From positions 248,001 to 312,000 of the forward strand of contig NZ_JAJBZT010000003.1 of the NCBI RefSeq assembly GCF_020564625.1: a stretch of 64,000 nt of DNA, written 5' to 3'. The stretch comes from Leeia speluncae. Lineage in GTDB: Bacteria > Pseudomonadota > Gammaproteobacteria > Burkholderiales > Leeiaceae. The notes below the pieces were generated by a model. It was not told where the DNA came from and did no database searches. It was given only the letters and a program-made list of their open reading frames with translations. A program made the translations under genes and the position numbers. Positions within the stretch are counted from its first letter, which is position 1; every line of letters starts with the position of its first letter. This document shows, one piece after another, positions 1 through 64,000 of this stretch.

Positions 1-233
1 GCGGCCAATGGAGAACGGATAAACTGAGTAAACCGTGCATAACGCGTACCGACAAGTCCCCAGATTAAACGGAAAATAATCATGAGTGCCACATTGTAAC
101 CAGCCAGCACATGAATACTACGAAGGTGCTCACCTTCAGAAGTAAAGTATGCGGTTAGAAAGCTAATCACTAACACCCAGTGAAACACACGTGTGGGTAG
201 ATCCCAAACGAGTACTTTGCTTTTATTTTCCAT
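1..233 (-). CDS. Cytochrome b561-type membrane protein, 5' part
   Basis: The gene runs off the left edge; 77 codons of the N-terminus are visible. It starts at ATG 233 with a GGAG-type ribosome site about 9 bases upstream. The protein opens with a WDLPTRVFHW motif followed by a hydrophobic helix, then HVLAGYNVALMIIFRLIWG, which fits the first two helices of the cytochrome b561 / Ni-Fe hydrogenase b-type subunit family with histidines (His18, about His41) placed to ligate heme b. Such proteins pass electrons between quinone and periplasmic c-type partners. The partner would lie outside the window. Family assignment is fairly sure; the exact redox partner cannot be told. Confidence 0.8.
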   Translation of the reverse strand, partial: MENKSKVLVWDLPTRVFHWVLVISFLTAYFTSEGEHLRSIHVLAGYNVALMIIFRLIWGLVGTRYARFTQFIRSPLA

Positions 234-379
234 TTTATTCTCCATCCCATTTTGTAAGGTGCGGAAAATATCCATCAACGGGAGATTCGACGGATACTTT
301 CCATCCAGACTCGACTCATACGTTTAGCAGTCCTTCTACACGCTGACTGAGACTGGCAAAACAAAGTTTACCTTTGCAA

Positions 380-398
380 GCTTAAGTCAAACTTAAGC
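380..398. repeat. Inverted repeat upstream of the cytochrome gene
   Basis: GCTTAAGT, three bases, ACTTAAGC: a perfect 8-bp inverted repeat about 150 bases upstream of the cytochrome b561 start. No T-run follows on either strand, so an operator is more likely than a terminator. The protein that would bind it is unknown. Confidence 0.4.
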
Positions 399-451
399 AC
401 AAAGAGAGAAAAATGGTGATTCTTTTGACCAGATAAAGTTATTCAACTCAT

Positions 452-792
452 CTTTCCACATCAAGCTTGAACACCTCCGTGGAAAGCCTGTGGAAAAGGT
501 TGCTAAACCCATGAATTTATTCAACAAAACATGCCAGATTAAAATTTAATCAGCCCCACAAACTCATTCACATTGGAACTGAACTAGCTCGGGGATAAGC
601 TGTGGATAAATTCATTAAATCACTGAAATTAAACAACAAAATACCTGCGCTCATAATTTAGGCAAATTATAAGCCGATCTGGGGGATAACCGCACAAAAC
701 CAAATGTAAAAGAGTATTTTTGGATGGATGTGGATAACATAGCAGAGTTTCCACATCCATTTTTGACAAGCATGGGGAAAGCTTGTGGATAA
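452..792. other. DnaA-box cluster, candidate replication origin or DnaA-binding locus
   Basis: This is part of the 607-base gene-free stretch 234-840. It contains three perfect copies of the DnaA box TGTGGATAA at 601-609, 729-737 and 784-792, all in the same orientation. Weaker versions are TGTGGAAAA at 489-497 and, on the other strand, CTTTCCACA at 452-460 and GTTTCCACA at 747-755; GGGGATAA occurs at 591-598 and 682-689. The flanks are AT-rich. Perfect 9-mers are rare by chance, and this density is typical of bacterial oriC or of DnaA-titrating loci. No dnaA, dnaN, gyrB or parAB lies in the window, so the origin call stays tentative. Confidence 0.5.
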
Positions 793-840
793 AGCAGTTA
801 CCCCATTGAATTGATTAAGAAATTTATTAGCGATCAAAAA

Positions 841-1293
841 TTAAGCAGATTTACGAAAGCGATCTAACCCAATTCCGCCAGTACCGAAAACAGAGAGGGC
901 AAACAACATCAGCCCCCATTGCCAATGATCATAAAGACCAGGTGTCCATACACTCGCTGGTGTCACCAAACCATGCCAGTAAGCGATGACCGCCATCGCA
1001 TTCACACCAAATAAGCCAATCGCCGCCCAACGTCCAAATAACCCCGCAATGAGTAGCGCAGAGAAAATTAACTCGCCGCCAGTAGCTAATGGTGCCGCGA
1101 TGCTCGGTGGTAATAATGGCACATGGTATTCATCGGTAAATAAAGCGATCGTAATAGACCAATCATCTATTTTGGTAAGCCCCGAGCGAAAAAAAACGCG
1201 GAAGATTTCTATACGCATTAACAGCAAAGCGATCGATTGCAATGCAGTTAGCCAAGGTGCTTGCCATTCACGGTTTGATTGAGAGCGACGCAT
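841..1293 (-). CDS. DoxX family membrane protein of the bufferin operon
   Basis: A 150-residue protein with about four hydrophobic helices, fitting the DoxX/DoxD family (small quinone- or redox-linked membrane proteins). The ATG at 1293 has a strong GGAGGAA site upstream. It is the last gene of the operon, 33 bases after bufC. DoxX-type genes are commonly found beside DUF692/DUF2063 pairs; a role in electron transfer linked to the modified peptide or to copper handling is inference. No clear terminator follows before the DnaA-box region. Confidence 0.8.
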   Translation of the reverse strand: MRRSQSNREWQAPWLTALQSIALLLMRIEIFRVFFRSGLTKIDDWSITIALFTDEYHVPLLPPSIAAPLATGGELIFSALLIAGLFGRWAAIGLFGVNAMAVIAYWHGLVTPASVWTPGLYDHWQWGLMLFALSVFGTGGIGLDRFRKSA

Positions 1294-1326
1294 GTGTTCC
1301 TCCTGTATGGATGGGTTCTATTGTTG

Positions 1327-2085
1327 TTAGTATTGAATATCGATCAAAGCACTCGCTTCAAACAAACATTGCAGCGTGGATAGCGGCTGATATGCCTCAT
1401 CGATTGCCAACCCTATATCCACCGCTTCTGCAAAACCACACCCGCTAATCAGCGCGTTGGTCACCGCTGTATCTACTGTTGAGAGCCGGATAGGCGTTAC
1501 TACATTAGCAATACGAGTCACGAGCACCCCGCCGCCTGGTTTATTTAAATCCACTTGCACCACTTTTTGTTCTGGCTGGTGGTATTCCCAAATATCCGCT
1601 AGCGGCCAATTCGATTGAATGAGACAGACAGCAGGATGAAAAACAAAGATCAGTCCCCCTATTTTTTCTGGCGGCACAGATGCTAGGCTAGAAGGTGATA
1701 ATGGTGACGCATCTTTTGCATAAAAAGCGCAATGTACGCGCCAATCTAGCCTTGCCACATCCGGTAGGTATGGCAATGAAATAGCTGGGGGATAAGACGC
1801 CATCCAGTCAGGGAAGTCGTGACCTAGATCATGAAGATTGGGCGATATGGCTCTTTGGCTACTTACATATTGCGCCGCCATTTCCTCAAAAAAAGCTTGC
1901 CCAACTAAAGCAGTCACAACAGGAAATAAAGCACTGAGTGCATGGGTGCGATTGAGTTGATGATTGCGGCGATACGCAGCTAATCGCTGAGGGCTAAAAA
2001 CAGAAAATAAACTCGATGCGTCTTCTGCTAGATTTGGAGACGTTATCAAATCAAAAAACTGTGATTGCTGAACAGTTGGATTCAT
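1327..2085 (-). CDS. bufC: BufC-like DUF2063 protein, partner of the MNIO enzyme
   Basis: A 252-residue protein. The N-terminal about 100 residues (FFDLITSPN, FSPQRLAAYRRNHQLNR, HDLGHDFPDWMA) match the DUF2063 domain, once called putative DNA-binding. In RiPP clusters this protein partners the DUF692 enzyme and is thought to recognise or present the precursor. I prefer the ATG at 2085, which shares its A with the bufB stop (TGATG), over a TTG one codon upstream; this implies translational coupling. Function as a RiPP-recognition partner comes from characterised MNIO systems, not from this sequence. Confidence 0.85.
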   Translation of the reverse strand: MNPTVQQSQFFDLITSPNLAEDASSLFSVFSPQRLAAYRRNHQLNRTHALSALFPVVTALVGQAFFEEMAAQYVSSQRAISPNLHDLGHDFPDWMASYPPAISLPYLPDVARLDWRVHCAFYAKDASPLSPSSLASVPPEKIGGLIFVFHPAVCLIQSNWPLADIWEYHQPEQKVVQVDLNKPGGGVLVTRIANVVTPIRLSTVDTAVTNALISGCGFAEAVDIGLAIDEAYQPLSTLQCLFEASALIDIQY

Positions 2086-2927
2086 CAAGACATCCCCTTT
2101 TCTCTTTTCACCTTACCCAGTATTTCCTCTGCTGTAGCGACTTCTAGCAGTAATTCGTCTAATACAGGGATGTTGCCATCACGCTCTAACAAGGTAGGAA
2201 CAGGCCCAACATATTGATAGGCCTTTTCTAATAATGCCCAGACAGGTGGAATAACCGGGTGATCGTGGGTATCGAGTAAAAAACCATCTTCTTCGCTGTG
2301 GCCTGCAATATGAATTTCTTTTACCGAACCAGCAGGCATCGCGGCCAAAAACGCATCGGCAGATACACCTAAATTCACGCTATTCACATAGATATTATTC
2401 ACATCTAATAAGATGCCACAGCCAGATCGCTGCACAATCTGAGCCAGCATATCGGCCTCGGTCATCTCATTACCTTCAAAGGCTAAATAAGCAGACACAT
2501 TTTCTAATAAAATTTGCCGCTTTAGTTTATTCTGCACCTGATCTACATGGTCGACGATCCAGTCGATCATGGCTTGTGTATAAGGCACAGGAAGTAAATC
2601 GGGAATCGCTCCTTTTTCGGTTCGGTTCCAGCATAAATGCTCTGACACTTGGTTTGGCCCAATCACATTAACCAAATCTGCCAGCCGGTTTAAATGTGTT
2701 TGATCAAGTGGCACAGCACTACCAATGCCCATCCCTACCCCATGCAAACTAATTGGGTAGTGAGCACGCAACGCTTTGAGGGTGGCTAAATTGGCACCAC
2801 CATCAAAATAGTTTTCGCTATGGACTTCCCACCACGCCACTTTTGGTTTTTTCTGCCAAACTTCTTTGACAAAAGGGTGGCGTAACCCAAGCCCTGCCGC
2901 CACGGGTAAATGCGTTAAATTGTTCAT
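2085..2927 (-). CDS. bufB: BufB-like DUF692 multinuclear iron-dependent oxidative enzyme (MNIO)
   Basis: A 280-residue TIM-barrel protein of the DUF692 family. Visible metal-ligand motifs are EVHSENY (about 34-40), SLHGVGMGIGS with His62, SEHLCW with Glu96/His97, LLENVSAYL with Glu142/Asn143, LLDVNNIYVN with Asp175/Asn178, EIHIAGH with His206/His210, DTHDHPV with Asp219/His221 and LLERDG with Glu248. MNIO enzymes use two or three irons and oxygen to modify cysteines of a precursor peptide (oxazolone-thioamide in methanobactin, thiooxazole in bufferins). Its place just after two Cys-rich precursors and before bufC makes the bufferin role likely. The exact product formed here is inferred. Confidence 0.92.
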   Translation of the reverse strand: MNNLTHLPVAAGLGLRHPFVKEVWQKKPKVAWWEVHSENYFDGGANLATLKALRAHYPISLHGVGMGIGSAVPLDQTHLNRLADLVNVIGPNQVSEHLCWNRTEKGAIPDLLPVPYTQAMIDWIVDHVDQVQNKLKRQILLENVSAYLAFEGNEMTEADMLAQIVQRSGCGILLDVNNIYVNSVNLGVSADAFLAAMPAGSVKEIHIAGHSEEDGFLLDTHDHPVIPPVWALLEKAYQYVGPVPTLLERDGNIPVLDELLLEVATAEEILGKVKREKGMS

Positions 2928-2944
2928 TTGGATGATAGTTGATG

Positions 2945-2979
2945 ATCAAACCAGCGAGGAAACACCCCGCTGGTTTGAT
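2945..2979 (-). terminator. Intercistronic hairpin between the second precursor and bufB
   Basis: Perfect 12-bp stem (2945-2956 with 2968-2979) and an 11-base loop, lying 10 bases after the precursor stop. No U-run follows in the direction of transcription. It is better read as a partial terminator or RNA-stabilising stem that keeps precursor mRNA in excess over enzyme mRNA, as often seen in RiPP operons. Confidence 0.6.
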
Positions 2980-2988
2980 TAGATAAAC

Positions 2989-3243
2989 TTAAGAAGAGGA
3001 GACTTCGCCACCCATTTGGGTACATGTTCCAACGGGTACATTTTTCCAATCAGCCGCATCATGATCGACGGTTGCTTGCCCTGCACAACTATGACTGCCA
3101 TTGATGCTAGCGCAATCATTTTGTCCGGCCATTGCCACACCTAAACATTTTTCTGTTTCGCCTTCTGCCATCACACTGGCAGATGCGCCCAGAACCATTA
3201 ATCCAGTTAGTGCGCTTAACATCAGTTTCTGCTTCGATTGCAT
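2989..3243 (-). CDS. bufA: Second bufferin-type precursor peptide (DUF2282/BufA1-like)
   Basis: An 84-residue secreted peptide. A Sec signal (basic start, hydrophobic stretch, ASASVMA then EGE) spans about 26 residues. The core has four cysteines at 33, 44, 53 and 74 in the pattern [21 protein letters not shown], diagnostic of the DUF2282/BufA family. Cysteine positions are identical to those of the first precursor, while the leader and tail differ. ATG 3243 has an AGGAGA site. In characterised bufferins some cysteines become thiooxazoles that bind copper in the periplasm. A tandem duplicate rather than a decayed copy, since all motif residues are intact. Confidence 0.9.
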   Translation of the reverse strand: MQSKQKLMLSALTGLMVLGASASVMAEGETEKCLGVAMAGQNDCASINGSHSCAGQATVDHDAADWKNVPVGTCTQMGGEVSSS

Positions 3244-3371
3244 TATTGTGTCTCCTGAATTGAAATGATTGATGAAACCTTACAGCTCCCAACCAACAGG
3301 TAATGATGTTTATTTTTTTACCTGTTTTTGCCAATGGAGATTGGCAATGCCACAGATCATCTCTGCAGCGG

Positions 3372-3400
3372 ATTCGGGTAGGGAATGGGTCTACCCGAAT
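3372..3400 (-). terminator. Hairpin between the two precursor genes
   Basis: ATTCGGGTAG and its exact complement form a 10-bp stem with a 9-base loop, 25 bases after the first precursor stop. Reading in the operon direction there is no U-run, so full termination is unlikely; partial attenuation or mRNA 3'-end protection fits better. Confidence 0.55.
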
Positions 3401-3424
3401 TTTCTGATTCAGTGAAACCGACGA

Positions 3425-3673
3425 TTACTTGACCATGCCACCCATATTTTGGCAGGTGCCTTTGGCCACGTATTTCCAATCGTTAGGATCGTTATCTTTG
3501 CTAGCTTGCCCAGCACAGCTATGGCTACCTGTTGCACTTGCACAATCGTTCTTACCTGCTTTTGCAATACCAAAGCATTTTTCTTTTTCTGCAGCAGCAA
3601 CTGGTGTTGCAACAAAACTAACAGCAAGTAAAGAACCAACTGCGCTTAAGATTAGTGCTTGTTTTTTATCCAT
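3425..3673 (-). CDS. bufA: First bufferin-type precursor peptide (DUF2282/BufA1-like)
   Basis: An 82-residue peptide, first gene of the operon. The signal peptide ends near PVAAA (about residue 28). The core carries Cys33, Cys44, Cys53 and Cys74 in [25 protein letters not shown] and KGTC, matching the DUF2282 family renamed bufferins. ATG 3673 has AGGAG eight bases upstream. The 214 bases upstream, shared with divergent greB, hold a palindrome GTATTG-T-CAATAC at 3721-3733 overlapping a TTGACA (minus strand 3730-3725); whether this is the promoter or operator is open. Known homologues respond to excess copper through an ECF sigma factor; no such gene is in the window. Confidence 0.92.
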
Positions 3674-3887
3674 CTTGAAAACTCCTGATAAATTTGATGA
3701 TACGATTCTCTTTTATAGGTGTATTGTCAATACAAGACTGACCGCAATATGTGAAAATAGTTTCCCGTCATATTTTGTGTCACCTAAACGTTAGTCGTAC
3801 CAATTTCAAGAATCTTACACATCAGTATAAAATTCTTTAAAAATTTCTGACTATCTTTTTCATCGCACTATCTAAACTATTATTCAG

Positions 3888-4442
3888 ATGAGCAAGGCAT
3901 TTACAAAAGAAACCGATCAGGACGATGACGATCTGCCAGCAGGCGTCCCGCCTATTCCGCCTGGTAGCAAAAACTACATGACCCCGAAAGGCCATCGGCG
4001 CATGCTAGATGAGCTACGTCATTTAGTTTCGACAGAGCGCCCGGAGTTAGTCAATATTGTGAGTTGGGCAGCCAGTAATGGAGATCGCTCAGAAAATGGT
4101 GACTATATTTATGGAAAACGGAAACTGAGAGAAATCGATCGTCGCATTCGTTTTCTGACAAAACGTCTAGAGACTGCGGAAGTCGTCGATACAGAACGAA
4201 AAGATACGGATCAGGTATTTTTTGGCGCAACCGTGACGTTTAATCGTGACGGTGGTGACGATGAAACCATTAGCATTGTTGGACTAGACGAAATTAATCC
4301 AGCCAAAGGCTATGTGAGTTGGATTTCTCCCATCGCCAGAACACTAACAAAAGCACGAGAAGGTGATACGGTCATCTTGCAAACGCCCGAAGGCCCGCAA
4401 GAGCTAGATATCGTGCTCGTAGAATATAAAGAACTGGATTAA
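3888..4442 (+). CDS. greB: Transcript cleavage factor GreB
   Basis: A 184-residue protein that rescues backtracked RNA polymerase by stimulating cleavage of the nascent RNA. An N-terminal coiled coil (about 31-100) carries the loop NGDRSENGDY, with the acidic pair Asp66/Glu69 that reaches the polymerase active site; the C-terminal FKBP-like domain begins near VFFGATVTF. GreB rather than GreA is favoured by the basic coiled-coil sequence and the end ELDIVLVEYKE. An acidic N-terminal extension of about 28 residues precedes the conserved start (NYMTPKGHRR), so the true start could be inside it. nudC follows after two bases. Confidence 0.93.
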   Translation: MSKAFTKETDQDDDDLPAGVPPIPPGSKNYMTPKGHRRMLDELRHLVSTERPELVNIVSWAASNGDRSENGDYIYGKRKLREIDRRIRFLTKRLETAEVVDTERKDTDQVFFGATVTFNRDGGDDETISIVGLDEINPAKGYVSWISPIARTLTKAREGDTVILQTPEGPQELDIVLVEYKELD

Positions 4443-4444
4443 AC

Positions 4445-5254
4445 ATGCTCCCTTTTGCATTTGAGCCGACCCTCACGCCATCCGCACCAAGCACAGAAGC
4501 CCCCTTATTGTTTGGGTTTTATGAGAATGAATTGTGCTACGTAGATGCGCACATGTTGTCTTTACCAAATAACCAGTCTTATTTCGATTTAGTACATCAC
4601 TACATTGGGGATTTAGCTGGACAACATTGCTACGCGGTCGACTTAACTGAAAAGCAAGAGACAGCAGGCAGATGGCTCGGGCTGCGCGCAGCGTTTGCCG
4701 AGATAGAAGAGCACTTTGTTTGGATTGCAGCGAGAGCGTTGCAGATACTCGAGTGGGATCGCTCGAATCGTTTTTGTGGGCGTTGTGGTACCTCTACCAC
4801 CATTAAACTGGGTGAGCGGGCGCGAGTATGTCCATCTTGCGGGCAACTAGCCTATCCGCGTATTAGCCCAGCCATGATGGTACTCATCAAAAAAGATAAA
4901 CAATTATTGCTAGCAAGAGGTCCACACTTCCCGCCTGGCGTGTATAGCGCGCTAGCAGGATTTGTAGAACCAGGTGAAAGCATCGAGCAAACCATTCACC
5001 GAGAAGCGATGGAAGAAGTCGGCATTAAGATTAAAAACCTTCGCTACTTTAATAGCCAATGCTGGCCGTTTCCACACTCGCTAATGCTGGCGTTTGTTGC
5101 CGATTACGATAGCGGAGAAATTACACCAGACGACAATGAAATTGAAGATGCACGCTGGTTTTCATTAGATGAATTACCAACACAACCATTCAAGTACAGT
5201 ATCGCGAATAAGCTCATCAATGGTTTAGTAGATGAGCTTACCCGTGAAGGCTAA
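4445..5254 (+). CDS. nudC: NAD(H) pyrophosphatase / NAD-cap decapping hydrolase NudC
   Basis: A 269-residue Nudix enzyme that hydrolyses NADH to NMNH and AMP and removes NAD caps from RNA. A zinc ribbon is formed by Cys111, Cys114, Cys129 and Cys132. The Nudix box starts at Gly172 (GFVEPGES) and ends with REAMEEVG about residue 194. The NudC-specific motif SQPWPFPxS is present as SQCWPFPHS (204-212), with Cys in place of Pro at its third position. It starts two bases after greB and is probably co-transcribed with it. Confidence 0.93.
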   Translation: MLPFAFEPTLTPSAPSTEAPLLFGFYENELCYVDAHMLSLPNNQSYFDLVHHYIGDLAGQHCYAVDLTEKQETAGRWLGLRAAFAEIEEHFVWIAARALQILEWDRSNRFCGRCGTSTTIKLGERARVCPSCGQLAYPRISPAMMVLIKKDKQLLLARGPHFPPGVYSALAGFVEPGESIEQTIHREAMEEVGIKIKNLRYFNSQCWPFPHSLMLAFVADYDSGEITPDDNEIEDARWFSLDELPTQPFKYSIANKLINGLVDELTREG

Positions 5255-5259
5255 TACGT

Positions 5260-6831
5260 TTACTCGACTTTAAACGCATCTGCCATTTTTTCAACATAGC
5301 GCGCCTGATTAGATAGCTCATCTAGCGAATTACGGCTTTCTGCCACATGGCAAGCAGAAGCCGTTAATGAATCTGACAACATTTCCATTTCTATCGCTAA
5401 ATGGCTAGTCGTCTCAAATTGCTCTGAATTCATTTTGGCAATGTCTTGCATCATGGCATCTACTTGCTTTGCTAAAGACTGTAGTTTGCTCAGTTCATCC
5501 ATCGTGTGCTGCATAATCGTCGCCGTTGCGGAGGATTCATCAGCAATTTGGTGAATAGCGCTATTCGCCGAATCTGTCGCATGAGAGACGTGTTGAACCA
5601 GAGCACTAATTTCTTGCGTACTCTTTGTCGTTCTTTCTGCTAGCTTTCTCACTTCGTCTGCCACCACCGCAAAACCTTTTCCGCTTTCACCCGCCCTTGC
5701 CGCTTCAATCGCCGCATTTAAAGCCAATAAATTCGTTTGGCCGGCAATGTCATGAATATTCTGAGAAATATGAGAGATGCTCGCGACGATCTTGTTTAAT
5801 TCATCGATCGACACCTGCATGTCTTTCACTAGCTGATGAGAAGACACACTCTTTTGATGGGTGGCTTGCATGCTATACACGCAGTCCATTAGGCTCTTTT
5901 GATTATCTTGGCTGAGTAACGCCGTCTTTTCCGCCGCTCCTTTCACACGCTCTTCTGACGATTTTAAATCTTCTAATTCTTGCTTCATCTCTTGAAAGTG
6001 TACTTTGCAACTAGAGACTTGTTCGACTAGTGCAGCAATACTCTTTGTTACTTCCACTGCATTGCTCGCCTGATCTCTAGACGAATGTTGCAACTCGTCT
6101 AACATCACTTTTAGATTCACTTGCATCGTGGCAAATGCAGCTTCAAGTCGCCCCAAGTCACTCGCTTTAGATAAGACAAGTTGATTGGTTAGGTTGCCTT
6201 TTGCAATTGCATCACACACAGTGAGCAGCTTGGTTTGCTGGGTTTTCTTATTTCTTTCTAACCACCACCAAGCAATCAGCGTCACAACGCCCACAATAGA
6301 CAATCCGCCCCCCATCCAAGTTGGGTTAAGTAACAGATTGCCAACAAGTGCTAGCATCAGAACCAAGACACATAATGGCGTTAGCCACGGAAGCAAGGTT
6401 TCTGTTTTCGCTAACTTCACTTCCGCTAATTGTTGTAAGGTAGGATAAAGCGCGGTGGCATGTGCAACTTCATTTCTGTCTGCTGGTTTTCTAACCGACA
6501 TAAAACCAACTGGCGTGCCCTTCTCTACCAATGGGACCACAAACGCATCGACCCAGTAAAAATCGCCGTTTTTACAACGATTTTTTACCAAACCACGCCA
6601 TGATTCCCCTGTCGTTACCGTATCCCATAGCTGCTTAAATAACGCAGCAGGCATGTCTGGATGACGAACGATGTTATGAGGCTGACCAATCAGCTCTTCT
6701 CGACTAAAACCCGAGATTTCAACAAATAAATCATTTGCGTAAGTAATCTGACCTTTTAAGTCTGTTTTGGTGACAATCAAACCTTGGTTAAAAGCTTTTT
6801 CGTTTTGAGTAATGGGATGATTCTGTTTCAT
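5260..6831 (-). CDS. Aer-like methyl-accepting chemotaxis protein with N-terminal PAS domain
   Basis: A 523-residue receptor. A PAS domain fills the first about 110 residues ([38 protein letters not shown]), the arrangement of the redox/energy sensor Aer. Two adjacent hydrophobic segments (about 148-190) anchor it in the membrane with no periplasmic domain. The signalling hairpin tip reads [22 protein letters not shown] chose ATG 6831 over the TTG at 6852 because AGGT sits at good spacing only for the ATG. It converges on nudC. Its PAS is a close relative of that in the receptor at 53817. Ligand probably FAD or heme, not provable here. Confidence 0.9.
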
Positions 6832-6973
6832 ACGCCGACCTACACTCGCCAATAGAAATTATATTTTCTTTACAAATCAGTCACATAAAATAGCTTCTCG
6901 TAAAGATTTTCGATAGCTTAGGTAGGTCAGATAGAAATCACCTTGATTGGCATCAATGATTTTGAGCAATTGC

Positions 6974-6987
6974 TGACCAATTGGTCA
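6974..6987. promoter_or_regulatory. Perfect palindrome TGACCAATTGGTCA, possible operator
   Basis: A perfect 14-bp palindrome about 143 bases upstream of the chemoreceptor start, in the only gene-free stretch between it and the GyrI-like gene. Near-identical sites occur at 52417-52430 and 58013-58026, both intergenic. The regulator is unknown. Confidence 0.45.
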
Positions 6988-7030
6988 AGCAAGTCTGTAA
7001 GTCGTGAAATAGAGACGGGCAGATTAAAAT

Positions 7031-7504
7031 TTAGACAGATTTAGATTTCAGCGGAATACATATATCGCAGGCGAATAGCCCAACTATTTCGGAGGAAACT
7101 GGACGAATATGCCGTTCAAAGCAAGGTAGATTTGCTAACTCATAACCACTTTTTGGTAGCCAATCTTGCATCAGCATTTTCCATGCTTGCACGATGTCGG
7201 AAGAGGTTCCTTCAAACGCATAGACGGCATATTGCCCTGCCGCTAGGGTTGTTTCTACAGCAGGCGATTGAATAAGATAATCGTCAGATACTTCCACGCC
7301 CGCATCATAGCGACATTCATTAGCAGGGGTGATATAGGGATTATCGTAACCAATCCCATACTGACTGTTTGCTAATAAATGCTGTTCTGCTAGCCAAGGT
7401 AAGTATGTTTCTTTCCAGAATAAGCTGATCGCTTCCCCGTACGGCCCTACTTTTCGTATAGTCGCCAATCGTACAGCGGGTAAATCGACAATCTGTACTT
7501 GCAT
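7031..7504 (-). CDS. GyrI-like / effector-binding domain protein
   Basis: A 157-residue stand-alone effector-binding domain of the GyrI/SbmC type (AraC_E_bind fold), normally the small-molecule-binding half of AraC or MerR-like regulators. Visible features are the start MQVQIVDLPAVRLATIRKVG, the GYDNP element and YAVYAFEG before a helix. No DNA-binding domain is present. ATG 7504 is preferred, with AGGTGAG at good spacing; a TTG one codon earlier also exists. It is the last gene of the putrescine cluster, so binding of a polyamine or its derivative is a reasonable but unproven guess. Confidence 0.7.
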   Translation of the reverse strand: MQVQIVDLPAVRLATIRKVGPYGEAISLFWKETYLPWLAEQHLLANSQYGIGYDNPYITPANECRYDAGVEVSDDYLIQSPAVETTLAAGQYAVYAFEGTSSDIVQAWKMLMQDWLPKSGYELANLPCFERHIRPVSSEIVGLFACDICIPLKSKSV

Positions 7505-7553
7505 CAATACTCACCTCTGTCAAAACAACCTTCGCCCACAAATAATAGCGGCA

Positions 7554-7928
7554 CTACCCTGCGTCACGGGTGGTAATCATATAGTATTTTTTGACCGGTA
7601 CAATTACTTCAAACGTACCCCGATATCCACCAGGAATCACGCCACCTTGTCCCGGATGAAAGGTAGTGGTTTGGCCATCCTCATCGATCATTTTTGCCAC
7701 CCCTTCGATGATGGTGAAAAACTCTTCTTCATTCGGATCGCAAACCACTTTCCAGCTGCCAATTTCAGATGCCCATACGCCAACGAAGAGTTTTTCATCT
7801 TGTGTGGTATAGCAGTTCCAAGTCGTCCGTAATGGATTACCACTGACTCGACGATCATTCAGCGGAAAGTCGGTTTGTGGCGTGACGGCTAAGTTTTCTG
7901 GATCTATTAACAATGCATGTTTCATCAT
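7554..7928 (-). CDS. Cupin domain protein (DUF861 type)
   Basis: A 124-residue single-cupin protein of the Cupin_3/DUF861 group (WASEIGSWKVV, NEEEFFTIIEG, FHPGQGGVIPGGYRGTFEV). The family includes ureidoglycine aminohydrolase-type enzymes and many uncharacterised members. A member of this family often lies next to gamma-glutamylputrescine oxidase genes. It starts 34 bases after puuB and shares its direction, which suggests a step in polyamine breakdown, though the reaction is not known. The usual cupin metal ligands are only partly visible. Confidence 0.75.
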   Translation of the reverse strand: MMKHALLIDPENLAVTPQTDFPLNDRRVSGNPLRTTWNCYTTQDEKLFVGVWASEIGSWKVVCDPNEEEFFTIIEGVAKMIDEDGQTTTFHPGQGGVIPGGYRGTFEVIVPVKKYYMITTRDAG

Positions 7929-7962
7929 GACTTTTCACTTATCTGCATTTTTATTTTTGGGG

Positions 7963-9270
7963 TTATAGATAGTCTTTTAACCGGTAGTAGAGCATCGCCA
8001 TGACTAGCGCAGGCGTTCTAAATAAACTTCCCCCAGGGAAATCACGGTGTTTTACCTTGTCGAACAAATCAAACTTTTCTGCTTGCCCGGCAATGGCGTT
8101 AGCAATGAGTTCACCAGCCAGCCCTGTTACATTGACACCATGGCCAGAAAAGCCTTGTGCAAAATAAGTGGTAGGAGACAAGCGGCCAAAATGCGGCGCA
8201 CGGCTCATCGTAATATCGCAAAAGCCTCCCCACGCATGCTCAATGTTTAAATCGGCTAATTGTGGAAAAATTTTTAGCATGTCAGCACGCATTGCGTTGG
8301 GCAAATCTGCCGGTGGTAACTTGGAATAGCTTACCTTGCCGCCCCATAGCATTCGGTTATCTTTCGTCGTGCGGAAATAATCCAACACAAAACGGCTATC
8401 GCAGACGGCCGCGCGTGCCGGCATTAAGGCGTCGCAACGGGCTTTTTCCATCGGCTCGGTGGTAATCACATACGTGCCAACTGGCATGATTTTTCTATCG
8501 AGCGCAGGAGAAAGCGTACCAATATAGGCATTACATGCCAGCACCAGCCATTCCGCACGGATTTCACCTGTCGGCGTCATCACCACATTTTTCTGGCCGG
8601 CTTGCTGGCTCATGTGAATATCCGTTGCAGGCGTCTCTTCAAAGATCATGGCGCCAGCCGATTTAGCCGCACGAGCTAACCCAAGGTTGTAATTCAGCGG
8701 GTGAAGATGACCACTATCCGGATCAAACATGCCGCCTAAATAAGCCGCTGTATCGACATATTTTGAAAGATCGGTTTGATCGACCAATGAGAATCGGTTA
8801 TGTCCAAAGCGTTGAATGGCTTCTGTTTGCCAAGCTTCTAACTCTTTTAAATGACGAGGCTTGTTTGCCGCATGGAAATAGCCCGTCTTCAAATCACAAT
8901 CGATTTGATGGTCTTTTACGCGTCGCTGGATAATATCAAGCGAATACATCCCCATTTGCCAGACTTGCTTTACTTCGTCTTCCGACATGAAGTTGGCAAA
9001 CGTATCCATGCCGCAAGCAAACCCATAGATCATCTGCCCGCCATTACGCCCACTTGCACCCCAGCCAATACGAGAGGCCTCCACCAAGGCTACCTTATAG
9101 CCTTTTTCCGCTAAGTTGAGTGCTGTCGACACCCCTGCTAACCCACCGCCCACCACACAGACATCGACGGTTAAATCTTCGGTTAACGTGGGATAACGAC
9201 TATGGTCATTCGCGGTCGCGGCATAGTAAGAATCCACATGGGGTTGTCTGACAAAACTCATTAAAGACAT
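7963..9270 (-). CDS. puuB: Gamma-glutamylputrescine oxidase-like FAD enzyme
   Basis: A 435-residue DAO-family flavoenzyme. The dinucleotide-binding motif VDVCVVGGGLAGVSTALNLA lies near residues 30-50, followed by RIGWGASGRNGGQ, typical of PuuB/OrdL. PuuB oxidises gamma-glutamylputrescine to gamma-glutamyl-aminobutyraldehyde with release of ammonia and hydrogen peroxide in the cytoplasm. The position between a PotF-like binding protein and puuA supports this substrate over other amines. The next enzymes, PuuC aldehyde dehydrogenase and PuuD hydrolase, are not in the window. Confidence 0.85.
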   Translation of the reverse strand: MSLMSFVRQPHVDSYYAATANDHSRYPTLTEDLTVDVCVVGGGLAGVSTALNLAEKGYKVALVEASRIGWGASGRNGGQMIYGFACGMDTFANFMSEDEVKQVWQMGMYSLDIIQRRVKDHQIDCDLKTGYFHAANKPRHLKELEAWQTEAIQRFGHNRFSLVDQTDLSKYVDTAAYLGGMFDPDSGHLHPLNYNLGLARAAKSAGAMIFEETPATDIHMSQQAGQKNVVMTPTGEIRAEWLVLACNAYIGTLSPALDRKIMPVGTYVITTEPMEKARCDALMPARAAVCDSRFVLDYFRTTKDNRMLWGGKVSYSKLPPADLPNAMRADMLKIFPQLADLNIEHAWGGFCDITMSRAPHFGRLSPTTYFAQGFSGHGVNVTGLAGELIANAIAGQAEKFDLFDKVKHRDFPGGSLFRTPALVMAMLYYRLKDYL

Positions 9271-9305
9271 ACAATCGCCTTTCTCACTTCAGGGGGAAAC
9301 ACACA

Positions 9306-10415
9306 TTACTTATTGGTTTTAAAACGGGTATAGCTTTGTGTTAAGAACCGTTGCTCATTAGCTGGAATAATTTTTTCTGCGACCAGCATTTTCATTAAAC
9401 CTTCTGGTACATACACCGCAGGGTCTCCTGAAATCGCTTTATCTAAATAGGCCGTTGCTTTGGTGTTTGCATTGGCATAGAAAATTTCGTTACTAATACT
9501 CGCGGTAATTTGCGGCCGCAGAATAAAGTTAATAAACTTGTGCGCGTTATCCGGATGCTTGGCATCTTTAGGAATTGCCAAGCTATCCACCCAAACAACC
9601 GTTCCTTTTTGCGGAATAATGTAGCGAATTTTTTGCCCATTTTTGGCTTCTTCTGCACGATTTCTAGCGGCTAATGCATCACCAGAAAAAGCTAGTGCTA
9701 CACACACATCACCATTGGCTAACAAATCAATCGGGGATGCATTAAATAGGCGAATATCTTTGCGAACTTTTGCGAGTTCAGAGACATTTTTATCTAACGA
9801 TTCTTTTGAAAAATCATTGGCATTTTTTCCTAGATAAATGTTTTGCATCGCAAACACATCCGACGGATTATCCATATAGGAAATGCCGCACCCCTTTAGT
9901 TTGCTGGTGTAACTTGGATCAAACACCAAGCGCCATGCATCCGTCGGTAAATTGCCACCCAACGCTTTTTTCACCTTATCTTCGTTAATAGCAACTGACG
10001 TTGTTCCCCACATATAAGGGACTAACACTTGGTTACCGGGGTCTGCCGGCTGCATTTTCTTTAAGATATTGCTATCGAGATTCGTTAGATTACTCAGCTT
10101 CGCCTTATCTAACTTTCGGTACACGCCAAGCTGAATTTGTTTACCCGCAAACTCATAAGATGGCACCACTAAATCGTAACCACTTTTCCCCGTTAGCAGT
10201 TTGGCCTGTAAGGTTTCATTGCTATCGTAAACGTCGTACTTCACCTTGATGCCGGTTTCTTTTTCAAACTGGCGAATGGTGTCTTTTCCGATATAGTCAT
10301 TCCAGTTATAGATGTTTAAAACAGGCTCTTCTGCCCACGCCATTTGGCAAGCAGCCGACAAGGATGCCAACACAACGAAACTAGGGATAACTTTGCTGAT
10401 ACGACTAACCAACAT
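9306..10415 (-). CDS. potF: Putrescine-type polyamine-binding periplasmic protein
   Basis: A 369-residue ABC solute-binding protein. A signal peptide (VIPSFVVLASLSAACQMAWA) is followed by the mature start EEPVLNIYNWNDYIG, the hallmark of PotF/PotD. Further matches are FEKETGIKVKYDVYDSNE, GYDLVVPS, and VWVDSLAIPKDAKHPDNAHKFINF. ATG 10415 is chosen, with GGAGAGG eight bases upstream; the longer reading uses a TTG without a site. The permease and ATPase partners (potGHI) are not nearby, so the importer is completed from elsewhere or the protein works in sensing. Located inside the puu cluster. Confidence 0.88.
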   Translation of the reverse strand: MLVSRISKVIPSFVVLASLSAACQMAWAEEPVLNIYNWNDYIGKDTIRQFEKETGIKVKYDVYDSNETLQAKLLTGKSGYDLVVPSYEFAGKQIQLGVYRKLDKAKLSNLTNLDSNILKKMQPADPGNQVLVPYMWGTTSVAINEDKVKKALGGNLPTDAWRLVFDPSYTSKLKGCGISYMDNPSDVFAMQNIYLGKNANDFSKESLDKNVSELAKVRKDIRLFNASPIDLLANGDVCVALAFSGDALAARNRAEEAKNGQKIRYIIPQKGTVVWVDSLAIPKDAKHPDNAHKFINFILRPQITASISNEIFYANANTKATAYLDKAISGDPAVYVPEGLMKMLVAEKIIPANEQRFLTQSYTRFKTNK

Positions 10416-10476
10416 GGTGATTTCCTCTCCAAAAAATACCAAGTAATTCGTTAACGACTCTGACGAGTACTTTTAT

Positions 10477-11808
10477 TTAGACATGCAGCAATAAGTGACG
10501 CCGCTCCCAAGAGCTAATCACTTTGCTATAGGTTTCATGCTCTAGTTCTTTCGTCTGCAAATAGGTATTCACAAACTGTCTTCCCAAGACTTCGGCAATT
10601 GGCTCGCAGACTTGCATACGTGTCATTGCCTCTTCTAAATTCCTAGGCAACTCATACGGCAAATCGTACCCATCGGTTGCTAATGGTTCTGTCGCAGAGA
10701 GTTGCTGGGTCAAACCCAAGTAGCCACATGCCAAGGTAGCGGCCATCGCTAGATATGGGTTGCAATCTACGCCAGCCACACGGTTTTCGACGCGTCTTGC
10801 AGCAGGGGATGAAGTAGGAATACGAATCCCTACCGTACGGTTATCAAAGCCCCACTGCACATTAATAGGGGCCGCGGTAAAGCGAGATAATCGGCGGTAA
10901 GAGTTAACGAATGGCGCAAAGATAGGCATTACAGATGGGATATATACCTGTTGCCCGGCAATAAAGTGATAAAACGCTTGGCTAGGCGTGCCATCTGCTT
11001 GGGTAAAAATATTCTGCCCGGTTTCCTTATCCACTACGCTTTGATGCATATGCATAGCGCTCCCCGGCTCATTTTCCATCGGTTTAGCCATAAACGTGGC
11101 GTACATCTTGTGTCTAAGTGCAGCTTCTCTGACTGTGCGCTTAAATAGAAAAACTTGGTCAGCTAAGGCCAATGGATCGCCATGCAAAAAGTTAATTTCC
11201 ATTTGTGCCGCGCCCACTTCATGAATGAGCGTATCAATGTCTAGATGCTGGGATTCACAATATTCGTAAATATCCTCAAACAGCGCATCAAACTCATTCA
11301 CCGCATCAATCGAGTACGCCTGGCGACCAAACTCTGCCCGCCCCGTCCGACCAATCGGCGGTTGTAAAGGCAAATCTGGGTCACGGTTCATATCCACCAG
11401 ATAGAACTCCAACTCTGGTGCAATGACTGGCTGCCAACCTTTTTCCTCATAAAGCGCAAGCACACGGCGCAGCACATAGCGTGATGAAATTTCGACAGGT
11501 GAACCATCAAAATGCACACAATCATGAATCACTTGTGCGGTGGGGTCTGTCGCCCATGGAATTAAGCGAATGGTAGTAGGGTCTGGAATGCACACCATGT
11601 CTGGGTCTGTCGGCCCGGTGCTAGATTCATCCGGGTAGTCTCCAGTCACGGTTTGCTCTAATACGGCAACCGGCATCCGCATATCTTCCCCTGTTTCAAA
11701 CTTACTTCTGGGGATAATTTTTCCTCTTGCAATACCTGTCGTATCAGGAACAATACATTCCACTTCGGTAATGCCATGTTGTTGGAAGAAATCACGAATA
11801 AGATCCAT
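10477..11808 (-). CDS. puuA: Glutamine synthetase-family gamma-glutamylputrescine synthetase
   Basis: A 443-residue member of the glutamine synthetase family. Motifs include VPDTTGIARGKIIP, PELEFYLVD, EVGAAQMEINF, AKPMENEPGSAMHMHQS (with the Gly-Ser before the metal-binding His) and RRVENRVAGVDCNPYLAMAA, where glutamine synthetase would have NRSA. PuuA joins glutamate to putrescine using ATP. The start is set at ATG 11808 (MDLIRDFF); the open frame upstream overlaps the LuxR gene and has no family similarity. It is the first enzyme gene after the regulator, with an inverted repeat at 11870-11889 in the gap. Confidence 0.87.
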   Translation of the reverse strand: MDLIRDFFQQHGITEVECIVPDTTGIARGKIIPRSKFETGEDMRMPVAVLEQTVTGDYPDESSTGPTDPDMVCIPDPTTIRLIPWATDPTAQVIHDCVHFDGSPVEISSRYVLRRVLALYEEKGWQPVIAPELEFYLVDMNRDPDLPLQPPIGRTGRAEFGRQAYSIDAVNEFDALFEDIYEYCESQHLDIDTLIHEVGAAQMEINFLHGDPLALADQVFLFKRTVREAALRHKMYATFMAKPMENEPGSAMHMHQSVVDKETGQNIFTQADGTPSQAFYHFIAGQQVYIPSVMPIFAPFVNSYRRLSRFTAAPINVQWGFDNRTVGIRIPTSSPAARRVENRVAGVDCNPYLAMAATLACGYLGLTQQLSATEPLATDGYDLPYELPRNLEEAMTRMQVCEPIAEVLGRQFVNTYLQTKELEHETYSKVISSWERRHLLLHV

Positions 11809-11869
11809 ATAGACCGAGCCCAAAAAGGAGTAGATGAGGCAAAGTCTATGTGTGATAAAGATAACTGTA

Positions 11870-11889
11870 TGTCCCCGAATCTGAGGACA
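11870..11889. promoter_or_regulatory. 20-bp inverted repeat between luxR-type gene and puuA, possible operator
   Basis: TGTCCCCGAATCTGAGGACA is a 20-bp imperfect palindrome (6 of 7 bases match in each arm), 61 bases upstream of the puuA start and just after the LuxR-type stop. Its length and dyad form suit a LuxR-family site; binding by the adjacent regulator is an inference. Confidence 0.4.
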
Positions 11890-11900
11890 CAGCAAAATGA

Positions 11901-12701
11901 CTAGGCGTTCGTCCAAGCAAAAAAAGCCGCTTGATTACTCACGCCTAACTTTTGGAATGCTCGCTGCTGATACGTTCTGGCGGTATTTGCGGTCACCGCT
12001 AACTCATGCGCAATTGCTGGTAATTTCTGACCAGAAAGCAGTAACAAACAGGTCTGATATTCTTTTGGCGATAACTGAATTCGCTGACGTAATAGCTTTT
12101 GCTCAAATCGTAGCGATAAGCCCTCGGTGAGCATCACCGGTTCGCGTTGGCAACATTGCAAATGTTGCACCAACATCGGCGAAATCATTGCCCATAATTG
12201 TCGCAACACTGCCAGTTCTTGCATGGTAAAACGGCAAGCGCCATCTAGACGATATAGCGCAAGCAATAAGACATCATCTCCCCATTCGCACAGCAAATCA
12301 CAATCTTGCGAAGCGCCCCCGGGGTAGCAGGCATTGAGAAAGGCCTCGCCTAGTTGATCGGTACTCGCAACAAACAAACAAGGTTCGGCTAGATGCTGAA
12401 TCACATCTAGCGCCGGGTCTTCATGCCAATATTTACCCACATACGCTTGCAACTGGGGGTAATCCCCCAGTGACTCGGCTTTTGAAGACCAATACAGCAC
12501 TTCTACGGCAGAAACAGGTTCTCCTCGTGTTGGTCGTACATAGCGGTAAAGATTCATTTGTTGGTGAGGCAAATACCCAGACAACCAATCAAATAAGCGA
12601 TCTAAAAAAATAGGTCGATCGAGCGCAGAAAGCAATTGACCAAGCTGCGGTGCAGCAGCCAGTAGGGAAAGTTCGTTGATTGTAGATTCAGTAGAAGACA
12701 C
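11901..12701 (-). CDS. LuxR-family transcriptional regulator
   Basis: A 266-residue protein. The C-terminal about 60 residues (QLSPKEYQTCLLLLSGQKLPAIAHELAV, NTARTYQQRAFQKLGVSNQAAFFAW) form the LuxR-type helix-turn-helix. The N-terminal about 190 residues match no domain I can name securely; there is no receiver domain with phospho-Asp. The gene lies directly upstream of puuA in the same direction, and two bases separate it from the small membrane gene upstream. Control of the puu cluster in response to a polyamine-type signal is the natural hypothesis. Confidence 0.8.
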   Translation of the reverse strand: MSSTESTINELSLLAAAPQLGQLLSALDRPIFLDRLFDWLSGYLPHQQMNLYRYVRPTRGEPVSAVEVLYWSSKAESLGDYPQLQAYVGKYWHEDPALDVIQHLAEPCLFVASTDQLGEAFLNACYPGGASQDCDLLCEWGDDVLLLALYRLDGACRFTMQELAVLRQLWAMISPMLVQHLQCCQREPVMLTEGLSLRFEQKLLRQRIQLSPKEYQTCLLLLSGQKLPAIAHELAVTANTARTYQQRAFQKLGVSNQAAFFAWTNA

Positions 12702-12703
12702 CG

Positions 12704-13021
12704 TTAAGCCTGTGCATCAACAGGAGTATCTTCTGATTCGCCTTCCACCTCATCAACCGGTGGCGGCGGTGGGTGCAGTTTACGCCAGCGCATCCATGCA
12801 ATGGAGTCGCTCACAATCGACTTCCCCACTTTAAGTGCATTGGCGCCTAACCAAACAGCCAACCAGCTTCCAATAATTGCCTTCGCAGTGATTTGCTGAA
12901 GATTCACGTCTAGGAAAAACGTAATCACTTTCCAAAACAATATCCCCCCTGTCAGCAGACATAGGCAGCCGAACGCTAAATCAATGCGATCTAAAGAAGG
13001 AGGTTCATGCGGGTTTTGCAT
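12704..13021 (-). CDS. Small membrane protein of unknown function
   Basis: A 105-residue protein with two probable transmembrane helices (about 16-36 and 46-64), then a basic stretch, a run of six prolines and an acidic tail (DEVEGESEDT). I do not recognise the family. It ends two bases before the LuxR-type regulator, so the two are probably co-translated. The Pro/acidic tail would face the cytoplasm if the N-terminus does too, and could contact another protein. Any link to signalling through the regulator is only a guess from position. Confidence 0.65.
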   Translation of the reverse strand: MQNPHEPPSLDRIDLAFGCLCLLTGGILFWKVITFFLDVNLQQITAKAIIGSWLAVWLGANALKVGKSIVSDSIAWMRWRKLHPPPPPVDEVEGESEDTPVDAQA

Positions 13022-13077
13022 GGCTTGATTATATGACAGATATGCAAAGAATATTCAGTCAATCCTAACGCTTTTTG

Positions 13078-13473
13078 CTAACTTGACCGTCTACCCTGCC
13101 TCATCTGCGGGGTATAAGCACAAAAACCAGGGCGAGGACCAATGGTAGGATGGTTGCGACAAGTATCCGGGCGCTTGTCGTAAACGGTACAGAGGCGTGT
13201 ATCTTGATCCAGAAACAAACAATCGCCGTTTGTTTTTCTGGCTAAAGTAAACCGACCAGACTTGAAATTAAAATGCTCAATAACGCGCTGTTTTTCAAGG
13301 CGTTTTGCCACTTGTTTTAGGGGTTCGCCGCGCTCAAACTCGTCCGCCAATCCTAAACGGATAAGATCCGTTAGGCGCACTTCCACCGGCATACTACAAC
13401 ATGCCGCAGTACAGTCCTTACACAAACCACTACGGTATTTAATCCACGTAGATAATCGCTCTAAATCAGCCAT
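13078..13473 (-). CDS. YkgJ-family cysteine-cluster protein
   Basis: A 131-residue protein of the YkgJ/CxxCxxCC family (putative zinc- or iron-chelating domain). The Cys pattern is CKDCTAACC near the N-terminus, then GDCLFLD, RLCTVYDKRPDTCRNHP and GFCAY. The ATG at 13473 has AGGGGTGAG at good spacing and is preferred over a start 13 codons upstream. Family function is not established beyond likely metal binding. It is separated from the small membrane gene by 56 bases. Confidence 0.82.
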   Translation of the reverse strand: MADLERLSTWIKYRSGLCKDCTAACCSMPVEVRLTDLIRLGLADEFERGEPLKQVAKRLEKQRVIEHFNFKSGRFTLARKTNGDCLFLDQDTRLCTVYDKRPDTCRNHPTIGPRPGFCAYTPQMRQGRRSS

Positions 13474-13651
13474 TGAGCTCACCCCTATTTTGCAGCGCGC
13501 TATTGTAACCAAAGCTAACTGAGTAAGTGAGCGTATCTGTTCATGAACGCATGTATTGTTGTATGTGGCGCAAAGAGAAGTCGCCTAAACCTTTGCTACA
13601 TAGTTTAAAATAAAGACTCTCGATTCTTACGAATGCGTTTACCAACTCAGT

Positions 13652-14419
13652 ATGGCAACCAATTCAACTAGTCATTTATCCGAGCAACCCGTCGCCCTCA
13701 TTACCGGCGCAGCCAAACGGGTAGGATCTGTCATTACCCAAACTTTGCACGCCAAAGGGGTGAATGTCGTCATTCATTATCGGCAGGCAGAAAAAGAAGC
13801 AAATGACTTAGTCACCAAACTGAATGCGCTAAGACCCCACTCTGCTGTCGCGGTAAAAGCAGATCTACTAGATACAGCCGCCTTAGATGTACTGGTAGAA
13901 ACCGCCATTACAACGTTTGGCCGTCTAGATTATTTGGTAAATAACGCGTCTAGTTTTTTCGCTACCCCTGTTGGCAGCATTACAGAAGCAAGTTGGGATG
14001 ACCTGATTGGCACCAACCTAAAAGCGCCTTTATGGCTAAGCCAAGCCGCCGCCCCTTACTTATCCGCCAGCAAAGGGGCCATTGTAAACATTGCTGATAT
14101 TCATGCAGAAAGACCCATGCGCGGTCATGTGGTTTACTCGATTGCCAAAGCGGGTATTGTGGCGTTAACAAAGTCGCTTGCAGGAGAGTTAGGACCGGCT
14201 GTTCGGGTGAACGCGGTAGCGCCTGGCGTTAATATTTGGCCTGAGTCGCACCCAGACTTTGATGAAACGGCAAGAAATGCCATTCTTGCTACCACGTTTT
14301 TAGAAAGAGCCGGTACACCGCAAGATTTAGCGGGGGCGGTCTCTTTCTTGTTATTAGAAGCACCCTATGTCACTGGCCATGTCTTAAATGTTGATGGTGG
14401 CCGAAGTATTTATCTCTGA
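13652..14419 (+). CDS. Pteridine reductase-type short-chain dehydrogenase
   Basis: A 255-residue SDR enzyme. The cofactor motif is TGAAKRVG (Thr18-Gly25), the TGxxxRxG form that marks pteridine reductases (PTR1/FolM) instead of the usual TGxxxGxG. NNASSFF, the catalytic YSIAK and a C-terminal VLNVDGGRSI follow. Such enzymes reduce dihydrofolate or dihydrobiopterin/dihydromonapterin with NADPH. It is placed 10 bases before folB, which supports a pterin or folate substrate. The gene could be called folM, but substrate choice is not proven. Confidence 0.85.
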   Translation: MATNSTSHLSEQPVALITGAAKRVGSVITQTLHAKGVNVVIHYRQAEKEANDLVTKLNALRPHSAVAVKADLLDTAALDVLVETAITTFGRLDYLVNNASSFFATPVGSITEASWDDLIGTNLKAPLWLSQAAAPYLSASKGAIVNIADIHAERPMRGHVVYSIAKAGIVALTKSLAGELGPAVRVNAVAPGVNIWPESHPDFDETARNAILATTFLERAGTPQDLAGAVSFLLLEAPYVTGHVLNVDGGRSIYL

Positions 14420-14429
14420 AAGCTAAATT

Positions 14430-14798
14430 GTGCGTAAACTTTTTTTTCGTAATTTACGATTAATGGCCTCTATTGGTTTTTACCAACACGAACGTCTGCG
14501 TCGCCAAACGATTCACATCAATCTAGAAGTGGAATTAGATGATGTCCGCCTACCCGCAGATGACGTGCAATACTCGCTAGACTATGACTACTTGCGCGAT
14601 GGGATTGTCGAGCTAGTCAAAAGCAAGCACTTCAATTTACAAGAAGCCTTGGCAGAAAACATTGTCGACCTTTGCTTCACCTGCCCAGAGGTAAACTCGG
14701 TTTGTGTCTCAACCGCCAAACTAGAGGCCTATCCGGATGTAGAAGCCGTGGGCGCAGAAATCCGTACTACCCGTGCCGAATGGCCAAAGGCCCCCTAA
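14430..14798 (+). CDS. folB: Dihydroneopterin aldolase (FolB family)
   Basis: A 122-residue enzyme with a GTG start at 14430. It shows the family layout: an N-terminal strand (FFRNLRLMASIGFYQHERLRRQTI), the active-site element LDYDYLRDGIVELV, EALAENIVDLCF, and the lysine-containing VSTAKLEAYPDVEAVGAEI. FolB cleaves dihydroneopterin to 6-hydroxymethyl-dihydropterin in folate synthesis; FolX epimerase of the same family is an alternative. It is flanked by the pteridine reductase upstream and abuts the SpeE-like gene with no gap. Confidence 0.85.
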   Translation: MRKLFFRNLRLMASIGFYQHERLRRQTIHINLEVELDDVRLPADDVQYSLDYDYLRDGIVELVKSKHFNLQEALAENIVDLCFTCPEVNSVCVSTAKLEAYPDVEAVGAEIRTTRAEWPKAP

Positions 14799-15584
14799 AT
14801 GGCCTTGTTTAGAACTCGCCGAAATACGGCAGGCAACGAATCCGTTGCCATCAATGTAAGCGAAAAAGGCGGCATCCGTTATTTGCATTTAGGTTCTGAA
14901 ACCGTTCAGTCCGCTATGCGAATTAGCGACCCTGCCGTCCTTGTTTTACCCTACACCCATTGCATGATGGGCTTTATGCTATTTAACGACCGTCCCAAAC
15001 GCGTGACGGTACTTGGCTTAGGTGGTGCATCGTTGCCTAAGTTTATGCATAAACACATTCCGAATGCAGTGATCGAAAGTGTCGAGCTGCACCCTGAAGT
15101 GGTGAGTGTCGCCCACAGTGCATTCTTGCTACCGGTAGACCAAGAGAAACTGCCGGTTCACATTGGCTGCGGTGGCGCATTTATTGCCGATAAAACCAAT
15201 CATACCGATGTAATTATGGTAGACGGCTTTGGCAGCCATAAGCTAGCAGACAACCTATGTAGCGATGCCTTTTATCACAATGCAAAAAAAGCGTTGACTG
15301 AAAATGGCATCATGATGGTGAATTTATGGCGTAGTTCTCCACAGTTTCAAATGCTAGTGGAACGTATTCGGGCGATTTTTGAAGGCCAAATTTTGTTACT
15401 TCCGGATTACCGGCATGGCAATACGATTGTAATGGCGTTTAACCGTACGCAGCATCAGCCCGGCATTGAAGCCTTGCATGAGTTAGCGGAGGCATTATCC
15501 GATAGTACAGGCTTGGCATTTAATGACTTACTGATCCGTTTGGTGGATGAAAATCCGCATAGCAAAGACAACTTGCTGATCTAA
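14799..15584 (+). CDS. Spermidine synthase-like methyltransferase-fold protein
   Basis: A 261-residue protein with the Rossmann core of polyamine aminopropyltransferases (VTVLGLGGASLPKFM, ESVELHPEVVSVA, DVIMVDGFGSHKLADNL). Two features argue against a true spermidine synthase: the diamine-binding YHE element is replaced by YTHCMMG, and VDSTDP at the catalytic aspartate reads VDGFGSH. The ATG directly follows the folB stop, so the three genes form an operon. Function is unknown; related proteins are common beside housekeeping genes in betaproteobacteria. Confidence 0.75.
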   Translation: MALFRTRRNTAGNESVAINVSEKGGIRYLHLGSETVQSAMRISDPAVLVLPYTHCMMGFMLFNDRPKRVTVLGLGGASLPKFMHKHIPNAVIESVELHPEVVSVAHSAFLLPVDQEKLPVHIGCGGAFIADKTNHTDVIMVDGFGSHKLADNLCSDAFYHNAKKALTENGIMMVNLWRSSPQFQMLVERIRAIFEGQILLLPDYRHGNTIVMAFNRTQHQPGIEALHELAEALSDSTGLAFNDLLIRLVDENPHSKDNLLI

Positions 15585-15693
15585 AACAGAGTTCACTGTT
15601 GCCAAAAGGATGACCGAATTATTACCAGACTGGAAAAATTCGACCAAATGTGAAAAAATCACGTCAGTTCATTAGTTTTGCAAGGTGATAACT

Positions 15694-16194
15694 ATGCTTG
15701 ATCGCGACGGTTATCGCCCCAATGTCGGCATCATATTGTGTAATGGTAGAAACCAAGTGTTTTGGGGTAAACGGATACGGGAGCATTCTTGGCAGTTTCC
15801 ACAAGGAGGTATAAAACATGGCGAAACGCCTGAGCAAGCCATGTTTCGTGAGCTTCAAGAAGAAATCGGTCTAAAACCTGATCACGTACAAATTCTCGGC
15901 AGAACCCGCGATTGGTTACGTTACGACGTTCCCACGAGTTGGATCAGAAGAGAATGGCGAGGCAGTTATCGTGGTCAAAAACAAATCTGGTTTTTACTAA
16001 GACTAACCGGCCGAGATTGTGACGTTTGCTTACGTGCAAGCTCTCATCCAGAGTTTGATGCGTGGCGCTGGAGTAGTTATTGGGATCCGCTAGAGTCGGT
16101 CATTGACTTCAAGCGTGATGTATACCAAAAAGCGCTCAGTGAGTTGTCTAGATTTTTAGGTCAACACAGACATCACACCCACACGGGGCAATAA
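15694..16194 (+). CDS. rppH: RNA pyrophosphohydrolase RppH
   Basis: A 166-residue Nudix enzyme that removes pyrophosphate from 5'-triphosphorylated mRNA, opening it to RNase E decay. The start [30 protein letters not shown] and the Nudix box [22 protein letters not shown] are all typical. ATG 15694 is chosen, with AAGGTG eight bases upstream; a GTG three codons earlier lies in the ribosome site itself. A strong terminator follows directly. Confidence 0.95.
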
Positions 16195-16200
16195 AAAAGG

Positions 16201-16234
16201 AAAAAGCATTGGTGCAAACACCAATGCTTTTTTT
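16201..16234 (+). terminator. Rho-independent terminator after rppH
   Basis: Stem GCATTGGTG (16206-16214) pairs with CACCAATGC (16219-16227) around a CAAA loop, followed by seven T; the preceding A-run makes it work in both directions. Confidence 0.92.
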
Positions 16235-16426
16235 CTATCGAGCCAATAGAAAAAATCAATCACTAAATTCAAGCACCCCACTTTTTTTTAATACAATCCC
16301 CGCTATACTTAGGTAGTTAAGTTTTTTCGGAACTACCCAGCTACTGACCTAGTCAGAGTGTGGAGTACCCTACTTTTAGCAGCGTCTACTTTCAGACGAT
16401 GCAATCTTTCAATGGAGATGTGACAA

Positions 16427-17029
16427 ATGGCAACACTTGTTGGCAAGCAAGCCCCTGACTTTACCGTACCAGCCGTATTGGGTTCTGGCGAAATCGTAGA
16501 CAGCTTCAGCTTCTCTCAAACCACCGCTGGTAAATACAGCTTGGTATTTTTCTACCCACTAGACTTCACTTTCGTTTGCCCATCTGAGTTGATCGCTTTG
16601 GATCACCGCATGGACGCATTCAAAGAAAAAGGCGTAGAAGTAGTTGCAGTATCTATCGACTCTCATTTCACTCACAACGCATGGCGTAACACCCCAATCA
16701 ATGCTGGTGGTATCGGTGCAGTGAAGTACACCATGGCAGCTGACATCAACCACGCTATCGCTCAAGCTTACGGCGTTGAGACAGATGACGGCGTTGCTTT
16801 CCGTGGCGCATTCTTGATCGACAAATCTGGCAAAGTACGTGTATCTATCGTTAACGACTTGCCTATCGGCCGTAACATTGACGAACTACTACGTTTAGTT
16901 GACGCGATTCAGTTCACCGACGAGCACGGCGAAGTTTGCCCAGCAGGTTGGAACAAAGGCGACAAAGGTATGAAAGCTGACCCTAAAGGGGTTGCTGAAT
17001 ACCTAGCTGGCAACGCTGAAAAGCTATAA
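16427..17029 (+). CDS. Typical 2-Cys peroxiredoxin (AhpC/Prx1 type)
   Basis: A 200-residue thiol peroxidase reducing hydrogen peroxide and organic peroxides. The peroxidatic Cys51 sits in FTFVCPSE and the resolving Cys171 in GEVCPAGW. Codon use is strongly biased (a gene for an abundant protein). The 232 bases upstream hold a TATACT -10 candidate at 16304-16309 and two short hairpins in the leader (16312-16337 and 16384-16399). No ahpF or oxyR is adjacent, so the electron donor is probably thioredoxin. Confidence 0.93.
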   Translation: MATLVGKQAPDFTVPAVLGSGEIVDSFSFSQTTAGKYSLVFFYPLDFTFVCPSELIALDHRMDAFKEKGVEVVAVSIDSHFTHNAWRNTPINAGGIGAVKYTMAADINHAIAQAYGVETDDGVAFRGAFLIDKSGKVRVSIVNDLPIGRNIDELLRLVDAIQFTDEHGEVCPAGWNKGDKGMKADPKGVAEYLAGNAEKL

Positions 17030-17082
17030 TTGCTGGTTGCTGACAGGTAAGCTTTCGGCCTCCTGTCAGACGTGCAAAATCA

Positions 17083-17120
17083 AACAAACCCCAAGGCATG
17101 CCTTGGGGTTTGTTGTTTTT
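17083..17120 (+). terminator. Terminator after the peroxiredoxin gene
   Basis: A perfect palindrome of 32 bases (17083-17114) centred on GCATGC and followed by GTTTTT. A second, smaller stem (TGACAGG with CCTGTCA, 17041-17068) lies just before it. Confidence 0.9.
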
Positions 17121-17232
17121 CTACCTGCCAAATAAAATATTTTCATTCCTGTGACGAGTTGCCGGTTTCTTGATACAGCAGTTAATTTAGCTATGCTAAA
17201 CTGCCGCCCAATATTGATATTGGTTACTCCAC

Positions 17233-18819
17233 ATGAAGCTGGCGATTACACCGACCCTCCTATACACCGCACTAGTAAGTGCTTTATTAGGTATTGCCCT
17301 TGGCTTTGCTGATCCGGGCTACATGCCGCTTTGGCAAGCCACTTTTAGCTTCATTGGTTTATTTACCCTCTCACTTACCGTTCAGCAATTTAGTAAGATC
17401 ACGGGTAATAAATCCATTATCTCTTTCATCGCCATTCTGCTCACACTAGGGGGCGGTTATACCGCTTATACCGGTTGGGAGGAATTTTTTAGCTGCCTAC
17501 ATTGCAGCAACTTTAGCCGCTTACAACTCAATGGCGCGATCGGGCAACCCAACCTCTTTGGCAGTTTGTTACTCATTAGTTGGTTATCGGCAATTTATCT
17601 CTTTAGTCACATTCCGCAACGCTGGATGAGATACCTCGCCTACTTCGCGGCACTCATCTTTTTCGGTGCGCCGCTACCCTTTACAGGCTCTAGAACCGTC
17701 CTTTTAAGCCTAATTGGCGTACTAGGGATTTCGACACTATCGTATTTTTTCATTCGTACCGCAGAACCTCGTCGAGTCTCCTCTGCGGTAGTCGTTGCCA
17801 TGCTGGTCGGCTTAGTTGCCCAGTTTAGCTTGCCCCCTACGGCCTCCCATTTCTTAGGCGTAACTAACCGTTCTACGTTGAACCGAATTGAAGCGGGTGG
17901 TATCTCTGCTAGCCAACGCTTAAGAACCGATGAATGGAAAAAAAGCTTTGAGACGTGGACGCATCATCCTGTTCATGGCGTAGGCGTTGGTCGCTACGCT
18001 TACCAAAGCTTTATCTTGCAACAACTACCCCCATACAACGAAGTGCCCAGAGATAAGGTGTATGACCACTCGCACAATCTCTTTACCCAATTAGCGGCGG
18101 AAACGGGGTCGATCGGACTACTACTCACCGTATTACTCTTTGCGACTTGGTTCTTGCAGCAAATCAAAACAGAAAAAAGTGCAGCAACGATTCTTTGTTG
18201 GGGTGGGCTAACCGTCTTATTTATCCACTCCAATTTAGAGTTTCCGCTTTGGTACTGGTATTTATTGATTCCATTCACGATCATGCTAGCCACAACAGAA
18301 AGAGCCGTAAAAACCATCACTCTTCCTAGTGTGATCGTACCGCTTATCTGGATAGCCGGCGTCGGAGCAACGGGATGGGCCACTTACATGGTGTACCAAG
18401 GCTCACTACAAATAAATGAAGGGTACAGTCTATCTGGCAGCAACCCCAATCAGTCTAAAGTACTTGGGGCCGCAGCAGTCAAGAATCCGTTTGTCTCTCT
18501 AGAAGCGGATCAAATGCTGAGCTATCTAGATAGTTCTGAAGAAGTGAACGTCGCAAGCAAATTAGCAAGAAATACTCGATTACTTTACTGGCGCCCATAC
18601 GCATCCGTTGTGTATCGCCGATCAATATTACTAGCGCAAATGGGACAAGTAACCGAAGCGAAACGCTGGATTATTTCTGCGCTATCGGTTTACCCAAATG
18701 AACGCAATGAATACTTCGAGCCACTGTTAGCTAGCGCGAAAAAGACGAAAAATATACTTGAACTACAAACCTTTTACCAAAAAGCGTTAATCGTCCTCGT
18801 GCAAGAAAAGCAGCGCTAA
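17233..18819 (+). CDS. O-antigen ligase / PglL-type oligosaccharyltransferase family membrane protein
   Basis: A 528-residue polytopic protein with about 10 to 12 helices. Family marks are the loop LNGAIGQPNLFGSLLLISW, typical of PglL/PilO-like glycosyltransferases acting on pilin or other exported proteins, and the Wzy_C element HPVHGVGVGRYAY with DHSHNLFTQLAAETG carrying the key histidine. The C-terminal about 140 residues form a soluble periplasmic region (PglL_C-like). Members transfer lipid-linked glycan to protein or to lipid A core. No pilin or glycan cluster is adjacent, so protein O-glycosylation is favoured by the motif but unproven. Confidence 0.82.
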   Translation: MKLAITPTLLYTALVSALLGIALGFADPGYMPLWQATFSFIGLFTLSLTVQQFSKITGNKSIISFIAILLTLGGGYTAYTGWEEFFSCLHCSNFSRLQLNGAIGQPNLFGSLLLISWLSAIYLFSHIPQRWMRYLAYFAALIFFGAPLPFTGSRTVLLSLIGVLGISTLSYFFIRTAEPRRVSSAVVVAMLVGLVAQFSLPPTASHFLGVTNRSTLNRIEAGGISASQRLRTDEWKKSFETWTHHPVHGVGVGRYAYQSFILQQLPPYNEVPRDKVYDHSHNLFTQLAAETGSIGLLLTVLLFATWFLQQIKTEKSAATILCWGGLTVLFIHSNLEFPLWYWYLLIPFTIMLATTERAVKTITLPSVIVPLIWIAGVGATGWATYMVYQGSLQINEGYSLSGSNPNQSKVLGAAAVKNPFVSLEADQMLSYLDSSEEVNVASKLARNTRLLYWRPYASVVYRRSILLAQMGQVTEAKRWIISALSVYPNERNEYFEPLLASAKKTKNILELQTFYQKALIVLVQEKQR

Positions 18820-18848
18820 TGCTTTTCAGGCCCCACTAGGTGATCTGC

Positions 18849-19970
18849 TTAACTGCTTAGTTTTACGCGCATTAGCTGGTAGGCCTGATTTTGAAGTAAT
18901 TGCGGCGCATTGGCGATCATGTAATCTAGTTCATGACAGCCATGCGCAATGCTAAAGCAACCATCAAACTGTTGGGATAAAGCTGTTAGCGCGTCTTCTG
19001 CAATCGAAGCACTCAACAAGCTCACCTTCTTATTAACACGCCTTGCTTCCTTAGCCACCTGCAAAGGCAATTTTCCTGATAGCGTTTGTAAATCCGAACG
19101 ACCTTCTCCAGTCCAAATCCAATCCGCTTCTTTCATCGCCTGCTTAACGATTGGTTGCGCGAGCAACCATGCTGCACCACCAATTAGCTCGCCGCCCAAT
19201 GCCGCAATCGCAAACCCCAAGCCACCAGCGGCGCCCGCCCCTGGCATCTTTATTAACGCGGGGGATAATCCATTGGCGATCATTAATTGTCCAAAATGAC
19301 CTAATAATTGATCTGCAGACGCGATCTCGTCTTTTGCCAACCCTTTTTGTGGACCATAAATAGCTGAAGCGCCCATTTCGCCGCACAATGGATTTTCCAC
19401 ATCGCTTAACCCAACAAACCGCACATGGGCATATTGCTGAGTAATCGGAGACCAATCTATCGCGGAAAGTGACTGTAACCCTGTTAACGTAGGCGGAATG
19501 CTTACATTAGACGCATCAGTCAAGATTGCCCCCATTCCCATGAGCAGACCAACACCGCCATCATTGGTGCTCGAACCACCTAGCCCCAGCAACACCGTTT
19601 TAGCACCAAGACTCACAACTTCTTTAATCAGCAAACCCAAACCAAAAGTCGTTCTATCCCACAGCGTACCTGGAATAGCATTGGGCAAACCGACCACCGT
19701 TGCAGACTCAATTAATACAGTTTCCGCATCTAGCCACAAAACAGGTGCTAAGGTCTGCTCACTATTTGCATTAATGGTTTCTAGTTCCACCATTTCGCCA
19801 CCAAAGGAAGCATGCGTCACCGCAATCGTTCCTTCACCACCATCAGCCATTGGAAACGCAGTAACCATTGCCGTTGGCAACGCCCGCTTTATTCCATCTT
19901 CCATCGCCAAACACACCTCGCTAGCAGCTAGCGAACCTTTGAATGAATCGGGCATGAGTAAAATATGCAT
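18849..19970 (-). CDS. Glycerate 2-kinase (GlxK/GarK family)
   Basis: A 373-residue glycerate kinase, type 1. Diagnostic elements: MHILLMPDSFKGSLAASEV at the start, MADGGEGT, GLGGSSTNDGGVGLLMGMG, NPLCGEMGAS and PGAGAAGGLGFA, and WIWTGEGRSDLQTLSGK. It phosphorylates D-glycerate to 2-phosphoglycerate with ATP. ATG 19970 gives the conserved start; a TTG five codons upstream is ignored. It stands alone here between convergent genes on its left and the receptor terminator on its right; glyoxylate-pathway partners are absent from the window. Confidence 0.9.
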   Translation of the reverse strand: MHILLMPDSFKGSLAASEVCLAMEDGIKRALPTAMVTAFPMADGGEGTIAVTHASFGGEMVELETINANSEQTLAPVLWLDAETVLIESATVVGLPNAIPGTLWDRTTFGLGLLIKEVVSLGAKTVLLGLGGSSTNDGGVGLLMGMGAILTDASNVSIPPTLTGLQSLSAIDWSPITQQYAHVRFVGLSDVENPLCGEMGASAIYGPQKGLAKDEIASADQLLGHFGQLMIANGLSPALIKMPGAGAAGGLGFAIAALGGELIGGAAWLLAQPIVKQAMKEADWIWTGEGRSDLQTLSGKLPLQVAKEARRVNKKVSLLSASIAEDALTALSQQFDGCFSIAHGCHELDYMIANAPQLLQNQAYQLMRVKLSS

Positions 19971-20021
19971 AGGGACTTTCGGCAAAGAAATAGCAACTTG
20001 AAGATCGTTTAGATGCTAAAT

Positions 20022-20053
20022 AAAAAAGCCCATCAGGAGAAGACCTAATGAGC
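20022..20053 (-). terminator. Terminator of the dCache chemoreceptor gene
   Basis: On the minus strand GCTCATTAGG (20053-20044) pairs with CCTGATGGGC (20037-20028) over its full length allowing two G-U pairs, with a 6-base loop, followed by six T. Confidence 0.88.
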
Positions 20054-20092
20054 TTTTTATTGTTTGCGCACAAGGCGCTTATTCAACCTTAC

Positions 20093-21964
20093 TTATAGAT
20101 GGAAGCGTCCAATAATGGATTGTAGCGAAGCAGACAATTGCTCCAATTGCGCAACTGCATCGGCAACTTCATCCACCGTACTACTGTTGTGCTGAACCAT
20201 GCTGCTGATTCGCTCGATGTTTTGCGCAATATCCGTACTCGCAGCCGCTTGCTCTTTTGTCGCATTCGCAATATCAGATACGCCCGTAATTAAGCGAGCA
20301 GTTTCACCATGCACGGTGCTAATCGCCTCAGCTGCTTTATCAGATAGCGCCACACCATGGTCGACTTGTTTGCGCGTACTAACCATACTGTTGCTTGCCG
20401 CATCGATTTCCGTGCGAATACCAGAAACAATCGTACCAATTTCGATGGTTGCTTGTGCGGTTCGAGCGGCTAGCTTACGCACCTCATCTGCCACCACAGC
20501 AAAACCGCGCCCCATTTCACCCGCACGCGCCGCTTCAATTGCCGCATTCAATGCCAGTAGGTTAGTTTGCTCTGCAATATCTTTAATTACCTGAACAATG
20601 GTATCCACCTGTTGAGATTGCGCGCCAAGTTTACCCATGGTGTCTGCCAATGAGTTAATGCTTGAATTAATTTGGCTAATTTCTCGCGCAACATCACGAA
20701 CCAAAGACTCACCAGAAGAGGTTGCTGCGCCAGTTTCATTCGCCGTTGCCTCAAAGTCTTTCACCGTATCTGCAATGTACTGAATACTGACCGTCACCTC
20801 TTCTACGCTGGCAGCAGTAGAGGTTGCAGCTTCTGCCTGATGGGTAGAAGAGGAACGAACGACCTGAGCAGATTGATGTAAACGTTCAGCGGCTTCGCCA
20901 ACCGCTTGGCTTTGCTGTCTAACATCCAAGAACATTTGGCGAAGGCTACCTAAGAATTTGTTGAATGCTTCGGCAATTTGGCCAATTTCATCTTTAGAGT
21001 TCACTGGCAAACGCTTAGTTAGGTCACCGTTTCCACTGGCCACTTCATTCATTGCATCACGCATGACAGCAAGGCCAGACATCATTTTTGAAATACCACC
21101 GTAAGCCAATATCCCTGCGCCCACACAGGCCACCACTAATAAGCCAAGCATCAGCACCAGCATTTCATTTAGATCTGATAATGCTTTGGATTCCGGCACC
21201 ATCACCCCCAATAACCAGCCGGTATTACCGACAGGATATAGGGCTGAAATAGCACCATCACCATTTACTTTAATGGATTGGATTTTGCCATCCGCAGGTA
21301 ACTGAGCTAAATCAAAACCAGGAATCACCTCTTTAATTTGTTTCAGTCCAGAATCTTTTGCAGGGTGAGCAATCACAGAACCATCTTTAGTGATTAGGAA
21401 TGCATAACCTTCACCTGGAAGCTTGGTTGACATAATTTCTTCAACGACCCGTTGCAAGGTCACATCCCCACCAGCAACCGCCACCAAATTACCGCCATCA
21501 CGGCGTGCTTCGGCAAATGTAATAATTGGGCGTTTTGAGGCTGCATCAATATAAGGTGCAGAGGCAATTGGGCCATTGGCAGCTTCTGCTGCTTTATACC
21601 AAGGACGACCGGTTGGATCATAGCCAGGTGGGACGGGAATCGCCTTACTAAACTGGGTCATGGTTTTATCAGGCTGCCCAACGTACATATCATCAAAGCC
21701 ACCCGCATCATGGGCTTGATCTAGCATTGGCTTGAGATCACCCGAGCCAAAACGAGGCAATACAGACCCAACGATTTTTTGGCGGGACTGAACCCACTCA
21801 GAAACAAAGCTCACTTTACCAGCTGCCGTTTGATTAATTTCGGCATACACACCAGTAACAAGCGACTCGCGCATTTTGTAATACGCCACCCCGCTAAATA
21901 ACGCAGAAAGCAGTACAACAATAGTTAAGACAAAAACAATTACCCGCGTGCGAATAGAAGTCAT
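20093..21964 (-). CDS. Methyl-accepting chemotaxis protein with dCache sensor
   Basis: A 623-residue receptor. An N-terminal helix (about 8-28) and a second at about 270-292 flank a periplasmic dCache_1 domain ([33 protein letters not shown]-like [30 protein letters not shown]). A HAMP domain and the MA signalling domain follow ([36 protein letters not shown]). The aspartate in AGGDV is common among dCache receptors for amino acids. It is divergent from gltI, so an amino-acid ligand such as glutamate or aspartate is a reasonable inference. Leader hairpin at 21996-22013; ATG 21964 has AGGAGA. Confidence 0.92.
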
Positions 21965-22138
21965 TGTTAGGATTCTCCTGAACAGGGGACGATTAGCTCA
22001 TCTCTTGATGAGCGATATATTTATTATGAACATGCAGCAAAAAATAGATCGGCATCATACCGGAAAACTTTACATTGCTTAGCATAATTTATAGTAGCTT
22101 TTTTTTAATAAACATCAAACAAGCTAATTAAAGAATTA

Positions 22139-22183
22139 TTCGAACGTTCGAACAGATTGGCCACCATTATTCGGATTTCCGAA
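22139..22183. promoter_or_regulatory. Two AauR-type operator dyads upstream of gltI
   Basis: TTCGAACGTTCGAA (22139-22152) and TTCGGATTTCCGAA (22170-22183), both perfect in the arms, with centres 31 bp apart, about three helical turns. The second fits exactly the TTCGGNNNNCCGAA motif described for AauR of Pseudomonas putida. They sit about 80 bp upstream of the sigma54 promoter, the normal place for an enhancer-binding protein. Confidence 0.8.
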
Positions 22184-22260
22184 CAGTCAAGGTCACATCT
22201 TTCGCAATCAAGATATACTAAGTAATTGAATTTAAATACAAAATATTTCAACCAGATGAC

Positions 22261-22276
22261 TGGCACGCTTTGTGCA
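22261..22276 (+). promoter_or_regulatory. Sigma54 (-24/-12) promoter of gltI
   Basis: TGGCACGCTTTGTGCA matches TGGCACG-N4-TTGCW with one mismatch; GG at 22262-22263 and GC at 22274-22275 have the required spacing. The expected start of transcription is near 22288, leaving a leader of about 75 bases. Confidence 0.85.
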
Positions 22277-22361
22277 TTAGAAATAGCGCAACGATGATCA
22301 ACAAACGGTTGATCTAATTCACTTACACATCTACGTGCATCAGCATGTAAAAGGAGAGATG

Positions 22362-23255
22362 ATGTTCCGCAAAGCAACCCTCATGATGGCCGCTATTGGT
22401 TGTGCATTTTCAGCAACTGCATTTGCTGAAGATGCAACGTCTACACTACAAAAAATTAAAGCAAGTGGTGTAATTAACGTTGGCCATCGCGAATCTTCTA
22501 TTCCGTTCTCTTACCTAGACGACAAGCAAAAGCCTATTGGTTACTCAATGGACCTTTGCTACAAAATCGTTGATGCGGTGAAAAAAGAATTAAACATGCC
22601 AGGTTTGAAAGTAAACCTAGTACCAGTGACTTCTGCTACTCGTATCCCGCTAATGACTAACGGCACTGTTGACCTAGAGTGCGGTTCAACCAGTAACCTA
22701 CTCGAACGTCAAAAACAGGTTGCATTCGGTGTTGCAACTTACGTGGCGCCAGTACGCATGGTAGTTAAAGCAGGAACCAAGATTGACTCTTTGGATGACC
22801 TAAATGGTAAAGCAGTCGTAACGACGACTGGTACAACGTCAGATCAGCTAATCCGCAAAAACGAAAAAGGCATGAGCATTGACGTGAAAAACGTTTATGC
22901 AAAAGACCATGCAGAAAGCTTCTTGATGGTTGAAACAGGCCGTGCAGATGCATTTGTGATGGACGAAATCTTGCTAGCAGGTTTAATTGCCAACTCTAAG
23001 AATCCAAAAGCATTTGCGATTGTTGGCCCAACACTACGTGCAGAGCCATACGGCATCATGTTGCGTAAAGATGACCCAACCTTTAAAAAGGTAGTGGATG
23101 ACACCCTAAAAGGCGTCATGAAGTCTGGTGAAATCAATAAGCTTTACCAAAAATGGTTCTTAAGCCCAATCCCTCCAAAAAATATCAACCTGAACTTGCC
23201 AATGAGCCCAGAGTTGAAAAATGCGATTGCAAACCCGTCTGACAAAGGCGTGTAA
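22362..23255 (+). CDS. gltI: Glutamate/aspartate ABC transporter binding protein
   Basis: A 297-residue periplasmic protein with a signal peptide ending near AFA. The SBP family 3 pattern is clear: GVINVGHRESSIPFSYLDD, PIGYSMDLC, TNGTVDLECGSTSN, DAFVMDEILLAGL. The ECGSTSN and GHRESSIPFSY sequences are those of GltI/AatJ for acidic amino acids. ATG 22362 lies five bases after AAGGAG; the ATG one codon earlier is too close. Preceded by its own sigma54 promoter and operators; a hairpin separates it from the permease genes so that it is made in excess. Confidence 0.95.
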   Translation: MFRKATLMMAAIGCAFSATAFAEDATSTLQKIKASGVINVGHRESSIPFSYLDDKQKPIGYSMDLCYKIVDAVKKELNMPGLKVNLVPVTSATRIPLMTNGTVDLECGSTSNLLERQKQVAFGVATYVAPVRMVVKAGTKIDSLDDLNGKAVVTTTGTTSDQLIRKNEKGMSIDVKNVYAKDHAESFLMVETGRADAFVMDEILLAGLIANSKNPKAFAIVGPTLRAEPYGIMLRKDDPTFKKVVDDTLKGVMKSGEINKLYQKWFLSPIPPKNINLNLPMSPELKNAIANPSDKGV

Positions 23256-23302
23256 GTATCCGCTGTTAAAGCTATTTGTTTTAACGTGATGATGTACTAA
23301 AT

Positions 23303-23333
23303 AGGCAGGGTAAAGTCCTTTTACCCTGCCTTT
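23303..23333 (+). terminator. Attenuating hairpin between gltI and gltJ
   Basis: A perfect 12-bp stem (23303-23314 with 23320-23331), 5-base loop, and only a three-T tail. It would allow partial read-through into gltJKL, giving more binding protein than permease. Confidence 0.7.
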
Positions 23334-23425
23334 CATAAAAAAATAGGCAACCGCCTTAATTAATTACTTCCACCGCCGTCACCACAGTTTATTTACTGTC
23401 CTTTGATAGACGGTAAGGAGTTGTC

Positions 23426-24172
23426 ATGAGCACTTATCAATGGGATTGGGGAGTTGTTTTACAACAAGTCCCTGAATCTGATGAATTTTATTATCAGTGG
23501 CTAGCTACCGGTCTAGGCTGGACAGTCGCGACCGCGCTATCGGCATGGGTGATCGCCCTTCTACTGGGCTCACTGATTGGCGTTTTGCGTACCCTCCCCT
23601 CGAAGCCCTTATCCTTTATTGGAACGGCTTATGTAGAAATCTTTCGAAATATTCCACTGATTGTTCAGTTGTTTATTTGGTACTTTGTCTTGCCAGAACT
23701 ATTGCCAACCGCCCTAGGCGACTGGATGAAGCGAGATATGCCGCTGCCTGAGTTTTCTACCGCCGTGTTTGGGCTTGGACTATTTACCGCGGCACGTGTC
23801 GCAGAGCAAGTAAGAACCGGTATTTTGGCGTTGCCACGAGGACAAAAGAATGCAGGTTTAGCATTGGGTTTTACCTTAGGGCAAACCTACCGCTACGTGT
23901 TACTGCCAATGGCTTACCGTATTGTGATTCCGCCACTAACATCAGAGTTTATGAACATCTTCAAAAACTCGGCCGTTGCCTTGGCAATTGGTCTAACCGA
24001 ACTGACCTTCCAAATGAAGCAGATTACCGGTGACTATGCACCAGCCAACCCGATTGAAGTCATGACCATTGTTAGTGCGCTTTACCTAATCGTCGCATTT
24101 AGTGTGAACAGGATAATGGCGTTCATTGAGAAGAAAACCCGTGTTCCGGGCTATATTTCGGGAGGTAAATAA
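23426..24172 (+). CDS. gltJ: Glutamate/aspartate ABC transporter permease 1
   Basis: A 248-residue inner-membrane permease of the HisM/GltJ type. After YQWLATGLGWTVATALSAW come about five helices; the segment EIFRNIPLIVQLFIWYFVLPELLP is typical of GltJ, and RGQKNAGLALGFTLGQTYRYVLLPMAYRIVIPPL is near the EAA loop that contacts the ATPase (quoted in part). AAGGAG lies before ATG 23426. It pairs with gltK, whose ATG overlaps the gltJ stop by one base. Confidence 0.93.
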   Translation: MSTYQWDWGVVLQQVPESDEFYYQWLATGLGWTVATALSAWVIALLLGSLIGVLRTLPSKPLSFIGTAYVEIFRNIPLIVQLFIWYFVLPELLPTALGDWMKRDMPLPEFSTAVFGLGLFTAARVAEQVRTGILALPRGQKNAGLALGFTLGQTYRYVLLPMAYRIVIPPLTSEFMNIFKNSAVALAIGLTELTFQMKQITGDYAPANPIEVMTIVSALYLIVAFSVNRIMAFIEKKTRVPGYISGGK

Positions 24173-24831
24173 TGGAAATTAATCTCGAAAATGTCTGGAT
24201 TTCGCGTGACTTCATTCTAGAAGGCTTGCAGTACTCGCTGAGTCTGACTGGCTTTGCCATGTTAGTGGGGATTACCTTTGGTACGTTTCTCGCGATTGCT
24301 AGGTTGTCTCATAACCGTTGGATTAGCGGCGCGGCGTCTACTTACGTCAACCTGTTTCGTTCCATCCCATTGTTACTAGTGATTTTTTGGTTCTACATTT
24401 TGCTGCCATTAATCACCGGCGTTCAAATGGGCGCGGATAAATCGGCCTATGTCACCTTTGCGATTTTTGAAGCGGCTTATTACTGCGAAATTATCCGCGC
24501 GGGTATCCAGTCGATTCCAAAAGGCCAAATTAACGCCGGTCTAGCGATGGGTTTTACCCCTGCGCAAAACATGCGTTATGTGATCTTGCCGCAGGCATTC
24601 CGCAATATCTTACCGTTGCTACTCACGCAAACCATCGTGCTATTCCAAGATACCTCGTTGGTCTATGTGGTAGGTGCGACCGACTTATTGGGCGCCGCAG
24701 ATAAAGTGGCGCACCGAGATAACACCTTGGTTGATATGTATATCGGCGTTGCAATTATTTACTTCACGATTAGCTTTAGCTTATCTAAAGCGGTGAAATA
24801 TTTGCACGGAAAGATTGCCATTATTCGCTAA
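24172..24831 (+). CDS. gltK: Glutamate/aspartate ABC transporter permease 2
   Basis: A 219-residue permease with the same fold. Marks are YVNLFRSIPLLLVIFWFYIL, the EAA loop KGQINAGLAMGFTPAQNMRY and LPQAFRNILPLLLTQTIVLF. It forms the transmembrane heterodimer with GltJ. Overlap with gltJ by one base and 41 bases to gltL support a single transcript. Confidence 0.93.
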   Translation: MEINLENVWISRDFILEGLQYSLSLTGFAMLVGITFGTFLAIARLSHNRWISGAASTYVNLFRSIPLLLVIFWFYILLPLITGVQMGADKSAYVTFAIFEAAYYCEIIRAGIQSIPKGQINAGLAMGFTPAQNMRYVILPQAFRNILPLLLTQTIVLFQDTSLVYVVGATDLLGAADKVAHRDNTLVDMYIGVAIIYFTISFSLSKAVKYLHGKIAIIR

Positions 24832-24872
24832 GCAGTTAACTGCTAGTTAACTGTGAATGAAAGGATTTACAA

Positions 24873-25607
24873 ATGATTGAAATTAAACAAATTAGTAAAT
24901 GGTATGGCGACTTTCAGGTTCTCACCGATTGCAATACCAAAATCAGTAAAGGCGAAGTGGTCGTGGTTTGCGGACCATCTGGCTCGGGTAAATCGACGCT
25001 CATTAAGTGTGTCAACGCGCTTGAGCCTTTCCAAAAAGGTGACATTGTTGTCGATGGCATCTCGATTGCTGACCCGAAAACCAACCTACCAAAACTACGC
25101 GCACGTGTCGGGATGGTATTTCAGCACTTTGAATTGTTTCCGCACCTAAGCATTACTGACAACTTAACCATTGCACAAATGAAGGTAATGGGACGTAGCA
25201 AAGAGGAAGCAACACAAAAAGGCTTGGGTTACCTAGACCGCGTGGGTTTGAAAGCGCACGCACATAAATTCCCTGGTCAATTGTCTGGTGGTCAACAGCA
25301 GCGTGTAGCGATAGCACGTGCGTTAGCGATGGACCCTATCGCGATGTTATTTGATGAACCGACCTCAGCGCTTGATCCGGAAATGGTGAATGAAGTATTG
25401 GATGTAATGGTGGAGTTGGCACAAGAAGGCATGACCATGATGTGTGTGACGCATGAAATGGGCTTTGCACGTCGCGTGGCAAACCGCGTTATTTTCATGG
25501 ACAAAGGTCAAATTGTAGAAGATTGCGCAAAAGAAGAGTTCTTTGGCAATGCAGAAGCACGTTCAGACCGTGCGAAGCAATTCTTATCCAAAATCCTTCA
25601 ACACTAA
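24873..25607 (+). CDS. gltL: Glutamate/aspartate ABC transporter ATPase
   Basis: A 244-residue nucleotide-binding subunit. Walker [11 protein letters not shown]-loop [11 protein letters not shown], signature [17 protein letters not shown], Walker [16 protein letters not shown] and the switch histidine in [10 protein letters not shown] are all intact. Drives import by GltIJK. It is followed after 55 bases by the sensor kinase, with a large hairpin in the gap. Confidence 0.95.
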
Positions 25608-25618
25608 CCCACAGGAGT

Positions 25619-25655
25619 GCCCTGCTTAACGACATTCCCCATTGTTAAGCAGGGC
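25619..25655 (+). promoter_or_regulatory. Hairpin covering the ribosome site of the sensor kinase gene
   Basis: GCCCTGCTTAAC (25619-25630) pairs perfectly with GTTAAGCAGGGC (25644-25655). There is no T-run, but the 3' arm contains AGGG (25651-25654), the only ribosome-site candidate for the ATG at 25663. It may lower translation of the kinase, terminate part of the gltJKL transcript, or both. Confidence 0.55.
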
Positions 25656-25662
25656 TAACCGC

Positions 25663-27645
25663 ATGTCCTCTAAACCTGATCTCATTGATTTTGCTCAGCA
25701 AGTCACCAAAAGATCGGTTATGCTTTTCTCCGAACCGGATGACGACTTAAATGATCGTTTCCGGCATGGAGGAATAGATAGCGACATGCCACTGAAGTCT
25801 CATAGCGTATTTTTAAACCGAGCTACCCTTTTTAAAATTGCATTACTGCTATTTTTAATGGGTTGTATAGGTGCGCTTACTTTTCATTTGAGCATGCAGC
25901 ATGGCATTAATACGCTGCAGGAAAGTGCCTCAAAACAATTACAGTTTCACGCAAAGGGAATTGAAAGCGAGATGGGCAAATATGCCTTTTTGCCTTCTAT
26001 TCTTGAACTAGAGCAGCCCATCAAAGATATTTTGATGTCTCCCTCACCCAAAACACGTGAGGCAGCAAACCGCTATCTGTCAGGACTAAACCAACGAGCG
26101 GGTAGCCGAGTGGTTTATGTGTTAGACCAAACGGGTCGCGTGCTAGCGACGAGCAATTGGGATGATGAGGATAGTTATCTAGATGAGGATTTATCCTTTC
26201 GCCCTTATTGGCAAGATGCCATTAAAGGGACTCCCGGTCGATTTTATGGGATAGGAATTACGGTAGGCGAACCGGGTTACTACCTCTCTCACCCACTGAA
26301 ATACCGAGACCGAATTGTCGGGGTGGGTGTAGCCAAAATTAAGTTAGAAGCACTAGAAGAACGCTGGCAAAAAGCAGGGTTACATGCGTTTGTGACCGAT
26401 AGCAACGGCATCATTATTTTATCTTCTGATCCTGCCTTAAAACTAAAAGCAATTAACCCGATTTCGCCAGCCAAGCGCGAAGCATTGGCAAGAAGCTTGC
26501 AATATTATTGGCAAGCGCTTTTAGATTTAGCGCCAATTACTAGAGAGCCAATTGGGCATCATGCCGAAATTTTGGTGCTAAAAGGCGATAAGACGGAAGG
26601 TAACCGGCCGGTTAGTTATATTGCACAAACAAGGCAATTACAAGGGACGCCATGGGGATTTACCCTGCTAGTTCCACTTGACTCGGTAAAAGATGATGCC
26701 ATCAGTAATGCAATTTTGGCGGCGACCTTATTTGCCTGCTTCTCTATTTTATTGATTGCTTGGAATGAACGACGCAAAGTGATTCGCGCGCGATTAGCTG
26801 CCAGAGAAGCGTTACGAAAAGCCAATAGCGAACTAGAACAGCGCATTACCGAGCGCACAGAAGTCTTGCAACAAACAAACTTACAGTTGATGGCGGAAGT
26901 GGAATCGCGAATGGCCGCCGAACAACACTTGCGTGAGACGCAAGATGAATTAGTTCAAGCAAGTAAAATGGCCGCGATAGGCCAAATGTCTACCGGTATT
27001 GCACACGAGCTAAACCAACCCTTAGCTGCACTAAGAACCATTGCCGCTAACAGCATTCGGTTTCTCGAACGCGGCAACCAGGAAGTGGTCACCACCAATT
27101 TACAGATGATTAATGAGTTGGTGGACCGAATGGGTAGAACCACTGCGAACTTACGTGCTTTTGCGAGAAAACCTGAACGCAAGCATGGCACATCTAGCTT
27201 AAAACGCGCATTAGATGCAAATTGGCTGCTGCTTCAACCACGGTTAGAAGGGGTGATTGTTGTTCAGGATAATCTCAATGAAGATGTGATCCTCAATATT
27301 GATCAAACTAGCCTTGAGCAAATTCTGACCAATTTGATTGGTAATGCGATCGATGCAATGCAATCGACAGACACGCCAAGGCTCATTATTTCTGCAAAGA
27401 TCGACAACGAAAAATTGCATTTAACGGTAGCAGATAATGGTAGTGGTTTATCTACCGAAGCATTGAATAACCTTTTTCAGCCATTTTTCACCACCAAGCC
27501 TGCACCTCATGGTTTAGGATTGGGCCTCACCTTGTCGGCAAGCTTGGCGGCTGCGGTGGGTGGCAAATTAAGTGCAGAGCAAATCCCAACGGGTGGTGCA
27601 GCCTTTACGCTGACGCTAGACATTCATCAGTCTGACGAATCATAA
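25663..27645 (+). CDS. aauS: DctB/AauS-type sensor histidine kinase
   Basis: A 660-residue membrane kinase. Helices at about 48-70 and 350-370 bracket a periplasmic double-Cache region (RVVYVLDQTGRVLATSNW, DEDLSFRPYWQDAIKG, TVGEPGYYLSHP). A coiled coil (NSELEQRITERTEVLQQTN) leads to the H-box with the phospho-His in STGIAHELNQPLAALR, then N-box LIGNAIDAM, VADNGSGL and GLGLGLTLS. ATG 25663 is taken over the upstream TTG. The name aauS rests on the adjacent gltIJKL and on the operators; DctB for C4-dicarboxylates is the main alternative. Confidence 0.85.
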   Translation: MSSKPDLIDFAQQVTKRSVMLFSEPDDDLNDRFRHGGIDSDMPLKSHSVFLNRATLFKIALLLFLMGCIGALTFHLSMQHGINTLQESASKQLQFHAKGIESEMGKYAFLPSILELEQPIKDILMSPSPKTREAANRYLSGLNQRAGSRVVYVLDQTGRVLATSNWDDEDSYLDEDLSFRPYWQDAIKGTPGRFYGIGITVGEPGYYLSHPLKYRDRIVGVGVAKIKLEALEERWQKAGLHAFVTDSNGIIILSSDPALKLKAINPISPAKREALARSLQYYWQALLDLAPITREPIGHHAEILVLKGDKTEGNRPVSYIAQTRQLQGTPWGFTLLVPLDSVKDDAISNAILAATLFACFSILLIAWNERRKVIRARLAAREALRKANSELEQRITERTEVLQQTNLQLMAEVESRMAAEQHLRETQDELVQASKMAAIGQMSTGIAHELNQPLAALRTIAANSIRFLERGNQEVVTTNLQMINELVDRMGRTTANLRAFARKPERKHGTSSLKRALDANWLLLQPRLEGVIVVQDNLNEDVILNIDQTSLEQILTNLIGNAIDAMQSTDTPRLIISAKIDNEKLHLTVADNGSGLSTEALNNLFQPFFTTKPAPHGLGLGLTLSASLAAAVGGKLSAEQIPTGGAAFTLTLDIHQSDES

Positions 27646-27710
27646 ACGAGGGTCCGATTCACCCTGTTGAAGTAATCTTTGTCGTTACCCTTCATTGATA
27701 GGAAAGTCAC

Positions 27711-29063
27711 ATGAGTACCAGTCCACTAAGCGTGCTGATTATTGAGGATGATCCTCATGTATTAGTTGGCTGTTCGCAAGCCTTTGCTTTAGAGGATATT
27801 CCGACGCTAACGGCAACGTCTGCAGAAGAAGCCCTGCCGATGATTAGCAATACTTTTGCAGGGATTATCGTTTCTGATATTCGACTCCCCGGCATGGACG
27901 GCTTGCAGCTACTCAAACGTATTCGGCAAATTGATGCCACCTTACCGGTGGTACTCATTACCGGACATGGGGCAATTAGCATGGCGGTGGATGCCATGCG
28001 TGATGGTGCGTATGACTTTATTGAAAAACCATTTTCACCTGAACGCTTAATTGAAGTGGCAAGACGCGCAATGGAACAGCGGCGCTTAGCATTAGAAGTT
28101 AGCTTCTTACGTCAGCAGTTGCATGAAAAACCCCTCGAAGCCTATTTGATCGGCCACTCCCCCGCGATGCAATCTTTGCGCAAAATGATTGCGAACCTTG
28201 CCGATACCGACGCCAATGTATTGATTGAAGGCGAAACAGGAACAGGTAAAGAATTAGTTGCACGTAGCCTGCATGACTTTAGCCGTAGGAAACAACACAC
28301 GTTTGTGCCTCTTAACTGCGGCGGTTTACCGGAAAGCCTGTTTGAAAGTGAGATTTTTGGGCACGAAGCCAATGCATTTACTGGGGCAGGTAAAAAACGG
28401 ATTGGTAAAATCGAGCATGCGCATCAAGGCACGTTGTTTCTAGATGAAATTGAAACGATGCCCATCGCGCTACAAATTAAATTACTGCGCGTACTGCAAG
28501 ATAGACGCTTAGAACGCCTAGGCTCGAATCAATCGATTCCTGTCGATTGCCGTATTATTGCCGCCACCAAAGAAGACTTGGAACAGCATAGTAAAGCAGG
28601 TCTTTTCCGGACGGATCTATACTACCGGCTGAATGTAGCAACCCTCGCCATTCCACCACTTCGTCAGCGAAAAGAAGATATCCCCCTCTTGTTCGAGCAC
28701 TTTTTGGCAGAATCCTCACTGCGTTTTGACAGAGAAGTACCTGCGACAGATAGCGCGATGATCGCGAGTCTGCAAACGCATGATTGGCCAGGCAATGTAA
28801 GGGAATTAAAAAATGTGGCAGAGCGCGTCGCGCTCGGGTTGCCTCTCTTTAAAAGCACTGAAATCCCAGAAAAAACGGGGCCTCAGAATTTCTCAGAAGC
28901 AGTAGAAACGTTTGAGAAAGCGTTAATTAGAGATGCGCTGGCACATTATCAGGGTAATTTAACCCAAGCTAGCCAAGCATTAGGAATGGCAAAAACGACC
29001 TTGTTTGATAAGGTAAAAAAGTACAATTTAAAAGACGAACAATCAGCTAACAATAAATCGTGA
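27711..29063 (+). CDS. aauR: Sigma54-dependent response regulator, AauR/DctD type
   Basis: A 450-residue activator. The receiver domain has Asp13, Asp14, phospho-acceptor Asp56 and Lys106. The AAA+ domain has Walker A GETGTGKE (174-181), Walker B LFLDEIE (242-248) and a C-terminal Fis-type helix-turn-helix (about 415-440). The sigma54-contact loop, normally GAFTGA, reads NAFTGA at 221-226: Gly to Asn at the first position, read directly from the codon AAT. Otherwise the protein looks intact. It probably binds the dyads upstream of gltI. It follows the kinase after 65 bases with its own AGGAAAG site. Confidence 0.9.
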   Translation: MSTSPLSVLIIEDDPHVLVGCSQAFALEDIPTLTATSAEEALPMISNTFAGIIVSDIRLPGMDGLQLLKRIRQIDATLPVVLITGHGAISMAVDAMRDGAYDFIEKPFSPERLIEVARRAMEQRRLALEVSFLRQQLHEKPLEAYLIGHSPAMQSLRKMIANLADTDANVLIEGETGTGKELVARSLHDFSRRKQHTFVPLNCGGLPESLFESEIFGHEANAFTGAGKKRIGKIEHAHQGTLFLDEIETMPIALQIKLLRVLQDRRLERLGSNQSIPVDCRIIAATKEDLEQHSKAGLFRTDLYYRLNVATLAIPPLRQRKEDIPLLFEHFLAESSLRFDREVPATDSAMIASLQTHDWPGNVRELKNVAERVALGLPLFKSTEIPEKTGPQNFSEAVETFEKALIRDALAHYQGNLTQASQALGMAKTTLFDKVKKYNLKDEQSANNKS

Positions 29064-29071
29064 CCGGCACC

Positions 29072-29103
29072 GTTTGGCTAACTAATCAACAAGTTAGCCA
29101 AAC
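29072..29103. terminator. Convergent hairpin between aauR and gpx
   Basis: A 12-bp perfect stem (29072-29083 with 29092-29103) with an 8-base loop, starting 9 bases after the aauR stop and touching the gpx stop codon. No T-run on either side, so strength as a terminator is uncertain. Confidence 0.5.
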
Positions 29104-29582
29104 TAGCCCAATAACTTCTCAATATCTGCGGCCATTTTTTCTGGCTTTGTCCAACTCGCATATCGCCGAATTACCTTGCCATCTCTACCAATTAAAAACT
29201 TGGTAAAGTTCCAGCGAATTGGCTGCCCGAATATCCCTTTTGCTTCTTTCTTTAGCCATTGATAAAGCGGGATAGTGGCATGCCCATTGACATCAATTCG
29301 CTCAAACATAGGGAAGCTAACGCCATAGTTCTTTTGGCAAAAAGCACCAATTTGGGATGCATTGCCAGGTTCTTGCTTCCCAAATTGGTTGCATGGAAAC
29401 CCGAGAATCTCTAGTCCCTTTGCATGATACTGCTGATAAAGCGCCTCTAACCCCGCATACTGCGGTGTAAAACCACATTGGCTCGCCGTGTTAACCACCA
29501 ACACTACTTTGCCTTGATACTCGGCCAAATCAATTGGCTTACCGGCTAACGATACCGCTTTAAAATCTGCAATAGTAGGCAT
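29103..29582 (-). CDS. Glutathione peroxidase family protein
   Basis: A 159-residue thiol peroxidase with the catalytic Cys36 in NTASQCGFTPQY (a Cys, not selenocysteine, enzyme), FPCNQFGKQEPG with the conserved Gln, and WNFTKFLIGRDG with the conserved Trp-Asn. The loop Cys in FPCNQ suggests the thioredoxin-dependent type. It is 24 bases after metW in the same direction and may share its transcript. Confidence 0.93.
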   Translation of the reverse strand: MPTIADFKAVSLAGKPIDLAEYQGKVVLVVNTASQCGFTPQYAGLEALYQQYHAKGLEILGFPCNQFGKQEPGNASQIGAFCQKNYGVSFPMFERIDVNGHATIPLYQWLKKEAKGIFGQPIRWNFTKFLIGRDGKVIRRYASWTKPEKMAADIEKLLG

Positions 29583-29606
29583 AGCAGCAACTCTCAGGTA
29601 TTTGCG

Positions 29607-30206
29607 TTACTTGGTAAATCGGAAAATCGCCAAACTGGCTAATAAATTAGCTAAGAATGGAACGCGTTCGCCATTGTGTAAAGGGCGTACATCCTGCACA
29701 TGAAAACCAAGTTGCGTGCATAGGCGATGGAAGTCTTTGACCGTACAAAAGTGAATGTTCGGCGTATCGTACCATTGGTATGGAATCAGATCGGACACCG
29801 GCATTCTGCCTAGGATTAACTGACGGCGATTATCCCAAAAACCAAAATTTGGAAAAGACACAATACACTCTTTTCCTACGCGAGACATTTCTTTCAAAAT
29901 CCCTTCCACATCTTTCATCGCTTGAATGGTATGGCTCAAAATCACGTAGTCAAACGAGTCGCTTTCAAACATAGAAAGCCCTGACTCTAGGTTACTTTGA
30001 ATGACGTGCACACCATTATCTAAACAAGCAGATATATTGTCGTCATCCCGATCGACCCCGTAGCCACTTACTTTTCGGGTTTGCTGCAAGTAGGCCAACA
30101 AAGAACCATCGCCGCAACCTAAGTCGAGCACGCGACTACCTTCTTTGATTTGTTCGGCAATTTGTTTGAATTCTGGGCGAATATTTAATGAGACGTTTGC
30201 CATCAT
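29607..30206 (-). CDS. metW: Methionine biosynthesis protein MetW
   Basis: A 199-residue protein with a SAM-methyltransferase fold ([40 protein letters not shown]). It shows the MetW pattern [24 protein letters not shown]. MetW acts with MetX in homoserine acylation in Proteobacteria. The ATG overlaps the metX stop (ATGA), so the two are translationally coupled. Confidence 0.94.
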
Positions 30207-31351
30207 GCTACCTCTCGGTAAATGCGATCCATATAACGACGCATCACGGCGAAATACTGGGGATCTTTCATTAAGAAGGCATCATGTCCATGTGCCGATT
30301 CAATGTCTGCGTAAGTCACTGGTAAACGGTTATCGACCAATGCTTTTACAATTTCTCTAGAGCGATCAGGGGCAAAACGCCAATCTGAATCAAATGCGGC
30401 CACAAAGAAAGAGGCTTTTGCACGTGCCAACGCCCGGCTAAGATTGCCTTCTCCAAACCGCCTTGCAGGATCGAAATAATCCAGCGCTTTGGTCATTAGC
30501 AGGTAGGTATTCGCATCAAAGTAACCGGCAAATTTATCGCCCTGATAACGCAAGTAAGACTCGATCTCGAATTCGACATCAAAGCTATATTTGAACTTTT
30601 CATTGCGCAGCAGACGGCCAAATTTTTCACCCATTCCATCGTCAGACAAATAGGTAATGTGGCCTAACATACGAGCAAGACGCAAACCACGTGTTGGCAC
30701 TACGCCATGCTGGTAATAGTCACCATTATGGAAATCAGGGTCCGTCAAAATTGCCTGACGGGCGACATCATTAAACGCAATGTTTTGCGCAGATAGTTTG
30801 GGCGCAGACGCAATCACCACTGCATGGCGAATCCGCTCTGGGAAGCTCATGCTCCACATTAATGCCTGCATTCCGCCAAGGCTACCACCCACAACAGCCG
30901 CCCATTGAGTGATGCCTAAACGATCTGATAATCTGGCTTGAGAATCGACCCAATCTTTTACTGTCACCACCGGAAAGCGTGAACCGTAAGGTAGACCGGT
31001 CTCAGGGTTAATAGAAGATGGACCTGTCGAACCATGACATCCACCCAGGTTATTTAAACCCACCACAAAAAAGCGATTGGTATCAATTGGTTTGCCTGGG
31101 CCAATCATATTATCCCACCAGCCAACTTGCTTATCATCCGCGTGGTGTTTACCCGCTACGTGCTGATGGCCAGACAAAGCATGGCAAATTAAGATGGCAT
31201 TCGAAGCATCGCTATTTAGCTTGCCATAGGTTTCATACACAAGGTCGTAGTTTGCTAGTGTATTACCGCTAGTTAACGCTAGCGGTTCGTCAAAATGGGC
31301 AACTTGTGGCACCACAATGCCGACAGAATCGTTTTCGATAGACTGTGACAT
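30203..31351 (-). CDS. metX: Homoserine O-acyltransferase MetX
   Basis: A 382-residue alpha/beta-hydrolase enzyme that activates homoserine for methionine synthesis. The nucleophile Ser157 is in [10 protein letters not shown]; the acid is in [12 protein letters not shown] and the His in [26 protein letters not shown] is typical. Many MetX proteins paired with MetW use succinyl-CoA and not acetyl-CoA, so the acyl donor should be left open. Expression is controlled by the upstream SAM-II riboswitch and terminator. Confidence 0.94.
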
Positions 31352-31393
31352 GAATTCTCCTACTCGTAGATAAACGAGCGGTTAAAAAGCAAA

Positions 31394-31425
31394 AACCCGC
31401 CGGGCTATAGAAAGCGCGGCGGGTT
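31394..31425 (-). terminator. Leader terminator of the metX riboswitch
   Basis: AACCCGCCG pairs with CGGCGGGTT (9 bp, 14-base loop) and is followed on the minus strand by TTTGCTTTTT. It lies between the SAM-II aptamer and the metX ribosome site, so it is the natural expression platform for transcriptional attenuation. Confidence 0.88.
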
Positions 31426-31438
31426 TTTTGAGTCCATT

Positions 31439-31494
31439 CCAACGCTTTAGCCCCATTTATTGCGCGCCGGCAAGCTGTGTCAAATCGGCGCGGT
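31439..31494 (-). ncRNA. SAM-II riboswitch upstream of metX
   Basis: Read on the minus strand, CGCGCC (31492-31487) pairs with GGCGCG (31468-31463) to form P1. The loop reads GATTTGACACAGCTTGC, and the 3' part CAATAAATGGGGCTAAAG carries the conserved AATAAATG and GCTAAA blocks of the SAM-II (SAM-alpha) pseudoknot. Spacing and order agree with the class, which typically controls metX, metA and other methionine genes. High SAM should favour the downstream terminator or block expression. Confidence 0.9.
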
Positions 31495-31528
31495 ACTTAT
31501 TCTTTTTTGAATAAATACTCATAACTAA

Positions 31529-31557
31529 ACTGTAATACGAGTCGTTTGACGTGTCAA
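31529..31557 (-). promoter_or_regulatory. Sigma70 promoter of the metX leader
   Basis: On the minus strand TTGACA (31557-31552), 17-base spacer, TACAGT (31534-31529). Transcription would start near 31522, about 28 bases before the riboswitch. An inverted repeat TTTGAC-N2-GTCAAA (31545-31558) overlaps the -35 box and could be an operator. Confidence 0.75.
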
Positions 31558-31587
31558 ATACTCAGATTCGTCTCTAGGTACTAGACG

Positions 31588-31613
31588 AAAAAAACCGGGC
31601 AATTTGCCCGGTT
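31588..31613 (-). terminator. Terminator of the rhamnose operon
   Basis: AACCGGGC, 5-base loop, GCCCGGTT, then T-run on the minus strand (31594-31588), 54 bases after the rhaK stop. The stretch 31352-31666 otherwise holds the metX promoter, riboswitch and attenuator described above. Confidence 0.9.
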
Positions 31614-31666
31614 AAAAAACGCGCCCTCTCATGCCCATGATGGGTTCGCGATTCCTCAAGTGGAAT

Positions 31667-33028
31667 TCAATGTGCCAGTGCACTTTCTAGCCACACGTCA
31701 TAATAGGCTTGGATAGCATCCGATAAGGTTGGAACAATTTCACGCAGCTGCTTAATAGGTATATTGTCTGTCTGACAGAGTAACAAGGCGCCCCCCGTTG
31801 TACCGGCTAGATCATCAGAACAGTAAACACGTCTTGACGAGTCTAAGCCCGCAAGCAGTGCGGCAAAGAAGGGATTACCCGCCAAACCACCTTCAATGAC
31901 ATGGCGACCTTGGCTACCCAGCTTTTGCAAACAATAGTGCGTCACGCACACCAAATAAAGTGTGGCTAGCGCGTATTTTTCTTCCGCTGAAAGTACCCGG
32001 TCTGTCGTGATCTTTCCGGATTTACCCATAAATGGCCCACCCGTTTCGGCAAATGCAGGTAAAGCGAAAATCGATTCACTGATTAGCCGAGAAATGTCTG
32101 CTTCTGCACAAGGGGAAAGTGATTGCCCGGCAATTTCAGCGAACTCTCGCCCCCCCATAAAGCGTGCACAGGCAATGGCTTGCCCATAGGCACTTACATT
32201 CGCAAGCATGTCTGCAGATTCTTCAATGCATGAGACATCGCCGCCAATATTCGCCATGATGAGCCAAGTTCCAGAGGAAAGGACAGTGAGTGATTCCCCC
32301 TTGCTTGAGGCAGACAAATACGGCAGTAAAGACGCATTACTATCATGAATGCCCGCAATGACTTCGCAGTGTGCTGCTAACCCTGTCTCTAAAGCCACCG
32401 TCGGCAACACTGTGCCGACCACGGTATTGGCACTTACTAAAGGAGGAAACAAATGCCGCCAGCCTTTTTTTGCGACCAAACTAGAAAAATCACCAGTGCT
32501 CGGCGTCCATAAATCGGTATGACAACCTAAAGAGGTGACTTCACTTACCGCATGCCCAGTGAGTCGCCACGCCCAATATTGGGGATACATGAGAATAGAC
32601 GTAACCTGTGCGAATGCTTCTGGTTGGGTATTGGCGAGCCATGCAATTTGCCGTCCTAGATTTAACCCTGCGGGTAGTTTAGGCGAGCAAGTTTCTTGAA
32701 AACTGGGGCGCTCATTTGCGTAAAGCGCTTCGTCCTCTATCCCCCATTCATAATCCATCACAGGAAACACCAACTCCCCATCACCAATCAAGGCGGCCGT
32801 TGCGCCATGTGTCGTGGTTACAAATTGGGTAATCGCTAGTCGATCAGAAAAGGATTGCAAGGTCTGGCATAACCACGCCCATAAGCCATCTACGTCTGCA
32901 TGGGGATAACGCCCCGTCTGCACAACGTGATTCAGTGTTCTGGTTTCAAGCAGTACCGCTCCGGAACGAGTGGTCACCGTCAACTTGGCATTGGTTTTGC
33001 CAATATCAAAAACTGCGATCAGTGACAT
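31667..33028 (-). CDS. rhaK: Sugar kinase RhaK (FGGY family), L-rhamnulokinase
   Basis: A 453-residue FGGY-type kinase. The phosphate-1 motif is FDIGKTNAKL at the N-terminus, then TTTHGATAALI, DYEWGI, GIHDSNASLLPYL with the catalytic Asp, and VLSSGTW for ATP binding. In the Rhizobium rha operon the kinase at this position phosphorylates L-rhamnulose and is also needed for transport by RhaSTPQ. It is last in the operon, two bases after rhaU, and followed by a strong terminator. Confidence 0.87.
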   Translation of the reverse strand: MSLIAVFDIGKTNAKLTVTTRSGAVLLETRTLNHVVQTGRYPHADVDGLWAWLCQTLQSFSDRLAITQFVTTTHGATAALIGDGELVFPVMDYEWGIEDEALYANERPSFQETCSPKLPAGLNLGRQIAWLANTQPEAFAQVTSILMYPQYWAWRLTGHAVSEVTSLGCHTDLWTPSTGDFSSLVAKKGWRHLFPPLVSANTVVGTVLPTVALETGLAAHCEVIAGIHDSNASLLPYLSASSKGESLTVLSSGTWLIMANIGGDVSCIEESADMLANVSAYGQAIACARFMGGREFAEIAGQSLSPCAEADISRLISESIFALPAFAETGGPFMGKSGKITTDRVLSAEEKYALATLYLVCVTHYCLQKLGSQGRHVIEGGLAGNPFFAALLAGLDSSRRVYCSDDLAGTTGGALLLCQTDNIPIKQLREIVPTLSDAIQAYYDVWLESALAH

Positions 33029-33030
33029 GA

Positions 33031-33345
33031 TTAATCCAGATGAAAGACAGGAATCAGCGGAACAGACACCGGAGAGTGGTCTGGATGGCTATCCATAATA
33101 TCTTGCATGTACGCCCACCATTTTTGCATGATCGGTTGAAGCGGCAAGGCATCCATCTGATGATCATCTGTTCGTCGTAATACGCCAAATAGTAGATGGG
33201 TTGGTTCATCTAAAAAGATGCTGTAATCCCGAATACCTGCAGCATTTAAGAGGTCTACCAACGCTGGCCAAATCTCATCATGTCGGCGCTTATATTCGGC
33301 TAATTGACCTCGATGCAACTGCATGCGAAAAGCGATTTGCTCCAT
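33031..33345 (-). CDS. rhaU: L-rhamnose mutarotase
   Basis: A 104-residue protein of the RhaM/RhaU family: [22 protein letters not shown] with the active-site His, [28 protein letters not shown] and PVFHLD. It interconverts the alpha and beta anomers of L-rhamnose. ATG 33345 is preferred, five bases after AAAGGAG; a GTG two codons earlier overlaps the rhaQ stop. Confidence 0.92.
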
Positions 33346-33347
33346 GA

Positions 33348-34337
33348 TCACTCCTTTCGCACAGTGCCAAGACGGAGCACTGCTGGTACGGTAATGGTGA
33401 CCAACAATAAAAAGCCGACCAAGATCGTCATGATGATGCCGGGAATATTGTCTAGCGACATACCGTAGGTCACCATCCCCATAGTGAAAATTGCAATCAC
33501 CACGCCGAGCATGGTGCCGATACCACCGGCAATGCTGACGCCCCCCAAAATGACCATGGTGATGGCTTCAAGCTCCCAGCCTAGCGCCATATTTGGACGA
33601 GTACTGCCAATACGCGCGGTGAGTAGCACAGAAGCAAGCCCGGCCATCGCGCCCATTAACACAAAGAGAAATAGCTTATGTTGCTCTACCCGAATACCCG
33701 TAAAACGTGACGCGATAGGGTTATTGCCAATCGCAAATAAGCGACGGCCAAACGTCGTGGCATGTAGCAATAAAGAGAACACTACAATGGCGACTAAAAA
33801 CACAATGAACTCTTTAGGGATAATTCCCCACGCATAGCCCTGCCCCCATTCGCCAAACTCAGTCGGGTAGTTAGTGAAGGCTTGATCCCCCAGTACCACA
33901 CTCGCAATACCGCGAAATAGCGACATCGTTCCAATCGTCACCACAATAGAAGGCAAGCGAAATTTGGTCACTAATACCCCGTTCATGAGGCCACATAGGA
34001 CGCCCGTACCAATACCAATAGCGGCTAATTCATAGGCAGATAGCCCATGTTGATTCGCGAGTCCCATTGCCATAGACGACAGCGCCATAATGGCGGCCAC
34101 AGAAAGATCAATCTCCCGGCAAATAATCAGTAATGCCATGGGTAGGGCCAGCAGCGCTTTTTCACTAAAGTTAAAGGTGCTATCGGCCAAATTGTATGGG
34201 TCTAAAAAGTGATCGGAATGCAGACTATTGAAGACAAAGATCATCACAAAAATGCCCAACAACAAGACTTCCCAGCGCTTAAAAAGCTCTTTCCAGAAGT
34301 GGGCTGCGCGATCTTCAACTTGATAACGACTGGTCAT
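33348..34337 (-). CDS. rhaQ: Rhamnose ABC transporter permease RhaQ
   Basis: A 329-residue RbsC-type permease with about 9 to 10 helices. Marks include [37 protein letters not shown] and [17 protein letters not shown]. It forms the channel with RhaP, to which it is related throughout. GAGGAG precedes ATG 34337. The 110-base gap from rhaP contains a hairpin at 34422-34442. Confidence 0.9.
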
Positions 34338-34421
34338 GTTGAACTCCTCTTTATATCGATTCAGGGCGTGCCATGATCGACTTATTTATATGTGTCGTAC
34401 TGCGTACTCTTTATACAGCAG

Positions 34422-34442
34422 GAAGAGGGTCTCCCCCTCTTC
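34422..34442 (-). terminator. Hairpin between rhaP and rhaQ
   Basis: GAAGAGGG pairs with CCCTCTTC (8 bp, 5-base loop), six bases after the rhaP stop on the minus strand. No T-run; probably an RNA-stability or attenuation element. Confidence 0.45.
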
Positions 34443-34447
34443 TTTAC

Positions 34448-35446
34448 TTAGCCTTTTGCACTGGCGGAACGAAAATGTAACGGTAGAATTTGCTTACCAC
34501 CGCGTTTATCACCACGCGCATTGACTAACACCGCCACCAGAATCACCGTACCAGTGATCGCGCTTTGCCAGAATGGGGACACTTGGATAATCGGTAAGGC
34601 ATTATTAATCACCCCTAAAAAGAGCGAGCCTAACACCACCCCCACCACCGTCCCCGCGCCACCTGCAATGCTCACACCGCCAATCACACAGGCCGCAATC
34701 ACATTGAGTTCAAATCCATAAGCAATTTCGGTAAACGCGACGGCATAGCGTGCAACCCACAAGTACCCGCACAACCCTGCCATCATCCCTGATAAGGTAT
34801 ACACACCAATTAAGCGCGCGGGAATGCGAATGCCGACTAATCTGGCAGCAGAGGGATGATTGCCAATCGCAAAGAGTTCACGACCAAAGCGGGTGTACTT
34901 CACAACCCACGCTGCAACAATTAAAGAGAGTAAGGCTAGCCATACTAGCGCTGTCACACCGCCGAATCTAGATAGCGGGAACTCGATAAAGGATTTACTC
35001 AGATCGTTTGACGATACCCAAGCACCGCCAGAGAAAACAAACGTTAAGCCGCGGTAGACACTCATGGTGCCCAATGTCACCACAATGGGCGGTAGGCGGA
35101 ACACACCAATTAATACGCCATTAATTAGCCCAAGCGCAGCCCCCAATACAATAGATATTCCCAATAAAACCAGTACCGGAATATCGGGGTGATGGTGGTT
35201 AAGCAACGCGACCATCATGCCGGTTAACGCCAAGGTGGACGCGATGGACAAATCAATCCCTCTTGTCACAATGACTAGCATTTGCGCTAACGCTAACATG
35301 AGCAAAATTGACATGTCTGTGACGAGGTTATCCATACTTTTTAGGGTTAAAAAGATGGGCGCACGAACACCAATTAAGCCAATTAATAGCGCAATCAGTA
35401 AGGCTAAAATCAGCTCGCGCTTACGCTGATGAATAAAGTTAGTCAT
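34448..35446 (-). CDS. rhaP: Rhamnose ABC transporter permease RhaP
   Basis: A 332-residue RbsC-type permease: RGIDLSIASTLALTGMMVALL, LIGVFRLPPIVVTLGTMSVYRGL, FAIGNHPSAARLVGIR and [18 protein letters not shown]. Partner of RhaQ. Its start overlaps the rhaT stop by 8 bases, pointing to coupled translation. Confidence 0.9.
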   Translation of the reverse strand: MTNFIHQRKRELILALLIALLIGLIGVRAPIFLTLKSMDNLVTDMSILLMLALAQMLVIVTRGIDLSIASTLALTGMMVALLNHHHPDIPVLVLLGISIVLGAALGLINGVLIGVFRLPPIVVTLGTMSVYRGLTFVFSGGAWVSSNDLSKSFIEFPLSRFGGVTALVWLALLSLIVAAWVVKYTRFGRELFAIGNHPSAARLVGIRIPARLIGVYTLSGMMAGLCGYLWVARYAVAFTEIAYGFELNVIAACVIGGVSIAGGAGTVVGVVLGSLFLGVINNALPIIQVSPFWQSAITGTVILVAVLVNARGDKRGGKQILPLHFRSASAKG

Positions 35447-37013
35447 GCGTTACTCCTGATGCCGCAGCCACGATAGCTTCGGAGGTTGCTTCGCTTCGTG
35501 CAAATTCCTTCACGACTTGCCCTTGGTGCATCACGATAATTCGATCGGACATCCCCATGACTTCAGGAAGTTCGGAAGATACCAAAATCACCGATAGGCC
35601 TTGAGCAACCAGTTCGCTCATAAAGCGATGAACCGCGGCTTTCGAACCGATATCAATCCCTTTGGTTGGCTCATCGAGAATAATCACCGAAGGTTTGGTG
35701 GCTAGCCATTTGGCCAAAATTACCTTTTGCTGGTTGCCACCAGAAAGTTCAGAGATCGACTGCCCAAAGTGCGCCGCTTTTAGCTCTAATTTGTGGGTGT
35801 AATCGCGGGTAATCGAGAGTTCTTTTCGCTTTTTGCCTAATAGCCAAAAGCCCATTTTCTCTAATAGCGGCAACGTGACATTGTGCAAAATAGACATCGA
35901 CATCAAACCACCTTGATGTTGCCTATCTTCTGGAACGTAAGCGATGCCGGCACGAATAGCTTCTTCCGCTGATTTAATGACCACTTTTTTGCCATTGATT
36001 TCGATGCTGCCACGGCTGGGTTTAGTTAACCCGAATACCGCCTGCATTACCTCGCTTCGCCCTGCCCCCACTAAACCATAAAAGCCGAGAATTTCGCCTT
36101 TGCGCAATTGAAAGCTGACATCATCAAATTCGGTCGGATGGGAGAAACCGTTCACAGACAGCACGGTGTCGCCAAGCGGCACATCTTCCTTAGGGAATAC
36201 TTGGGCAATAGTTCGACCCACCATCATGGCAATCAATTGTTGTTCAGAGATATCCGCAATCGACCCTTCTGCCACAAATTCGCCATCGCGGAGCACGGTA
36301 TAACGATCTGCCACACGGAAAATTTCATCAAACTTGTGAGAGATGAAAATCACAGCCGTTCCTGCTGCTTTTAGCTGATCAATAATCCGGTAAAGCTCTT
36401 GGATTTCTCTTTGCGAAAGCGCTGCGGTCGGTTCATCCATGATCACAATGCGGGCGTGCTGAGAAAGCGCACGGGCAATTTCAACAAAGTGGCGTTGTGC
36501 AATGCTCAGTTCTTTGACTTTTGCACGCACGTTCATCCGCACTTCTAGGCGCTCGAACAAGGCTTCGGCATCTGTCTCCATTTTTGCCCAATCCACACGG
36601 GCAGGCGTGCCTACCATCGGGTGATGGCCAATGTAGATATTCTCTGCCACGCTTAATTCATCGAACATCACGGTTTCTTGATGAACGGCGGTAATGCCTG
36701 CTTTCATGGCTGCTTGAGGGCTACTAAACCGTTGTGCTTGGCCATCTAATAACAATTGGCCGCCATCAGGCTTATGAATACCCGTAAGAATTTTGACTAG
36801 CGTCGATTTACCGGCACCATTTTCACCAATCAATGCAACTACTTGCCCAGGAAAGGCTTTTACCTGCATATTGGTTAGCGCCTTCACCCCACCAAACCGC
36901 TTACTAATATCGCGTAACTCCAGCACAGGCTCATCACTGCGTGAACGCACAGCAGCAGCCTGATCTGGTAGAGATTGCGGCAGCAAATCGGCAACAATTG
37001 TGTTACCCATCAT
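35439..37013 (-). CDS. rhaT: Rhamnose ABC transporter ATPase RhaT (two nucleotide-binding domains)
   Basis: A 524-residue RbsA-type ATPase with two domains. The first has Walker A GENGAGKST, SIAQRHFVEIARALS and IVIMDEPTAALS; the second has a degenerate Walker A (GLVGAGRSE), signature LSGGNQQKVILAKWL and VIILDEPTKGID. This asymmetry is normal in sugar importers. Start chosen at ATG 37013 with GGAG six bases upstream; a TTG 4 codons earlier lacks a site. Named after the Rhizobium gene, not the E. coli RhaT symporter. Confidence 0.92.
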   Translation of the reverse strand: MMGNTIVADLLPQSLPDQAAAVRSRSDEPVLELRDISKRFGGVKALTNMQVKAFPGQVVALIGENGAGKSTLVKILTGIHKPDGGQLLLDGQAQRFSSPQAAMKAGITAVHQETVMFDELSVAENIYIGHHPMVGTPARVDWAKMETDAEALFERLEVRMNVRAKVKELSIAQRHFVEIARALSQHARIVIMDEPTAALSQREIQELYRIIDQLKAAGTAVIFISHKFDEIFRVADRYTVLRDGEFVAEGSIADISEQQLIAMMVGRTIAQVFPKEDVPLGDTVLSVNGFSHPTEFDDVSFQLRKGEILGFYGLVGAGRSEVMQAVFGLTKPSRGSIEINGKKVVIKSAEEAIRAGIAYVPEDRQHQGGLMSMSILHNVTLPLLEKMGFWLLGKKRKELSITRDYTHKLELKAAHFGQSISELSGGNQQKVILAKWLATKPSVIILDEPTKGIDIGSKAAVHRFMSELVAQGLSVILVSSELPEVMGMSDRIIVMHQGQVVKEFARSEATSEAIVAAASGVTHD

Positions 37014-37051
37014 CTTGATCTCCAAAACATACGTCTGTGCAGCTACCTGCC

Positions 37052-37065
37052 AACCCTTTAGGGTT
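37052..37065 (-). terminator. Hairpin between rhaS and rhaT
   Basis: AACCC-TTTA-GGGTT forms the core of a larger imperfect stem (about 37034-37075) in the 92-base gap after the binding-protein gene. Such stems protect the upstream message and raise the amount of binding protein. Confidence 0.55.
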
Positions 37066-37105
37066 AGCAGACGCTGTACGATTGATTATCCGTTACGGTA
37101 AAAAA

Positions 37106-38107
37106 TCAGAATACTTTGGAGAATTTGTCTACGTTGCTGCTATCGTAAGTGAATGGCGCGGCCATGGCGGCTTCACCATTGCCATCGACTTTAATTTTGC
37201 CCATACGGCCAACGTTAAGCGTTTCGCCCGCTTTGCCGGTTGCTTTGCCTTTGACAAACTCATGCGCAATATAGGTTGCCGAGTAACCTAGATCGATTGG
37301 GTTCCAGATCGCAAAGCTTTTCACTGCGCCCGTTTTCACATGGCCGGCCATTTCTGATGGCAATCCCAAACCGGTCACAAATACTTTACCGATCAGTTTT
37401 TCGTCTGCCACCGCTTTGGCTGCTGCATTAATGCCAACGGTCGTTGGTGCAATAATCGCTTTTAGATTTGGATGGCTACGCAATAAGCCAATGGCTTCAC
37501 GGTAGCTCTTGTCTGATTGGTCATCACCATACACGGTGGCAACCAATTTCATTTTGGAGAACTCAGGCTTTTGTAGCCCTTTTTTCATCTCACCAATCCA
37601 AATGTTTTGGTTAGTGGCTTGTGCGGTTGCAGATAAAATCGCAATTTCACCTTGTCCACCAATCGCTGCAGATGCCATTTGCAGCTGTTTCACGCCGATT
37701 AACTCTGCATTCGATGGATTCAATTGTAGTTGGCGGCCATCTTTTGCAATGCCGCTATCAAATGAAATCACTTTAATGCCACGTTGCATGGCACGCTTGG
37801 CAATTGGTACTAGCGCGCTCGCATCGTTCGCAGAAATCACTAACGCATTTACTTTTTGGCTAATCAGCGAGTTAATCACCTCGATTTGACCTTCTGCGGT
37901 CGGTGTAGTTGGGCCGGTGTAGATAAAATCAACATCTCCCAATGCTTTAGCGGCCTCTTTGCCACCTTCATTTGCCGCGTCAAAAAAACCATTACCTAGG
38001 CTTTTTACAACCATGGCGATTTTTACCTTTTCAGCAGCAAATACTGATCCTTGCATGATCATCAACGCTGCTGAGGTTGCTACAACCAGGATTTTCTTCA
38101 ACTTCAT
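37106..38107 (-). CDS. rhaS: Rhamnose-binding periplasmic protein RhaS
   Basis: A 333-residue type-I sugar-binding protein. The signal peptide ends near GSVFA (about residue 24). The body shows KIAMVVKSLGNGFFDAANEGGKEAA (in parts), VNALVISANDASALVPIAKRAM, VISFDSGIAKDGRQL and the late GLGLPSEMAGHVKTG. This is the rhizobial RhaS pattern. AGAGGGG precedes ATG 38107. It follows the regulator gene by 63 bases. Confidence 0.92.
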   Translation of the reverse strand: MKLKKILVVATSAALMIMQGSVFAAEKVKIAMVVKSLGNGFFDAANEGGKEAAKALGDVDFIYTGPTTPTAEGQIEVINSLISQKVNALVISANDASALVPIAKRAMQRGIKVISFDSGIAKDGRQLQLNPSNAELIGVKQLQMASAAIGGQGEIAILSATAQATNQNIWIGEMKKGLQKPEFSKMKLVATVYGDDQSDKSYREAIGLLRSHPNLKAIIAPTTVGINAAAKAVADEKLIGKVFVTGLGLPSEMAGHVKTGAVKSFAIWNPIDLGYSATYIAHEFVKGKATGKAGETLNVGRMGKIKVDGNGEAAMAAPFTYDSSNVDKFSKVF

Positions 38108-38170
38108 GTGTCTACCCCTCTTTTATATAATTGGATATGTATTTGTAAAACACGTGAAATAGAAAGCTGC

Positions 38171-38956
38171 TTAATCCGTATCGATCGACTCCACCAATAC
38201 TTTGACGCCAGCCGCTTCTAGCATATTGACGGATTGATCACTGATTTTGTCATCGGTAATCACATAATCTAGTTGTTCTAACGTACACAAGATTAAGCCG
38301 GCTTTTTTGCTAAATTTGCTGCTATCTGCCAGTAAAATGAGTTCATCTGCCTGACTAAGCAATTTCTTTTCTGCCTGGATTAACAGCGGATCGCTTTCCA
38401 ATAACCCAACCTGAGACACCGCACATGCGCCCATAAAAATCTTGGAAGCATAGTGATGTTGCGTGATATCGCTATCAAATGGGCTAAGGATGACGTTCTG
38501 TTCACGGTATATCTGACCACCGGGCACAATGATTTCATTTTGACTATTCGTGAGCAAACGTTCCGCCATCAGGAACGAATTGGTCAAAATTTTCAAGTGT
38601 CGTTCAGTCAGAAAATCGCCCATCATGTAGGTGGTGGTTCCACCGTTAATGATGATGCATTCACCGTCCTGACATAGGCTAGCCGCACGTTGAGCAATGG
38701 CTCTTTTTTCGGCGGTAAACTGCGTCAGGTTATGCTGGAAGGTTGCGCCTGCCAGAGGAATACTAGCCTCTTTGGGCGCCAAAAACTCTACACCACCACG
38801 GGTTCTAACCAACAGGTTTCTCTCGGCCAGCCAGCTAATATCACGACGAACCGTTGCTGGCGAGGCATTGAGCCATTTCACCAATTGATCAACGGTCGCA
38901 CGTTGTTTTTCAGCCAGTACCTTTAGTAGGTTTTTACGTCTTTTATTATTCAGCAT
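38171..38956 (-). CDS. rhaR: DeoR-family regulator of rhamnose genes
   Basis: A 261-residue DeoR-type repressor. The N-terminal helix-turn-helix (RKNLLKVLAEKQRATVDQLV, ASPATVRRDISWL) is followed by the sugar-phosphate sensor domain with INGGTTTYMMGDFL and ILLADSSKFSK. The start is ATG 38956 with AGGAGA eight bases before; the longer frame starts from a TTG inside the promoter. It heads the rhaRSTPQUK operon and faces rhaD. A rhamnose-pathway phosphate such as rhamnulose 1-phosphate is the likely inducer. Confidence 0.9.
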   Translation of the reverse strand: MLNNKRRKNLLKVLAEKQRATVDQLVKWLNASPATVRRDISWLAERNLLVRTRGGVEFLAPKEASIPLAGATFQHNLTQFTAEKRAIAQRAASLCQDGECIIINGGTTTYMMGDFLTERHLKILTNSFLMAERLLTNSQNEIIVPGGQIYREQNVILSPFDSDITQHHYASKIFMGACAVSQVGLLESDPLLIQAEKKLLSQADELILLADSSKFSKKAGLILCTLEQLDYVITDDKISDQSVNMLEAAGVKVLVESIDTD

Positions 38957-39250
38957 TGCTGTGTCTCCTGCGTAATACAGACTATTCAAGCGCAGATAAA
39001 GTTGTCAACAAACAATCAATCAACTTTGTGATTGAATCACTTTTAATCATAACATTGATCATTAATTGATTGACACTGATTTTTCTGATCAGTAACTTAG
39101 TAAAACGCAAACAAGCATCAAAATCCGCCATCAACTGATTTTTGATTGCACTGCTACGGTGACGGGATACGCAGGTTATATCAGCCCGACATCCACAAGA
39201 CTGCCAGCAGAGCTGTCTGTTAGATATTCACCATTGGAGACCTGTTACAC
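38957..39250. promoter_or_regulatory. Divergent rhaR/rhaD control region with TGATTGA repeats
   Basis: 294 bases. An inverted repeat TCAATCA-N6-TGATTGA lies at 39016-39035, and further TGATTGA copies at 39067-39073 plus a TTGATTG at 39142-39148. A rhaR promoter candidate on the minus strand has TTGACA (39008-39003), an 18-base spacer and TAGTCT. The repeats lie immediately upstream of that -35 box and suit a DeoR-type operator used for both directions. Confidence 0.7.
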
Positions 39251-41350
39251 ATGAACGCACCGCACCCTGATAGCATCCTTTCACGTTGGGATGATCAAGA
39301 GGCCGCTACGCTAAGCGAACCAGAGTTGTTACTTTATCGTTCAAACCTGTTAGGCGAAGACCTACGTATTACTAACTTTGGCGGCGGCAATACGTCGGCT
39401 AAAATCCAGATGGAAGACCCGCTCACCGGTGCGCGCGCCGAAGTGCTATGGGTTAAAGGTTCTGGTGGTGACTTAGGCAGCATTAAGCTAGATGGTTTTT
39501 CCACGCTTTATATGGATAAACTCAACGCGCTCAAAAACCGTTATCGCGGACTTGAGCACGAAGATGAAATGGTCGGTTTCTTACCACACTGCACATTTAA
39601 CTTAAACCCACGTGCAGCCAGTATCGACACCCCTTTACATGCTTATATTCCACATGCGCACGTTGATCACATGCATCCAGATGCGCTAATTGCAATTGCG
39701 GCTAGCAAAAACAGCAAGCAACTAACGGAAAGCATCTTTGGTGGCGAATTGGGTTGGCTAGCTTGGCAGCGCCCAGGCTACGATCTAGGCTTAAAACTAG
39801 AACAAGTCGCCCGCAATAATCCGAAATTGGTGGGTATTGTATTAGAAGGTCACGGCTTATTTACATGGGGCGATACGGCGAAATCTTGTTATGAAACGAC
39901 CGTTCGTATCATTCAAAAAGCATCAGCATGGTTAGCCAGCAACAACACCGCACCAGCCTTTGGCGGGCAAGTATTACCAACCCTACCCGAAGCCGATCGC
40001 CGTGAAATTGTCGCCAAACTAACCCCCGCGCTACGAGGCAAAATCAGCCAAGGCGGTAGCTACAAAGTAGGCCACTTTAATGACAGCAAAGAAGTGCTGG
40101 AATTTGTGACCAGTAAAGATCTTCGCCCGCTAGCAGCACTTGGCACCTCTTGCCCTGATCACTTCTTGCGCACCAAGATTCGTCCGTTAATTCTAGAACT
40201 AGACCCGAGCGCTCCAGATGTAGACGCGCTCATTGCCACCCTAGACGATGCACTAGAAGCGTATCGGCAAGATTACGCGGCGTATTACAATCGCTGCAAA
40301 CGAGCCAATAGCCCAGCAATGCGCGATGCGAATGCCGTTGTGTATTTGATCCCTGGTGTTGGCATGCTGACCTTCGCGAAAGACAAAGCCACCGCGAGGA
40401 TTGCGGGTGAATTCTATGTAAATGCAATCAATGTGATGCGTGGTGCGGCAGGTGTAGATACTTACGTTGGGCTACCTGAGCAAGAAGCATTTGATATTGA
40501 ATACTGGTTATTAGAAGAAGCCAAACTACAACGCATGCCAAAACCAAAAAGCTTGGCAGGTCGCGTTGCCTTGGTCACTGGTGGCGCTGGCGGCATTGGT
40601 AGAGCAGTGGCTAGCCAACTACTTAGCGAAGGCGCTTGCGTTGTATTGAGCGATGTTGATCAAAATGCGCTTACGGAAGCAAAACAAGAGCTGGTTGCAA
40701 AGTTTGGTAAAGATGTCGTCAGTAGCGTGCAAGTCGATGTCACAAACGAAACGGCTGTGATTGAATCGCTCAAATCCGCGATGGTTGATTTTGGCGGCCT
40801 AGATATTCTGGTGTCTAACGCTGGCATTGCCTCTGCGGCGCCATTTGAAGAAACCACCCTCGCCTTGTGGGAGAAAAATCTCTCCGTTCTGGCCACTGGG
40901 TATTTCTTGGTTAGCCGATCAGCCTACCAAATCATGTTGCAACAAGGCATTGGTGGCAACATGGTGTTTGTCGCCAGTAAAAATGGTTTGGTTGCCTCTG
41001 GCGGCGCATCGGCTTATTGCACCGCCAAAGCAGCCGAAGTTCATTTGGCACGTTGCTTGGCACTAGAAGGTGCCCCACATCAGATTCGCGTGAACGTGGT
41101 GAACCCAGACGCGGTGATTCGTGGTTCGCGTATCTGGAACGGCAAATGGAAAGAAGAACGCGCCGAAGCCAACAAAATTAGCGAAGACAACCTAGAAGAG
41201 TTTTACCGTCAGCGCAGCATGCTAAAACGCAGTGTCTTCCCGGAAGATATTGCCGAAGCGGTCTACTTTTTTGCGAGTGATAAGTCGAACAAATCGACCG
41301 GCAACATACTCAATGTAGATGCAGGAAACGCTGGCGCATTTACTCGCTAA
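39251..41350 (+). CDS. rhaD: Bifunctional rhamnulose-1-phosphate aldolase / L-lactaldehyde dehydrogenase RhaD
   Basis: A 699-residue fusion. The N-terminal about 420 residues form a class II aldolase: NFGGGNTSAK for phosphate, HAYIPHAHVDHMHPDA and EGHGLFTWG for zinc. The C-terminal about 265 residues are an SDR dehydrogenase: GRVALVTGGAGGIGRAVA, NAGIASA, catalytic SAYCTAKAA and NVDAGNAGAF at the end. It splits rhamnulose 1-phosphate to dihydroxyacetone phosphate and L-lactaldehyde and oxidises or reduces the latter in the same chain. This is the rhizobial form, absent from E. coli. First gene of the rhaDI unit. Confidence 0.95.
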   Translation: MNAPHPDSILSRWDDQEAATLSEPELLLYRSNLLGEDLRITNFGGGNTSAKIQMEDPLTGARAEVLWVKGSGGDLGSIKLDGFSTLYMDKLNALKNRYRGLEHEDEMVGFLPHCTFNLNPRAASIDTPLHAYIPHAHVDHMHPDALIAIAASKNSKQLTESIFGGELGWLAWQRPGYDLGLKLEQVARNNPKLVGIVLEGHGLFTWGDTAKSCYETTVRIIQKASAWLASNNTAPAFGGQVLPTLPEADRREIVAKLTPALRGKISQGGSYKVGHFNDSKEVLEFVTSKDLRPLAALGTSCPDHFLRTKIRPLILELDPSAPDVDALIATLDDALEAYRQDYAAYYNRCKRANSPAMRDANAVVYLIPGVGMLTFAKDKATARIAGEFYVNAINVMRGAAGVDTYVGLPEQEAFDIEYWLLEEAKLQRMPKPKSLAGRVALVTGGAGGIGRAVASQLLSEGACVVLSDVDQNALTEAKQELVAKFGKDVVSSVQVDVTNETAVIESLKSAMVDFGGLDILVSNAGIASAAPFEETTLALWEKNLSVLATGYFLVSRSAYQIMLQQGIGGNMVFVASKNGLVASGGASAYCTAKAAEVHLARCLALEGAPHQIRVNVVNPDAVIRGSRIWNGKWKEERAEANKISEDNLEEFYRQRSMLKRSVFPEDIAEAVYFFASDKSNKSTGNILNVDAGNAGAFTR

Positions 41351-41410
41351 GTCATACCAAATAGAAAAAATAGGTGATCGTTTCACACGGTCACCGAGGA
41401 GACAAATAGC

Positions 41411-42706
41411 ATGACCTTCCGAATTTCAGATGACTTTGTACAGTCACACAACCAATCTCGTGTTGCAGACCTGCAATCAGACTTTGATGCACTCGGTAGT
41501 AAACTCGCCCGAAACGGCGTAGATATCGAAGCCCTAACCTTACGTGCGCAAGGCTTTGCGGTAGCAACACCAAGCTGGGGCGCTGGCACCGGCGGCACGC
41601 GCTTTGCCCGCTTCCCAGGAGTTGGCGAGCCACGTAACGTGTTCGAGAAACTAGATGACTGCGGCACAGTAAACCAGCTAAGCCAAGCAACACCAACGGT
41701 ATCTCTTCATTTTCCATGGGATAAAGTCAGTGATGCCAAAGAGCTAAAACAACATGCAGATAGCTGGAAACTGGGTTTTGACGCGGTAAACTCCAACACC
41801 TTCCAAAATCAGCCAAATCAAGCAGAATCTTACAAATTTGGTAGCCTAACCAACCAAAGCGCAGCGGTTCGCGATTTGGCAGTGGCTCACAATATCGAAT
41901 GTATCGAACTTGGCAAGGCATTGGGCTCCAAAGCTTTGACCGTATGGGTGGGTGATGGTGGCAACTTCCCGGGGCAACTCAACCTACGCGGTGCACTAGA
42001 ACGCTACCTAGATAGCCTAAAACAAATCTACCAAGCGCTGCCCGACGATTGGCAAGTGTTCTTGGAGCACAAATTGTTCGAACCTGCGTTCTACACCACC
42101 GTGATTGCAGACTGGGGCACTAGCTTTGCTTGTGCGCAGCAACTAGGCGACAAGGCCAAGTGCTTGGTAGACTTGGGGCACCATGCACCCAACACCAATA
42201 TCGAGATGATCGTGGCGCGTTTAGTACAGTTTGGCAAACTCGCCGGCTTCCACTTTAACGATAGCAAATACGGTGACGACGATTTGGATTCCGGCAGTAT
42301 CAATCCATTCCAACTCTTCCTCATCTTTAATGAACTAGTGGATGCTGAAATCCGTGAAGGCAGCAGCTTCAACCCAGCTTACATGCTAGATCAATCACAT
42401 AATGTGACCGATCCAATCGAAAGCTTAATGGGCAGCGCAATTGAAGTACAAAGAGCCTTTGTACAAGCCTCATTGGTTGATCGTGATCAGTTAGCCGCTT
42501 ACCAAGCAAGCAATGATGTGATGATGGCCGCACGCACCTTGCGTCGTGCGTTCCAAACCGATGTCACACCCATCCTAGACATGGCAAGATTCCGTAGCGG
42601 CGGTGCAATTGATATGATTAATTGTTACCGAGAGTCTGGCTACCGCCAGCAAAAAGCAGAAGAACGCCCAGCCAGTAAAAATGCATCTGGCAGTGGGATT
42701 GTTTAA
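41411..42706 (+). CDS. rhaI: L-rhamnose isomerase, rhizobial/Pseudomonas type
   Basis: A 431-residue TIM-barrel isomerase converting L-rhamnose to L-rhamnulose. It belongs to the divergent group that includes the P. stutzeri enzyme: LHFPWDKVSDAKEL, VWVGDGGNFPGQ, FLEHKLFEPAFYTTV, LVDLGHHAPNTNIEMIVARL and FHFNDSKYGDDDLDSGSINPF carry the metal ligands (Glu, Asp, His, Asp). It follows rhaD by 60 bases with an AGGAG site. A bidirectional terminator ends the unit. Confidence 0.95.
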   Translation: MTFRISDDFVQSHNQSRVADLQSDFDALGSKLARNGVDIEALTLRAQGFAVATPSWGAGTGGTRFARFPGVGEPRNVFEKLDDCGTVNQLSQATPTVSLHFPWDKVSDAKELKQHADSWKLGFDAVNSNTFQNQPNQAESYKFGSLTNQSAAVRDLAVAHNIECIELGKALGSKALTVWVGDGGNFPGQLNLRGALERYLDSLKQIYQALPDDWQVFLEHKLFEPAFYTTVIADWGTSFACAQQLGDKAKCLVDLGHHAPNTNIEMIVARLVQFGKLAGFHFNDSKYGDDDLDSGSINPFQLFLIFNELVDAEIREGSSFNPAYMLDQSHNVTDPIESLMGSAIEVQRAFVQASLVDRDQLAAYQASNDVMMAARTLRRAFQTDVTPILDMARFRSGGAIDMINCYRESGYRQQKAEERPASKNASGSGIV

Positions 42707-42728
42707 CGGCAATCGCTTGTTCACCAAA

Positions 42729-42760
42729 AACAAAAAGCCGGAGCATCCCGGCTTTTTGTT
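42729..42760. terminator. Bidirectional terminator between rhaI and the GlxA-type gene
   Basis: A 13-bp perfect stem (42729-42741 with 42748-42760) with a 6-base loop. The A-rich and T-rich stem edges (CAAAAAG/CTTTTTG) let it serve both converging genes. Confidence 0.88.
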
Positions 42761-42785
42761 TTGAGTGAGATCACTAAGAAGCGAA

Positions 42786-43766
42786 TCAAACCGCTTCCAT
42801 CATCTGTTGCCTTACCAAGGCCGGCGGCAATGGTTCGAACTTTGCCCAAACCCGTCTAAAATCTCTTGCTGAAGCAAAACCCGATTTTTCAGCCACTCGT
42901 TCAATTGGCACATTCGTCGCTTGAATCAATTGTCTTGCATACGCCACGCGCAGGCGTTGCTGATAATCGAGCACGCTATCACCCACGTGTTGTTTAAATA
43001 AGCGACTAAGGTTTCTGACGCTCATACAGGCAATATCGGCTAAATCATTCAGCGACCAATGACGATCAGGGAATTGGCTAATGGCATCTTGCACTTTATG
43101 AATCGCAGGATGCATGTGGTTACGGCCTTCTAGCCAAGGCGATAACTGAGGGTCATGCCCACTTCGGCGCAAATACACCACCATTTCCCTCGCCACTTGC
43201 TGAGCAAGTGCTGCACCAGCTAGTTTTTCGATGAGATAAAGTGCTAAATCAATCCCAGCGGTAACACCCGCACTACTAAAGAATCGTCCATCTTCGACAA
43301 ATACGCGGTCGTCTTCCACTTTGGCTTCTGGCGCCATTTTCTTTAATCGATCGATAATCGTATGGTGCGTTGTGCAACGCTTGCCATCTAATAAACCCGC
43401 TCTTGCCGCCAACTGGGCGGCCGAACATATCGTTGCTAAGTAGTGTTCGCCATTTCGTTGCGCCACCAACCACTTCACTACTTCTTCTGCTGCTGGCAAC
43501 TGGTACATTTCGGCAGAGTTTTCAACGCCAGAAATCACCACCAAGGCATGATCTGGCACATTATCTGGTAGCGGTTTTAAATCACACACCGGCAGTCCTA
43601 GAGAACTAGCCACCTTTTCTTCTGGACCAACTAATTGCATACGGAAAGGTCCGCCAAATTGGCGCGCAAGGCGAAAGGCCTCTGCAGGCCCAGCTAGATC
43701 CAACATCATGAAGCCCGGCGTGACAACAATATAAACCGGGATTTCTGGTAATTGCTCAGGCGACAT
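42786..43766 (-). CDS. GlxA-type AraC-family regulator with DJ-1/PfpI domain
   Basis: A 326-residue regulator. The N-terminal about 190 residues are a DJ-1/PfpI domain (IPVYIVVTPGFMMLDLAGPAEAF in parts, LATICSAAQLAARAGLLDGKRCTTHH with the nucleophile-elbow Cys). The C-terminal about 100 residues hold two AraC helix-turn-helix motifs (SLNDLADIACMSVRNLSRLFKQH, VERVAEKSGFASARDFRRVW shortened). ATG 43766 overlaps the eamA stop by 11 bases, so it is coupled with the exporter. Relatives control catabolism of amino acids or betaines; here a link to the exporter substrate is inferred. Confidence 0.85.
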   Translation of the reverse strand: MSPEQLPEIPVYIVVTPGFMMLDLAGPAEAFRLARQFGGPFRMQLVGPEEKVASSLGLPVCDLKPLPDNVPDHALVVISGVENSAEMYQLPAAEEVVKWLVAQRNGEHYLATICSAAQLAARAGLLDGKRCTTHHTIIDRLKKMAPEAKVEDDRVFVEDGRFFSSAGVTAGIDLALYLIEKLAGAALAQQVAREMVVYLRRSGHDPQLSPWLEGRNHMHPAIHKVQDAISQFPDRHWSLNDLADIACMSVRNLSRLFKQHVGDSVLDYQQRLRVAYARQLIQATNVPIERVAEKSGFASARDFRRVWAKFEPLPPALVRQQMMEAV

Positions 43767-44664
43767 TAACCACCTCCTTCGCAGCGCGCCACTTTCTCCA
43801 CCACACGCCACCAAACACATTGACGAGTAGGCCTAGCATCAATAGCCCACAACCCGCCCATTGCAGTGATGACAATTGTTCGTTTAACACCAGCCATGCA
43901 GTTAGCAAGCCAACGACAGGCACTAACAAACTAAACGGAGCGACTTTATTGGCGGGATAAATAGCGAGCAATTTGCTCCAACTACCATAGCCCAACAAGG
44001 TAGCAACCCAAGCCAAATACAGCACTGCACCTAGGCTAACCCCATCAAAACCATGGAATGCCGCTGCAATTTTCTGCGGGCCTTCCAATAAAAGAGAAAG
44101 CAGGAAAAACGGGATGGGCGGTACTAAGCTAGCCCACACCACAAAGGCGAACATATTCACGTTGCCGACTCTGGCGACGAAGCGGGTCACAATATTGCCA
44201 GTCGCCCACATCAACGCACCAGCCAGCGTGAGCAAGAAGCCAAGAATTGGCATCGACACGCCGTGCGATAAACCAATCAGCATCAAACCGCCCGCTGCAA
44301 GCAACAAACCAATTAATTGATTGCTGTGCCAGTGTTCTTTTAACCACATGGCAGAAAGGATGAGCGTAAAAAAGGCCTGGGACTGTAAGACAACCGAGGT
44401 TAACCCCGTTGGCATGCCGACATAAATAGCGGAAAACATAAAGCCAAATTGACCAACAGAAATGGTTAACCCATACGCTAGGTAGAGAGATAGCGGCACT
44501 TTAGGACGTGGCACAAAGAAAATCGCCGGCAATGCAGCGGCTAAAAAGCGTAATGCACCGAGTAAAAGTGGCGGCACGTTATGCAGGCCAAACTTGATAA
44601 TGACAAAGTTTACGCCCCACACCACCACAATCATTAACGCTAACATTAAATGGCGTATGGCCAT
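43756..44664 (-). CDS. eamA: EamA-type amino-acid metabolite exporter
   Basis: A 302-residue ten-helix drug/metabolite transporter. It resembles E. coli EamA (YdeD), exporter of O-acetylserine and cysteine, along its length: VVVWGVNFVIIKFGLHNVPP, PAIFFVPRPKVPLSLYLAYG, GMPTGLTSVVLQSQAFFTL, ATLLGYGSWSKLL and APFSLLVPVVGLLTAW. The gene precedes and overlaps the GlxA-type regulator. Its substrate in this organism is inferred from similarity. Confidence 0.82.
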   Translation of the reverse strand: MAIRHLMLALMIVVVWGVNFVIIKFGLHNVPPLLLGALRFLAAALPAIFFVPRPKVPLSLYLAYGLTISVGQFGFMFSAIYVGMPTGLTSVVLQSQAFFTLILSAMWLKEHWHSNQLIGLLLAAGGLMLIGLSHGVSMPILGFLLTLAGALMWATGNIVTRFVARVGNVNMFAFVVWASLVPPIPFFLLSLLLEGPQKIAAAFHGFDGVSLGAVLYLAWVATLLGYGSWSKLLAIYPANKVAPFSLLVPVVGLLTAWLVLNEQLSSLQWAGCGLLMLGLLVNVFGGVWWRKWRAAKEVVNVA

Positions 44665-45039
44665 CTTCGTCCCCTAGCTAAAGTGTTATTGCGCTATCGT
44701 CTTTTCCTACTTGCCATTTACAAAATCACTTAGTGAAATAAGATGGCTTTATACGTCAGGCTTAGGTTGCCTCTTTACAGAGAAGCAAACGATCGATTGT
44801 ATACAAGATGCATCGAAGCAAGAAAACCTCACAGGTACAGTCGCAGACAATTCAAACCAACTGTACCGGTTCAATTACATTGACAGCGAAATTTTCCTCT
44901 TGAAATTTAGAAAAGTGTTACCAAATTGTTACTCATGACACTGAACTGTAAAAACCTAAGCAACGCAGGAACCGGCATCGTGCCCAGCAGTCAATTCGTC
45001 ATCTTGTGTGATTTTTGATGATCAGAAGGGACTCTCTCC
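44665..45039. other. Gene-free region upstream of eamA
   Basis: 375 bases, AT-rich. It contains an inverted repeat GGTACAGT (44834-44841) with ACTGTACC (44860-44867), separated by 18 bases, which could be an eamA operator. The rightmost part carries the ribosome site of the small gene at 45040. No RNA gene is visible, and the reading frame of 75 codons at 44711 has no family or ribosome site. Confidence 0.5.
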
Positions 45040-45228
45040 ATGCCACTCTCTCACCGCCAGCAACTGATCAATACCTTTTTATCGCTAGAGTTTTCAGCAG
45101 ATGAAGCGGCTTTATTAGCAGATGCCGAGTTAAAAAAACAAACTCGCAAACGTAAGCCACTTCAACGCATGAGTAGCCAGCTAAATAGCGACCGAACCCT
45201 ATCAAAAAGAGGAGTCACCCTTCGATAA
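45040..45228 (+). CDS. Small hypothetical protein
   Basis: A 62-residue basic protein (SHRQQLINTFLSLEFSADEA, then KKQTRKRKPLQR). I recognise no family. GAAGGG lies about 10 bases before the ATG and the stop is inside a terminator-like stem, both compatible with a real small gene. Its basic C-terminal half could bind nucleic acid, but this is only composition. Confidence 0.4.
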   Translation: MPLSHRQQLINTFLSLEFSADEAALLADAELKKQTRKRKPLQRMSSQLNSDRTLSKRGVTLR

Positions 45229-45242
45229 CCCCGCCTCTTTTT
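45204..45242. terminator. Terminator-like stem between the small gene and the isochorismatase gene
   Basis: AAAAAGAGG (45204-45212) pairs with CCTCTTTTT (45234-45242), 9 bp, 21-base loop that holds the small gene's stop. It also reaches the stop of the converging isochorismatase gene, so it may end both transcripts. Confidence 0.55.
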
Positions 45243-45786
45243 AGAGCATTGCCAAAGTTTCCTCTACGGTTACGACTTGGGCGAATCGGCCATCTAACAC
45301 TAACTCCGTTCTCTCCCGGATTTCAGATGGCCGATAAACCCGCCCATTCGCATGCGCCATGCTAAATGTCATGGTCGCTTCGCTTGCAAACAACACTTCA
45401 AAACCTAAATCACAGGCCACCCGAGTGGTCGTTTCACAACACTGCTCTGTTCGAATACCGGTAATCACTAAGCGGGTAATCCCCTCTTGAATCAGCCATG
45501 CTTGAAGTCTTGTTTCGGTAAACGCGTTATGGACGTGTTTATAAAATACGGCAGCGGCATTATCAGGCAACCAATCCATTGGTTTGACTAGACCACTTTC
45601 AATCGAAAAATGCCCTTCTGACTCGACATGAAACACATGCAGAATCGGTATATTCTTGCTTGCAGCACCTGCTAATAACTTCGTTAGTTTTTCCTGAAAT
45701 ACAGGCAGTTGGTCTGCTTCATAATAAGGACGATGAAAAAATGAATCTTGTACATCAATCACCAACACGGCGGTTTTTGGGCTCAT
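45241..45786 (-). CDS. Isochorismatase-family cysteine hydrolase
   Basis: A 181-residue hydrolase. The triad is visible as VIDVQDSF (Asp), VFYKHVHNAF (Lys) and RTEQCCETT (Cys), which with the cis-peptide GIRTEQC matches the nicotinamidase/isochorismatase fold. Substrate cannot be read; relatives act on small amides. It starts 48 bases after the DJ-1 gene upstream and is likely in its operon. Confidence 0.87.
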   Translation of the reverse strand: MSPKTAVLVIDVQDSFFHRPYYEADQLPVFQEKLTKLLAGAASKNIPILHVFHVESEGHFSIESGLVKPMDWLPDNAAAVFYKHVHNAFTETRLQAWLIQEGITRLVITGIRTEQCCETTTRVACDLGFEVLFASEATMTFSMAHANGRVYRPSEIRERTELVLDGRFAQVVTVEETLAML

Positions 45787-45834
45787 CTAGTTAACTCCAT
45801 TCTTGATTGGTTTAAACACGGTCATTGATAATTT

Positions 45835-46434
45835 TTATGCGTTTTCAGTCCAATCAAACTCCAGTTGTTTAGCCGTTGCCAACGCAAGTTGCCGGCCAAC
45901 CAACCGCTCAATTAGGTGCAAAGACATATCAATCCCGGCTGAAATACCAGCAGAAGTCACGAGCGCCCCTTCATCTACCCATCTCACATTCGACTGCACA
46001 GATATCAACGGGTATTGCGCAGTAAGATCGGGAATATCTTCCCAATGTGTCGTTGCGCTTTTGCCATTCAGTAGCCCGGCTTCTGCTAACACAAAAGCCC
46101 CCGTACAAATCGATGCAATGAGCGGCACTTGCGCTGACTGCTGTCGAATCCAGCCAATCAGCTCCGCATCTTTAACACACGCATCAACTACCCCGCCCGG
46201 CACCAGCAAAACATCTAATACAGCAACGTCAGACAGAGACATATCCGGCCAAATTTTTAAACCCGCTCTAGCCGTAACAAATTCCTTCGAGAGGCCAATC
46301 AAACCGACATCAAAGAGATTCCCCTCACTGACCTGAAGCTTCTTCGCTACGCGATTAGCAGTAGTAAATACTTCAAATGGCCCTGCAAAATCGAGGACCT
46401 CAACACCATCAAATACAAAGATGCCAACCTTCAT
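45835..46434 (-). CDS. DJ-1/PfpI family protein
   Basis: A 199-residue stand-alone DJ-1/PfpI domain. Acidic residue and nucleophile-elbow Cys appear in FDGVEVLDFAGPFEVF and SICTGAFVLAEAGLL, with GKSATTHW after it. It resembles isonitrile hydratase and the sensor half of GlxA-type regulators. The paired isochorismatase suggests a small catabolic or detoxifying operon; the substrate is unknown. Confidence 0.8.
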   Translation of the reverse strand: MKVGIFVFDGVEVLDFAGPFEVFTTANRVAKKLQVSEGNLFDVGLIGLSKEFVTARAGLKIWPDMSLSDVAVLDVLLVPGGVVDACVKDAELIGWIRQQSAQVPLIASICTGAFVLAEAGLLNGKSATTHWEDIPDLTAQYPLISVQSNVRWVDEGALVTSAGISAGIDMSLHLIERLVGRQLALATAKQLEFDWTENA

Positions 46435-46559
46435 CTTTTACTCCTTGTTTTCAAGCAACCAGAATGAGTGTTAGTTTAGACAAGAAGCATCAAAGAAAAG
46501 AGACCTAGTTAAGATAACAATAGGACAGATTAAGCCAAAATAAAATTGATGAACAGCAT

Positions 46560-46585
46560 AAAAAAAACCGCTGAATAATCAGCGG
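46560..46585 (-). terminator. Terminator of the TPR-protein gene
   Basis: On the minus strand CCGCTGA, loop TTAT, TCAGCGG, followed by seven T, starting 26 bases after the stop. Confidence 0.9.
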
Positions 46586-46610
46586 CTTTTCGCACAAACT
46601 TGAATAGCAA

Positions 46611-47783
46611 TTAGATTGCAGGAGGAGGCTCGGCAATCACCGGCACTTCTGCATCTTCCAATGAAATATTTAATCGTTTGGCCGTGTCAGCAATCAGCGT
46701 ACTAGATGGATCTTGCTCATATCCTTTATGTAGCAACTTGGTGGCTTCTTCTTTATTACCTAATTGATACTGCACTTCCGCTAGATGCGCTAAGTTCTCG
46801 ATCAATGCGGCGGTATCATTGCCATCCGTCTTATTGTAGGTGTCATAAGATTTCTTCAGCCAAACCAAGGCATCTTGGGTTTTACCCAATTTAAACAACG
46901 CCCAACCTTTACTGTCTTGCGCGTAAAAGTCATCAGGCCGTTGTTCCAGCGCTTTATCTACTAGCGCCAACCCTTTTTCAACGAGCATATTGCCATCGAT
47001 TAGGTCGTAACCAATATTATTCAAAATATCAGCGTCATTCCCTTCCTTCAAACGTTCTTCCACTGCATAAGCGACTTTGCCTTCATCTTTTGTCGCGATC
47101 GATAATGCCAACAACTTCGTCGAGACAATCTTCACAAGCCCTTTACTGAGTTGATCAGCCACTGGGCGATAAAGGCTAGCTAACGCATCAAAACTTTGTG
47201 CGGGGGTCACATCAGCAGGAAATGCATCCATCGCCGTTAAGTTTTGCTGGCAAAATGCCAAATCAGCTTCGCTTAGCGGGTCTAATTCATAACTGTCCAG
47301 ACGGTGATCGCCATTCACAGTAAGAAAATCGGTATTACCATTCGCATCTGCCTTACCGCAATAAACCAAGCTACCGTCTACATCAATTGCGTAATCTGCA
47401 TTTGCGGCAGGCATATAAAACGCTTCGCCTTTACTTCCTTTACCTACCACACGGTTTAGTACCCAGTCTCGGCTTGCCACTTTTTTTGCCACTTTAACTT
47501 TTGCGGTTTTACCATTCGCATCTGTGGTGCCGTAGACCACGCCCACATTGGTTTCTGGATAATTTTCGACACCTTTAATTGGTGTTTCATACGCAAACAA
47601 GCGGTAGCGGGTATTTGGTAGTGCCTTGTTCGTGACAGGGTCTTTAAGCACGAATTGGTAGCTATTTTTTCCTGCCCCCACTTCTTTTAAGGCGGGGTAT
47701 TCTCTCGCGATGACAGTGAATGCAGATGCGCAAAGCATCAAGCCCAAACTGATTTTTGTTAGCGGTTTTGCAATTAGCGGCAT
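46611..47783 (-). CDS. Exported tetratricopeptide-repeat protein
   Basis: A 390-residue protein. The hydrophobic N-terminus ending LMLCASAFTVIA is a Sec signal; a Cys in LMLCAS could act as a lipobox, but spacing suggests ordinary cleavage at AREY. An Ig-like or carboxypeptidase-regulatory-like region (DPVTNKALPNTRYRLFAYET, TTDANGKTAKVKV) is followed by several TPR units (about 250-370: LVDKALEQRPDDFYAQDSKGW, DALVWLKKSYDT, EATKLLHKGYEQDPSS). I prefer ATG 47783 over a GTG four codons upstream. No specific function known; probably a periplasmic assembly or scaffold protein. Confidence 0.75.
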   Translation of the reverse strand: MPLIAKPLTKISLGLMLCASAFTVIAREYPALKEVGAGKNSYQFVLKDPVTNKALPNTRYRLFAYETPIKGVENYPETNVGVVYGTTDANGKTAKVKVAKKVASRDWVLNRVVGKGSKGEAFYMPAANADYAIDVDGSLVYCGKADANGNTDFLTVNGDHRLDSYELDPLSEADLAFCQQNLTAMDAFPADVTPAQSFDALASLYRPVADQLSKGLVKIVSTKLLALSIATKDEGKVAYAVEERLKEGNDADILNNIGYDLIDGNMLVEKGLALVDKALEQRPDDFYAQDSKGWALFKLGKTQDALVWLKKSYDTYNKTDGNDTAALIENLAHLAEVQYQLGNKEEATKLLHKGYEQDPSSTLIADTAKRLNISLEDAEVPVIAEPPPAI

Positions 47784-47879
47784 TGTTGTTCTCACAGAAT
47801 TATTCTATCGGCATGCAAGCTGCATACTACCACAGCCTTTTTGACGCATGCCAATGGATTAATTCAGAAACCAATGCAT

Positions 47880-49244
47880 TTACGGGGTAATAAATGTACT
47901 TTCTGTCTTGCCATGCCGAACGGCCTTTTGCTGCGTATTGGCTTCTAGCGTGAAGTGAACCACCCCTTTCTTGAGCGCATCTACCTCCCCAACAATGGTC
48001 ATGGTTTTCGTTACCACCTCTCCCGGTAACGCAGTCACTGTATTTGATCCCAAAATACTAAGCGCTACAGGCGACTGAATAGACAAGCGATACGTCACCG
48101 GCACTTGCTGCATATTGCTTAAGCGCAGCAAATAAGCGTTTTCAATTTGCCCTTGATTATTCTCTCTGGCCAATAATCCACGATCACGCACCAAATCCAC
48201 TTCCACGGGTTCTCGCTGAAGAAAAAACACCACAGAAGCGATGACCATCGAGAGCATTAAACCGCCATACACATACAGCCGTGGGCGAGAAAGTTTCGCC
48301 GCCTGGCCTTTCCACGCGAATCCTCGCTCGGATTCAAAGCGAATCAGGCCAAGCGGTTGCTTGGTTTTCGCCATGACTTGATCACAGGCATCAATACATA
48401 ATCCGCAATTAATACACTGATACTGTAAGCCCTGGCGAATATCGATACCCACCGGGCAGACTTGCACGCAGATTCCACAATCCACACAACTGCCCTGGGG
48501 TTTATGATCGGCATCCTGCCGATGCGCCCCACGTGGCTCGCCACGTAATGCATCGTAAGCTACCGTTTTTGTTTGCGCGTCGACCATCACCCCCTGAAAA
48601 CGAGAGTACGGGCACATATGCTGGCAAACCGCCTCTCTTGCTAGCCCTGCCTGCACATACATAAAAGCAGCATAGAAAATAAACCAGAAACTTTCCCAAG
48701 GCCCCGTCTCAAGGTGAAGTAGTTGCATGGGCAAGGTTCGGATGGGAGAGAAGTACCCAACAAACGTCAAACCCGCTGCAATTGAGAACCCAATCCAGAT
48801 CAGATGCTTGCTCCCTTTGCGTACGACCTTATTGGCGCTCCACGCTTGCCCGTCTAGCTTACGGCGAGCAAGGTGATCCCCTTCGCAAAAGCGTTCGATC
48901 GCCATAAATAAATTGGTATAAACGGTTTGCGGACAGGCAAAACCACAGAAGAGACGCCCTGCAATAGCGGTTACCCAAAAGAGACCAATGGCACAGAAGA
49001 TAAGAATAAATGCCATCACTAACGCATCTTGCGGCCACAAGATAAGGTCAAACAGATAAAGGCGACCTTCTGGAATATCAAATCGAATAGCTTGCCGGCC
49101 ATCCCAGTTTAACCAAGGGGTACAGAAGTAAATTAGTTGCGTTAGCAACACAAGTGACCATCGCCAAAAGTAGAAACGTCCCTTGACTACTTTTGGGTAG
49201 ATTCCCTCGCTTTTACGATAAAACTGTATGGGCTTCGCCTGCAT
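47880..49244 (-). CDS. ccoG: Cytochrome oxidase accessory protein CcoG (RdxA/FixG family)
   Basis: A 454-residue membrane ferredoxin-like protein. Five helices are visible, with GRLFCGFACPQTVYTNLF and QHMCPYSRFQGVM, then two 4Fe-4S clusters (CVDCGICVQVCPVGID and CINCGLCIDACD). The C-terminal about 115 residues form an Ig-like FixG_C domain. CcoG reduces copper for assembly of cbb3 oxidase. No ccoNOPQ genes are in the window. The intergenic 49245-49374 should hold its promoter. Confidence 0.94.
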   Translation of the reverse strand: MQAKPIQFYRKSEGIYPKVVKGRFYFWRWSLVLLTQLIYFCTPWLNWDGRQAIRFDIPEGRLYLFDLILWPQDALVMAFILIFCAIGLFWVTAIAGRLFCGFACPQTVYTNLFMAIERFCEGDHLARRKLDGQAWSANKVVRKGSKHLIWIGFSIAAGLTFVGYFSPIRTLPMQLLHLETGPWESFWFIFYAAFMYVQAGLAREAVCQHMCPYSRFQGVMVDAQTKTVAYDALRGEPRGAHRQDADHKPQGSCVDCGICVQVCPVGIDIRQGLQYQCINCGLCIDACDQVMAKTKQPLGLIRFESERGFAWKGQAAKLSRPRLYVYGGLMLSMVIASVVFFLQREPVEVDLVRDRGLLARENNQGQIENAYLLRLSNMQQVPVTYRLSIQSPVALSILGSNTVTALPGEVVTKTMTIVGEVDALKKGVVHFTLEANTQQKAVRHGKTESTFITP

Positions 49245-49374
49245 GATGCGTCCTTTACCAATGAATAACAGAAAGGTAAAGGAAACCAGCCAACCATAAC
49301 AGTTTCAGAATTAATGAAAATAAACCATAACAGATGAATTTAATTGTGTTAAATCAAGGGTGAAGGAGAAGTGC

Positions 49375-50799
49375 CTACGCGGACATTAGCACCGCTAGCT
49401 GCGCGATATGGTGTTCAATCGCTTCATCGACATACGCAAAATTCAATCGAATGCAATGCCGATAACTGCCATCGACTGAAAAGATTGGGCCAGGCGCGAT
49501 ACTAATCCCTGCCGCTAACGCACGCTCATACAAGGAGAGTGCCAATATGTCATCTGGTAACTCCACCCATAAAAAGTAACCACCTGTTGGCATAGAGACT
49601 TTTGTACCAACAGGGAAATGAGTGGCAATTGCCTCAATTAAGCGTAGATAATTTTGGAAAAAAGTGGCGCGCAGCTGGCGTAAATGCCGATCATAATTTC
49701 CGGTCTCCAAATAATCCGCAATGGCCATTTGTATTGGTAAGCTAGTGGAAATGCTGCTAGCTAATTTGATGCGCCGAATGGCTTCTGCATAGCGCCCTGC
49801 CGCCACCCAGCCCAATCGATACCCGGGTGCGAGAGACTTCGCAAATGATCCGACATGAATCACCCGATGGGCGTCATCGTCTGCTTTTGTGCAAATCGGC
49901 GTGGTATTTGGATGATAAAGCTCGGCATACACGTCATCTTCGATGAGCGGCAAATCATATTGCGCTAGCAATTGTAATAAGGCTTGTCGCGCAGGTTTAG
50001 GCACCACCCCACCCATGGGATTCTGATGATTCAACATAAACAGACACGCTTTAACAGGGTGCTCGGCCAATACATTGGCAAGTGCCTCGATGCTAACGCC
50101 TGTTTCAGGGTCTGTCGGCACCTCAATTGCTTTTAACCCCAAGCGTTCTATCGCCTGTAAGCCACCATAAAATGCAGGGGACTCGATCGCCACCAGGTCA
50201 CCCGGTTTGGTTACCGCTTGCAAAGCAATCGAAATGCCTTCCATTGCACCAGAAACCACCACAATTTCATCTAAAGAAACGGTTGCGCCTAATCGCAAAT
50301 AGCGCAATGCAATTTGTCGGCGTAAGGCGTCATAGCCGGGCGAAAGATGCTGCAATGTGTCCGATGGGGTTAACTGTTTGGCGGCCTTAGACAAAAACCG
50401 CCCCAGCTGCGAAAGTGGATAGCTAGCAGGATCTGGAAAGCTAGACCCCAATGGCACAAAGGAGGGATCACGGACAGAGTCCAATATCTGAAAGATAAAG
50501 TCACTAACCGTTAGCTCGCTTGCCGTATTCACCGGCGTGGTCACGGAAGGTGAAGCTAGTTTTCTGGGTCTCGTTTGGCAAACGTAGTACCCCGACCGAG
50601 GGCGCGCCTCGATCACCCCTTGGCTTTCCAAAAGGTAATAGGCTTGCATAATGGTGGAAGGGCTTAACTGATAGGCTTTTCTTGCCGCCCGAACAGATAA
50701 TAATGCATCGCCGGCCTTTAATACGCCCTGCTGAATTTGCAGCCCAATCGTTGCGACTAGCTGCAAATATTTAGCGGTCTCTTTATCTGAGGCAGGCAT
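49375..50799 (-). CDS. MocR-family (GntR/aminotransferase) transcriptional regulator
   Basis: A 474-residue fusion. An N-terminal winged helix of the GntR type (LLSVRAARKAYQLSPSTIMQAYYLLESQG in parts) is joined to a fold-type I aminotransferase domain with the PLP lysine in GSFAKSLAPGYRLGW and NHQNPMGG. Such proteins sense an amine or PLP derivative. It lies two bases after dtd in the same direction. Target genes are not evident, since ccoG downstream is an unlikely one. Confidence 0.9.
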   Translation of the reverse strand: MPASDKETAKYLQLVATIGLQIQQGVLKAGDALLSVRAARKAYQLSPSTIMQAYYLLESQGVIEARPRSGYYVCQTRPRKLASPSVTTPVNTASELTVSDFIFQILDSVRDPSFVPLGSSFPDPASYPLSQLGRFLSKAAKQLTPSDTLQHLSPGYDALRRQIALRYLRLGATVSLDEIVVVSGAMEGISIALQAVTKPGDLVAIESPAFYGGLQAIERLGLKAIEVPTDPETGVSIEALANVLAEHPVKACLFMLNHQNPMGGVVPKPARQALLQLLAQYDLPLIEDDVYAELYHPNTTPICTKADDDAHRVIHVGSFAKSLAPGYRLGWVAAGRYAEAIRRIKLASSISTSLPIQMAIADYLETGNYDRHLRQLRATFFQNYLRLIEAIATHFPVGTKVSMPTGGYFLWVELPDDILALSLYERALAAGISIAPGPIFSVDGSYRHCIRLNFAYVDEAIEHHIAQLAVLMSA

Positions 50800-50801
50800 A
50801 G

Positions 50802-51254
50802 TTATTCTGGATTTTTCGAATCAAGCATCAGCGTAACCGGGCCATCATTAATGAGCGACACTTTCATATCCGCCCCAAACACGCCAGTAGGCACTGGTTT
50901 TCCAAGTGTGTTAGATAGCAAATCTACAAATGCATCAAACAATGGCTTAGAGATGGTTGGGGGGGCTGCTTTACTCCAAGACGGGCGATTTCCTTTTTTG
51001 GTACTCGCAAAAAGGGTAAATTGGCTCACCGCCAAAACATCCCCTCCGGTTTCCAATACAGAGCGATTCATCACACCTTGTTCATCTTCAAAAATACGAA
51101 GATTCAGTAGTTTACGAATCACCCAGTCCATATCGGTCGTATCGTCACCTTCGATAATCCCGACCAATAACAACAAACCTTGACCAATTTCACCCGTTAC
51201 TTGCCCGTCTACACGAACGGCCGCTTCCGATACCCGCTGTAATAACACACGCAT
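50802..51254 (-). CDS. dtd: D-aminoacyl-tRNA deacylase
   Basis: A 150-residue enzyme that removes D-amino acids (and mischarged glycine) from tRNA. It starts [17 protein letters not shown] and shows the two active-site motifs SQFTLFA and [10 protein letters not shown] (the cross-subunit GP). ATG 51254 with AAGGAG is chosen; the open frame extends 22 codons upstream without similarity. Forms an operon with the MocR gene; divergent from srkA. Confidence 0.95.
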
Positions 51255-51364
51255 GCATTCTCTCCTTTTCAGCCGCATTTTACGCCAAGGAGAGAAAACG
51301 CGGGAGCGCAGCGAAGGCATCGCTTGTCGCGTACAATAGCAGGCAATACAACCGAAAGCCGTCC

Positions 51365-52342
51365 ATGGACCATCAGAACAAGCCTTATTACAACCTGACG
51401 CCAGATTTTATCTTAGATGCGATTGACGACATTGGTTTTCGTACTGATGGTCGTCTGTTGGCGCTTAATAGCTTTGAAAATCGGGTGTATCAGGTCGGCA
51501 TTGAGGAAGAAAAACCACTGATTGCCAAGTTTTATCGCCCTAATCGCTGGACGGATGAAGCCATTCTAGAAGAACACCAATTTTTGCTTCAAATGGCAGA
51601 AGCAGAAATCCCCGTGGTGGCGCCAATTAAAAATAAAAACGGCGAAACGCTGCATCACATTCATGGGCATCGCGTGACGTTGTTTGAGCGAAAAGGCGGT
51701 CGCCCACCTGAATTAGACATCGCAGAAACAAGGCTATGGCTGGGTCGCTTTTTAGGCCGGATTCACGCCGTAGGTAAACAGCAACCTTTCGCCCATCGCC
51801 CTCAGCTAAACACCACGACGTTTGGTGAAGACGCCATTGCCAATATCTTGCGATCCGGCTTTGTCCCTGCGCATTTGCAAAGCAATTGGGAGCAAACCGC
51901 ACAAAGCGCCCTAGCCGCTTGCAAATCCATTTTTGACTCACTAGGGACACTTGATTCTTTGCGCTTGCATGGAGATTGCCACCCATCCAACGTACTGTGG
52001 ACAGATAATGGACCACACTTTGTCGACTTTGACGATAGCCGAATGGGACCCGCCATTCAGGACTTATGGATGCTCGTGTCCGGCGATATTGATGAACAGC
52101 GCAATCAATTAACTGATTTATTAATCGGCTACGAAGACTTTTGCGAGTTCGATTGGCGAGAAGTCAAATTGATCGAGCCACTCCGAACGCTGCGCATGCT
52201 ACATCACAGCGCATGGCTATGTAATCGCTGGGAAGACCCGGCCTTTCCCGCTGCATTTCCATGGTTCACAGAAGGTGCGTATTGGGAAGAACAAACGCGA
52301 TTATTGTCATTACAGATAGCGTCTATCACAAACGATGAGTAG
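51365..52342 (+). CDS. srkA: Stress-response Ser/Thr protein kinase SrkA (YihE/RdoA)
   Basis: A 325-residue kinase of the aminoglycoside-phosphotransferase-like fold. Landmarks: [24 protein letters not shown] with the ATP lysine, [31 protein letters not shown] with the catalytic Asp, and [18 protein letters not shown] for metal. It counters stress-induced death in E. coli. Divergent from dtd, with a short shared promoter region of 110 bases. Confidence 0.93.
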
Positions 52343-52584
52343 ACAGATGACACAACCGAAGTTTCGTGCAATCTGAGCGCAAAAGAAGTAACCGAGGGCA
52401 CCTCTTTTGGTCTATGTGACCAAATGGTCTGGCGAATACCAAAAGTGGTGGGAAAAGTTTCTGTATCTGCCATGCAAATCCTTTTGTTTTATTATTGCCC
52501 TAGTTTTGGGCTTTCTCTTTTACAAAATTCGTATATGATAATTGATTATGAAAATATACTAATCAATTGTAGACGGAGTAGGTA
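52343..52584. promoter_or_regulatory. Intergenic region with stacked inverted repeats before the zinc-ribbon gene
   Basis: It holds TGACCAAATGGTCT (52417-52430), similar to palindromes at 6974 and 58013, flanked by CTTTTGGT and ACCAAAAG as an outer pair (about 52404-52445). AATTGATTA (52540-52548) with TAATCAATT (52560-52568) lies just 16 bases before the next gene's ATG. The region is AT-rich. No gene is visible on either strand. Confidence 0.45.
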
Positions 52585-53244
52585 ATGCAGTTTTCGTTTT
52601 GCCCAACGTGTGGAAAAAAACTAGATCATTTCAGTAGTAATGCTTCCTCGTGCCCGTCATGTGCGTCATCTACCAATGGTGTCAAGAATTCTGGCAATGA
52701 CGATGGATTACAAACCGTAAAACTATTCAACATTTATGCTTGGTTAATGGTACTCGTACCACTATCAGGCATGACTATTGAATATTTTTTTCAAATTCAT
52801 TTAACTTTTGAATATTGGATTATTTGGATTATTTTGTGCATTCTTGACGCTAAACAGATAAGAGCTGCTGGCTATACTCCACCGTCATTTGTATGGGTAT
52901 ATCTACTGCCACCTGTTTATTTGTGGAAACGAGCAAGAGCATCTAACCAAGGTAGAAAGCACTTCTGGATATGGTGCCTATCTTTACTGCTAGCTTCTGG
53001 CCTTGCCTATTTGCAGGCTAAAAAACATTATCTAGAGAGAACGGCATGTAACATGGTTACACAAGGACTATCAGAACAAACGCATACAGGCAGAAGCTGC
53101 AAGTCTGTCATATTGGGTAAAGAAGTATCCACGGGGAATTACCAAGCAAAAGCGGTTCTAGATAATAATGCTGAATTGAATATTACTCTTGAATTGCATA
53201 GAGACGGTAGAATCGAGATGAAAATCCCACCACATCAGCTATAG
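52585..53244 (+). CDS. Zinc-ribbon membrane protein of unknown function
   Basis: A 219-residue protein. A zinc ribbon opens it (FCPTCGKK, CPSCASS), followed by three probable helices (about 48-68, 76-88, 133-148) with a short arginine/lysine loop, and a C-terminal periplasmic-type domain (CNMVTQGLSE, then CKSVILGKEVSTGNYQAKAVLDN shortened). The gene is clearly richer in A and T than its neighbours and uses different codons, which points to transfer. GGAGTAGG precedes the ATG. I cannot assign a function; DUF-type relatives occur singly in many bacteria. Confidence 0.7.
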   Translation: MQFSFCPTCGKKLDHFSSNASSCPSCASSTNGVKNSGNDDGLQTVKLFNIYAWLMVLVPLSGMTIEYFFQIHLTFEYWIIWIILCILDAKQIRAAGYTPPSFVWVYLLPPVYLWKRARASNQGRKHFWIWCLSLLLASGLAYLQAKKHYLERTACNMVTQGLSEQTHTGRSCKSVILGKEVSTGNYQAKAVLDNNAELNITLELHRDGRIEMKIPPHQL

Positions 53245-53803
53245 ATCCCCCTACGTCCTCTGGGCCAATGGTTAGCAGAATTATAAGATGGCACATGCTA
53301 ATGTCGTGTGTCCTTTCTGATTGAGGTCGTTGTAACTGAATTAACAATTTCAATATTCAGTTTCCTTCAGAATGGATGGCCAGTTAGCGATCCTTTTACC
53401 GGCAGCAGAAAGCTCCCCCGTTACCGGTGCATATCGTTCACAGAGAGCCGCGCCAGGAGTCCGCAAAGGTGAGAAGCTTTATTGATTGGATAGTGGCCCG
53501 TTTGCGCGCCAACCCGCACCTTAACCCCGATTAGGCTGTCGGCTAATAGCGCACAGCGGCAGCCCGATGGTTCGTCAACGAGCTCTCCTTACAAATCAGC
53601 GTATTCAGCAATCAATTGCGTTAAAACTCGTTAAGAACCCACTTACATTTGATAAGAATCAACCTTGTACGGTTGACGCATTTTGGGGGCACTCTCTAGG
53701 ATTGTATACGATATTAAATCTATCATTTTTGCTTCATTTTCTTGTCAATATTCATCAATAGAATGCAGCGCTCATATAGATCGATATCTGTTAGATCCCC
53801 CTA
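53242..53803. other. 550-bp gene-free segment between 12-bp direct repeats
   Basis: The repeat TAGATCCCCCTA occurs at 53242-53253 (overlapping the zinc-ribbon stop) and at 53792-53803. Between them the composition changes: 53380-53560 is GC-rich and contains short inverted repeats (ACCGG/CCGGT at about 53399 and 53424; ATTAG/CTAAT and GGCTG/CAGCC within 53523-53557), while both sides are AT-rich. A 37-codon and a 64-codon frame lack ribosome sites. It could be a small inserted element, a decayed gene or a structured RNA; the direct repeats fit a target duplication or recombination. Confidence 0.45.
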
Positions 53804-53816
53804 TTAGAGAGCTCGC

Positions 53817-55934
53817 ATGCGAAATAACCAACCCATCACAGGTAAATCGGTTCAATTAACACCGGGTGTTGCCTATATCACGCAAACCAACACAGCCGGA
53901 ATCATCACGTATGCAAATGATGATTTCTGCAAAGCGAGTGGCTACATCGATAGCGAGCTGATTGGGCAAAACCACAATCTGATTCGTCATCCAGACATGC
54001 CAGAAGCGTGCTTTGCAGATTTATGGCAATCACTAAAAAATGGCACGCCATGGGATGGGTTAATGAAAAACCGTTGTAAAAACGGCGATCATTATTGGGT
54101 ACATGCCTTTGTCTCGCCAATTGAGGATCATGGTGTCATTACAGGCTTTACGTCAGCTAGAACGGCGGCAACCGCAGAAGAAATTGCTAAAGTAGAGCCT
54201 ATTTACCGCTCACTTCAAGCGGGAGAGACCACCTACACGATCAAAAATGGGAAGTTGCGCCGTCGAAATATCTTCTCTTTCTTTAATCCGATTCGCCGGA
54301 TCAAAGAGTCGAGTGTCTCACAACAAATTACTCTTTTAATTGCAGCAGTTGTCATTGGTATTGCGCTGATCGGCACGCTTTCTCAGGCGATCCTGAACGA
54401 AGTAAAAGTAAATGGCCCAATCTATAGCAAGGTAGTCGATGATAAAGATCTGATTGCAGATATTTTGCCGCCGCCAGAATACCTGATTGAATCCTGGTTA
54501 ACCGCTTTAGAAATGGCAAGAGCAAAACCTGCCGAGCTACCCGCCTTTGAAAAGAAAATGCAAACGCTCACTAGCGACTATCAAACGCGGCATCAATATT
54601 GGGTAGATAAAATGCCAGCTGGCGCGCTCCGTGAAGCGATGCTGACCGAGTCTTACCAACCCGCGCTAACCTTCATGAAAATTCGAGATGACGAGTTTAT
54701 TCCGGCGGTAAAAGCAGGTGACACAGACAAAACCAATGCAGCATTAGAAAAGATGAAAGCCGCGTATTTGCAGCACCGCGCCGCCGTGGATAAAACGGTA
54801 TCGATTGCAACGACGCAAATTGCTACCAACGAAGAATTAGCTAGAACCACTATTTCGAAGTCCACTATAACCTTGATTATTGCGACAACCCTCATTGGTT
54901 TGATGATTGTTGGCTTTGGTGTTTTCTTGGTGAAAATGATTAGAACGCTATTAGGCGGCGACCCACGCTATGCTCGTGAAATTGTTCGGCACATCGCCGC
55001 CGGTAACTTGCGTGTTCCGGTTAAGCTTAGCAACACAGAAAATAGTAGCCTACTGAATTCACTCAAAGGCATGCAATCCAAACTGCATGAAGCGGTGGGA
55101 GGCATTCAATCGGGCGCGGTGACCGTTGCCTCTACCGCCGAACAAGTGGCACAAAGTGCTGCACATGTAAAAAACTTTACCGATGCTCAAAGCGCAATCT
55201 CTGCCGCGGTGGCGAGCAATATCGAACAAATGTCTGCTAGCGTGGGGAATGTGGCCCAAAATGCCAACTCTGCACATGAGCAAGCAGTGAGTTCAGGCCA
55301 AATTTGTGAGGCTGGCGCCGTTGTGGTTGAGCAATCCGTTGCCAGCATGCAAAACATTGCGAATGTAGTTAGCGATACGGTGACCTCGGTTCGCTCGATT
55401 GAAGCACGCTCTAAACAAATTGAAGCCATCGTTTCCACGATTAAAGAAATCGCAGACCAAACCAATTTACTAGCGCTAAATGCAGCGATTGAAGCAGCGC
55501 GTGCAGGAGAGTCTGGCCGTGGTTTCTCTGTGGTGGCAGATGAAGTACGAAACTTGGCAGAGCGAACCGGTCAAGCCACTAAAGAGATTAGCCTGACGGT
55601 AGATACGATCCGTGTAGATATGTCTTCACTCGTGCATTCTATGGAATCGGTTAACGAAACAGCCATGTCTGGCGCCACATTAGCAAATGAAGCGGGAGAT
55701 GCGATTCAGAAGATCAATCGTAGCTCTAGGCAAGTGGTCGAGATGGTCGATTCGATCACCCGCGCGGTGCTAGAACAAGAGCGTGCCGTTTCGGATATTT
55801 CACAACACATCGAGAAAATCACCCAACTAGCGGAAGAAAACGACCAAACAGCCAAAGAATCTTCACAAGCGGCAGAGCATTTGCATGGCGCTGCGCATGA
55901 TTTATCCATGGCGGTTCAACGCTTCGCGGCCTAA
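53817..55934 (+). CDS. Chemoreceptor with PAS domain and large periplasmic helical sensor
   Basis: A 705-residue methyl-accepting protein. An N-terminal PAS ([41 protein letters not shown]) resembles the one at 5260-6831. A helix at about 172-190 and a second at about 350-370 enclose a four-helix-bundle type sensor region of about 160 residues. HAMP and MA domains follow ([37 protein letters not shown]). It therefore joins a cytoplasmic energy-type PAS with a periplasmic sensor, unlike classical Aer. ATG 53817 has only a weak GAGAG site. Confidence 0.9.
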
Positions 55935-55960
55935 CGCTTATTCACTTTTAACCCAAACAT

Positions 55961-55992
55961 GGAGATATGCAGAAAACATATCTCCTTTTTTT
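55961..55992 (+). terminator. Terminator after the chemoreceptor gene
   Basis: GGAGATATG (55961-55969) pairs with CATATCTCC (55977-55985), 7-base loop, followed by seven T. Confidence 0.92.
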
Positions 55993-56031
55993 ATGTTATC
56001 TTCGTTTTAACGATTCAAATAATGAAGTGAC

Positions 56032-56898
56032 ATGAAATTACCCACACATATTTCGCTCGTTTCAAAAGGTAAATGGCTTGCCCTGTTGGGCTTCCCACTT
56101 GTCAGTTTTTATATTGGCGGCCTTACTATATTTCTTGGCTGTGTGTGTGCCGCGATACTGTTTCCGGCACTTCGCGCATGGGAAAAAAGCCTACGAAGAA
56201 AATTTATTCGCGAAGCGCATTTACCTCTATCGATCAAACGCGCAGTCGCTGCGACCTACCCTACCTTAACCGAGGCGGATACCGCCTTAGTCATTAAAGC
56301 TTTACGCCAATTTTTTCTCGCCTATTCGCAAAGCAATGGCAAGTTTGTTTCGATGCCATCACAAGTGGTCGATGTCGCTTGGCATGAGCTGATTCTTCAC
56401 ACGGCCATCTATGAAAAATGGTGCAACGCCGCTTTTGGGGGGATGATGCATCACACACCCGCCAAAGCGCTTAGTAACAAAAAAACACTAGATGAAGGAC
56501 TAGAAAGAGCCTGGTACTTTTGCTGTGTCGATGAAGCCATCTTACCGAGCAAACCTAGCCGTTTGCCGTTGTTGTTTGCGATCGATGCAAAATTAAAAAT
56601 TGCCGATGGATTTCATTATTTTCTAGATCCGGCCGCTGCTTATGCTACCGATAATTCACAACGGTTCGATGCGAATTATCTAGCCAACGCTTTCCGTCAT
56701 CGGTCAAACTCACAAAGCGGAGAATCTAGCGCGTTTCTTAGCACCTCCGACCGAGATGACTCCATTTGGTGGTCTTCTAGCGATACTCGTTGTAATGACA
56801 GTGGCGGAGATAGCAGCAGTGATAGCGGAGATGGTGGTGCTAGCTGCGGAGGATCAAGCTGTGGCGGGGGATGCGGAGGAGGTGGCGGAGGGGATTAA
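56032..56898 (+). CDS. Membrane-anchored protein with GRDP-like domain and Gly/Cys-rich tail
   Basis: A 288-residue protein. One or two hydrophobic segments at about 16-45 precede a basic stretch. The central part (SQVVDVAWHELILHTAIYEKWCNAAFGGMMHHTP in parts) has the WHxxILHT..Y..WC...HH pattern of the glycine-rich domain (DUF1399-like) family. The last about 60 residues are Ser/Asp-rich, then almost only Gly and Cys (GGASCGGSSCGGGCGGG). Similar tails occur on TIGR04222-type membrane proteins. Possible metal binding by the His/Cys clusters is inferred. The ATG has a weak GAAGTG site and follows a terminator, so the gene has its own promoter. Confidence 0.7.
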   Translation: MKLPTHISLVSKGKWLALLGFPLVSFYIGGLTIFLGCVCAAILFPALRAWEKSLRRKFIREAHLPLSIKRAVAATYPTLTEADTALVIKALRQFFLAYSQSNGKFVSMPSQVVDVAWHELILHTAIYEKWCNAAFGGMMHHTPAKALSNKKTLDEGLERAWYFCCVDEAILPSKPSRLPLLFAIDAKLKIADGFHYFLDPAAAYATDNSQRFDANYLANAFRHRSNSQSGESSAFLSTSDRDDSIWWSSSDTRCNDSGGDSSSDSGDGGASCGGSSCGGGCGGGGGGD

Positions 56899-56911
56899 CC
56901 CTCCGAATCAA

Positions 56912-57826
56912 TTAATCCGTCCATTGTTTTCCGGCAAGTTGCTCAGCGACAATTAAGGTCGCTGTTCTAAAGTCTTGCAACACGCCAGAGCGGCTGCCCG
57001 CGCTCGGATAGGCTAATACATAGCGGTGTTTCACATCAGTCTGATACGGTTTGACGACAACGCCATGCGCTCTCCACACACTAGATGCAAATGGCTCGAC
57101 AATCGATACGCCAAAGCCACTGGCCACCATCGCATAGCGAATATGCGACGTATAAGTACGAATCAGGCACTTTGGGCGCACGCCTGCACGTCCAAAATAA
57201 GTTTTGTCTTCATCGCCATGAGAGAGTGCATTGCCGGGTAACCAACCAATAATGGTTTCGTCGGCTAAATCTTCCGGATAAATCTTGTCTTTTTCAATCA
57301 GGCGATGCCCCGGTGGCAAGGCGCAAAGTGGATCGGTCTCATAAATAGACTCCACCTCAATCCCGGCAATCGAAGCAAATTCCGCGCTAATCCCAACATC
57401 TACCTTCATGTCTTGCAACTGCACCAGCAATTCGGAGTTCCCAATCGAATCTACTTTTACCGGCACATTGGGCTGCAATTTGAAAAACTCTTTTAAGATA
57501 AGTGGCAATAAGGTCGTCGCCAACACTGGCATACAGGCAATCGATAATCCTTCGTGCTCATCTTCTCGAATCGTCTCCGCCGCTTTGCGTAATCGCTCTA
57601 AGCCAAGAAAGTTTTCTTCTACCGCACGATGAAAACGCACCCCTGCAGTGGTGGGTTCTAATCTCCCTTTTACCCGATGAAACAACTTAAAGCCGAGGTC
57701 ATCTTCTAAGTCATTGATGAGACGACTAATCGCCGGTTGCGTAATGTGCATCCGCTTGGCTGCCCCCACGGTGGTGCCGCTACTCATCAAGTGTCGGAAG
57801 GCTTCAATCTGTCGAAAACGAATCAT
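56912..57826 (-). CDS. LysR-family transcriptional regulator
   Basis: A 304-residue regulator. The helix-turn-helix is FRHLMSSGTTVGAAKRMHITQPAISRLINDLE (in parts) near residues 10-45, and the effector domain starts about residue 90 (LSIACMPVLATTLLPLILKEF). It is divergent from the dipeptide operon with an inverted repeat in between, so control of dppABCDF is likely. The pattern around NDLEDDLGFKLFHRVKGRL is that of OccR/NocR-like regulators for amino acid derivatives. The effector cannot be read. Confidence 0.9.
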   Translation of the reverse strand: MIRFRQIEAFRHLMSSGTTVGAAKRMHITQPAISRLINDLEDDLGFKLFHRVKGRLEPTTAGVRFHRAVEENFLGLERLRKAAETIREDEHEGLSIACMPVLATTLLPLILKEFFKLQPNVPVKVDSIGNSELLVQLQDMKVDVGISAEFASIAGIEVESIYETDPLCALPPGHRLIEKDKIYPEDLADETIIGWLPGNALSHGDEDKTYFGRAGVRPKCLIRTYTSHIRYAMVASGFGVSIVEPFASSVWRAHGVVVKPYQTDVKHRYVLAYPSAGSRSGVLQDFRTATLIVAEQLAGKQWTD

Positions 57827-58165
57827 AGTTTTTGGTCATTTCTACATGGGCTGTTTTACAGAATATAACATTCAGTAATAGAACATCAATTTTCTTTAGT
57901 TGGTGTGATAATTCTTCTATGAAATAATCCGCTGTTAGCTATCTCAACAGATAGCTTGATCAAATCATAGAATTTGGCATAGATCATTTGAGATCAAACA
58001 CTTGCATTCGTTTAACCAAATGGTCAGTATATTAATAAAAAGCTTTCTGCCTCTGCAAGACCTGCAGAGGACAGTTGCCCGCGATATGTGGAGTTACACA
58101 GGTAAATCAACAGGCTTACCTGAACGCAAAAGCTTAACTCGTCTCAATTGGAAGGGAGTCAATCA
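57827..58165. promoter_or_regulatory. Divergent control region of the LysR gene and dppA
   Basis: 339 bases. AGCTATCT-CAAC-AGATAGCT (57937-57956) is a perfect inverted repeat and a good LysR operator candidate. TAACCAAATGGTCA (58013-58026) is a further near-palindrome. A leader hairpin, CCTCTGCA with TGCAGAGG (58050-58070), lies between the second dyad and the gene. AAGGGAG precedes the ATG. No gene is visible. Confidence 0.6.
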
Positions 58166-59761
58166 ATGGATTTATCCAAAAAACTGCTGTTAGCTGCTGG
58201 TTTTACCTTAGCTGCAAGTTCTTCATTTGCGGCCGGCACTTTGATCTACTGTTCAGAAGGTAGCCCTGAAGGTTTTGATTCTGCTCAGTACACTGGCGGA
58301 CAAACCTTTGACGCGGCAGGCCATGCCATGTTTAACCGTCTAGTCGAATTCGAACACGGCTCTACCAAAATCATCCCTGGTTTGGCAGAAGCGTGGACCG
58401 TTTCTCCAGATGGCAAGGAATACACCTTTAAACTACGCAAAGGCGTGAAATTCCATACCACAGAGTGGTTCAAACCAACTCGTGACTTTACTGCTGATGA
58501 CGTGGTCTTCACCTTCAGCCGTATGATTGACAAGAACTACCCTTTCAACAAAGCGTACCCAGCAGAATTTCCGTATGCATCTGACACCGGTCTAGATGCA
58601 AATATCACTGCGGTCACCAAAGTGGATGCCAACACGGTTAAATTCACTTTGAAAGACCCAGATGCTGACTTGCTAGCAAAAATTGCAATGCCATTCGCTT
58701 CTGTGTTGTCTGCTGAATTTGCAGACAAACTAGTGAAAGAAGGCAAAGCGAACATGATCAACCAACAACCAGTTGGTACTGGTCCGTTCATCTTGAAGCG
58801 TTACCAAAAAGATGCACAAATTCGCTACGTGGCAAACAAACAATACTGGCGTAAAGGTGCAGTGAAGGTAGACAACCTAATCTTCGCGATCACCACAGAC
58901 CCATCTGTTCGCTACCAGAAAATGAAGGCTGGCGAGTGCCAGATCATGTCTTATCCAAAACCAAGCGATTTGGCGGCGATGAAGACAGACCCAGCACTAA
59001 AAGTGATTGCAGCACCTGGCTTTAACATCGGCTACGTGTCTTACAACACCGAAAAACCACAATTGGCGAAAAAAGAAGTTCGCCAAGCGTTGGATATGGC
59101 AATCAACCGTAAAGCCATCATCGATGCGGTTTACCAAGGCCAAGGCCAAGAAGCATCGAATCCATTCCCATCTTCTCTATGGTCTTACAACAAGTCTTTG
59201 AAAAATGCACCGTACGACGTTGCAAAAGCAAAAGCCTTGTTAGCGAAAGCTGGCTATCCAAACGGTTTTGATATTTCTCTATGGGCAATGCCAGTACAAC
59301 GTCCATACAACCCAAATGCAAAACTAATGGCTGAAATGATTCAGGCAGACTGGGCAAAAATTGGAGTGAACGCCAAGATCACGACTTACGAGTGGGGCGA
59401 GTACCTAAAACGCATGAAGAACGGCGAACACGACACCGGTCTGATTGGTTGGACAGGTGACTACGCTAGTCCAGATAACTTCTTGGGCGTATTGCTAACA
59501 TGTGAAGCAGTGGGCGGTTCTAACTACTCTCGTTATTGCAGCAAAGAGTTCGATGCACTCGTGTTAAAAGCACGTAAGAGTACCGACCTAAAAGAGCGTA
59601 CTGCGCTTTACTCTAAAGCTCAGGAAGTGTTCAAGAAAGATCTACCTTGGACAACGATCGCTCACTCTGTTGTGAACCAACCAATGCGTAAAGAAGTGAA
59701 CGGCTTCAAGATTAGTCCATTTGGTGACTACAGCTTTGAAGGCGTGAGTGTTGGCAAGTAA
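58166..59761 (+). CDS. dppA: Dipeptide ABC transporter substrate-binding protein
   Basis: A 531-residue SBP family 5 protein. The signal peptide ends near SSSFA, and the mature protein begins AGTLIYCSEGSPEGFDSAQYTGG (shown in part), typical of DppA. Further DppA marks: GLAEAWTVSPDGKEYTF, TFSRMIDKNYPFNKAYP and MNMP-like WAMPVQRPYNPNAKLMAEMIQ (part). ATG 58166 follows AAGGGAG at eight bases. Dppa-type proteins bind di- and tripeptides and sometimes heme. A terminator-like stem separates it from dppB. Confidence 0.93.
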   Translation: MDLSKKLLLAAGFTLAASSSFAAGTLIYCSEGSPEGFDSAQYTGGQTFDAAGHAMFNRLVEFEHGSTKIIPGLAEAWTVSPDGKEYTFKLRKGVKFHTTEWFKPTRDFTADDVVFTFSRMIDKNYPFNKAYPAEFPYASDTGLDANITAVTKVDANTVKFTLKDPDADLLAKIAMPFASVLSAEFADKLVKEGKANMINQQPVGTGPFILKRYQKDAQIRYVANKQYWRKGAVKVDNLIFAITTDPSVRYQKMKAGECQIMSYPKPSDLAAMKTDPALKVIAAPGFNIGYVSYNTEKPQLAKKEVRQALDMAINRKAIIDAVYQGQGQEASNPFPSSLWSYNKSLKNAPYDVAKAKALLAKAGYPNGFDISLWAMPVQRPYNPNAKLMAEMIQADWAKIGVNAKITTYEWGEYLKRMKNGEHDTGLIGWTGDYASPDNFLGVLLTCEAVGGSNYSRYCSKEFDALVLKARKSTDLKERTALYSKAQEVFKKDLPWTTIAHSVVNQPMRKEVNGFKISPFGDYSFEGVSVGK

Positions 59762-59780
59762 TTAATCGCCGACTTCTCAG

Positions 59781-59830
59781 AACCCCGATGTTACGGTAAG
59801 CAGCATTTACCGCCCATCGGGGTTTTGTTT
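59781..59830 (+). terminator. Attenuating terminator between dppA and dppB
   Basis: Outer stem AACCCCGATG with CATCGGGGTT (59781-59790 and 59815-59824) and an inner stem CGGTAA with TTACCG, followed by TTGTTT. It probably allows partial read-through so that binding protein exceeds transporter. Confidence 0.82.
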
Positions 59831-59919
59831 AGTATTGTTTCAGTAAATCCCGAATTCATGCTTATCCGGCATGAAGGTGACGTCCGTACTACACGCTATG
59901 TATTGGACGGGAGAAAAAT

Positions 59920-60948
59920 ATGTTTGCATTCTTACTTCGCCGAATCGGGGTGTTAATCCCGACCTTTATCGGCATCACCTTACTAACCTTTTCATTGATC
60001 CGGATGATCCCGGGCGACCCAATTGAAGTGATGGTAGGTGAACGTTCCCTTTCCCCAGAGTTACACGCTGCAGCGATGAAACGTTTAGGGCTAGACCAGC
60101 CATTGACGACACAGTACGTCAATTATGTTAGCCAATTGCTTCACGGTAATTTAGGGCAATCTCTGAAAACCCAAGAAAACGTTTGGGTTGAGTTCAAAAC
60201 CTTATTTCCAGCCACATTAGAGTTAGCTTTAGCGGCTTTGGTGTTTGCGACGGTGTTTGGACTACTAGCCGGTATCCTTGCCGCGATTAAACGCGGATCA
60301 ATCTTTGACCACGGCGTGATGACCATCTCGCTCACCGGTTTCTCGATGCCGATTTTCTGGTGGGGCTTAATCCTCATCATGCTGTTCTCGGTTTCACTTG
60401 GTTGGACGCCTGTTTCTGGCCGTATCGACTTAGCGTTTGATGTCCCGCCGGTGACTGGCTTTATGCTGATTGATGCATGGAAAGCACAAATTGCCGACCC
60501 TGAACTCAATGCAGGCGCATTTATCGATGCAGTGAAACACCTAATTTTGCCAGCGATTGTGCTCGGCACAATTCCACTTGCCGTGATTGCACGGATGACA
60601 CGGTCTTCTATGCTAGAAGTATTGCGTGAAGATTATGTGCGTACTGCCCGCGCCAAAGGACTATCGCCAGCCCGCGTGATTTTTGTGCACACACTGCGTA
60701 ACGCCATGATCCCGGTCCTAACCGTAATCGGCCTGCAAGTTGGTACGCTAATGGGTGGAGCAGTGCTAACAGAAACCATTTTCTCTTGGCCAGGCATTGG
60801 CAAATGGCTAATTGATGCGATTGGTCGTCGTGACTATCCCGTCGTACAAAACGGTATTTTGTTGGTTGCTACCTTGGTAATCCTGACAAACTTCCTCGTC
60901 GATATTTTATACGGCATCGCCAACCCGCGAATCCGTCATTCAAAATAA
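59920..60948 (+). CDS. dppB: Dipeptide ABC transporter permease
   Basis: A 342-residue permease of six helices. Family marks: FLLRRIGVLIPTFIGITLL, PGDPIEVMVGERSLSPE, LPAIVLGTIPLAVIARMTRSSMLEVLREDYVRTARAKGLSP (the EAA loop in parts) and ETIFSWPGIGKWLIDAIGRRDYPVVQ (part). GGGAG precedes ATG 59920. Partner of dppC. Confidence 0.94.
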   Translation: MFAFLLRRIGVLIPTFIGITLLTFSLIRMIPGDPIEVMVGERSLSPELHAAAMKRLGLDQPLTTQYVNYVSQLLHGNLGQSLKTQENVWVEFKTLFPATLELALAALVFATVFGLLAGILAAIKRGSIFDHGVMTISLTGFSMPIFWWGLILIMLFSVSLGWTPVSGRIDLAFDVPPVTGFMLIDAWKAQIADPELNAGAFIDAVKHLILPAIVLGTIPLAVIARMTRSSMLEVLREDYVRTARAKGLSPARVIFVHTLRNAMIPVLTVIGLQVGTLMGGAVLTETIFSWPGIGKWLIDAIGRRDYPVVQNGILLVATLVILTNFLVDILYGIANPRIRHSK

Positions 60949-60958
60949 TAGGATATTC

Positions 60959-61885
60959 ATGATGGCAAATGTAAACACTGCAACAGTGAATACAGCGGCA
61001 GAAGATCAGGCAATTAGCTACCCTTCCCCGCTAAAAGAATTCTGGCAAGGCTTTGCGCATAACAAAGGTGCGGTGGCTGGTCTTGTGTTTATTTCGATTG
61101 TGGTTTTCTGTGCGCTATTTGCGCCGATTATCGCGCCTTATAGCCCAATCGAACAATTTAGAGATCACTTACTCACCCCTCCGGCTTGGTCTGCTAATGG
61201 TTCTAGTCAATTTTTATTGGGGACGGACGAATTAGGCCGTGACATTCTTTCTCGTCTTATCCACGGTGCGAGATTGTCGCTATTAATTGGCCTCTCGTCA
61301 GTCGTGATGTCACTGATCCCGGGCATTTTACTTGGCTTACTAGCCGCCTTTTTCCCGAAATGGCTAGGTCAAGGCATCATGCGTTTAATGGACATTATGA
61401 TGGCGCTACCATCGCTATTATTAGCGGTGGCTATTATGGCGATTCTAGGCCCAGGCCTAGTTAACGCGATGATCGCGATTGCGGTGGTTGCACTACCAGC
61501 GTATGTACGTTTAACCCGTGCGTCAGCGATGTCTGAACTCAATAAAGACTATGTCACCGCCTCTCGCGTTGCCGGAGCCGGATTATTCCGCCTGATGCTA
61601 GTGACCGTACTACCAAACTGTATGGCACCTCTCATCGTTCACGCCACTATGAGCTTCTCGTCTGCGATTTTGGAAATTGCCGCACTGGGCTTCTTGGGCA
61701 TGGGCGTACAACCTCCAACACCAGAATGGGGCACTATGCTCGCCTCTGCGCGCGACTACATCGAAAGCGCATGGTGGGTAGTCACCTTACCGGGTCTAAC
61801 GATCTTGTTATCCGTATTGGCAATCAACCTAATGGGTGACGGCCTACGGGATGCACTCGATCCAAAACTAAAACGTGCTGCGTGA
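60959..61885 (+). CDS. dppC: Dipeptide ABC transporter permease
   Basis: A 308-residue permease with N-terminal OppC_N segment (PLKEFWQGFAHNKGAVAGL), FLLGTDELGRDILSRLIHGARLSL (part) and the EAA loop ASAMSELNKDYVTASRVAGAG. Two adjacent ATG codons at 60959 and 60962 are both possible starts; the second gives slightly better spacing from AGGA. Ten bases after dppB. Confidence 0.94.
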   Translation: MMANVNTATVNTAAEDQAISYPSPLKEFWQGFAHNKGAVAGLVFISIVVFCALFAPIIAPYSPIEQFRDHLLTPPAWSANGSSQFLLGTDELGRDILSRLIHGARLSLLIGLSSVVMSLIPGILLGLLAAFFPKWLGQGIMRLMDIMMALPSLLLAVAIMAILGPGLVNAMIAIAVVALPAYVRLTRASAMSELNKDYVTASRVAGAGLFRLMLVTVLPNCMAPLIVHATMSFSSAILEIAALGFLGMGVQPPTPEWGTMLASARDYIESAWWVVTLPGLTILLSVLAINLMGDGLRDALDPKLKRAA

Positions 61886-61895
61886 GGATAGGTAA

Positions 61896-62885
61896 ATGAC
61901 ACAACAAAACACGCCACTATTAAGTATTCGCAATTTATCCGTCGAGTTTGGTTCTACCAGCAAGCCATTCCGCGCCGTCGAAGGACTAGACCTCACCGTT
62001 AGCCAAGGCGAAATCGTGGGTATCGTTGGGGAATCCGGTTCGGGTAAATCTGTCACCATGATGGCAATGATGGGCCTACTAGAAGGACAAGGCCGCATTG
62101 TTGCTGACGAACTCAGCTTCGATGGCAAAAATCTACTCACCATCTCTGCGCGCGATCGCCGCAAGATTGTGGGCAAAGATATCGCCATGATCTTCCAAGA
62201 CCCGATGACCTCGCTCAACCCGAGCTACACCGTCGGTTATCAGATCATGGAAGTGCTAAAAGTTCACCAAGGTTTACGTGGTGGTGCACTCAAAGCTCGC
62301 GCACTCGAACTGATGGAACTAGTCGAGATTCCAGCCGCAAAAACCCGCTTGGAAGCCTACCCGCACCAGCTATCTGGCGGGATGAGCCAACGGGTGATGA
62401 TCGCGATTGCACTGGCCTGTAATCCAAAACTCCTGATTGCCGACGAGCCGACCACCGCGCTCGACGTGACCATCCAAGCGCAGATTATGGACTTGCTGGT
62501 TAGCCTGCAAAAAGAACGTAATATGGCGCTCATCATGATTACCCATGACCTCGCGGTGATCTCTGAAGTCGCACACCGCGTGGCGGTGATGTACGCCGGG
62601 CAAGTGGCAGAAGTAGGCGAAGTACCGGGGCTTTTCCGTCACCCGGTTCACCCTTATACCGAAGCACTACTCGCATCTATCCCTGAACATAGCAAAGGGG
62701 CAAGACGGCTATCCACCCTACCCGGCATCGTACCTGGCCAATATGATCGCCCAACCGGCTGTCTATTAAGCCCACGCTGCCCGTATGTGGCAGACCGCTG
62801 CCGTCAGGAACGCCCAGGCATCACCACTTATGATCAAGGTGCCGTGCGCTGCTTTACCCCACTATTTGCGAAGGAGGCCGTATGA
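61896..62885 (+). CDS. dppD: Dipeptide ABC transporter ATPase
   Basis: A 329-residue ATPase: Walker [29 protein letters not shown], Walker [13 protein letters not shown], and the C-terminal oligopeptide domain with a Cys cluster ([21 protein letters not shown]), the possible 4Fe-4S site seen in DppD. ATG 61896 with GAGGAT site. Its stop overlaps dppF by 4 bases (ATGA). Confidence 0.94.
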
Positions 62886-63865
62886 GCGATGTTGTATTAG
62901 AGGCTCAAGACCTCACCCGTCATTACGAAGTATCCCAAGGTTTTCTTAAGCCGAAAGCACACGTTAAAGCACTCAATGGCGTGTCCTTCCAGTTACGTGC
63001 AGGCAAAACGCTTGCCGTTGTAGGGGAGTCTGGCTGTGGTAAATCCACGCTAGCACGCCAGCTAACACTCATAGAAGCGCCAACCGCGGGTAAATTAGTA
63101 TTAGATGGCACAGATATCACCAAAGCAGGTAAAGGCGATATTAAAGATCTACGTAAAAAAGTGCAGATGGTGTTCCAAAACCCGTATGCCTCGCTGAACC
63201 CACGTCAAAAGATTGGTGATCAGTTAGCCGAACCGCTCACCATTAACACCACGCTAACAAAAGCAGAACGCGAAGAAAAAGTGCGCGCCATGATGACCCG
63301 TGTTGGTCTTCGTCCTGAGCATTTCTTCCGCTATCCGCACATGTTCTCTGGTGGACAGCGTCAGCGGATTGCGATTGCGCGCGCCATGATGTTGCAACCG
63401 AAAATTGTGGTGGCAGATGAGCCAACCTCCGCGCTAGATGTATCGATTCAGGCGCAGGTACTCAACTTGTTTATGGATCTGCAAGAAGAGTTCAACACCG
63501 CTTACGTGTTCATCTCTCACAACTTATCGGTGGTTGAACACGTTGCCGATGATCTGATGGTGATGTACCTCGGTCGTGCCGTGGAAATGGGTACAAAAGA
63601 AGTCATCTACAGCAAGCCGATGCACCCTTATACCCAAGCGCTATTGTCGGCGACCCCATCGGTATTTGCAGAAGACCGTCGCACAAAAATTCGCATTGAA
63701 GGGGAACTTCCTAGTCCACTCAACCCTCCAACTGGCTGTGCGTTTCATAAACGCTGCCCGTATGCCGATACGCGCTGCCAGCAGGAAACTCCCGACCTGC
63801 GCCCAGTGGAAGGCCGTCAAATTGCCTGCCACCACGTAGAACGTATCGCAACTCACATCGCCTAA
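62882..63865 (+). CDS. dppF: Dipeptide ABC transporter ATPase
   Basis: A 327-residue ATPase: Walker [10 protein letters not shown], signature [17 protein letters not shown], Walker [13 protein letters not shown] and the C-terminal Cys cluster [21 protein letters not shown]. It forms the heterodimer with DppD. Overlaps dppD by 4 bases; a strong terminator closes the operon. Confidence 0.94.
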
Positions 63866-63873
63866 GGGCATGT

Positions 63874-63916
63874 CTCCCGTTGCCTCTCTCTCTCCAGGCA
63901 ACGGGAGTTTTTCTTT
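63874..63916 (+). terminator. Terminator of the dpp operon
   Basis: CTCCCGTTGCCT (63874-63885) pairs perfectly with AGGCAACGGGAG (63896-63907), followed by TTTTTCTTT. Confidence 0.93.
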
Positions 63917-63932
63917 GTGACGGAGTCACGAC

Positions 63933-64000
63933 ATGAGTCACGCAACAACCTTTTCACCAAATATCTATGAAGCACGCCGCACCGCACTGTTAGCACGAAT
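63933..64000 (+). CDS. Start of a further gene, possibly M24-type peptidase
   Basis: The first 22 codons of a gene that leaves the window. ATG 63933 has GGAG eight bases before. The visible peptide (MSHATTFSPNIYEARR, then TALLAR) resembles the N-terminus of Xaa-Pro aminopeptidase/creatinase (M24) proteins, where a Y.ARR..L..R pattern precedes the creatinase_N domain. A dipeptidase after a dipeptide importer would make sense, but 22 residues cannot settle it. Confidence 0.45.
   Translation, partial: MSHATTFSPNIYEARRTALLAR

What the first reader, a model, noticed from the sequence alone, without database searches (positions are those of the whole stretch)
31394..31557. SAM-II riboswitch with promoter and intrinsic terminator ahead of metXW-gpx
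P1, the AATAAATG and GCTAAA blocks, a consensus sigma70 promoter and a terminator are all present in about 160 bases. SAM-II is best known from alphaproteobacteria; its use by a betaproteobacterial metX with a glutathione peroxidase as third gene is worth recording, since SAM level would then also affect peroxide defence.
Basis: partly seen in the sequence, partly recalled or inferred. Interest (0 to 1): 0.55.

Follow-up and report, generated by a model that had tools for sequence, protein, structure and literature searches.

The report
SAM-II riboswitch before methionine genes
A bacterium of the genus Leeia carries a known kind of RNA sensor for the cofactor SAM in front of its methionine genes, most likely to stop their transcription when SAM is plentiful; this sensor type is already known in this class of bacteria, and the only odd feature is a peroxidase gene at the end of the same gene row.

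Summary
Confirmed. On the minus strand at 31557-31391 lie a sigma-70 promoter, a SAM-II (SAM_alpha, RF00521) aptamer and an intrinsic terminator ahead of metX-metW-gpx. Rfam alone scores it below gathering (27.0 vs 36 bits), but a covariance model without Leeia sequences gives 62.8 bits (E 1.6e-16; next best in the window 11.1). The outer P1 pair covaries in relatives, the P2 strands are intact, and the metX leaders of both other Leeia genomes held carry the element. Most likely mechanism: without SAM the GGGCUAAAGCG strand pairs with the terminator hairpin (antiterminator); with SAM it is locked in P2 and transcription stops. Across 39 leaders this complementarity exceeds shuffles; for the window alone it is marginal (p 0.06). 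SAM-II in betaproteobacteria is not new: the 2005 discovery paper lists Bordetella. The 'novel' metXZ element of Leyn et al. 2014 is very probably this same SAM-II. The gpx position is real but local: 2 of 3 Leeia genomes, 1 of 80 named MetX loci. Co-transcription is inferred, not shown. New member of a known kind, modest interest.

The parts
31529..31557 (-). sigma-70 promoter, TTGACA - 17 - TACAGT; the -35 box lies in a TTTGAC-AC-GTCAAA inverted repeat (31545-31558)
   Evidence: 10 of 12; I19; promoter of this kind in 33 of 40 leaders
31493..31518 (-). 5'-leader hairpin, 10 pairs with one G-U, loop of 6, directly before P1
   Evidence: I5; shuffled P 0.0015, noticed after the fact
31438..31493 (-). 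SAM-II aptamer
   Evidence: R1 62.8 bits, E 1.6e-16; RF00521 27.0 bits over 31501-31427
31487..31492 (-). P1, 5' arm CGCGCC (pairs with 31463-31468)
   Evidence: I9; covariation in relatives
31463..31468 (-). P1, 3' arm GGCGCG
   Evidence: I9
31470..31475 (-). P2 pseudoknot, loop strand GCUUGC
   Evidence: sequence; P2 cells paired 94.1% in 34 relatives, but no pair changes on both sides
31444..31451 (-). P2 pseudoknot, tail strand GCUAAAGC (conserved block)
   Evidence: sequence; GCUAAA invariant in 34 of 34 aligned relatives
31443..31453 (-). antiterminator strand GGGCUAAAGCG
   Evidence: predicted partner of 31402-31416; partial-transcript folds
31402..31416 (-). antiterminator partner CGCUUU-cuau-AGCCC inside the terminator
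   Evidence: duplex -15.3 kcal/mol; I7, I13
31391..31428 (-). intrinsic terminator between aptamer and metX
   Evidence: I1; -25.0 kcal/mol
30203..31351 (-). metX, homoserine O-succinyltransferase (382 aa)
   Evidence: NF047916 678.7 bits, cut-off 560
29607..30206 (-). metW (199 aa), overlaps metX by 4 nt
   Evidence: TIGR02081 252.5 bits, cut-off 189.5
29103..29582 (-). gpx, glutathione-peroxidase family with Cys at the active site (159 aa), 24 nt after metW
   Evidence: PF00255 139.7 bits, cut-off 27; below the NCBIfam gpx cut-offs; Cys read from the sequence, active-site position recalled
29073..29102 (-). 10-bp hairpin just after the gpx stop codon
   Evidence: read by eye; not in the terminator list

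Best explanation
A SAM-II riboswitch that turns off the metX-metW(-gpx) transcription unit by premature termination when SAM is plentiful. RNA polymerase starts about 30 nt before P1, so the aptamer is made first. With little SAM, the GGGCUAAAGCG strand of the aptamer pairs with CGCUUU..AGCCC of the emerging terminator (antiterminator) and transcription goes on. With SAM bound, that strand is held in the P2 pseudoknot, the terminator forms and metX is not reached. Shown by computation: aptamer identity, place, promoter, terminator, complementarity. Inferred: SAM binding, the switch itself, and that gpx is on the same transcript.
For: Covariance score with a model free of Leeia sequences; the same element before metX in the two other Leeia genomes held (53.7 and 65.9 bits); in 34 relatives the outer P1 pair shows six standard pair types and the structure has 17 cells changed on both sides (shuffled mean 5.8, 0 of 500 shuffles as high; slid versions at most 5); of 42 loci, MetX lies downstream in 12 and MetZ in 14, metH in two checked by family model; promoter in 33 of 40 leaders against 3% in shuffles; complement of the GCUAAA strand in the terminator region of 39 leaders, mean 5.4 pairs against 4.1 shuffled, Fisher p 2e-9, while an 11-nt control strand gives 4.0 against 4.2 and 0 of 39 below 0.05; folds of partial transcripts of the window give the antiterminator as minimum-energy state at 121 nt, and its CGCUUU half at 112 nt; no terminator found in the metW-gpx gap.
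Against: Rfam's own model scores it under gathering (27.0 of 36 bits). The covariation rests almost wholly on one outer P1 pair, at which 11 of 34 relatives do not pair; two other measures are weak (pairs changed on both sides: 17 of 500 shuffles as high; pair types: 271 of 500). P2 columns hardly vary and 6 of 34 relatives break its two outer pairs. In the window alone the antiterminator is marginal: p 0.06, 6.1% of whole-region shuffles and 1.2% of loop shuffles as good; the Leeia leader L023 shows no such complement (p 1.0) and 27 of 39 leaders are not below 0.05 singly; a wider version of the test is weaker (9 of 38 below 0.05, Fisher 0.0016). The leaders are related, so Fisher's p is too small. 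At full length the terminator is about 7 kcal/mol better than the antiterminator, so the switch must be kinetic. No binding or transcript data.
Confidence: 0.9

Rival explanations
1. It is SAM-II, but the switch acts mainly on translation or RNA decay and the terminator is not controlled by SAM, as predicted for Sinorhizobium metA.
For: In S. meliloti metA a terminator after a SAM-II aptamer is not predicted to be affected by SAM (passage). The window's own antiterminator evidence is marginal.
Against: Here the terminator lies between aptamer and gene, the AGGAG before metX is about 77 nt beyond the aptamer (read), and aptamer-terminator complementarity exceeds shuffles over 39 leaders.
Confidence: 0.12
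2. gpx is separate: it has its own promoter inside metW and SAM does not affect it.
For: gpx is behind metW in 2 of 3 Leeia genomes and found in 1 of 80 named MetX loci; promoter-like sites of 9 of 12 matches lie inside metW (30043-30015, 29953-29926).
Against: 24-nt gap here, 2-nt gap in Leeia oryzae, no terminator found between, number of promoter-like sites as in shuffles.
Confidence: 0.25
3. A different RNA element (the betaproteobacterial 'metXZ' element of Leyn 2014) that only resembles SAM-II.
For: Leyn et al. report SAM_alpha only in Rhizobiales and Rhodobacterales and describe metXZ as new.
Against: metXZ as described has the SAM-II pairing order (1 with 4, 2 with 6) and then a terminator; leaders in genomes of the same order run from 45.2 bits down through the gathering score to the window's level; Bordetella is in the SAM-II discovery alignment.
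Confidence: 0.04

Closest known systems
SAM-II riboswitch (RF00521; Corbino et al. 2005, PMC1273637)
   Same: P1, GAUUUG, P2 strands, GCUAAA block, promoter before P1, terminator before a methionine gene
   Different: lower Rfam score; in the three Leeia metX leaders 27-37 nt lie between -10 box and P1, where 23 of the 33 leaders with a promoter have 6-10 nt
metXZ RNA element of betaproteobacteria (Leyn et al. 2014, PMC4239095)
   Same: same genes (metXW or metZ), same class, same pairing order, terminator-antiterminator proposed; SAM-II found here before metZ in 4 of 4 Nitrosospira/Nitrosovibrio genomes searched, where Leyn put metXZ in Nitrosospira multiformis
   Different: described there as new, ligand not named in the passages seen; its alignment and Figure 8 could not be read here
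S. meliloti metZ SAM-II riboswitch (Scheuer et al. 2022, PMC9373788)
   Same: SAM-II aptamer with a transcription terminator, predicted off-switch (passages)
   Different: alphaproteobacterial; before metZ, not metXW

Membership tests
SAM-II riboswitch (RF00521) | score at or above Rfam gathering threshold (36 bits) | tested here: not met
   27.0 bits. A curated cut-off, not a structural feature; related leaders reach up to 45.2 bits
SAM-II riboswitch (RF00521) | significant homology to aptamers of the family | tested here: met
   R1, built on RF00521 hits from other genera: 62.8 bits, E 1.6e-16
SAM-II riboswitch (RF00521) | P1 stem | tested here: met
   7 complementary bases per arm in the window (I9); covariation in relatives, mainly at the outer pair
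SAM-II riboswitch (RF00521) | P2 pseudoknot between P1 loop and 3' tail | tested here: inconclusive
   strands complementary in the window; 94.1% of cells paired in 34 relatives, but no pair changes on both sides
SAM-II riboswitch (RF00521) | conserved GAUUUG, CUUGC, AAAU and GCUAAA blocks | tested here: met
   alignments
SAM-II riboswitch (RF00521) | lies before a methionine or SAM biosynthesis gene | tested here: met
   metX, metW
SAM-II riboswitch (RF00521) | binds SAM and discriminates against SAH | not testable with these tools
   needs in-line probing or ITC
SAM-II riboswitch (RF00521) | expression falls when SAM is high | not testable with these tools
   needs reporter or RNA data
metXZ element (Leyn 2014) | six conserved blocks, pairing 1-4 and 2-6, terminator after them, metXW or metZ downstream, betaproteobacteria | tested here: inconclusive
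   text description fits; the published alignment was not readable here

The most novel reading that the evidence does not exclude
The 'novel' metXZ RNA element of betaproteobacteria is SAM-II that falls under Rfam's cut-off, and these bacteria hold a large, mostly unlabelled SAM-II regulon: metX, metZ, metH, a MetN-like transporter gene, metK and a small orphan protein next to a MATE transporter. It includes a second, probably translation-controlling subtype (GACAACUUGC ... GCUAAAGCGUCG) that often stands in tandem behind the first; a variant of it is also in this genome.
Probability: 0.8. Interest if true: 0.45.

Novelty: new member of a known kind. Interest (0 to 1): 0.3.

Why it matters
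If metXZ is SAM-II, a betaproteobacterial RNA element described in 2014 as new gets an assigned ligand (SAM). Rfam's SAM_alpha cut-off seems to hide many copies in this order: 7 of 60 genomes have a match over gathering, while 44 of 60 have a match at E 0.001 with model R1 (23 of those 60 gave sequences to the model, so the count is partly built in). The gpx link is a small, testable oddity of Leeia.

Tried and rejected
Rfam rnk_pseudo (30.9 bits, E 0.0027, gathering 55) over the same stretch: driven by the terminator, rejected. Sub-threshold sRNA hits around 31585-31732 (Bp1_781, anti-hemB and others): they include the terminator of the upstream gene, rejected. Reading the E<=1 hits as real: rejected, because 8 of 14 control genomes also ring at that level. 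Rows dropped: L039 (a hit inside a coding repeat) from all counts; L011 as a copy of L024; L006 (set aside after one search found no terminator by my rule); L006 and L014. First antiterminator test (wider region): 9 of 38 below 0.05, Fisher 0.0016; with a narrower strand and region, run afterwards, is stronger; both are reported. Loop strand CAGCUUGC against the terminator: Fisher 9e-4, 7 of 39 below 0.05, but nothing in the window (3 pairs, p 1.0). Search for named Ralstonia or Burkholderia metX leaders through the plasmid collection: none among the 40 rows listed, 123 more not listed. AlphaFold model of a small protein behind the tandem element: mean pLDDT 59.8 with 3 sequences, too poor to use. 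Papers: PMC4239095 (passages and one section); PMC2258182, PMC2704228, PMC9373788, PMC9481103, PMC1273637, PMC12452182, PMC3766115 (passages only); all others listings only.

Full report
What is there. On the minus strand, between the terminator-like hairpin (31613-31593) behind an upstream sugar-kinase-like gene (31667-33028, under the family cut-offs) and metX, lie a promoter (31557-31529), a 10-bp hairpin (31518-31493), a SAM-II aptamer (31493-31438) and a terminator (31428-31391); metX, metW and gpx follow. The genome belongs to the genus Leeia: genome G002, told to be of the same genus, has a contig of the same length (964,035) as the Leeia oryzae DSM 17879 contig with the closest MetX found, 89% identical; Leeia is in Neisseriales, Betaproteobacteria.

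Is it SAM-II? Rfam's gathering search of the whole window finds nothing. A permissive search of 601 bases gives RF00521 at 27.0 bits, E 4.9e-4, full length, on the right strand; it is the only RF00521 match at E 0.001 in the genome. In 60 genomes (own, two of the genus, 57 of the order) 7 have a match over gathering. I aligned 34 of the 42 aptamers held, leaving out all Leeia sequences and one false hit, and built model R1. R1 gives the window 62.8 bits, E 1.6e-16; the next best place has 11.1 bits. In the whole genome it finds this locus and one more (61.7 bits), then drops to 17.6. The metX leaders of the two other Leeia genomes score 53.7 and 65.9 bits.

Structure. In the 34 relatives the outer P1 pair takes six standard pair types; 17 cells of the structure change on both sides against a shuffled mean of 5.8 (0 of 500 shuffles as high), and slid versions reach at most 5. 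Against this, 16 of the 17 cells sit at that one pair, 11 of 34 sequences do not pair there, and two other measures are near their shuffles (17 of 500 and 271 of 500 as high). The P2 strands are complementary in 94.1% of cells but no pair changes on both sides and 6 of 34 break the two outer P2 pairs, so P2 is consistent with these data, not proved by them. Corbino et al. report covariation for both P1 and P2 in more than 70 representatives (passage).

Promoter. A sigma-70 site in itself means little here (5 found, 4.9 expected), but 33 of 40 SAM-II leaders have one within 90 nt before P1, against 3% of shuffled sequences. In 23 of those 33 the -10 box ends 6-10 nt before P1, in line with Corbino's remark on start sites. 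In the three Leeia metX leaders it ends 27, 35 and 37 nt before P1 (one other leader, L004, has 29), and the gap holds a hairpin of different sequence in each (shuffled P 0.0485, 0.0485 and 0.0015). This was noticed after the fact, and four other leaders (L010, L016, L041, L042) also reach 6 or 7 pairs by the same rule, so it is a lead only.

How it works. The terminator of the window holds CGCUUU and AGCCC, the complement of GGGCUAAAGCG in the aptamer. Of five transcript lengths folded, the one that ends with AGCCC has that pairing as its best structure, and the one that ends with CGCUUU has half of it; at full length the terminator wins by about 7 kcal/mol. In 39 leaders, the window included, the terminator region holds longer complements of the GCUAAA strand than shuffles do (mean 5.4 against 4.1, Fisher p 2e-9, 12 of 39 below 0.05), and an unrelated control strand does not (4.0 against 4.2, 0 of 39). 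A wider version, run first, is weaker (9 of 38, Fisher 0.0016). Against it: the window alone gives p 0.06, the Leeia leader L023 has no such complement, and the leaders are not independent. SAM binding by this very RNA is inferred from the family.

gpx. metX and metW overlap by 4 nt; gpx starts 24 nt after metW with no terminator found between, and a 10-bp hairpin follows gpx (by eye). In Leeia oryzae the gap is 2 nt; in the third Leeia genome no gpx is found within about 4.5 kb behind metW. Among 80 named MetX loci, as far as their flanks are held, gpx is found in one, Leeia oryzae. So SAM control of gpx is plausible in two Leeia genomes but is not a conserved feature.

Distribution. 17 of the 80 named MetX loci have SAM-II just before metX (L050 holds only 10 nt upstream and could not be tested). 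By genus name I count 15 Neisseriales among the 80 (membership from memory), and only Leeia has it. Of 20 genomes behind named loci, 16 have an R1 match at E 0.001; Formivibrio and three Nitrosomonas have none. The matches lie before metZ in the four Nitrosospira and Nitrosovibrio genomes, before metX in two Uliginosibacterium and one Dechloromonas, and before other genes in the Neisseriales. Family models confirm metH behind two SAM-II loci and metK behind one; for two transporter ATPases MetN is the best match but under its cut-off.

What is known. [quoted passage not shown] Barrick and Breaker 2007 speak of SAM-II with terminators in alpha- and betaproteobacteria, and Meyer et al. 2009 of alpha-, beta- and gammaproteobacteria. 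Leyn et al. 2014 nevertheless report SAM_alpha only in Rhizobiales and Rhodobacterales and describe a new metXZ element in 35 betaproteobacterial genomes. Its described pairing order, its genes, its class and its place before metZ in Nitrosospira all fit SAM-II. No paper that says so turned up in my searches (open-access library only; I did not read every paper listed). Tandem SAM-II pairs, some with a terminator first and ribosome-site control second, are in print: 44 examples.

Verdict. A correct observation of a known kind of riboswitch in a class where the kind is already known. Modest interest; the most useful by-product is the probable identity of metXZ with SAM-II.

Noticed in passing
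L042 4875-5120 (own genome, contig C7 about 104874-105120): Second SAM-II locus of this genome: an aptamer with terminator, then a SAM-II-like element with an inserted hairpin and CAGC/GCUG as possible P2 strands (by eye), ahead of a 111-aa protein with no Pfam or NCBIfam match; same layout in both other Leeia genomes (L022, L025). The L025 protein has a weak MetW match (E 0.0018, far under cut-off).
   Followed up: partly
GCUAAAGCGUCG) ahead of a small MYDC/MFDC-type protein without Pfam match in the three tested; a MATE transporter gene follows (family model for L139 only, others by eye). Rfam sees the second element weakly at best (L142, 22.0 bits), and no SAM-V match at E 0.5.
   Followed up: partly
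L152 1501-1562: The second-type element alone ahead of metK in a Dechloromonas genome that also has SAM-II before metX; a SAH riboswitch (39.2 bits, over gathering) lies behind metK.
   Followed up: partly
L148, L149, L150 about 1501-1550: Shortened SAM-II variant without the AAAU block ahead of a transporter ATPase gene in three Neisseriales genomes; best match MetN, under its cut-off, in the two tested (L149, L150).
   Followed up: partly
window 31493-31518; L023; L024: Hairpin of differing sequence directly before P1 in the three Leeia metX leaders, with the promoter farther upstream than in most relatives; four other leaders also reach 6-7 pairs.
   Followed up: partly
window 31545-31558: Inverted repeat TTTGAC-AC-GTCAAA over the -35 box, a possible operator; not seen by eye in the other two Leeia metX leaders.
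   Followed up: no
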